Assembly: GCA_007119595.1 (NCBI GenBank)
Contig: SKPJ01000385.1
Span: 1-32,433 of the forward strand
Length of the DNA stretch: 32,433 bases
Source of the DNA: Myxococcales bacterium
GTDB taxonomy: Bacteria; Myxococcota_A; Bradymonadia; Bradymonadales; Bradymonadaceae
Direction: 5' to 3'
The notes below the pieces were generated by a model. It searched no databases. It was not told the origin of the DNA and worked only from the letters and a program-made list of their open reading frames with translations. Below, piece by piece: positions 1 through 32,433 of this stretch. Both the position numbers and the translations under genes were made by a program. Position 1 is the first letter of the stretch. Each line of letters begins with the position of its first letter.

Positions 1-1962
1 CGCCTGCCGGGCGGCGTATTCATTTTCGATCTCCTCGAGTCGACTGCCCTTTTCTTCCCACTGTTCCATGGTCTCCATCAGCTTTGTTTCCAGTTCCCCG
101 TGGCGCTTTTGCAATTCGATGATTCGGCTGGCCTCACCCTGGTGGGTCTCCGGTTGGGCCAGAGTCCGCTCCACATCTGCTAGCTCCACTTCCAGCGTTT
201 CGATGGTGGACTCCAATTCATCGACCTGCGCCCGAAGCGATCGCGTTTTTTCGGCCTTTTCCTGTCGCAATTGAGCAGTGCGGCGGCGTAGCTGCTTGCG
301 GGTCAGATTCGAATCGGTGGAATCATCCCCGGATGCTTCGTTCTGCGCTGCAGCGGAGGCGCGAGACTCCTTTTCACGCCGCCACTTATATTCGTCATAA
401 GTGCCCGGGTAGTCACGCAGTTGGCCGTCTTCAATATGGACGACCCGATTGACCACTTCATTGAGAAAGTAGCGATCGTGGCTGATCACGCAAAACGCCC
501 CTTCAAACCGGTTGAGCGCATGCTCCAGAACCCGGCGTGACGAGATATCGAGGTGATTCGTCGGCTCATCGAGCAAGAGACATCCCGCTGGTTCCAGCAA
601 CATCTTCGCCAGGGCCAGTCGGCTTTTCTCGCCGCCGGACAAGATGGAAATGGACTTGTGTACGTCGTCACCACTGAATAAAAACGCCCCCAAGATGGAG
701 CGGATATTGGGAGCTGCATCGTAGCTTGCTGCTTCGTGCATCTCCTCGAGGATCGTGCGCTTCAAATCCAGTTGGTGGACCGAATGCTGGGCGAAATAGG
801 CGGTCTCTACCTGGTGGCCCAATTCGATGGTTCCTTCGTCGGGTTGGCTGACGCCGGCCATCATCTTGAGAAGGGTTGATTTTCCAGCACCGTTGGGACC
901 GACGAGGGCCACTCGATCGCCGCGATGGAGCTGAAAATCGACGCCGTCATATACGACGTCTTCATCGTAGCGCTTGGCCACCTTGGAGGCGTCGATGACG
1001 ACCTTTCCAATGCGCGGGGGGCTGGGAAATGTAAAATGAATTTCCGAATCATAGGCCGGTGGAACGACGACAGGCTCCATTTTTTCGAGTTGCTTGATCC
1101 GGCTCTGTACCTGGCTGGCCCGGGCTGCCTGATAGCGAAAGCGGTCGATAAATTCCTGGATTCGCGCCCTCTCCTTTTGCTGGCGCTCTTTTTTGTCGAG
1201 CAGTCGCTGTCGGCGGACTTCCCGCTGTGTTCGGTAATGATCGTAGTCGCCATGATAGATGTTGATGGAGCCGGCATGGAGCTCGGCGATGGAGTCGACG
1301 AGGCGGTTTAGAAAATAGCGATCGTGGCTAATGGTGATGACCGTTCCATCATAATGGAGCAAGAATTGCTCGAGCCATTCGATGGAGCCCAGATCGAGGT
1401 GGTTTGTCGGCTCGTCGAGCAGCAATAAGTCGGGCTTCGTCAGCAGCAGTCGGGCCAATTGAGCCCGCATTTGCCAACCTCCCGAGAAGGTCGAGATGGG
1501 GCGGTCGAAATCACTGTCGGAAAACCCCATCCCGGAAATAATCTCGCGGGCGGCACTTCGCAGCTCGTAGCCCCCTTCGCGGCGAAATTTGTCCTGCGCT
1601 GTGGCGTATGCGCCGGTGACCTCTTCGTCGTCACCGTGATCCGCCATTTTTTGCTCCAGCGTTGCCAGAGTTGCCTCCAATTCCAATAGATCGCTGCGTC
1701 CCTCGATGACGACATCGAGCACGGTGCCCTCGTTTTCCAGGATTAATTCCTGGGGAAGGTGCCCCACCTGTGTCCCCCGCGGGCGTATGACGCGCCCCTC
1801 GTCGGGTTCTTCGTCGCCGGTGAGCAGGCGAAATAAGGTCGTCTTGCCAGCACCGTTGGGTCCGACGAGACCGATGGTCTGTCCCGTCGGAATCTGCCAG
1901 TCGAGTTTCTTAAACAGTCGTTCACCGCCGTATGCTTTGGCAATGCCGTCGAATTGAATCAT
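1..1962 (-). CDS. ABC-F family ATPase (YheS/Uup-like), 3' end outside window
   Basis: This is a tandem-ATPase ABC-F protein, a soluble family that acts on ribosomes rather than in membrane transport. The frame is open from ATG 1962 to the window edge (654 codons, no stop), so the C-terminus is missing and the ORF track omits it. The first Walker A (GPNGAGKTT) is near residue 33, with signature FSGGWQMRAQLARLL near 157 and LDEPTNHLDL after it. A charged linker of the ABC-F type follows. The second Walker A (GPNGAGKST) is near 352 and signature LSGGEKSRLALAKML near 440, with a second DEPTNHLD. No membrane segments are seen. The last ~90 residues are rich in Glu, Arg and Lys and look like a Uup/YheS-type coiled coil. 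The FSGGW form of the first signature favours YheS over EttA. The exact subfamily, and any antibiotic-resistance role, cannot be told from sequence. Confidence 0.93.
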   Translation of the reverse strand, partial: MIQFDGIAKAYGGERLFKKLDWQIPTGQTIGLVGPNGAGKTTLFRLLTGDEEPDEGRVIRPRGTQVGHLPQELILENEGTVLDVVIEGRSDLLELEATLATLEQKMADHGDDEEVTGAYATAQDKFRREGGYELRSAAREIISGMGFSDSDFDRPISTFSGGWQMRAQLARLLLTKPDLLLLDEPTNHLDLGSIEWLEQFLLHYDGTVITISHDRYFLNRLVDSIAELHAGSINIYHGDYDHYRTQREVRRQRLLDKKERQQKERARIQEFIDRFRYQAARASQVQSRIKQLEKMEPVVVPPAYDSEIHFTFPSPPRIGKVVIDASKVAKRYDEDVVYDGVDFQLHRGDRVALVGPNGAGKSTLLKMMAGVSQPDEGTIELGHQVETAYFAQHSVHQLDLKRTILEEMHEAASYDAAPNIRSILGAFLFSGDDVHKSISILSGGEKSRLALAKMLLEPAGCLLLDEPTNHLDISSRRVLEHALNRFEGAFCVISHDRYFLNEVVNRVVHIEDGQLRDYPGTYDEYKWRREKESRASAAAQNEASGDDSTDSNLTRKQLRRRTAQLRQEKAEKTRSLRAQVDELESTIETLEVELADVERTLAQPETHQGEASRIIELQKRHGELETKLMETMEQWEEKGSRLEEIENEYAARQA

Positions 1963-2051
1963 GTAGTGGTCTCCCTTCTAGAGCTTGGTCGGCACATATA
2001 ACGGTCCCGCCGTAACGGAGCAACTCGAAGCAGCCGGATCACACCGCCAAA

Positions 2052-2081
2052 TTGACACCGAAGGCAAGCCATTGTTATCTT
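2052..2081 (+). promoter_or_regulatory. Candidate sigma-70 promoter for the PEGA-like gene
   Basis: A perfect -35 hexamer TTGACA (2052-2057) is followed after 18 bases by TATCTT (2076-2081), which matches the -10 consensus at four of six positions. Transcription would start about 85 bases before the ATG at 2173. It lies in the divergent gap between the ABC-F gene and the PEGA-like gene. The call is by eye only. Confidence 0.42.
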
Positions 2082-2172
2082 GGCCGAGTCCCCGACTGAG
2101 TAAGTGCTTCGCTTTAGGTTTGTAACTTCAAGCATCCGACCTAATTTTGGGTGCGATACCAAGGAACACATT

Positions 2173-3300
2173 ATGAGAAGTCTGATTTTGACTGTGCTGG
2201 CGGTTTGTGTCGTATCGCTGGGGTCTGTGGGGTTTGCCTCGGTGGCCCAAGCATCCGATGCCGATCAGGTGGTCATTGTCGATTTTGATACGACCGACGT
2301 CGATGGGCCGATTATGGATGATTTATATGGTCATCTTCGGCGCTACGTCTCGGACGATGCATCCATGCAGGTCAGTGAGACCGGCGATATCTCGATGAGC
2401 GATCTGGTCTTGATGGCCGGTTGCGACCCCTCCGAGCCGGCCTGCCTTGCAATGCTCGGCGATTTTGTGGACGGCGATCGCCTCTTATTCGGTTCTGTGG
2501 AACAGCGAGACGGGACGTTGACGATTTCGATGACCCTCTTTGATTTTGAGGACGTTCGAGTCAGTCGAGAAATTTCCGAGCAAACCGTGCGTCTCGGTAC
2601 GAATTGGTTCGGCGAAGCCCTCGAGGGCGTCGTTGAGCACTTTATGTTTGGAAAGACGGCGTCGTTGACGGTGACATTATCCGATGAACCGGAGGCCCGT
2701 TTGCGGGTCAACGGAGAATCTGTGGGCACCGGTTCCATGACGTTAGATGAGGTCGCCCCCGGAGAAGTGGTCGTTATGGCGATGGCTCCCGATGGCAGCG
2801 AGCAAACCCGGCGCCTTGCACTGCGTCATCAACAGGAGGAAGAAGTCGAGATAAGTTTCGATGAATCCGTCGATTCCGATATTGACGCTCCGCCGGTGGC
2901 CCACCCGGGCGAGTCCGGGCCGTCTCTGGTGCCGGGCATTGCTGTTTCCGGGGTTGGTGTGGCAAGTCTGATATTCGGATTTGTCGCCAATTCGTCGCTG
3001 TCGTCGACCGAAGATGATGCCAATGACTTGGTCACGCAGGGGTTGCAGGACTCCAGCGATGCAGCCCGTGCAGGGGAATTGCAGAGCGATATGGATCGGG
3101 CCAATACGATGCGCTTTATCGGTTGGAGCGGTGGTGTTGTCGGTCTTGGTGCCGGAGGCTTTCTTCTGGTTCGTGCGCTGATGGCCCAGCCTTCCTCGGC
3201 GGGTAGCGCCAGTGCGACATTGAGCGATGAGCGCACCTTGGACTTCGATGTGGGGGCCACTTCGGATGGCGTCAACGCCGGCATCCGTTTCGACTTTTAG
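2173..3300 (+). CDS. Secreted PEGA-like domain protein with C-terminal membrane segments
   Basis: This 375-residue envelope protein has no recognised enzymatic function. The start at ATG 2173 is preferred over the upstream GTG of the ORF track because AAGGA lies eight bases before it and it opens directly with a signal peptide (MRSLILTVLAVCVVSLGS, probable cleavage after AQA). An N-terminal domain of about 130 residues includes GDRLLFGSV and appears to report on a small cysteine-containing region. Residues ~165-230 look like a PEGA domain, a beta-rich surface module (RLRVNGESVGTGSMTLDEV). Two hydrophobic segments follow, near 253-277 and 318-337, joined by a polar helix. The protein ends in Phe (GIRFDF), as outer-membrane proteins often do. 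Proteins of this architecture are common in Myxococcota-type genomes and generally uncharacterised. Confidence 0.75.
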   Translation: MRSLILTVLAVCVVSLGSVGFASVAQASDADQVVIVDFDTTDVDGPIMDDLYGHLRRYVSDDASMQVSETGDISMSDLVLMAGCDPSEPACLAMLGDFVDGDRLLFGSVEQRDGTLTISMTLFDFEDVRVSREISEQTVRLGTNWFGEALEGVVEHFMFGKTASLTVTLSDEPEARLRVNGESVGTGSMTLDEVAPGEVVVMAMAPDGSEQTRRLALRHQQEEEVEISFDESVDSDIDAPPVAHPGESGPSLVPGIAVSGVGVASLIFGFVANSSLSSTEDDANDLVTQGLQDSSDAARAGELQSDMDRANTMRFIGWSGGVVGLGAGGFLLVRALMAQPSSAGSASATLSDERTLDFDVGATSDGVNAGIRFDF

Positions 3301-3345
3301 CAGCCTGCTTGTTCAGGGTTTCGCCATTTCAACGATGAAGGACGA

Positions 3346-3375
3346 AGCGTCGGGCATTGTGCCCGGCGCTTTTTT
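3346..3375 (+). terminator. Rho-independent terminator after the PEGA-like gene
   Basis: AGCGTCGGGC (3346-3355) pairs with GCCCGGCGCT (3361-3370) with one G-T pair and a five-base loop. It is followed directly by a T tract. It lies 45 bases after the stop codon at 3300. Confidence 0.85.
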
Positions 3376-3383
3376 AGTCGAAA

Positions 3384-3422
3384 GCCCCATCGATTCCCGA
3401 TTTGTCGGGGTTTCGATGGGGC
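3384..3422 (-). terminator. Nested perfect inverted repeat, possible terminator for the minus-strand HEAT gene
   Basis: GCCCCATCGA (3384-3393) and TCGATGGGGC (3413-3422) are perfect ten-base complements. Between them is a second hairpin, CCCGA-TTTG-TCGGG. Read on the minus strand, the outer stem is followed by only TTT, so the uridine tract is weak. It sits between the convergent ends of the PEGA-like and HEAT genes, the expected place for a minus-strand terminator. Confidence 0.5.
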
Positions 3423-3458
3423 GCTTGAAGTCTTCACCGACCGGAAAAAGCGTGGGAA

Positions 3459-5354
3459 TCAGTTTGAGTCTGCGTCGTTCGCCAGTCCCACTTTGGCGAG
3501 TAGGCTCATCACCGATACATCGTCGTTGTTGGCCAGGTCTTCAAAGATCTGTCGGCTATCGTCGGTCATATTTGAGACCAGATACCAGGCCGCAATCTCA
3601 GCGGCGGGCTCGTCGGTGAAATCTCGGACGATCCGATTCATCAAGGCCGCGTCACCAGAGTCGGCGTCTGCAATGATGAAATGCACGAGATTGCGCCGTA
3701 CCCCGCTATCGAGGTCGTTCGAGCGGACGAGTTCGCGAGCCACGGGAAGCAAGACGTCTCGGTGGGCCTCCACATGGTTTACACCGGCACTGCGAACTCG
3801 ATTGGTGTTGTGCGTCAACAGGGTCTCGTAGAGTGCTTTGCGCGCCGATGGAATCAGCGCATGAGGGTCGATGTCATGGGCAAAGGTATTCGGTGGGTTG
3901 CGCAATGCGGAGCGCATATGAGGACGTGCGTTACTCGGCTCGACTCGGAGCAAGGTGAGAAAAGCGCGCCATTTTATGTCGTTGTCGCGATCCTGGAGCA
4001 AGTGCTCCAGCGCCGCCGTCGTCTCCGGGAGGCCGATGGTCTCGAGCCCCTCGACGACAGCCATACGGACTGTCGGATCATTGTCGGTGACCAAAAAACG
4101 CAATACCTGCGCGGATCGGGCATCCGTAATTTGTCCGACCGCCGCGATCAACTCCAAGCGAACTTCCTCATTGGACTCCCCTGTCAGGGCTGCCCGGAGA
4201 TCGGATAGGCTCTCGGGATTGCCCAACTGGCCCAGGCCCCGTGCGGAATGTCGGCGAATGTCTGCCCGGCCCTCGCCGAGTCCTCGGGTGAGGAGGTCGG
4301 ATGCTTCGCTGCGTCCGGTTCGACCCAGTGCGCGTACCGAGATGAGCCGCTCCTCAAAATAGGTGCTGGAGAACTTCTCTTGTAGATCCGTGAAAAATGC
4401 GTCGTCTGCGTCAGTGGCGGCCAGTTCGTACAAAAGTTGTCGCTCTCGCTCCCGTTCGTCATCATCGGCGGCTTCGATGGCTTCGATAAGTGGCCGAAGT
4501 TGGGCGAGGTCGGAACTAATCTCGTGCTGGAGCAAAAACTCCATGGTCTCGACTCGCTCGTCGGAGTCTGCTTCAGTGAGTGTGCCGACGAGTACTTCGA
4601 CACCCCGGTCCTCGCCCAATTCGACGAGCTGTCGTGCGGCACGCAACTGCATCTGCTCGTTGTCATCACGGGAGGCAGTCTTGAGTAATTCAACGACCGA
4701 GGAGCGCAGCGCAGATCGCTTTGCCAGGGTGTCCGTGAAGTCGAGAACCTGTGCGCGGATGGACGCATCGCCGTGTTTGAGTAGTGCCTCCAGGGTCTCC
4801 ATGATTGCTTTGTCTGCCGTGTGAACCAAGGACTGGCGCGCAGCATCGCGAATGTCTTCGTCGTCGTTGGTGAGCTGTCTTGTCAGGTGTTCGTATAGCG
4901 CACCGCGCTGAGCAGCCTGAAAGCGAAAAATATCGCGCCGGTCGGAGGCTGATGCCTCGGTCAGGGCCTGGTCAATAAGAGAGGCGAGATGCGCGGTGGG
5001 TAGATATACCGACAACTGCCGGAGTGCCTCGTAGGTATTCGACGATTGAAGAAGTTGTTCCGCTGTAAAGGAGATGCCCTCGGAGTCTTCGGCCAGGATC
5101 AGCGCTGCCCCGGCAGCCAGTCGCTCCGGCTCGTTGCTCGCCGATTTATATTCTCCAAACTCCGCCTGTTGCTCACTCGTACCCTTGTGCCCCAGGGCGA
5201 CCAGCGCGGCCGTTCGAAGGGCTGCGTCACCCTCTGCGAGTTGTTCGGCGAGAAAGTCACCGAGTGGATCGGACGTGTCGGAGGCCGTGGCAGTAGCGGC
5301 GAAGAACGTCAAACATATAATGAGAAGTAATGCCAGCGCTCGAGACCACTTCAT
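3459..5354 (-). CDS. Exported HEAT-repeat protein
   Basis: This is a 631-residue alpha-helical repeat protein, probably a periplasmic scaffold. The start at ATG 5354 is chosen over the ORF-track start at 5396 because it opens a signal peptide (MKWSRALALLLIICL, probable cleavage near ATAS) and has AGGA eight bases upstream. From about residue 40 to the end the sequence is a run of paired helices of ~30 residues with HEAT signatures, such as DIRRHSARGLGQLGNPESL and DPTVRMAVVEGLETIGLPET. HEAT repeats bind other proteins; no catalytic motif is visible. The sequence is strongly acidic. It lies 80 bases downstream of the PHA-system-family gene on the same strand and may be co-transcribed with it. 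PBS-lyase-type HEAT proteins are the closest general class; the partner is unknown. Confidence 0.85.
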   Translation of the reverse strand: MKWSRALALLLIICLTFFAATATASDTSDPLGDFLAEQLAEGDAALRTAALVALGHKGTSEQQAEFGEYKSASNEPERLAAGAALILAEDSEGISFTAEQLLQSSNTYEALRQLSVYLPTAHLASLIDQALTEASASDRRDIFRFQAAQRGALYEHLTRQLTNDDEDIRDAARQSLVHTADKAIMETLEALLKHGDASIRAQVLDFTDTLAKRSALRSSVVELLKTASRDDNEQMQLRAARQLVELGEDRGVEVLVGTLTEADSDERVETMEFLLQHEISSDLAQLRPLIEAIEAADDDERERERQLLYELAATDADDAFFTDLQEKFSSTYFEERLISVRALGRTGRSEASDLLTRGLGEGRADIRRHSARGLGQLGNPESLSDLRAALTGESNEEVRLELIAAVGQITDARSAQVLRFLVTDNDPTVRMAVVEGLETIGLPETTAALEHLLQDRDNDIKWRAFLTLLRVEPSNARPHMRSALRNPPNTFAHDIDPHALIPSARKALYETLLTHNTNRVRSAGVNHVEAHRDVLLPVARELVRSNDLDSGVRRNLVHFIIADADSGDAALMNRIVRDFTDEPAAEIAAWYLVSNMTDDSRQIFEDLANNDDVSVMSLLAKVGLANDADSN

Positions 5355-5434
5355 GAAATTTATCCTGGGACTGAAGGGAAGCAATGATGCGCGCAATCGA
5401 CCTCCGAGGAGTTCATAGCGGAGTGGATGCGCGT

Positions 5435-5725
5435 TTATCCAAAATAGGTATCCATCCGCGAGTTGATTCGGTCTTCGACCTTTCCTCTAAAGGGACGGGC
5501 AAAGAGTTTGAGATCGATATCGATCATGACGTCCGTTTCATTGACCTCGAATTGGCCTGTAAACCCTTTCCCTTTGACATTGGCCTGGGTCTTGTCGTCG
5601 TTCCACTTGATATTGTCGACCAATGACGAAAACTCTTCTTGCACATCGTCGACGACCTTTTCGACTTTTTGTTTGGCTTCGTCTTCGCTCATTCCATGAG
5701 CTCGTCGAACGGAAATATCGGCCAT
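5435..5725 (-). CDS. Polyhydroxyalkanoic acid system family protein (PHA_gran_rgn-like)
   Basis: This is a small 96-residue protein. The start at ATG 5725, inside a longer ORF-track frame, is supported by AGGAGA seven bases upstream and by family length. The family pattern is clear by eye: an N-terminal RAHGMSEDEAKQKVE helix, a central strand pair with WNDDKTQANVKGKGFTGQ, and a C-terminal IDLKLFARPFRGKVEDRI helix ending in YFG. The family (PF09650) was named from genes near PHA synthesis clusters, but it is widespread in genomes without PHA synthases, so the name does not prove a role in granules. No PHA synthase or depolymerase is in this window. The next gene downstream is the HEAT-repeat protein. 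Confidence 0.82.
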   Translation of the reverse strand: MADISVRRAHGMSEDEAKQKVEKVVDDVQEEFSSLVDNIKWNDDKTQANVKGKGFTGQFEVNETDVMIDIDLKLFARPFRGKVEDRINSRMDTYFG

Positions 5726-6035
5726 GGGAATTCTCCTGGTAGTTGGAATTTGAGATGGATGTGAAAGATGCGTGTCCAAACCTAGACAAGTAGCATCAAA
5801 GCCGGCGATTTTCGAGCTGGCGAATGACACAAAAACCGACGGTAGCAACCGCTTGAACAGAGTGTCAATCCTTGACCAACTCGGAATTTGCCGGGCGCCA
5901 TTGTGCGCTTGTAACACCGCGGTTGAGGTTTTCCGTCTTCGAGTTACAAAACTTGTCGTTGTCCAGCCCTAATGCTAGGCTCGCAAAGAATTCAGTGGAG
6001 TATGCAGGTCAGTCCATATCCCCAGCGAGGTTTTT
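5726..6035. other. Divergent intergenic region (310 bp), no gene seen
   Basis: This gap lies between the start codons of the minus-strand PHA-family gene and the plus-strand AMIN gene, so it must hold two outward promoters. The only candidate seen for the plus strand is weak: TTGAGG (5923-5928), 16 bases, TACAAA (5945-5950). No convincing minus-strand promoter, hairpin or RNA gene was recognised. The short ORFs listed here are extensions or shadows. Confidence 0.5.
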
Positions 6036-6764
6036 ATGAAGTCGCCATTGTTGATGCTGATGGTTCTGGGCACAATTGGTGCGGTCACCCTTGCCAGTGC
6101 CAGTGCGGATGCTCAGCGAGTGCGAACCTTCGACGATCAGGTCGATACAGAGGGACAACAGGGAGTGGCCATTCCGGGGGCTCCGGCCCCGCAGCCCCAA
6201 CCAGCGGAGCCCGCACCGGCTCCGACCGGCGACGATGCCGCCGGCGGTGAGGATGGCGAAGACGAAGCTTCCATGGGCTCCTATCAGATCTCGATCTACG
6301 GACAGGGACAACGCGGGGCCTCCGGAATTGACGCCGGGCGCCTGCAAGATCCGATGCAATTATATCAGGGCATCATCCCCGGTAAACGCGATTTCGTCTC
6401 TCATCTCGAGTCAGCCCGAAAGCAAGGTGAAGCATCGGGAGCCCCAAACCAGATCACCTGGGTTGGATTTCAGCCCGATGAGAATCGGACACGAATCTTT
6501 TTTCAGACTCCCCGGCCGGCGAGCTATCAAGTTCGGGAAGCCTTTGCCGAGGGACAGATCATCGTGACCTTTGAAAACGCCCGTATCGCAGAGCGCAATT
6601 TTAGTCGGTTTATCGATACCAGTCATTTTGATCGGGTTGTACAGCGCATCGAAACGCAGGAGACTCGAGGTGGCAACGTACAGGTCACCCTGACGGTCAG
6701 CGACAACGTGGAGCCGTCGATTTCGACCGAGGGCGACTATCTGTATCTCGATTTTCCTCGCTGA
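6036..6764 (+). CDS. Secreted AMIN-domain protein
   Basis: This is a 242-residue exported protein. It starts with a signal peptide (MKSPLLMLMVLGTIGAVTLA, probable cleavage after ADA). A disordered acidic, Pro- and Ala-rich linker follows at about residues 40-80 (APAPQPQPAEPAPAP). The C-terminal ~100 residues resemble an AMIN domain, the beta-rich peptidoglycan- and septum-binding module of AmiC amidases and PilQ secretins: RTRIFFQTPRPASYQV near 150 and GDYLYLDFPR at the end. No amidase or secretin domain is attached. GCGAGG lies just before the ATG. The LptD-like gene starts 79 bases downstream on the same strand, so an operon is likely. A periplasmic role in envelope assembly or wall anchoring is inferred, not shown. 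Confidence 0.75.
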   Translation: MKSPLLMLMVLGTIGAVTLASASADAQRVRTFDDQVDTEGQQGVAIPGAPAPQPQPAEPAPAPTGDDAAGGEDGEDEASMGSYQISIYGQGQRGASGIDAGRLQDPMQLYQGIIPGKRDFVSHLESARKQGEASGAPNQITWVGFQPDENRTRIFFQTPRPASYQVREAFAEGQIIVTFENARIAERNFSRFIDTSHFDRVVQRIETQETRGGNVQVTLTVSDNVEPSISTEGDYLYLDFPR

Positions 6765-6843
6765 CCAATGGACTGAAGCCAACGCTTGCCGCGGTGTCCG
6801 GAGGCGATGGCGGACGTTACTTTCTGAGTGGTATTAACTCCCG

Positions 6844-9030
6844 ATGCCTCTGCCGCCGGGTCGACTCATCGCCGTGATGCTAACGGTGGCCTTGTTGCCG
6901 AACGCAGCACAGGCAGCCGAACCACTCCCCCTTCCCTCTCCACAGCCATTTGAGGTGCTCGTCGACTCCGTGCAGGAATCGGCCGCTGATCCCCTCTGGC
7001 AATGCTCGCCGTCTGCAGGTGCCAAATGCGACTGCGTCACCTTTGGCGGTGAACAGTGGCAAATGCATTGGTCCGGTGTGGAGCGCGTTTCGGGGTCGGT
7101 GCGAGCAGAGAACATCGTTCTAGCCTACAAGGACGAGCGCATCCGTGGAGAGGGATTCGAGGTGCAGCTCGACGGCGATACGCCGGTCCTCACCTTCGCA
7201 TCTGGTGCCTGGACCACCGGGGATCTGAATTCGCAAACGCTACAATTTCGGCGTGCCACAGTGCGGCCGGCGGATGATTCGGTGAAGGTGGAATTTGACG
7301 ACCCGGTCTGGCGCCGGGGTCGTGAGGCCATCGAATTTTCCACCGGATGTGACGGTGAGGAGTTGGACGCCGATGTTGAAGATGGGTTGGATATGGTTGT
7401 TGGTCCCCGGAGAGCGGCGGCGCAAAGACTCTACTTCGCCGATAATGACTGGCATGTGGATCGATTGAAGCTCGAGGGAGCACTGCGCCCACGACTTTCT
7501 TCGGGATTGACTGCAGGAGATCGAACGGCCGGCCTGCTTCCCCCGTCATTGCGCATGGGGCCCGATGGCGTACGGATCACGGGAGAGACTCATCTGGGAG
7601 ATGTGCCCGTCGGTCTGCGAAGCCATTTCGACACCGGCACAGGAGTCGGTGTGGGCGCGGCCTATTGGTCGTCGTCGCCGTTATGTGAGTCGACGCCGTG
7701 CCGCACGGAGCGGATTTCCGTGGATGGGTTTGCGAATTCGGATGGGCTCTCAGCGGGCCACCTCAGCGGCGAGATTGGCACCGGGACACCGCGGCGACAC
7801 GCGGTGGCGAACACTGACGGATTGTCGTGGACCGATGGGGAGGGTCAACCCGGGATGGCCACCCTCGTCGATCGCGGTGCCCTGTTCAGGGATTGGTCCG
7901 CCCAACGGGCCGGTATATCGATATCCAGTGAGCAGCATGACCTACTGATTACCGGTACCCATCTGGCAGAAGGTCAAGGCGGCTTTGAGCCCGGACAGGC
8001 CCAACCCTGGGCGTTGGATGTTGGCGTCAAATATGGAACCCATATCGATCTGGGCACTCCGGGACAAGCGGATCTGCGCGTACGCCATCGTGAGCTCAAT
8101 GGCTCGCAATTGCAATCGCTTCGACTCAGTAGCCTGGATATGGGTCTGCAGAAAATGTACGGCACGACACGGCGAGCCTACGTGCGGCCTGCTCTTCAGG
8201 CGCAGATGGCCATGGGGGTATTCAACGATGTCGATGGAGCTATAGGAGGGAGTCGAGCCCACGTCGATGCCTACGCAGACGGTGGATTGGCGCTGCGCGG
8301 CCACTGGCCCTCACTGACCCACACGATCACTCCCCGTGGACTGGTCGGCCGGCGGATTGTGGCCGACGATGCGGTGCCGGCACAGTTGCGCGATGTCGAT
8401 GTCGGCGGCAGCGCCGTCACCGGGCATTCTTTCAATTTTATGGGGGTCTCGACGGGACAGCGCTTCGCCTGGCCGGGGCGCGGCATTTTCCGGATTCCCA
8501 TCGGCGTAGTATTTTTCGACCAGGGAGAGGGACGGGAGTGGAGCGGGATTTCCCATGCGACCTTGGAGTGGGGCTCCCATCATCTGCACCGCCCCGTCGT
8601 GATCGGTGTCGACGGCCAATGTGTGCGGTGGTGCGACCGCTACGGTGGGCGCGGACGGCTTCAGGTCGGTTGGACGGAGCGACTGGAGTCGGTGACCAGT
8701 GTTGGTTGGATGGCAGCCGATCCGTCGGGAATGCTCTCCTTTGATCGTCAGTTGAGAGGCGGTACCGGGATGTGGTTCGCCGGTGCCGACGACGGCCTTC
8801 AGGACGACAGCGCCGTTCACGCCTCGGCCCTGCGCGGGAGGTGGACCCAGTGGCGCGCCCAACTGCGATATTTCGGCGATGTGCGGGAGCCCTCGGAAAG
8901 CGGCCTCGAGGCTCTGGTGGAGCATCGGTGGCCCGAGATTGGATGGGGGATCGGTCTGCGCGCGGCGGCCCTTCCCCATCGCGACCTGTGGGCGGCCACG
9001 GTCGGACTCAGTACTTCGCCCGTTTTTTGA
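6844..9030 (+). CDS. Putative LptD-like outer-membrane protein
   Basis: This 728-residue exported protein has an N-terminal signal peptide (MPLPPGRLIAVMLTVALLP, cleavage near AQAA). Residues ~75-140 resemble an OstA/LptA-type beta strip (SGSVRAENIVLAYKDERIRG). The motif TAGLLPPSLRMGPDGVRI near 226-243 recalls the conserved LptD junction into the barrel (SGFLxPSxG in known members). The remaining ~480 residues have the alternating pattern, Gly and aromatic content of a beta-barrel and end in Phe. LptD inserts lipopolysaccharide into the outer leaflet and is usually 700-1000 residues, so length fits. Cysteines lie in the N-terminal domain and in the barrel (PLCESTPC, GQCVRWC), so disulfides are possible. 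No strong ribosome-binding site precedes the ATG. The 3' end overlaps the convergent TPR gene by 23 bases. Another barrel family is the alternative. Confidence 0.55.
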   Translation: MPLPPGRLIAVMLTVALLPNAAQAAEPLPLPSPQPFEVLVDSVQESAADPLWQCSPSAGAKCDCVTFGGEQWQMHWSGVERVSGSVRAENIVLAYKDERIRGEGFEVQLDGDTPVLTFASGAWTTGDLNSQTLQFRRATVRPADDSVKVEFDDPVWRRGREAIEFSTGCDGEELDADVEDGLDMVVGPRRAAAQRLYFADNDWHVDRLKLEGALRPRLSSGLTAGDRTAGLLPPSLRMGPDGVRITGETHLGDVPVGLRSHFDTGTGVGVGAAYWSSSPLCESTPCRTERISVDGFANSDGLSAGHLSGEIGTGTPRRHAVANTDGLSWTDGEGQPGMATLVDRGALFRDWSAQRAGISISSEQHDLLITGTHLAEGQGGFEPGQAQPWALDVGVKYGTHIDLGTPGQADLRVRHRELNGSQLQSLRLSSLDMGLQKMYGTTRRAYVRPALQAQMAMGVFNDVDGAIGGSRAHVDAYADGGLALRGHWPSLTHTITPRGLVGRRIVADDAVPAQLRDVDVGGSAVTGHSFNFMGVSTGQRFAWPGRGIFRIPIGVVFFDQGEGREWSGISHATLEWGSHHLHRPVVIGVDGQCVRWCDRYGGRGRLQVGWTERLESVTSVGWMAADPSGMLSFDRQLRGGTGMWFAGADDGLQDDSAVHASALRGRWTQWRAQLRYFGDVREPSESGLEALVEHRWPEIGWGIGLRAAALPHRDLWAATVGLSTSPVF

Positions 9031-9715
9031 GGCTCGGCAATAAGGGGTGGTTGGGCTTTAGCGCTTCCAGTTGTTCCAGCGCACGGTGGGACATCTCTTG
9101 ATTGCGGGTGTTGATCCCGAATCGTGCCAGGAGTGCAAAGATTTCGGGGTTGTCCGGTTCCATTTTTGCGGCCCGTTGTAGCCCTCGTCCGGCCTCTTCT
9201 TTGAGGGGTTTGTTGGTGGGGTCGAGCTTGAATCGAGTATAGGCCAGATTGGCCAGGATAATGCCCCGCGACGGGTCGTAGTCGCAGGCTCGTTGAAAAT
9301 ATTCTCGAGCCGCGTTGAAATCGCCGAGGCGAAGATAGGTCAAACCATCGCGTAAATAGATATCTCCCATGGCCTCGGCCTCCGGATCGATGTCCGGCAG
9401 GTCTGGCGCCACTGGCTTGGCATCCGTATCGGGCCGTGATTGAATCTGGACCATCGCCCGTCCAATGGCTCGGCGAACATCGAGAGCCTTACGGGTTAGA
9501 TCCATATTTCCGAGACGTTGAAAGTTCTCGGCCCGATAAAACCGCTCGTAGCGATCATAGCGGTCGCGTACCTCCTCCATGGTCGCCTCGCCCGTCAGGT
9601 TGAGGACCACGTAGGGATTTGATGTGTCCTGAATGCGCTCAAAATCCTCGCGCACGATGGACCGAATCCGTTCGATTCGATCTGTGTGCTCATCTGGTGA
9701 GTCGACCTTCGACAT
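9008..9715 (-). CDS. TPR protein with a J-domain-like N-terminus lacking HPD
   Basis: This is a 235-residue cytoplasmic protein without signal peptide or membrane segment. Residues ~30-85 (NPYVVLNLTGEATMEEVRDR) resemble a J-domain in spacing and helix pattern. The HPD tripeptide needed to stimulate Hsp70 is absent; YRAENFQRLG stands in the loop. The C-terminal half holds about three TPR units, including DGLTYLRLGDFNAAREYFQR followed by ACDYDPSRG. TPRs mediate protein contacts. J-like plus TPR proteins are frequent in Myxococcota-type genomes; their partners are mostly unknown. The gene is monocistronic here, convergent with and overlapping the LptD-like gene by 23 bases and divergent from queA. 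Calling the N-terminus J-like is inference. Confidence 0.75.
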   Translation of the reverse strand: MSKVDSPDEHTDRIERIRSIVREDFERIQDTSNPYVVLNLTGEATMEEVRDRYDRYERFYRAENFQRLGNMDLTRKALDVRRAIGRAMVQIQSRPDTDAKPVAPDLPDIDPEAEAMGDIYLRDGLTYLRLGDFNAAREYFQRACDYDPSRGIILANLAYTRFKLDPTNKPLKEEAGRGLQRAAKMEPDNPEIFALLARFGINTRNQEMSHRALEQLEALKPNHPLLPSLKKRAKY

Positions 9716-9842
9716 GAGATACCGCTTTTCATCCGTTCGTATTTATGGTTTCAGTCCGTCGGACGCAAACTGGGACGTGAATGTGAGTGTAGGCTGAGAG
9801 TGGAAACGGAACAACTGTCAAACCGGACGGGACGACCGAGTG

Positions 9843-12184
<2,342 letters not shown>

Positions 12185-12285
12185 CCTGTGCCATTCGCAC
12201 TGATAAGTGACAGCGTCGTTTGCGAAGTTCGTGTCGCTCGACGTACTACTGGAAATAAACCGGTGGCGACTGTCCTTGTTTCCCT

Positions 12286-12306
12286 CCACGGTGTTGAATG
12301 CCGTGG
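12286..12306 (+). other. Stem-loop in the tgt-yajC gap
   Basis: CCACGG (12286-12291) and CCGTGG (12301-12306) form a perfect six-base stem with a nine-base loop. It lies in the 174-base gap between tgt and yajC and has no T tract, so it does not look like a terminator. It could be a processing or stability hairpin, or chance. Confidence 0.3.
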
Positions 12307-12358
12307 CAAGACAAAACGCTGTGTTTCGCGGAATTGCCGATCTGGAGAAAAAACGTAC

Positions 12359-12721
12359 ATGAATTTGGCAACGTTTATCATCGCCCAAGCGGACGCGGGC
12401 GGAGGACTGATCTCGACGGTCATTATGTTCGGGGTCATCTTCTTGATCTTCTGGTTTATCCTGATTCGGCCGCAGAAAAAAGAAATGGAGCGCCACCAGA
12501 AGCTGTTGTCAGGGCTGAAAGCGGGCGACAAGGTCGTGACTGCCGGAGGGATTTTTGGCACCGTCAAATCCGTCGATGGACCGTTGCTTCAGCTTGAGAT
12601 CGGTCGCGGCACCAAGATCAAAATCGATCGTGATAAGATCCAAAAGATGCAAGAAGACTTCTTGAGTGACGCCGAAGACGGTGAGGACGACGACGACGGC
12701 GAAGAAAAGGACGACGATTAA
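12359..12721 (+). CDS. yajC: Preprotein translocase subunit YajC
   Basis: YajC is the small single-pass partner of SecDF in the Sec holotranslocon. The start at ATG 12359 (120 residues) is preferred over the long ORF-track extension because it fits family length and GGAG lies eleven bases upstream. A short N-terminal stretch leads into one transmembrane helix (VIMFGVIFLIFWFILIRPQKKEMERH), with the family signature FxxxIRPQKK at its cytoplasmic end. The cytoplasmic domain carries GDKVVTAGGIFGTV. The tail is unusual: the last ~20 residues are almost all Asp and Glu with a little Lys and Gly. The downstream ORF starts 13 bases after the stop, and secD 191 bases after. Confidence 0.95.
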   Translation: MNLATFIIAQADAGGGLISTVIMFGVIFLIFWFILIRPQKKEMERHQKLLSGLKAGDKVVTAGGIFGTVKSVDGPLLQLEIGRGTKIKIDRDKIQKMQEDFLSDAEDGEDDDDGEEKDDD

Positions 12722-12733
12722 GAGGTATCGAAA

Positions 12734-12916
12734 ATGCCATCGACTGCGTGGGTGCCACAAAAAACCGGTGCCCCGGAGATCGGTTGCAAATCTACCTCGC
12801 CGCTGCCCGGCATTCGACATATGGTCAGTGGCTCTGAGAGAGAATCATTGAACGGAACCAACCCCTGCCCATCGGGTGGTGGGATGGTCATCCCGAACGG
12901 AGTTTCGGTTTTATGA
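12734..12916 (+). CDS. Possible 60-residue leader ORF overlapping the secD start
   Basis: This short ORF fills almost the whole yajC-secD gap. Its ATG is preceded by AAGAGG at eight-base spacing, using the yajC stop region as ribosome-binding site. Its TGA overlaps the secD ATG as ATGA, the arrangement of translationally coupled genes. The peptide resembles nothing I recognise; it is rich in Ser, Gly and Pro (GTNPCPSGGGMVIPNGVSV). It has no hydrophobic segment, so it does not look like a SecM- or VemP-type secretion monitor, which carry export signals. An ORF of 60 codons can arise by chance at this base composition. The real evidence is only the ribosome-binding site and the overlap. Confidence 0.3.
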   Translation: MPSTAWVPQKTGAPEIGCKSTSPLPGIRHMVSGSERESLNGTNPCPSGGGMVIPNGVSVL

Positions 12917-14727
12917 AAAGTGCATTGTACCGCTGGGGAATCGTATTGGTGGCATTTGTGGCCGCTCTCTACGTGCTGACCCCGACCATGCTCGATTGGT
13001 CGACGGGTCAACTCGATGGAGAACCGGTGACCACTGAGGGGTTCGCCTCTCATTTTGTGGAAGCTCCGGAGCATGAGGGTCAGGAGGCGGAGTGGAAAAA
13101 CTTCGAACCTCTAACCCTGGGACTCGACCTGCAGGGCGGTCTGCTTCTGCAGTACCACGTCTATGTCGACCGGGCGGTCCAGGATCGTCTGGAGCGGATG
13201 GAGGACGACATCGAGGAGCGCCTTCTGCGGCAGAACCCCGATATCGACGTCGACGTGCGCCATGTGCGCGGAGAAATCTATCTCGACCTCGAATTCGCCG
13301 ATAGCGATTCCATGAGATTGGTGGACGACGATTTTATGGGCTTTTTCCCCAATTTCGAGGTCAGCGATATAGGCAATAACACCCTGCGCATGGAGATGTT
13401 CGAAGAATATATCGAGGAGACGCAGGACTTTGCGATCACCCAGGCCATCGAGACGATTCGCTCCAGGATTGATGCGCTCGGTGTGACGGAGCCCTCCATT
13501 GCCCGACAGGGAGCCAACGACATCGTGGTGCAGCTTCCCGGGATTGGCGAGGACAACGTCGACCGGGCCCGCGATCTCATCGGCCAGACCGCACAGTTGC
13601 GCTTCCAGATGGTCGATGACGAGGGAACGAATCAATTTTTCAGTCAATTCAGTGGTCAACTCCCGCAGGGCTTTCAATTGCGCCGCATCGGCGGCGGCTA
13701 CCAGTCGATTACACATCAGGACAAGGAGGCGCTGCAGGATTTCTTTGAAGGCCGTGTGCCCGAAGATCGGATCATCGGTTATCAGCACCATCCGGTCTAT
13801 ATCGATGAAGAAGCCGGGATTCTCGACGAGGATCGCTCCTATTGGTTGACCTATTTGATCTATCGCGACACGGAAGTGACCGGCGATTATATCCAGGATG
13901 CGCGTGTGGCCATCGATCAGGACTTCAACCGTCCGTACGTGGCACTGAACTTCGACGCCACCGGCGCCGATATGTTCGCCGAGACCACCACCGAAAATGT
14001 GGGCCAGCGATTTGCGATCATGATGGACGATGAAGTCCAGAGCGCACCGGTCATCAACGAGCCCATCACCCTGGGACGTGCCCGCATCACCCTCGGCGAT
14101 ATGCAGTCCTATACCGAGATTCAGCAGGAAGCACAGGATCTGGTCATCATTCTTCGCCACGGTGCCCTGCCGGCGCCCATCGAGTTGCAATTCGAGACTC
14201 TCGTGGGGCCGACACTGGGACAGGAATCCATCGATTCCAGTATGCGCGCCCTCCTCGTTGGTAGCCTGCTGGTGATTTTCTTCATGCTCTTTTATTACCG
14301 CCGAAGCGGTGGGGTCTCCACAGTTGCTCTGATGTTGAACCTGACATTTATCATGGCCGTACTGGCCGGACTGGGCGCCACATTGACCCTTCCCGGCATC
14401 GCCGGGATCATTTTGACCGTCGGTATGGCGGTCGACGCAAACGTCATCATCTACGAGCGTATTCGCGAGGAATGGGTGGCGGGAAAACCGATGAAGGAGT
14501 CCATCAACGAGGGCTTTGGCAAGGCCTATTCGGCCGTCTTCGATGCCAATATCACCACCGGTATCGCCGGGTTGGTTCTCCTGCAATACGGAACGGGACC
14601 CATCCGTGGGTTCGCAGTCACGCTCCTCATCGGGATCGCGGCGACGCTGTTTACGGCGGTCTACGTCACGAGATTGCTCTTCGTGGAGTGGATGGAGCGC
14701 ACCAAGACCAACAAATTGAGCATCTGA
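12913..14727 (+). CDS. secD: Protein translocase subunit SecD
   Basis: SecD with SecF uses the proton or sodium gradient to pull exported chains through SecYEG from the periplasmic side. The 604-residue protein has an N-terminal membrane helix (GIVLVAFVAALYVLTP), then the SecD signature LTLGLDLQGGLLLQYHV near residue 68. The large periplasmic domain follows, with ALGVTEPSIARQGANDIVVQ near 190 and many acidic residues. The five-helix RND-like membrane bundle starts near 444. Signature GMAVDANVIIYERIREE near 503 carries the conserved aspartate of ion coupling, and GTGPIRGFAVTLLIG lies near 560. Length is normal for separate SecD. GGAG precedes the ATG. secF follows after 75 bases containing a striking inverted repeat. 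Confidence 0.97.
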   Translation: MKSALYRWGIVLVAFVAALYVLTPTMLDWSTGQLDGEPVTTEGFASHFVEAPEHEGQEAEWKNFEPLTLGLDLQGGLLLQYHVYVDRAVQDRLERMEDDIEERLLRQNPDIDVDVRHVRGEIYLDLEFADSDSMRLVDDDFMGFFPNFEVSDIGNNTLRMEMFEEYIEETQDFAITQAIETIRSRIDALGVTEPSIARQGANDIVVQLPGIGEDNVDRARDLIGQTAQLRFQMVDDEGTNQFFSQFSGQLPQGFQLRRIGGGYQSITHQDKEALQDFFEGRVPEDRIIGYQHHPVYIDEEAGILDEDRSYWLTYLIYRDTEVTGDYIQDARVAIDQDFNRPYVALNFDATGADMFAETTTENVGQRFAIMMDDEVQSAPVINEPITLGRARITLGDMQSYTEIQQEAQDLVIILRHGALPAPIELQFETLVGPTLGQESIDSSMRALLVGSLLVIFFMLFYYRRSGGVSTVALMLNLTFIMAVLAGLGATLTLPGIAGIILTVGMAVDANVIIYERIREEWVAGKPMKESINEGFGKAYSAVFDANITTGIAGLVLLQYGTGPIRGFAVTLLIGIAATLFTAVYVTRLLFVEWMERTKTNKLSI

Positions 14728-14730
14728 CCG

Positions 14731-14780
14731 GACGGCGATAACGACACCGAGAGTCAATCGCCGTCGACGACGACGGCGAT
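14731..14780 (+). promoter_or_regulatory. Competing-hairpin element between secD and secF
   Basis: Three nine-base elements lie in the 75-base gap: GACGGCGAT (14731-14739), its exact reverse complement ATCGCCGTC (14757-14765), and GACGGCGAT again (14772-14780). The middle copy can pair perfectly with either outer copy, giving two mutually exclusive stems with loops of 17 or 6 bases. The last copy ends 22 bases before the secF ATG. No T tract follows, so transcription termination is not implied. A role in setting SecF translation or mRNA stability is inferred. Confidence 0.5.
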
Positions 14781-14802
14781 CCAGAAAGCAGAAGAGATTT
14801 CT

Positions 14803-15999
14803 ATGAAGATGTGGCAGATATATCCCTATGATGCGAATCGTGACATCATGGGGAAACGAAAATACACCAAGTGGTTGTCGGCGGCATTTCTCGTCGGCAG
14901 CATTCTCCTTCTGGCGTTGGTCGGACCGCGTTGGGGCATCGATTTTCAGGGCGGAACGGAAGTGATCCTCCAATTTGAGGATTCCGTGGGCGACGACGAG
15001 GTGCGAGACGCCGCCGAAGCCATCGATCTGGCGGCTCCTCTCGTGCAGCGCTTCGGCAGAGAAGAGGATAACCAATTCATGGTTCAAACCCGTGATGTCG
15101 CCATCGTCGACGACGACGATTACGAGCGTATCATGGAGGAATTGGCAGCCCTCGGCGACCACGAGAGTACGGATCCCATCGAAGAGCAACCGGACCGGAT
15201 GGAGGTGCGCTATACCGCCGAAAAAAGCCACGAGGAGCTGCGGCAGGCATTGCAGGCCGCTGGTCTCGACGAAGTGGATATTCAAAACCGGGGTCAGCGA
15301 GAGGAGTATTGGTACGCCCTGACCTTTCAGGATTTGCAGCGACATCTGAGGTCGGGGTTCAAAGAGTATTTTGGTGATCGCTTCGATGAGCGAAGTGGTG
15401 TCCAGAGACTGGAGTCGGTGGGACCACGGGCCGGTGAGCAACTGCGCAATGATGGCATGTTGGCCATGATCATCGCTCTGATCGCCATTCTCATCTATAT
15501 CTGGTTCCGCTTCGACATTCGCTACTCACCGGGAGCGGTGGCTGCGCTGGCTCACGATATTACGATTGCGCTCGGAATCTTTATCATCCTCGATATCGAA
15601 TTTAGTTTGCCCATCGTGGCGGCCCTGTTGACCATTATCGGTTATTCGCTCAACGACACGATCGTCGTCTTCGACCGGATTCGGGAGAACCTTGATTTTG
15701 CGGGTGATAAATCCGTCGTCGAGGTCGCAAACCAGGCGATCAATCAGACGATGAGTCGGACCCTGATCACATCGATGACCACCTTTGGAGCGGTGTTGAT
15801 GATCGCCTTGATCGCCACCGGGTTGATCGAGGATTTCGCCATGGCCCTGATGGTGGGAATCGTGGTCGGTACCTATTCGTCGATTTTCGTGGCCTCGCCG
15901 GTGATGCTCAAGATGGATGCATACCTCAAAGAACGCCAAGAGACGGCGGCTCTTCTCGAAGAGGACGAGGAAGAGCCCGAACCGAAGGCGCGCGTTTGA
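14803..15999 (+). CDS. secF: Protein translocase subunit SecF
   Basis: SecF is the partner of SecD in the Sec holotranslocon. The 398-residue protein has an N-terminal membrane helix (WLSAAFLVGSILLLALVGP), then the SecF signature GIDFQGGTEVILQF near residue 45. An acidic periplasmic domain of about 160 residues follows, longer than in E. coli SecF. The membrane bundle begins near 217 (MLAMIIALIAILIYIWFRF). Signature GYSLNDTIVVFDRIREN near 280 holds the conserved aspartates. The C-terminus is cytoplasmic and acidic (EEDEEEPEPKAR). A purine-rich AGAAGAG serves as ribosome-binding site. The gene ends the yajC-secD-secF group and is followed by a strong terminator. Confidence 0.97.
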   Translation: MKMWQIYPYDANRDIMGKRKYTKWLSAAFLVGSILLLALVGPRWGIDFQGGTEVILQFEDSVGDDEVRDAAEAIDLAAPLVQRFGREEDNQFMVQTRDVAIVDDDDYERIMEELAALGDHESTDPIEEQPDRMEVRYTAEKSHEELRQALQAAGLDEVDIQNRGQREEYWYALTFQDLQRHLRSGFKEYFGDRFDERSGVQRLESVGPRAGEQLRNDGMLAMIIALIAILIYIWFRFDIRYSPGAVAALAHDITIALGIFIILDIEFSLPIVAALLTIIGYSLNDTIVVFDRIRENLDFAGDKSVVEVANQAINQTMSRTLITSMTTFGAVLMIALIATGLIEDFAMALMVGIVVGTYSSIFVASPVMLKMDAYLKERQETAALLEEDEEEPEPKARV

Positions 16000-16033
16000 T
16001 GCCTTTGTAGCCAACGGCGGAGCCGTCAACGAA

Positions 16034-16060
16034 CCCCGGGTCCGCCGACCCGGGGTTTTT
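16034..16060 (+). terminator. Rho-independent terminator after secF
   Basis: CCCCGGGTC (16034-16042) and GACCCGGGG (16047-16055) form a perfect nine-base stem with a four-base loop. TTTTTGTTTT follows directly. It closes the queA-to-secF transcript 34 bases after the secF stop and separates it from recJ. Confidence 0.93.
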
Positions 16061-16156
16061 GTTTTCCCGGCAGGCCATCGGGTTACTGTGACGGTGGAGA
16101 GCATTTTTGTTAGGTTCGTTTTTTAGGATGGACACGAAGTAGCACGCTCTAGGCAG

Positions 16157-17941
16157 TTGCTTTGGCAAATTCGGGACTCGGAACTTTTGAAACGTCGACG
16201 AAAAGAGTGGATTGTCTATCAAACGCGCCAACAGCGTGAAGACGAATTGGTGCGCGCACTCGACGTACATCCATTGACGGCCCGGATCTTATTGCGGCGA
16301 GGGTTTACGGATCTCGATAGCGCCGAACAATTTCTAAACCCCACTCTGGACCGGATGCACGATCCATTTTTGTTGAAGGGAATGGACTCGGCAGTTCGCG
16401 AGATCTTGACCTCCATCGATCGCGGTGAACGGATCCTGGTTTATGGGGACTACGACGTCGATGGCGTTTGTAGCATCTCGCTGCTCTATCAATTTCTTAA
16501 GCAACTCGGGGCGAGGGTCGATTATTACGTGCCGCTCAGAGATCAGGATGGCTACGGACTCAATTTCGATAATGTCCGAAAGGCCAGCAAGAAGGGATAC
16601 GATCTCGTCGTGACCACCGATTGCGGTGTCTCCAATGTGGAGGAGATCGGATTGGCCAACCAACTCGGTATGCGCGTGGTGGTCGTCGATCACCACACGG
16701 TGCCGGAACAACTTCCCCCGGCGGCGGCGATCTTAAATCCCCTTCAAAAAGATTGTGAATTCCCTTTTGAAGAATTGGCCGCCGTAGGAGTCACCTTTCA
16801 TCTATTGGTGGCGCTTCGGAGCAAATTGCGTGAACACGGCGTATTCGAGCAGATTCCGGAACCGGATCTGAGGGAATATCTGGATCTGGTGGCGCTGGGG
16901 ACGGTGGCCGACGTCGTCCCCCTGATCGACGTCAATCGAACCTTCGTGCGCCATGGCCTGGAAGTTTTGGCGAGCCGTCGGCGGGCTGGCATTTCGGCAT
17001 TGATGGAGCGCGCTCACGTCAATGAGAAGCGGGTCACTCCCGAGACGATCAGCTTTCGGCTGGCTCCCCGGCTCAATGCGGCGGGTCGGATGGGCGATGC
17101 ATCGATCTGCGTGGAGTTGTTGACCACCCATAGTTATGGTCGGGCCATCGAATTGGCACGACGTCTCGAGGAGTTTAACGAACGCCGCCAGGCATGTGAG
17201 CGCGATATTCTGGAGAAGGTGCTGCCCCTGGCCGAGGCGCAATACGAGGCCGGTCGAAAGATGCTGGTGGTCGCCGAGCGCAAGTGGCACCGAGGAGTGT
17301 TGGGGATCGTGGCCAGTCGACTTGTCGAGCGCTACCACCGCCCTGCTGTTCTGGTTGGTATCGACGAGGATGGCGTCGGCAAAGGCAGCGTGCGAAGCAT
17401 CAACGGCATCGACGTCATCGAGCTTCTTCGTTCGAGCTCCGATTTGCTCGAGACCTTCGGAGGACATACCGCTGCTGCTGGACTCTCGGTTCGGGAGACG
17501 AATATCGATGATCTGCGCGACCGGCTCGACGATGCCCTCGGTGCCACCCTCGATGAAAAGGGTCTTCCCCGCCCGCGACTTCAGATCGATTGCGAAGTTG
17601 AGCTCTCCGAACTCGATGTGAGCTTCGGACGTGATCTGACGCGATTGGGCCCTTTCGGAATCGGAAATCGAGAGCCGGTGTTACTCTGTCGTCAAAGCAA
17701 AGCCACCCGTGTTCGAGTGGTCGGAAAAAATCATCTGAAGGCAAAATTTCGAGACGGAAGTGGTTCGCTGGAGGGTATAGGATTTTCTATGGCCGATGAC
17801 CGCCCATTGCTCAATCAGCGTGTGTCGGTGGCCTTTGTTCCGCGCTTTGCCACCTTCCGCGGCCGGACCCGTCTGGAGATGCATATCCGCGGCCTTCGAT
17901 CCTCCGGCGAACACTGTCCCGACCGCATCGAACATCTCTGA
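16157..17941 (+). CDS. recJ: Single-stranded-DNA-specific exonuclease RecJ
   Basis: RecJ is a 5'-to-3' single-strand DNA exonuclease in recombination and mismatch or base-excision repair. All DHH-family motifs are visible: YGDYDVDGVCS near residue 95 (motif I), TTDCGVSN near 153 (II), VVVDHHTVP near 174 (III), LGTVADVVPL near 248 (IV). RLNAAGRMGDAS near 303 follows, and the DHHA1 motif ETFGGHTAAAGLSV is near 431. A C-terminal OB-like domain contains GPFGIGNREPVLL. Length (594) is normal. The start is uncertain: the only upstream choices in this frame are non-ATG, TTG 16157 being the longest, with no good ribosome-binding site; a TTG about ten codons later is also possible. The small membrane gene follows after 15 bases. 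Confidence 0.94.
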   Translation: MLWQIRDSELLKRRRKEWIVYQTRQQREDELVRALDVHPLTARILLRRGFTDLDSAEQFLNPTLDRMHDPFLLKGMDSAVREILTSIDRGERILVYGDYDVDGVCSISLLYQFLKQLGARVDYYVPLRDQDGYGLNFDNVRKASKKGYDLVVTTDCGVSNVEEIGLANQLGMRVVVVDHHTVPEQLPPAAAILNPLQKDCEFPFEELAAVGVTFHLLVALRSKLREHGVFEQIPEPDLREYLDLVALGTVADVVPLIDVNRTFVRHGLEVLASRRRAGISALMERAHVNEKRVTPETISFRLAPRLNAAGRMGDASICVELLTTHSYGRAIELARRLEEFNERRQACERDILEKVLPLAEAQYEAGRKMLVVAERKWHRGVLGIVASRLVERYHRPAVLVGIDEDGVGKGSVRSINGIDVIELLRSSSDLLETFGGHTAAAGLSVRETNIDDLRDRLDDALGATLDEKGLPRPRLQIDCEVELSELDVSFGRDLTRLGPFGIGNREPVLLCRQSKATRVRVVGKNHLKAKFRDGSGSLEGIGFSMADDRPLLNQRVSVAFVPRFATFRGRTRLEMHIRGLRSSGEHCPDRIEHL

Positions 17942-17956
17942 CAGAGAGGTCTGTCC

Positions 17957-18244
17957 ATGGCTCATCGTCGCCGCCGAACGACTCGACGACGATCTCCGAA
18001 TTTTTGGTTCATCATCTTCCAAATTATCATTCTTTTCGCTCTTTTGGTGGCAGTGATTTCCGTAGCCGATTCTATCGGTGAGGGAACGGGGGTGCTCGTC
18101 GAGTCGCTGGCCACCGAAGATCTGGCAATCGAAGGAAAGGGAGGCGATGAAGTGTCCGAACTTTCGAGTCGGCGCACAGACGATACCGCCTCTATTTATC
18201 GCGGCGACGAGAGCGAATCGAACACCGATATCGATGTGGAATAA
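17957..18244 (+). CDS. Small single-pass membrane protein, function unknown
   Basis: This is a 95-residue protein I cannot assign to a family. It begins with an Arg-rich stretch (MAHRRRRTTRRR), then one strong membrane helix at about residues 17-37 (FWFIIFQIIILFALLVAVIS). A polar, acidic C-terminal region rich in Ser, Asp and Glu follows. The positive-inside rule puts the N-terminus in the cytoplasm and the tail in the periplasm. AGAGAGG lies seven bases before the ATG, and the gene follows recJ by only 15 bases, so it is probably real and co-transcribed. The tail has no cysteines or repeats. A link to RecJ function is not implied by the sequence. Confidence 0.7.
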   Translation: MAHRRRRTTRRRSPNFWFIIFQIIILFALLVAVISVADSIGEGTGVLVESLATEDLAIEGKGGDEVSELSSRRTDDTASIYRGDESESNTDIDVE

Positions 18245-18321
18245 CACGAAGGAAATGGGGGAAATTCAGGTCTGTCATCCATAAGTCCCTATTTTATGCG
18301 CGGTTTTCAACGTTACAGGCC

Positions 18322-18350
18322 TTGACATTTATCTCGCTCGTGCGCATTGT
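18322..18350 (+). promoter_or_regulatory. Candidate promoter for the DUF3825 gene
   Basis: TTGACA (18322-18327) is a perfect -35 hexamer. It is followed after 17 bases by CATTGT (18345-18350), which matches the -10 consensus at only three of six positions. It would give a leader of about 90 bases before the ATG at 18448. Confidence 0.3.
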
Positions 18351-18395
18351 CGGCCATCAGGTGCGTGTTTTGCATCATTAATAACTTAGACATGT

Positions 18396-18412
18396 CCGGC
18401 GCATTGTGCCGG
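18396..18412 (+). other. GC-rich hairpin in the leader of the DUF3825 gene
   Basis: CCGGC (18396-18400) pairs with GCCGG (18408-18412), loop GCATTGT. A further GGCC pair follows (GGCCGGCGTCTCTGGCC), so the leader can fold into alternative GC-rich structures about 35-50 bases before the start codon. There is no T tract. Confidence 0.35.
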
Positions 18413-18447
18413 GGGGCCGGCGTCTCTGGCCTCCAATAGGGAAAACT

Positions 18448-19215
18448 ATGAATGAGCACTCTTTACCCCCGATTAAAGAATTCGCATTTCTTCCAGATTT
18501 CGCTGATCACCTGGTCGAATTAGAAGAACTAGCGGAGCACGAAGATTGGGAGTACCGCTACACCAAAAGTGATTTTCCACGCCCCATTCTCTACGCCTAC
18601 ATCATCCACACGTTCAATCGGATTGAGGAAGAAGGCAAAATTGCCTTTGCCGCAGACGATCTGGCCGCCTGTTTCAATACGGGCCTGGTGACCGAACAGC
18701 AGGAGCCAATCTTTGCGCTCTTTGATGAGAATAAGATTCCCGAGCGGCAGCCCTGGTATTTTCAGGGCTTTGTTCGCAAAGGCGACGTGCGAATGACGCG
18801 TTTTAGCGAATTGCCGGAGATGGCCAACTACATTGAATGTGCCGAAGATTTCGTCTTCAATCCGGCGATGGAGTTGCGACGTAATGCGGAACATCTGATC
18901 GCTGAAAATCGCGAGCGTTTTCCAGATGACTTCGCCAATTACGGGTCCTTTCAACTCCAGAATCTTCTCTCCGGTGCATTCGAAAATGCAGTACAGCGAG
19001 TGTGCAGAAACTACCGCATCGCCGTACCTCAATATCATCGAGGTCGCGTACAATTGCTCCTCCCTCTCTGCCTTCGGCACCCTTGCGAGCCCGATCTCGC
19101 AGCAGTGATCGAAAGGATGGATGAGTATTATCGCGTCGCCACCTGTCTGACCCTGGACCAAGCCTATAGCAATGCCCGGCTGCTGGGACGGGTGGACGAG
19201 ATCTGGTTGCGCTGA
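18448..19215 (+). CDS. DUF3825 domain-containing protein
   Basis: This is a 255-residue cytoplasmic protein. ATG 18448 is chosen because AGGG lies nine bases upstream and the preceding codons of the ORF-track version look non-coding. The sequence matches the DUF3825 pattern I know: an N-terminal FAFLPDFADHLVELEELAE, a central DLAACFNTGLVTEQQEPIFA, and a C-terminal block CRNYRIAVPQYHRGRVQLLL followed by PLCLR. The family is found in scattered bacteria, sometimes next to RNA-binding or LOTUS-type domains; its activity is not established. No signal peptide, membrane helix or known catalytic triad is seen. It is probably monocistronic and converges with the Rieske gene with a 33-base gap. Confidence 0.82.
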   Translation: MNEHSLPPIKEFAFLPDFADHLVELEELAEHEDWEYRYTKSDFPRPILYAYIIHTFNRIEEEGKIAFAADDLAACFNTGLVTEQQEPIFALFDENKIPERQPWYFQGFVRKGDVRMTRFSELPEMANYIECAEDFVFNPAMELRRNAEHLIAENRERFPDDFANYGSFQLQNLLSGAFENAVQRVCRNYRIAVPQYHRGRVQLLLPLCLRHPCEPDLAAVIERMDEYYRVATCLTLDQAYSNARLLGRVDEIWLR

Positions 19216-19248
19216 GCAATGACGCAAAAAAAGCGTGTGTCTTCCCAC

Positions 19249-20814
19249 TCAATAGCCGACGAGTTCGCGAAGGCGCTGTTGATCGCCTTCGGCAAGCGCC
19301 CATTCGGCACGTAGCCCGTCCAGGGATCGTCCAATGGTCGCCACGGCGCGGACCTCACCCTCGCATAAATACCCGATGGTGGCATCCTTATCGCTCACCG
19401 ATCCGTCGACGCTGATCTCGTCGAAATCGGAAGCATGGCCGACATAACGAATGGTCAGGCCAAAATGACGACTCCAGAAAAAGGGGATATCCCGGAAGGA
19501 ATCGGGACCGGTGCCGAGCCAATTGCGGACCGCTGATTGAGCTTGTCTCTGGGCCACGACCCAGTGTTCGATCCGGGTCGGTAATCCCGTGTAGGGGTCG
19601 GGATAGCGCGCGGCGTCACCGACGGCATAGATTGCCGGGTCATTGGTTTGAAAGCCACTGTTGACGACGATGCCCTTGTCGACCTCGAGTCCCGCGGCTT
19701 CGGCGAGCTCGGTGCGCGGGGTGACGCCGACGCCGAGGACGAGGAAATCAAAAGACACTTCGGCATTGCTGCTGAGCCGTGCCGTTCCACCGTCGAGTTC
19801 TTCGAGCTTTGCACCGAGATGAAATTCGATGCCCTTCGACTCGTGGGTGTCCCGTACCAGTGCTCCCACCTCATCACCCAGGACTCTCGCCAGGGGAAGT
19901 GACTCCGGTGCAACCACGGCGACGTGGAGTCCACGTTTTTGAAGTGACGCAGCGACCTCGAGCCCGATAAAGCTCGCTCCGAGCACGAGTGCTCGCTCAG
20001 CACCATCGGCGGCGTCGATGATCGCCCGTGAGTCCTGAAGTGATCGCAATGTGAAGTGAAGTGTGGACTCCAAGCCTCCGATGGGTGGTACGATCGGTTC
20101 GGCTCCAGTTGCAATAAGAAGCCGATCGTAGGAGAGCTCGCGATCGGCTCCGGTAATGACGGTTTGAGCACTGCGGTCAATGGCCGTGACCGAATCACCG
20201 CTGATGAGCTCCACGTCCAGGTCCCGCCAACGCTTTTCACCGCCGAGATAAACCCATTCCTCCGGGGCGTTTCCGGCCAGATAGTCCTTCGATAGATTGG
20301 GGCGATCGACGGGGCCCGATGATTCGCTGCCGACCATGGTGATGGATCCGGAAAAACCCTCCTTGCGAAGGGTCTCGGCGGCTGCCGCACCGGCCGCACC
20401 GGCGCCGATAATGACGATTGCTTCAGCCGGAGTCGGCGCCGTGGATTCACTTTCGTCGTCGGCCAACTCCTCCGATGTGTCCTTGGGAAGCACTCGAAAG
20501 TGAAAGCCATCGATCTCTACGGGATAGCAACCGGTGGCCCCAAAAGCGGGCGCTCCGATCGCCTCTCCGGTTTCGAGATCGAATTGGGCGTGGTGCCAGG
20601 GACAGCGAATGGTCCCGTCGACGACCAATCCCTTCTCCAGTGGTCCCCCGTAATGAGTGCAGCGAGCGCCGATGGCGAATAATTGATCCCTTCGTTTGAC
20701 GACGACCACCGGGTCATCATCGACAACGCCCAAAAAGGGCTTGTTCTCCTCCAACTTCGAGAGTGGAACTCCCTTTGTCAGATCGGGACCGTCTATCTTG
20801 TCTGTCTCGCCCAT
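19249..20814 (-). CDS. Rieske [2Fe-2S]-FAD/NAD(P)H oxidoreductase fusion (AIFM3-like)
   Basis: This is a 521-residue soluble electron-transfer enzyme. Residues ~10-110 are a Rieske domain with cluster ligands C52-T-H54 and C71-P-W-H74 (RCTHYGGPLEKG; RCPWHHAQFD). After an acidic linker the pyridine-nucleotide-disulfide oxidoreductase fold begins: FAD motif VIIGAGAAGAAAAETL near 134, NAD(P)H motif ALVLGASFIGLEVAASL near 290, and second FAD motif YAVGDAARYPDP near 412. The arrangement matches AIFM3-like and ferredoxin-reductase-like fusions. The FAD part usually reduces a ferredoxin or Rieske protein; here the acceptor is built in. The natural electron partner is unknown. GAGGAG lies before the ATG. 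The gene is monocistronic, with no oxygenase beside it. Confidence 0.92.
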   Translation of the reverse strand: MGETDKIDGPDLTKGVPLSKLEENKPFLGVVDDDPVVVVKRRDQLFAIGARCTHYGGPLEKGLVVDGTIRCPWHHAQFDLETGEAIGAPAFGATGCYPVEIDGFHFRVLPKDTSEELADDESESTAPTPAEAIVIIGAGAAGAAAAETLRKEGFSGSITMVGSESSGPVDRPNLSKDYLAGNAPEEWVYLGGEKRWRDLDVELISGDSVTAIDRSAQTVITGADRELSYDRLLIATGAEPIVPPIGGLESTLHFTLRSLQDSRAIIDAADGAERALVLGASFIGLEVAASLQKRGLHVAVVAPESLPLARVLGDEVGALVRDTHESKGIEFHLGAKLEELDGGTARLSSNAEVSFDFLVLGVGVTPRTELAEAAGLEVDKGIVVNSGFQTNDPAIYAVGDAARYPDPYTGLPTRIEHWVVAQRQAQSAVRNWLGTGPDSFRDIPFFWSRHFGLTIRYVGHASDFDEISVDGSVSDKDATIGYLCEGEVRAVATIGRSLDGLRAEWALAEGDQQRLRELVGY

Positions 20815-21036
20815 CTCGAATTCTCCTCAAACCTGTAAACCAGTCAATCGATTGCATTCACCAAAATTCTTCCGAGGGATATAGAAGATTGTGAACCAAA
20901 TGATAGTTAACCACGGGTCCAATCGATTCCAAAATTGCTCGCAGAAAAGCCTTGAAACCCCGGTGGCCGGTGCTTTTGATTGTAGCGCAAATCGACGGTG
21001 TCTCACCATGGCCAATGGCCGACACGAACCTCTATC

Positions 21037-21041
21037 AGGAG
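21037..21041 (+). promoter_or_regulatory. Ribosome-binding site deciding the YqaE GTG start
   Basis: AGGAG nine bases before GTG 21051 is the only good Shine-Dalgarno sequence in front of this gene. The ATG at 21015 and the TTG at 20952 have none. Confidence 0.65.
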
Positions 21042-21050
21042 TACCCGATC

Positions 21051-21224
21051 GTGACGCTGATTCGAATCATCCTCTGCTTTATTCTGCCGCCGCTGGCGGT
21101 CTTTTTGACCGTCGGCATTCGGTTTCACTTCTGGCTCAATATCTTGCTGACGCTACTCGGCGTGCTTCCGGGGATGATCCATGCCCTGTGGGTCGTTGCG
21201 CGAAAGACAGACCGGGCGGACTGA
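21051..21224 (+). CDS. YqaE/Pmp3 family membrane protein
   Basis: This is a 57-residue membrane peptide of the Pmp3 (proteolipid membrane potential modulator) family. Starting at GTG 21051 gives the usual 52-57 residue length and begins at the first helix: TLIRIILCFILPPLAVFL, with the family's ILPPLxVFL motif. The second helix contains FWLNILLTLLGVLPGMIHAL, with the second hallmark LGxxPGxIHA. The ORF-track start at 20952 would add 33 residues without a ribosome-binding site. Family members respond to salt, cold or membrane stress in yeast and plants; bacterial roles are less clear. It is divergent from the Rieske gene and lies 306 bases upstream of the glucosylglycerol-phosphate synthase fusion. 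Confidence 0.85.
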   Translation: MTLIRIILCFILPPLAVFLTVGIRFHFWLNILLTLLGVLPGMIHALWVVARKTDRAD

Positions 21225-21530
21225 ACGTCGCCGGGATGCTCAACAGTATAGAACGGGTGGCTGTATATGACAGTCAGAGTGGGGTTGTTGGGAGGGGCCT
21301 TCGGGCATGCCTCGTCCCGAACCTACTGGCCTTTGGCTCAGTCCCTGATTAGGGAATAGAAGCCGTGGCGTTTGATTCAGCCCCCCTCTTTCCCTTAACA
21401 ATCTATTAATGAAGTCAAATGTAGGGTGTTGATCATTGAACTCGCTGTTGCAGCGCGCAACGGTTGATCCCGCATGCCGTGCCATTGGGGGCGCAATCGA
21501 TTCACAGGGCCAAAGCACAAGGAGCATACC
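21225..21530 (+). other. Intergenic region before the ggpS-fusion cluster (306 bp)
   Basis: No gene is seen. The region must carry the promoter of the downstream cluster unless yqaE transcription reads through. No good -35/-10 pair was found; an AT-rich patch (CTTAACAATCTATTAATG, ~21394-21411) is the likeliest site. A small hairpin GTTGC-AGCGC-GCAAC lies at 21447-21461. No terminator with a T tract follows yqaE. Confidence 0.4.
21519..21524 (+). promoter_or_regulatory. Ribosome-binding site deciding the TTG start of the ggpS fusion
   Basis: AAGGAG lies six bases before TTG 21531. It fixes the start 19 codons inside the ORF-track frame, directly before the HAD domain. Confidence 0.7.
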
Positions 21531-23759
21531 TTGATATTTGCGTTCGACCTGGACGGAACGTTTTTGGGCGGAGATGAGAAATCCCGTCAATTGCTATACG
21601 AGCTCATCGAGGACCGCGAAGATATCCGACTGGTACTGGCGACGGGACGTGGCCTGGAGTCGGTGATGCCTCTGTTGAGTGATCCCACCTTTCCACAGGC
21701 AGATTATATCGTTTCCGATGTGGGAGCGACCGTCGTCGACGGTCAGTCTCTACAGCCGGTGCAGCCTTTGCAGTCGATGATCGCGCAGCGCTGGCCGGGG
21801 ACGTTGGCCGTCGTCCGGGCCTTGAAATCATTCGATTGTCTGGAACGCCAAGACGTACCGCAGGAGCGCCGCTGTTCATTTCTCGCTGAATTCGACGAGA
21901 TCGACGACGAGATGAAAAGGGTCGTCGATGAATTGGGTTGTCAGCTTCTCTTTTCCGCCGATCGCTACGTCGATGTGTTGCCGCCGGGAGTCAACAAGGG
22001 CTCGACGTTGCGGCAATTGGTCAAACACGAAGGTGGCTCGCTGGATGACGTCATCGTCGCCGGCGACACGCTCAACGATCTTTCGATGTACGAAGAGGGC
22101 TTTAAGGGAATCGTGGTGGGCAATGCCGAGCCGTTGCTGAAGCAACGAGTCCGGGAAAACGAGCGGGTGTACCTGGCCGAAGGCCACGGTGCGGAGGGGA
22201 TTCTCGAGGCCTTGGAAAATTTCGAGCCCCTGCGTCGTATCAAGGGACCGGTGCAGGCCGCGGAAGCGGCGTCGGGAGACGCCCAATTGGTCATGGTGTA
22301 TCACCGGCTTCCCTTCGAAGAAGAGCAAAACGATCAAGGGGAGCTGGTGCGCAAGCCACCGAGCAGCCCCAATGGCATCATTCCCACATTATTGGACTTT
22401 TTTCAGAGTGGTTACCGCGGATCTTGGATCGCCTGGTCCCCCCGCGAAAGTCGCGATCCCGAGGGGTTCGAATCCAACGTAAAGCTCGATGACGACAACC
22501 TCAGTGATCTGACGTGTACCCGGATCCCATTGACCAACGACGATGTGGACGTCTTTTATAAGACTTTTTCCAAGGAGGCACTGTGGCCGGTGATCTTTTC
22601 CTTTCCGAGCTACGCATCGTTTGAGCAACAACAATGGGAGCACTACGTCGAGATCAATGAGTTATTTGCCGAGCGAACGGCGACCAGTGCCGAGCACGGA
22701 GCAGTGGTGTGGATCCACGACTATAATCTGTGGCTGGTCCCCGGAATGTTGCGGCGAATGCGTCCCGATCTCAAGATTGCTTTTTTCCATCATACTGCTT
22801 TTCCACCGCCCGATGTGTTCAACATCCTGCCCTGGAGACGGGAGATCATAAGCAGCTTGTTGCAATGTGATTATGTGGGCTTTCATATCCCCCATTACGT
22901 CGAAAACTTCGTGGGTGTCGTTCGCTCCCACGCCTCCTTGGAGGTCTTGGAGCGCCGGCCCTGTGCTCCGCGATTTCTGACCTACGGCTGCGCAATGGGC
23001 ATCGATGAGATGGTCACCCGATTCGAAGTCGGGGGGCGAGAATTGCGCGTCGGCGCCCATCCGGTCGGGATCAACGTCGATCACATCGAGGAGATTTTGC
23101 AGCGCCCGCCGATCACCGCCAAGATCGACGAGATGAACGCTGAGTTTCAGGATCGAACGGCCATCCTGTCAGTGGAGCGATTGGACTACGTCAAAGGACC
23201 GCTGGAGAAGCTGCGTGCATTCGAGCAGTTGCTCGAGGAGCATCCGCAATACCGAGACGAGGTGGTGTTGATGACCATCCACACCCCCCCGGCGGAGGGG
23301 ATGAGCGCCTACGATGAGATCCGAGACGAGGTGGAGCGCGCCGTGGGACGTATCAACGGGCGCTTCGGCACCCTGGAGTGGACACCGGTTCGGTATTTCT
23401 TTCGATCGTTTCCCTTTGAGGAGGTGATCGCCATGTATGCTGCCTGCGACATCGCATGGATTACACCACTTCGCGACGGCCTCAACCTGGTGGCCAAGGA
23501 ATTCGTCGCCACCCAGGGATTGAGCGAAGAAAATGGGGTTTTGATCTTGTCGGAATTCGCAGGGGCAGCCGTGGAGTTGCACGGCGCCCTGTTGACCAAT
23601 CCCTACCACTCGGCGGAGATGGCGAAGGTCCTCCATCGCGCGCTATCGCTCAACGAGGATGAGCGCAGCGTTCGCACGTCCCGGCTCTTCGATATCGTCT
23701 CCTCAAAGGACGTTCATCACTGGGGAGAGCAATTTCTGCAGCAAGCAACAAGTGAGTAA
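21531..23759 (+). CDS. ggpS: HAD phosphatase-glucosylglycerol-phosphate synthase fusion
   Basis: This bifunctional 742-residue enzyme should make glucosylglycerol, a compatible solute. The start is TTG 21531. Residues 1-~240 are a HAD-IIB (sucrose-phosphatase-like) phosphatase with every motif intact: FDLDGT at 5-10, ATGRG at 37-41, lysine in KGSTLRQL and GDTLNDLSMY near 178. From about 265 a GT20 glycosyltransferase follows: VWIHDYNLWLVPGMLRR near 392, FFHHTAFPPPDVFNILPWR, GFHIPHYVENFVGVVRSH, LSVERLDYVKGP, INGRFGTLEWTPVR and ITPLRDGLNLVAKEF near 645. These blocks match glucosylglycerol-phosphate synthase better than trehalose-phosphate synthase (HDYNLW, HTPP). GgpS joins ADP-glucose and glycerol-3-phosphate with retention; the fused phosphatase would remove the phosphate. 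Similar fusions are known in some gammaproteobacteria. The donor sugar cannot be proven. The symporter follows after 61 bases. Confidence 0.88.
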   Translation: MIFAFDLDGTFLGGDEKSRQLLYELIEDREDIRLVLATGRGLESVMPLLSDPTFPQADYIVSDVGATVVDGQSLQPVQPLQSMIAQRWPGTLAVVRALKSFDCLERQDVPQERRCSFLAEFDEIDDEMKRVVDELGCQLLFSADRYVDVLPPGVNKGSTLRQLVKHEGGSLDDVIVAGDTLNDLSMYEEGFKGIVVGNAEPLLKQRVRENERVYLAEGHGAEGILEALENFEPLRRIKGPVQAAEAASGDAQLVMVYHRLPFEEEQNDQGELVRKPPSSPNGIIPTLLDFFQSGYRGSWIAWSPRESRDPEGFESNVKLDDDNLSDLTCTRIPLTNDDVDVFYKTFSKEALWPVIFSFPSYASFEQQQWEHYVEINELFAERTATSAEHGAVVWIHDYNLWLVPGMLRRMRPDLKIAFFHHTAFPPPDVFNILPWRREIISSLLQCDYVGFHIPHYVENFVGVVRSHASLEVLERRPCAPRFLTYGCAMGIDEMVTRFEVGGRELRVGAHPVGINVDHIEEILQRPPITAKIDEMNAEFQDRTAILSVERLDYVKGPLEKLRAFEQLLEEHPQYRDEVVLMTIHTPPAEGMSAYDEIRDEVERAVGRINGRFGTLEWTPVRYFFRSFPFEEVIAMYAACDIAWITPLRDGLNLVAKEFVATQGLSEENGVLILSEFAGAAVELHGALLTNPYHSAEMAKVLHRALSLNEDERSVRTSRLFDIVSSKDVHHWGEQFLQQATSE

Positions 23760-23820
23760 TGGTGCTCGGTGAGAGCTGAACGACGCACCGGATAGCGCTC
23801 GAATTCGATCCGAGGTTGAG

Positions 23821-25731
23821 ATGGAGCCACAGACCGGCCTTCACTTGATCGACTGGGTGATATTGGGAGTGTATCTCCTCTTTGCGCTGGGCGTGGGCTT
23901 CTTTGTGAGGGAATTGGCGCAGACCGACAAGGAGAGCTATTTTCTCGCCGGGCGCTCCCTGCCCTGGTGGTGGGCCGGCGCTTCGATTGCTGCGACGACG
24001 TTTGCCGCCGACACCCCGCTGGTGGTCACCGGAGAAACGGCGGCCCGGGGATTGTCGGGCAATTGGCTGTGGCTGGCCTGGATCGGAGTCCACGCAGGGG
24101 CCTTTGTATTTTTCGCTGCGAAGTGGTCGAAGAGCGGCGTACTGACCGATGCCGAGCTGGTGGAGTTGCGTTATTCGGGGCGCGACGGCCGCGTACTTCG
24201 TAGCACGCGCGCCGTGGTGTACGGGTTGCTCTTCAATGGAATCATCCTCGGCTGGGTCCTGAACGCGATGGTCAAAATCTGCGGGCCCTTCTTCCACTGG
24301 GATCGCTGGCTTCCGACGGTCTACGAGTGGATGGCGACCTGGTGGCCCGCCGGGACAGCGCTGGGAGATCCGTCGGACGGGTTGACCATTTTGGTGTTGC
24401 TCGTATTGGTTGGCATCTACTCCGTATTGGGGGGCATACGGGGTGTCATCTTCACCGATCTCATTCAGTTGACACTCGGACTTGTGGCGAGCTTTTGGTT
24501 TGCCTGGGTGGCCTGGGATGCCGTCGGCGGGCGCGCCGGACTGCACGAGGGACTGGCGGCCCATTACGACGACCCCGAGGAGTATCTCTCCTTTTTTCCA
24601 GAAGTGAGCGTCGAGTGGATCGGCGCCGGTGGCGACTGGGCGGGAATGGAATTGCTGCAGAGTACACCGGTGCTGTTGGCCACCGTTTTTGCCGCCTATT
24701 TGATGGTGCAGTCCTATGCCAACTTCCCGGCCGATGGCGGGGGCTATATGATGCAGCGCCTCAACACGTGCCGCAGTGCCAAGGACGCCCGTCAGGCGTC
24801 GTTATTTTTCATCGTCCTGCAATATATCGTTCGCACCTGGCCGTGGTTCATCGTCGCCCTGGTTGCCCTGGTGATGATTCCCATCGGCGCCGAGCAGCAG
24901 GTCTTCGAGGGGGCGGCGACCGTCGTCGGTGAGGACCGGGAGATGGCCTATCCCGTCTTGATGGACCAATTGTTGATTCCAGGGGTGTTGGGACTTTTGT
25001 TGACCAGTCTGTTGGCGGCGTTCATGAGTACACTGGATACCCATATCAACTGGGGGGCTTCCTACGTGGTCAATGACATCTATTTGTGGGCTGACCCGGA
25101 GGCCACGGATCGACGGCAGATGCTCGTGGCTCGTATCTCGGTGGTGGGGTTTGTAGTGCTCGCCGTAATGATCGCATTTCAGATTGAGACCATCGGCCAG
25201 GCCTGGCGTTGGGTGGCCATCATCGGCGCTGCCCTCGGTATCTCGACGGCGCTTCGGTGGATGTGGTGGCGCATCAACGCCAGTGCCGAGTTGGCGGCGA
25301 TAGGTACCGGCCTGAGTGTGGCCCTGGCACTGCGATTTACGGAGATTCCCTTCGAAATCGAGTTGATCATCATCTCCGTGGGCAGCGTCCTGGGCATGAT
25401 CGCGGGGATGGTGCTGGGGCCCAATCCCGATGACGAGGTTCTGGAGGCTTTTATGGACAAGGTGGAGCCCATCGGGGTGTGGCCCGATCGTTCCCGTGTA
25501 CAGGGGCTGCGTCAGATTGCGGGAAGGCTGGGAATCTGGGTCGCAATTTGCGGCGGTACGGTCGCCGTGCTCGCCGGCTTGCACCAGTGGATTTTGATCG
25601 GAAACGGCGTTGCCGGGGCTCTTCTCATCGTCGGGGGAAGTGCCGGATTGTGGGGCGGAACCCATGTGCTATCGATGGATGAATTGGACCGTGGCGAAGA
25701 AACGAAAACAACACGCGGAGTGACTCGATGA
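23821..25731 (+). CDS. Sodium:solute symporter (SSS family)
   Basis: This 636-residue inner-membrane protein has about 13-15 hydrophobic helices and is a sodium-coupled uptake carrier of the SSS family. GAGG lies five bases before the ATG. The first helix (LIDWVILGVYLLFALGVG) is followed by SYFLAGRSLPWWWAGASI, the conserved family block. YSVLGGIRGVIFTDLIQL is the SSS loop signature. LTSLLAAFMSTLDTHINWGAS carries the Ser-Thr pair of the Na2 site. Substrates of SSS members range from sugars to amino acids, so sequence alone does not tell; the kinase, GH4, deacetylase and SIS genes behind it point to a glycoside or amino sugar. Export of solute is unlikely for this family. It overlaps the kinase gene by four bases. 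Confidence 0.93.
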   Translation: MEPQTGLHLIDWVILGVYLLFALGVGFFVRELAQTDKESYFLAGRSLPWWWAGASIAATTFAADTPLVVTGETAARGLSGNWLWLAWIGVHAGAFVFFAAKWSKSGVLTDAELVELRYSGRDGRVLRSTRAVVYGLLFNGIILGWVLNAMVKICGPFFHWDRWLPTVYEWMATWWPAGTALGDPSDGLTILVLLVLVGIYSVLGGIRGVIFTDLIQLTLGLVASFWFAWVAWDAVGGRAGLHEGLAAHYDDPEEYLSFFPEVSVEWIGAGGDWAGMELLQSTPVLLATVFAAYLMVQSYANFPADGGGYMMQRLNTCRSAKDARQASLFFIVLQYIVRTWPWFIVALVALVMIPIGAEQQVFEGAATVVGEDREMAYPVLMDQLLIPGVLGLLLTSLLAAFMSTLDTHINWGASYVVNDIYLWADPEATDRRQMLVARISVVGFVVLAVMIAFQIETIGQAWRWVAIIGAALGISTALRWMWWRINASAELAAIGTGLSVALALRFTEIPFEIELIIISVGSVLGMIAGMVLGPNPDDEVLEAFMDKVEPIGVWPDRSRVQGLRQIAGRLGIWVAICGGTVAVLAGLHQWILIGNGVAGALLIVGGSAGLWGGTHVLSMDELDRGEETKTTRGVTR

Positions 25732-26642
25732 CCATTGCAAAAAAAGGGTCGAAGTTGGCATCCCGATTTTGCGTGGCGGGCCTCATCTATTTCGAGGTCT
25801 TTCTTCCCCCCGAGGTGTCGGAGATTCCCCAGGGAAAGGAGAGATTCGTCGATGATATCGGTGTGGGCCTAGGCGGAGCGCTCAACCCGGCCTCCGTCGC
25901 ATCGGCACTGGGCGTCGATACCACGGTCGCCCATCCGAGCGGCCGGGGAGCGACGGACGCCGCCGTCCGCGCCGGCCTCCAGCGCCTGGAGATCAGCGCC
26001 AGAACCTGGTCCGTCGAAGACGACCCGGCCATCTCGTTGGTTCGCTCCACGGGGGGCGACCGCGGGTTCATCAGCCGAGCTCTACCGGGCGCGCTGAACG
26101 ACTGCCCTTCGCTGGTTGATTTCGACTGGATTCACGTCCCGGGCCTGAAAGAGGCAGGGGAGCTTCATCGCCATCTCGGGTCGGCGCGAGATGCTGGCGC
26201 CTACGTCAGTGTCGCCGGAAGTTGGGCGCCCGAAAGACTGGATGAATTGAGCGACTACGACTCCTCGATCTGGGACCTGTTGATACTCAACCAAGCCGAG
26301 GCTCGCCGCGCCGTGACTGCCTCACCCGAGTCCAGCGTTGGTTTGTTGCCGCCTCTACGCTGCGCTGCATCTGACATCATCATCACCAACGGCTCGGACC
26401 CGGTCCTCGCTCATATCGATGGTCATCTCCTCGAAGTGCCGGTGCGCCCTGTGGAGCGTTTTGTCGACGCCACCGGTGCCGGCGATGCCTTCGGGGCCGG
26501 TTATATCGCCGGCCGACTATCCGGGTTGAATGCACGACGAGCCATTGAACAAGCCGCGGAGGTCGCGGGCATCGTCGTCGGTTTGCGCGGCGGTGTCGTT
26601 CAAGACCCAACGGTATTCGAAGAGTTGCAAATTCACAGCTAG
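25728..26642 (+). CDS. PfkB-family carbohydrate kinase
   Basis: This 304-residue ribokinase-type kinase has the N-terminal GGALNPASVASALG block near residue 49 (GGxxxN substrate motif) and the C-terminal signature FVDATGAGDAFGAGYIAG near 245, with the catalytic aspartate in GAGDAF. PfkB kinases phosphorylate sugars, sugar phosphates or nucleosides with ATP. The substrate is not readable from the sequence; the first ~45 residues diverge from usual members. The start overlaps the symporter stop as ATGA, so the kinase is probably translated with the transporter and acts on what it imports. The GH4 gene follows after 20 bases. In this setting the kinase replaces PTS phosphorylation, giving the 6-phospho-glycoside that many GH4 enzymes need. 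That order of steps is inference. Confidence 0.88.
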   Translation: MTIAKKGSKLASRFCVAGLIYFEVFLPPEVSEIPQGKERFVDDIGVGLGGALNPASVASALGVDTTVAHPSGRGATDAAVRAGLQRLEISARTWSVEDDPAISLVRSTGGDRGFISRALPGALNDCPSLVDFDWIHVPGLKEAGELHRHLGSARDAGAYVSVAGSWAPERLDELSDYDSSIWDLLILNQAEARRAVTASPESSVGLLPPLRCAASDIIITNGSDPVLAHIDGHLLEVPVRPVERFVDATGAGDAFGAGYIAGRLSGLNARRAIEQAAEVAGIVVGLRGGVVQDPTVFEELQIHS

Positions 26643-26662
26643 ACAAGAGACGGGGTTCGATC

Positions 26663-27952
26663 ATGCTCAAGCATTTTCTCATCGTCGGCGGAGCGAGCGC
26701 CTATACGCCTGGTCTGGTCAAGGCATTGATCGCCGATTGTCATCGCCATGATCTGGAGTTGGTGCGGCTCTACGATATCGCAGATGACCGACTGAAGTTG
26801 GTCGCCAATCTGTGCCGGAAGATGGCACGAGCCGCCGGGGCTCCCTTTGAGGTGGAGGCGACCACCAATCGCCGCGTTGCCGTCCGAGATATCGATATCT
26901 TACTCAACAGCTCCCGTCCGGGAGGATTTGAGTGCCGCAGAAACGACGAAGCGCTTCCCCTGGAGTTCGATGTGCCGGGGCAAGAGACCGTCGGTCCCGG
27001 GGGGTTTTTCTTTGCGATGAGATCGATACCGGCGGCCCTGGAGCTGGCCGATGATGTTGCTCAACAAGCTCCCGATGCCATTTGGCTCAACTACACCAAT
27101 CCCACCAATATCGTCGCCCAGGCGTTGCGCGATCGCACGGAGCTAAATGTCATCGCCCTATGCGATCAATTCGAAGAAGATCTGCACTCTCTGGCCGACG
27201 CCCTCGGCTTTCCGGATGACGTATCCGTCGATTTTTCATGTTCCGGGCTCAATCACGCCACCTGGTATCACAATATCCGGTTCGACGGATCGCCACTGCC
27301 AGACCGCGCCTACGAGGTATCACCACCGGACTATTTCGACGAGGAACACAAGGCGCGATTCGTTCATTGTGCTGAGATGGCAGCCCGTTATGACGGCCGG
27401 TGGCCGAACTCCTATTTGCCCTATTACGAATCGCCGAAGAGCTTCGTGAAGTTGTTGAAGAAGGTAAAACCCCGATCTGAAGTGATACTCGAGGGGTTGG
27501 ATGAGTACTATAGGCATTTCGAAGAAGAATCTCGCCGTGACAAGCCGCAACTCGAGCATCACCGCGGCTCATCGGGATTCGGTGACATGGCGGTCGACGT
27601 CCTGGCGGCCCTATCGTCGGAAGAGCCTGTGGATTTGGTGCTCAATATTCCCAACCGAGGCTTGATTGGAGAATTCGACGATGCCACGGTTGTGGAGTCC
27701 TTCGTCAGCGTAAGCAGCGACGGCGTGGTGCGCACCGCGGCGCCGCCGATACCCCAACGATCGCGGGCTTTATTGAAACAACTCGAGACCTACCAGCGGC
27801 GCACCGCACAAGCAGCGGTCACCGGTCGCTTCAAACAAATGATGGATGCCCTCTCGGCGAACCCGCTCGTCGACAGTTCGACGATGGCCTCCGATATGCT
27901 CGAGCGAGCGCGATCAGCCTACGAAGATTGGATACCCCAACTTTCTCCGTAA
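26663..27952 (+). CDS. Family GH4 glycosidase (6-phospho-glycosidase type)
   Basis: GH4 enzymes cleave glycosides by an NAD+- and Mn2+-dependent oxidation-elimination route. The 429-residue protein has the N-terminal Rossmann motif GGASAYTPGLVKAL, the RPGGFECRRNDEALPLE block, GQETVGPGGFFFAMRSIP, and NYTNPTNIVAQAL. The metal ligands are Cys167 (ALCDQF) and His198 (GLNHATW), 31 residues apart as in B. subtilis GlvA (Cys171/His202). The residue after the cysteine is Asp168. In family knowledge, Asp here marks 6-phospho-alpha-glucosidases (CDMP), Asn 6-phospho-beta-glucosidases (CNVP) and His alpha-galactosidases or glucuronidases. The two residues after it, QF, fit none of these motifs, so specificity may be new. 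The length is normal. Confidence 0.92.
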   Translation: MLKHFLIVGGASAYTPGLVKALIADCHRHDLELVRLYDIADDRLKLVANLCRKMARAAGAPFEVEATTNRRVAVRDIDILLNSSRPGGFECRRNDEALPLEFDVPGQETVGPGGFFFAMRSIPAALELADDVAQQAPDAIWLNYTNPTNIVAQALRDRTELNVIALCDQFEEDLHSLADALGFPDDVSVDFSCSGLNHATWYHNIRFDGSPLPDRAYEVSPPDYFDEEHKARFVHCAEMAARYDGRWPNSYLPYYESPKSFVKLLKKVKPRSEVILEGLDEYYRHFEEESRRDKPQLEHHRGSSGFGDMAVDVLAALSSEEPVDLVLNIPNRGLIGEFDDATVVESFVSVSSDGVVRTAAPPIPQRSRALLKQLETYQRRTAQAAVTGRFKQMMDALSANPLVDSSTMASDMLERARSAYEDWIPQLSP

Positions 27953-27981
27953 TTTCTCTCCGTGTTTTGTGAGTAATCTGC

Positions 27982-28830
27982 ATGAAGCCCAAATCTCTTC
28001 ACGATGCGTTCGACTGGTCACAATACGAGAGGGTGGTCGTTCTCTCGCCACATCTCGACGATGCGGCGCTGAGTTGCTTTGGACTGCTCAACGATCTGCG
28101 CGGACAGGTCTCACGCCTTGTGATCACCATTTGCTGCGGCAATCCCGCCCCGGCGCCGGTCTGGGGGGAAGAGGAAAAATTCCGACACAATCCAGATCTC
28201 GACGATTACGGGACACCATCGCAGCGCCGGCTTGAGGATGTGGCGGCCATGAATGCCCTCGGTTGTGATTTCGTTCATCTGGGCTTCGAAGATGGAATCT
28301 ATCGCCGAAGTCCCACTTCCGGAGACTATATCTACCGCACGACCCGCGAGAAATTCGTGCGGCCACGCATTGAAGATGCAAGTCATATTGAAGAGTTGTT
28401 TTTAGTGCTGCGGCGACTCTGCCAGAACATGGGGCGACTTCTCTTGGTGGCGCCGATGTCGATCGGGTACCACGTCGACCACAGCATCACCACGCACAAC
28501 GCTTTGCGACTGGAAAGCGAGGAAGTTGAATTATTGTTCTACGAGGATTTCCCCTATGTGCTCGATCCCAGTTATAGCGCGGGCTTTCAGGATGCTCCGA
28601 AAAAGGCACTGGATCGATTGGGCCTGGTGGAACAGGGCTGTTTTTACGTCGCTTTCGATCCGCAGGACAAGGCGGAGTTGATCCAGCACTATACCAGTCA
28701 GGTGCCCATTTTGTTTGAGGACGACGACAATCTTCGATCCGCCCTGTCGACGCGAACGCATGACGGAGTTGCAGCGGAGTTTTATTGGACGGCCAGGCGT
28801 CGTTCAAAACCGGAACTCGACGACAATTGA
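27982..28830 (+). CDS. PIG-L (LmbE) family deacetylase
   Basis: PIG-L enzymes are zinc deacetylases of N-acetylglucosamine conjugates (GlcNAc-inositol, GlcNAc-malate, diacetylchitobiose). The 282-residue protein has the first zinc motif SPHLDDAALSC at 22-32 (Leu instead of the usual Pro in PHPDD) and the second, YHVDH, with His164, Asp166 and His167. LEDVAAMNALGCDFVHLGFED matches the family's REEE...LG region. FYEDFPYVLDP lies near 189. No signal peptide is present, so it acts in the cytoplasm, after import. The ribosome-binding site is weak. It is 29 bases after the GH4 gene and 26 before the SIS gene. Which acylated sugar it hydrolyses, and whether before or after glycoside cleavage, is unknown. 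Confidence 0.9.
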   Translation: MKPKSLHDAFDWSQYERVVVLSPHLDDAALSCFGLLNDLRGQVSRLVITICCGNPAPAPVWGEEEKFRHNPDLDDYGTPSQRRLEDVAAMNALGCDFVHLGFEDGIYRRSPTSGDYIYRTTREKFVRPRIEDASHIEELFLVLRRLCQNMGRLLLVAPMSIGYHVDHSITTHNALRLESEEVELLFYEDFPYVLDPSYSAGFQDAPKKALDRLGLVEQGCFYVAFDPQDKAELIQHYTSQVPILFEDDDNLRSALSTRTHDGVAAEFYWTARRRSKPELDDN

Positions 28831-28856
28831 TCATCCGTATTTGGAGGTGTTCACCT

Positions 28857-29894
28857 ATGACGCGCCAGTGGCGTATGACCTGTGAAATCGCTGATCAACC
28901 CGACGTCTTTGAGGCCCGGGCGACCCATTGGATGTCCGCTGCCGAGCCGTTGCGGGAGGTCATTCAACGCCGATCGCGGTTGGCCTTATTGGGTCGGGGC
29001 AGTTCGAAGAATGCCTGTGTATATGCTTCGCTTCTGTACGGTTTGGCCACCGGACAACAGGCAGTTAGATTTCGCCCCTGGCTGACGACCATCGATGTTC
29101 CCAGGGCGGATTGGTCGGATACGGCGGCACTGGTCTTTTCGGCCTCCGGCCAGAGCACCGATATTGCGCGTGCTGCGCAGTGGATCGTCGATCGCGGTGG
29201 ATATACGGTGGGAGTCACCAACGCCGAACGCGGTGAGCCCTGTGCCCTGGAGGAATCGACGGATTCGTTATTGCACCTCGATGTGGGGGACGAGCGTGCC
29301 GTACCAGCGACGAAGAGTTTCAATGCCCAATTGTTGGCCTCGGCGGCGCTGTTGGGGTTTGATGTGGAGGCGGCGATCCCGGAACTGGCTCAATGCCTTC
29401 GTGCTTTAGAGGAACGGGAGGTCGCCAAAGAACTCGCCGATCTCATCGGTGATGCGCGCACGGTGGCCTGGATTGCACGGGGACCGTCGATGGCGGCGGC
29501 CCGCGATGCGGCCCTGAAATGCCGCGAGTGTGCCCGCCTCGACTCTACCGGATGGTCCGCTGCCGAGATTCAACATGGACATATTGGCTCCTTGGATCAT
29601 CGCGATCGAGCGGTGATTTTCTCCGATGCCAACCAGCCCGCCGGTAGCTTCTCTGCCCTCTCGAAGGGGCTGTTGAATCGAAACACCCCATTTGCGGTGA
29701 TCGGACTGGACTACTACCGGGAAAACGGAGCATCGGCAGCGCCGGTGCTGCAACTGGAGTTGCCGCAAAAGCGATGGGCGCGACCGATTGTATTCGCTTA
29801 TCTATCACAACAGGTAGCGTTGGAACTCGCTGTGAGACAAGGCCTCGATCCGGATTATCCAGCAGGGTTACAGAAGGTCACTGAAACCCTGTAG
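28857..29894 (+). CDS. SIS-domain sugar deaminase/isomerase (GlmS-isomerase/NagB-II-like)
   Basis: This 345-residue protein has two SIS domains and resembles the isomerase half of GlmS without the glutaminase half, as in archaeal GlmD and bacterial NagB-II glucosamine-6-phosphate deaminases. ATG 28857 is chosen because GGAGGTG lies seven bases upstream; the ORF-track start at 28785 is inside the PIG-L gene. Signatures: MTCEIADQPDVF near the N-terminus, LLGRGSSKNACVYASLLYG, VFSASGQSTDIARAA, DERAVPATKSFNAQLLASAA in SIS1. SIS2 has IARGPSMAAARDAALKCREC and STGWSAAEIQHGHIGSL. The likely reaction is glucosamine-6-phosphate to fructose-6-phosphate and ammonia. AgaS-type isomerase/deaminase or a deglycase is the alternative. 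It ends the cluster, 40 bases from the convergent lipoprotein gene. Confidence 0.88.
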   Translation: MTRQWRMTCEIADQPDVFEARATHWMSAAEPLREVIQRRSRLALLGRGSSKNACVYASLLYGLATGQQAVRFRPWLTTIDVPRADWSDTAALVFSASGQSTDIARAAQWIVDRGGYTVGVTNAERGEPCALEESTDSLLHLDVGDERAVPATKSFNAQLLASAALLGFDVEAAIPELAQCLRALEEREVAKELADLIGDARTVAWIARGPSMAAARDAALKCRECARLDSTGWSAAEIQHGHIGSLDHRDRAVIFSDANQPAGSFSALSKGLLNRNTPFAVIGLDYYRENGASAAPVLQLELPQKRWARPIVFAYLSQQVALELAVRQGLDPDYPAGLQKVTETL

Positions 29895-29934
29895 GTGATA
29901 CCGTTTTCTTAGCCGGAATCGTAGATTAGGGTCG

Positions 29935-32250
29935 TCACTGGGTCGGCAATTCGAGGATCTCTTGCTCTGGACCGTCCGGTCCCTTGCCGTTCGAACCTCC
30001 ATCGCCTCCCGAGCCGCTGCGGCCGATGTCAAAGGTGACGTCTTCGGTTTCGATCTCGGCATCGGAATCGTGGAGGATGCCGACGGAGGGACCGCCCTCG
30101 CCGCCGCTGCCTTGACCGCCCTGGCCTCCCGGGCTGCCATCGCCACCGGAGCCGCCATCGTCGGCCGAGAACTCACCCTCGCTCTCCCCTGGGCCACCGG
30201 CGCCACCTTCACCGCCCTGGCCACCTTCACCGCCTTGGCCGCCGTTTCCACCATCGCCTGCGCGTGCGGTCTGGATGCTGGTATCGAGGATGGCTACCGA
30301 CGAGGAGTAGGCGAGGATGCCGATGGAGCCTCCCCCACCGATTCCGCCATAGCCGCCTTCGCCGCCACAGCCACCGAGTCCGCCGGCGCCACCGCCGCCG
30401 CCGTTGAGGTTGTCGCACTCTTCACTCCGGTAACTCCCCGATCCGCCGCCACCGGCGCCGCTGCGACCCGCATCGCCGGGCCCGGCCTGAAGCCCGTCGG
30501 CGCCGCGATACAGCACCTTGGTGACCGGGTCGTCGACGATGAAATGAGCGTCGGAGGTGGTGGCTTCAGCGTCTTCTCCGTCATTGTCGATCTCCGGCGC
30601 GTCGTCCCCATCTCCTGGTTCACTGCCGGCTTTATCGTCATGGGTCGTACAAAATGATTCAACGATCTCACCAATTCCCCCCTCGCCTCCTTGTGTCGTA
30701 GTGCCGCCGACGGTAATGCTCCCTCCGGCAGCTCCATCCCGTAGACTTTCGTCGCCTTGTGGAGGAGTGACACCACCGTCGCCGCCGGCTTGGCCCGGCG
30801 TGGGCCGATCACCACCAAATTCGCAGGAAAGTCCCGAACTGGGCAGCGTTTCCTCAGCGCCCAAACGGGGCTCGTTGTCGGAGGGGGAGTTGCCGTCGAT
30901 ACCGACTTCGCCGGGCTCTCCTTGATCGCCATCGGAGCCGTCCATTCCTCGCCCGGCTTCGATATCGACGTGGGAGACATCGACATGGCCGCTGTTGTTG
31001 AACAGGTAGATCCCGATCGAGGAGCTGGGAGCCGACTTCTGCGGTGGAGGTCCCTGGGTAAAGAATTCGCTGGTGGTGGCATCGCCAGCTTTGATGGTCA
31101 GCAATTGGAGTTCCATATCACCTGAAATACCGGTTATCTGTACCGGTTTGTGTCCGACCGCCATCCCAGTGGTATCGATGATGGTTTCGTGTTGCGGGCC
31201 CCGATCCCATTCACCGGCTCCCTCGTCTCGATACCCCCCGTAAATGCTGACCGCCGAGGTGATTTCAATTCGTTCTTCGTACAGCCCTCCCCCGACGAAT
31301 ACGTTGTCCAGCCCAGGCGTGGTGGTTGCAATATCGACGCCGCGCTGAATAGTTCGGACGGGACGGGCGGGATTGCCGTCATCATTGTCGTCGCCGAAGA
31401 TGGAGACGAATACGGCGGTCGACATATCACCGTCGAGCCCGTCGCAATTTCTATCGGTAAAATTAACGGGGTCCGGCGAATCCTCGTCGCCGCATTCACA
31501 GCCGGTTTCCGGGTCATCATCCTGGGTGGAGAAGCCGGGGTCGCAGGATGTGATGGTGCAGGTGCCGCTGGAATCGCATTCGCCGGTGCCATTTTCGACC
31601 TCGCAGTCGCAGGCCTGGCATTTGTCATCGTCGCCCAAAACAAAGCCGTCGTCGCATTCGCACGTCGTATTTGCACCGTCATCGATGCAGGTTCCACCGT
31701 CTCCGCAATCGATCTCCTCACAACCGGAGACACATTCCGATCCGTGACAGATGTCGTCTCCACTACAGTCATCATTTTCGATGCACTCCACGCAGGATTC
31801 GTTGAGGCAAACTCCGTCGGGGCAATCGGAGTTGTTGACACATTCGACGCATTGAGCGTTATTGCATACTCCATTGGGGCAGTCGCTGTCGCGATCGCAT
31901 TCCACACATTGGGCGTTGACGCATACACCATTGCTGCAATCGGAATCACGATCGCATTCGAAGCACTCGTGGTTGACGCAGACGAAGCTTCCCGAGCAGT
32001 GGATGTCCTCCACGCAGGTAACACATTGCGTCTCATGACAGACCCCGTCAAAACAATGGTCGTCGGTGTCGCACCCCACGCATTGCTGATCGATGCAAAC
32101 TCCCGCTTCACCAGTGCATTCGCCGTCGGCGATACACTCCGCCTCATCGGCGTTGAAATTGGTATCATCGCTTACATTGCACGCCACTATCGCGGCGATG
32201 GTCACGAATACGGTGAAGAGTATTTTGGTCACCAGCCCATCTCGAAACAT
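29935..32250 (-). CDS. Large cysteine-repeat lipoprotein with glycine-rich tail (DUF1565-like core)
   Basis: This is a 771-residue exported protein. ATG 32250 has AGGAG eight bases upstream. The signal peptide ends in a lipobox-like IVAC, giving lipid-anchored Cys24. Residues 39-173 are seven cysteine-rich units (see repeat entry). An EGF-like stretch follows at ~177-211 (TCIDDGANTTCECDDGF), then more paired cysteines to ~253. Residues ~278-430 look like a DUF1565/right-handed beta-helix core: VSIFGDDNDDGNPARPVRTI followed by VFVGGGLYEERIEI and SAVSIYGGY. The rest (~430-771) is Gly-, Asp- and Glu-rich, with collagen-like GGQGGEGGQGGEGGAGG, broken by beta-helix-like stretches (SIGILAYSSSVAILDTSI). 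Such mosaics are common surface proteins of Myxococcota and Bradymonadota; their function is unknown. Strong acidity implies calcium binding or adhesion as guesses only. Confidence 0.85.
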   Translation of the reverse strand: MFRDGLVTKILFTVFVTIAAIVACNVSDDTNFNADEAECIADGECTGEAGVCIDQQCVGCDTDDHCFDGVCHETQCVTCVEDIHCSGSFVCVNHECFECDRDSDCSNGVCVNAQCVECDRDSDCPNGVCNNAQCVECVNNSDCPDGVCLNESCVECIENDDCSGDDICHGSECVSGCEEIDCGDGGTCIDDGANTTCECDDGFVLGDDDKCQACDCEVENGTGECDSSGTCTITSCDPGFSTQDDDPETGCECGDEDSPDPVNFTDRNCDGLDGDMSTAVFVSIFGDDNDDGNPARPVRTIQRGVDIATTTPGLDNVFVGGGLYEERIEITSAVSIYGGYRDEGAGEWDRGPQHETIIDTTGMAVGHKPVQITGISGDMELQLLTIKAGDATTSEFFTQGPPPQKSAPSSSIGIYLFNNSGHVDVSHVDIEAGRGMDGSDGDQGEPGEVGIDGNSPSDNEPRLGAEETLPSSGLSCEFGGDRPTPGQAGGDGGVTPPQGDESLRDGAAGGSITVGGTTTQGGEGGIGEIVESFCTTHDDKAGSEPGDGDDAPEIDNDGEDAEATTSDAHFIVDDPVTKVLYRGADGLQAGPGDAGRSGAGGGGSGSYRSEECDNLNGGGGGAGGLGGCGGEGGYGGIGGGGSIGILAYSSSVAILDTSIQTARAGDGGNGGQGGEGGQGGEGGAGGPGESEGEFSADDGGSGGDGSPGGQGGQGSGGEGGPSVGILHDSDAEIETEDVTFDIGRSGSGGDGGSNGKGPDGPEQEILELPTQ
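31732..32136 (-). repeat. Seven tandem cysteine-rich units coded in the lipoprotein gene
   Basis: Units begin at residues 39, 60, 79, 99, 118, 137 and 156, so the period is 19-21 residues and exactly 19 (57 bases) in the last four. The pattern is C-x5-C-x4-C-x4-C-x2, as in CDRDSDCPNGVCNNAQCVE. Adjacent units 4-6 are nearly identical, which suggests recent duplication and possible length variation between strains. Confidence 0.85.
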
Positions 32251-32345
32251 CAGTTGACTCCTGTAATTTTTAGCACTTTCGCATCATCCCGAGGCGTACC
32301 GAAGATCGGTTTTATTCAAGGGGCATTGAATGACTCGTAGTTGCG

Positions 32346-32368
32346 TTAAAACCCGCCTTATGCGGGTT
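32346..32368 (-). terminator. Possible rho-independent terminator of an upstream minus-strand gene
   Basis: AACCCGC (32350-32356) and GCGGGTT (32362-32368) form a seven-base stem with loop CTTAT. Read on the minus strand it ends in GGGTTTTAAC, a short T tract. It would end a gene lying beyond the window edge and separate it from the lipoprotein gene. Confidence 0.55.
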
Positions 32369-32433
32369 GCGACACGCTCAGAAAGAGGTTCGCGAAAACG
32401 GGGATACTTGTCCAGTGAACCTGAGTGGATGGC

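Follow-up and report, generated by a model that had tools for sequence, protein, structure and literature searches.

A GgpPS-type synthase fusion and five downstream genes as a candidate module for making, recapturing and recycling a compatible solute

Organization of the locus

The window, that is, the whole 32,433-nucleotide stretch of DNA analysed here, is a contig of a 5.2-Mb draft genome in 614 contigs (G000). It carries a fused synthase gene followed on the same strand by five genes for uptake and sugar metabolism, with a small membrane protein gene upstream:

21051-21224, + strand: Pmp3/YqaE-type small membrane protein, 57 aa, GTG start (Pfam PF01679, 71 bits)
21531-23759, + strand: HAD-GT20 fusion of GgpPS type, TTG start with AAGGAG (Pfam S6PP/HAD and GT20; TIGR02398)
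about 21531-22223, + strand: N-terminal S6PP/HAD phosphatase domain of the fusion
about 22287-23747, + strand: C-terminal GT20 domain of the fusion
23821-25731, + strand: SSS (sodium:solute symporter) family transporter, 636 aa (Pfam PF00474; orthologues)
25728-26642, + strand: PfkB-family sugar kinase, 304 aa (domain match; predicted fold)
26663-27952, + strand: GH4 NAD-type phospho-glycosidase, 429 aa (domain match; catalytic residues)
27982-28830, + strand: PIG-L family de-N-acetylase, 282 aa (PF02585; HxDD and HxDH motifs)
28857-29894, + strand: SIS-domain protein, NagB-II/GlmS isomerase-like, 345 aa, ATG 28857 (domain match; NCBIfam; PDB)

The gaps along the series fusion, SSS, PfkB, GH4, PIG-L and SIS are 61, -4, 20, 29 and 26 bases, the PfkB start overlapping the SSS stop by 4 bases, an operon-like arrangement. 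An earlier sequence-only reading had placed the fusion 61 bases upstream of the symporter gene on the same strand with no terminator between them, and both the coordinates and a consensus scan, which found no terminator-like site on the + strand of this gap, agree. That reading ended at 25731; the cassette extends past this limit through the SIS gene at 29894. A consensus scan of the + strand of the gap, covering the sigma-70 type only, found no sigma-70-like site, which weakly disfavours a promoter belonging to the SSS gene itself. Comparison with Rfam returned no match to an RNA element. The Pmp3/YqaE gene, which falls below the length cut-off of the ORF list, lies 306 bases upstream of the fusion on the same strand and is also present at the corresponding loci of two relatives, G001 and G003, the latter being without the fusion.

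The synthase fusion

The fusion lies in a 761-codon open frame that begins with ATG 21474 and ends at 23759. Translation probably starts at TTG 21531 rather than at this ATG, since similarity to the relatives begins there; AAGGAG stands seven bases before it, and the same start had been correctly chosen in the sequence-only reading. Pfam places an S6PP/HAD domain at residues 20-250 and a GT20 domain at residues 272-758, so that a HAD phosphatase is N-terminal to GT20 within one protein. Against TIGR02398 (glucosylglycerol-phosphate synthase) the fusion scores 638 bits, above the curated cut-off of 569. It shares with the GgpPS proteins of Stenotrophomonas, Pseudomonas and Marinobacter this domain order, a passing TIGR02398 score and the GgpS-type acceptor signature, which is retained at the positions of E. 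coli OtsA 40, 132 and 155.

It departs from them in its GT20 domain, which branches as a sister group of the sampled reference GgpS proteins and has five residues changed. In the GT20 tree the sequences from the window, G001, G002 and G144 make up a clade of their own (support 97/97), and six reference GgpS proteins, with no characterised fused GgpPS included among them, make up a separate one (100/99); both stand apart from OtsA. Residues F375, A442, V573, T604 and A656 are unique to the fusion's clade among 23 GT20 sequences (19 others compared). A442 lies two residues from the donor-sugar His, and V573 adjoins the donor-site Lys. The donor-site residues themselves match both OtsA and GgpS. 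Judged from the sequence differences, a shift in donor relative to the reference GgpS proteins is possible. Of a GgpPS one would expect ADP-glucose as donor and glycerol-3-phosphate as acceptor; a glgC gene is found in the window's genome.

Enzymes and transporter encoded downstream

The GH4 protein keeps C167, H198, N146, E108, T109, R92 and R271, the counterparts of those reported for the metal site and -1 subsite of ChbF (PMC13197890). Its metal Cys is followed by Asp168 in a CDQ motif, where the Klebsiella 6-P-alpha-glucosidase has CDM and the beta-type ChbF has CNI (Asn173); Asp at this position marks the alpha type and Asn the beta type, placing the cassette enzyme with the former. A GH4 tree agrees, grouping it with the 6-P-alpha enzyme and GH4s of Deinococcus, apart from ChbF (86/86). 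GT20 enzymes form alpha bonds, made with retention, and an alpha-type GH4 would therefore suit a GT20 product and would suit beta-linked chitobiose poorly. A chitobiose or chitin route is likewise disfavoured by the alpha-type residue together with the failure to find a GH18 chitinase in five genomes of the genus, all incomplete.

The PIG-L protein has the PIG-L fold, and the HxDD and HxDH zinc motifs are kept in four members. Its nearest folds are the teicoplanin, chitobiose, BshB and MshB deacetylases, and in both sequence and fold it is nearest to N-acyl-glucosamine deacetylases. The best NCBIfam match of the SIS protein is NF046059 (NagB-II), at 102 bits and thus short of the cut-off of 430; among PDB chains it comes nearest to a GlcN-6-P deaminase, and overall it is closest to NagB-II/GlmS. 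No NagA or NagB above the cut-off was found in the same five incomplete genomes. The nearest relatives of the GH4 outside the cassette type are four GH4s on Deinococcus plasmids (33-35% identity), each followed by a gene for a GlcN-6-P deaminase (annotated as a 6-phosphogluconolactonase in one record) and one for a BadF-type kinase. Taken together, the PIG-L and SIS proteins, the failure to find NagA or NagB and the neighbours of the Deinococcus GH4s point to an amino sugar as a putative substrate of the cassette. The remaining two proteins are less specific: a fold search with the PfkB model recovered PfkB/ribokinase sugar kinases in general with no hint of the substrate, and the segments of the symporter that align with vSGLT assign no sugar to it.

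Conservation among relatives

Orthologues were counted in 379 genomes of the phylum, the relatives all being draft genomes, 77-95% complete. In two members of the window's genus the fusion and SSS genes remain adjacent, separated by 57 bp in G001 and by about 150 bp in G002. G001 keeps the entire six-gene array, and G002 has the fusion, SSS and PfkB genes on one contig and the SIS gene on another. Synteny of the six genes within the genus proves little when taken alone, since the flanking genes (DUF3825, RecJ, Rieske reductase and Cys-rich protein) are syntenic in G001 too.

The same six genes are also found, rearranged, in G144, which belongs to a different family in the phylum, with identities of 52/59% (HAD/GT20), 54% (SSS), 34% (PfkB), 51% (GH4), 50% (PIG-L) and 43% (SIS). 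One contig of this genome has the order SIS-PIG-L-GH4-PfkB, with a HAD domain divergent from PfkB and running off the contig end, while a second contig opens with the GT20 half and has the SSS gene one nucleotide later. The contig ends do not overlap and the missing stretch is a few residues only; we infer that the HAD and GT20 halves are one fused gene. Although this is the only six-gene occurrence found outside the genus, recurrence in another layout argues for a link beyond shared neighbourhood, and there is good support for a functional connection among the six genes.

Single-gene distributions are similarly narrow. Of the 379 genomes, just four (G000, G001, G002 and G144) have a symporter orthologue scoring over 1000 bits; the next match scores 524 bits, and such second-tier SSS genes stand away from every cassette gene. 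PIG-L of the cassette type is confined to G000, G001, G003 and G144 in the same set, with no further member among the 52 genomes of G144's class. GT20 proteins above the GgpS cut-off occur in seven genomes (G000, G001, G002, G144, G203, G346 and G377). A search of public genome contigs with a two-row GH4 alignment returned only G001 and an unrelated GH4 from Verrucomicrobia at 25%, and for plasmid matches to GT20 and PIG-L the six-gene cluster was absent from the annotated records opened.

The sequence-only reading had held that loss of the fusion from the locus in close relatives would count against a connection. One relative, G003, does lack it, with only the PIG-L and SIS genes whole, yet G001 and G002 keep it. 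In G003 (L042, 13938-15061) the SSS gene runs directly into the second half of the GH4 gene, with in-frame stops, a joint that reflects either a deletion scar or an assembly fault, and PfkB was not found at the locus. With SSS and GH4 broken and PfkB missing from view, the cassette there had decayed as well as losing the fusion. G003 was considered as proof that PIG-L and SIS are independent of the other genes and set aside, as the losses may be recent. Neither the GH4 nor the PIG-L gene of the cassette was found in G004. In G041 (L106, 4102-6281) PfkB and GH4 genes of the cassette's type form a pair by themselves, with no fusion, SSS, PIG-L or SIS gene on the stretch read.

Comparison with known systems

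The sequence-only reading considered a biosynthetic enzyme at the head of a catabolic set unexpected, a view that published loci do not bear out. In Marinobacter, 17-76 bp separate ggpPS from the glucosylglycerol-degrading ggp downstream of it, and cyanobacterial gghA is often close to ggpS (PMC10873239). The Marinobacter pair resembles the window's locus in having a GgpPS gene directly upstream of breakdown or uptake genes (61 bp in the window) and differs in its parts: a GH13_18 phosphorylase there, and SSS, PfkB, GH4, PIG-L and SIS here, with no GH13 among the genes downstream of the window's fusion. In Synechocystis, leaked glucosylglycerol is recaptured by GgtABCD, and ggpS, gghA (Slr1670) and GgtABCD together serve to make, recapture and break down a single solute (PMC5002435), by means of an ABC importer and a GH hydrolase rather than a symporter and a phospho-glycosidase. 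Among the reference GgpS loci, those of Dinoroseobacter, Falsirhodobacter and Tistrella carry a glycerol-3-phosphate dehydrogenase gene, and the GgpS locus of G203 has an overlapping sugar ABC importer. A synthase beside a breakdown gene is thus already established, and the window's set joins known roles with different parts.

The closest parallel to the amino-sugar part is the E. coli chb operon (chbBCARFG), where a GH4 and a deacetylase jointly process a phosphorylated disaccharide of amino sugars; the order of deacetylase, then GH4, is known for ChbG and ChbF (PMC13197890). Uptake in that system is by a PTS, in contrast to SSS and PfkB here, and ChbG is of the YdjC type, whereas the window encodes PIG-L; neither a PTS importer nor a YdjC-type deacetylase is part of the window's cassette. 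The two GH4s also differ at the residue after the metal Cys (Asn173 in ChbF, Asp168 here). The Deinococcus plasmid sets share a GH4 beside a kinase and a deaminase, but have an ABC importer, a deaminase of NagB fold and no GT20 or PIG-L.

A proposed solute module and its alternatives

The reading that best accommodates these observations, to which we assign a probability of roughly 55%, is that the six genes form one compatible-solute module that makes, recaptures and recycles its product. In this scheme the substrates, without exception, and the direction in which the pathway runs are our interpretation of the observed domains, gene order, catalytic residues and co-conservation. The GT20 domain would join a nucleotide-sugar to glycerol-3-phosphate with retention of the alpha bond, and the fusion's own HAD domain would remove the phosphate to give an alpha-glycosylglycerol. 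The symporter would recapture leaked solute or import it. When demand for the solute ends, PfkB would phosphorylate the sugar and the alpha-type GH4 would split the phospho-glycoside; if the sugar is N-acetylglucosamine, PIG-L would de-N-acetylate it and the SIS protein would deaminate it to fructose-6-phosphate. The solute would be either glucosylglycerol or its N-acetylglucosaminyl analogue. Several points count against such a module: the set was found only once outside the genus, in a draft genome with the fusion split between contigs; the symporter's sequence assigns it no sugar; an ordinary glucosylglycerol would leave PIG-L and SIS without a role; and the pair in G041 indicates that PfkB and GH4 serve elsewhere too.

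Three options had been offered in the sequence-only reading. Recycling of the fusion's own solute is the best fit, because the GH4 is of the alpha type and published GgpS and GgpPS loci carry degradation or uptake genes. Synthesis of an amino-sugar analogue would explain PIG-L and SIS, and the GT20 domain has its sister-clade position and changed residues beside the donor site. A shared salt-stress promoter as the sole connection is weakened by the reappearance of all six genes, differently arranged into operons, in a distant family and by the restriction of SSS and PIG-L orthologues to the fusion's genus and G144.

The amino-sugar form of the module can be put forward only tentatively. Here the GgpS-derived fusion would use an N-acetylglucosamine donor to make alpha-N-acetylglucosaminylglycerol, and the five downstream genes would serve to take it back up and convert it to fructose-6-phosphate and ammonia, the solute doubling as a nitrogen store. 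If this is true, alpha-N-acetylglucosaminylglycerol would be an undescribed amino-sugar compatible solute, and should PIG-L and SIS act on the fusion's product the result would be a salt protectant with an amino sugar; a literature search turned up none. More generally, breakdown of glucosylglycerol-type solutes in heterotrophs is represented by one proposed phosphorylase pathway, that of Marinobacter, to which the window's set would add a second, chemically different route of uptake, kinase and NAD-type phospho-glycosidase beside its own synthase. Expression and assay of all six genes in laboratory strains is feasible, which opens the question to direct test.

It is unlikely, if worth serious consideration, that the roles are split: the fusion would make ordinary glucosylglycerol, SSS, PfkB and GH4 would recapture it and degrade it via the 6-phosphate, and PIG-L and SIS would act on an amino sugar of separate origin, such as one released in cell-wall turnover or obtained from prey. 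The passing TIGR02398 score and the acceptor signature are consistent with this, as are the lone PfkB-GH4 pair in G041 and the state of G003, where PIG-L and SIS are intact, with PIG-L under the same constraint, despite the loss or breakage of the fusion, SSS and GH4. However, PIG-L and SIS share a transcription unit with PfkB-GH4 in G144 too, a GH4 beside a GlcN-6-P deaminase recurs in Deinococcus, and the GH4 remnant of G003 is barely relaxed, so that the losses there may be recent.

A somewhat less probable alternative still is scavenging, in which the symporter would import an external alpha-linked amino-sugar glycoside, PfkB, PIG-L, GH4 and SIS would convert it to fructose-6-phosphate, and the fusion would be linked to them only through shifts in salt or feeding. 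The enzyme set parallels the chb logic, in which the GH4 ChbF needs prior deacetylation by ChbG (PMC13197890), and the GH4-deaminase-kinase sets of Deinococcus are similar. Such a scheme does not account for the constant pairing of the fusion with SSS, from which it is a single nucleotide away in G144, and it is further disfavoured by the alpha-type GH4 residue and by the failure to find a GH18 chitinase in the five incomplete genomes of the genus. That the six are chance neighbours co-inherited inside one genus is very improbable, for while the flanking genes are syntenic in G001 as well, the six are together in G144 in another order and orientation.

Flanking genes

Several neighbours of the cassette have features of their own. 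Downstream, at 29935-32250 on the - strand, is a gene for a protein of 771 aa that looks secreted and matches no Pfam family. It has Cys-rich CDRDSDCxNGVC repeats in tandem, and its C-terminal half is rich in Gly; a diverged copy adjoins the cassette in G001 and G003. Upstream, a Rieske ferredoxin domain is fused to a ferredoxin reductase-like FAD oxidoreductase (19249-20814, - strand) in a gene that is kept in G001 and missing at the decayed G003 locus. The DUF3825 protein gene (18406-19215, + strand) adjoins RecJ (16157-17941) and is 80-86% identical in G001 and G003.
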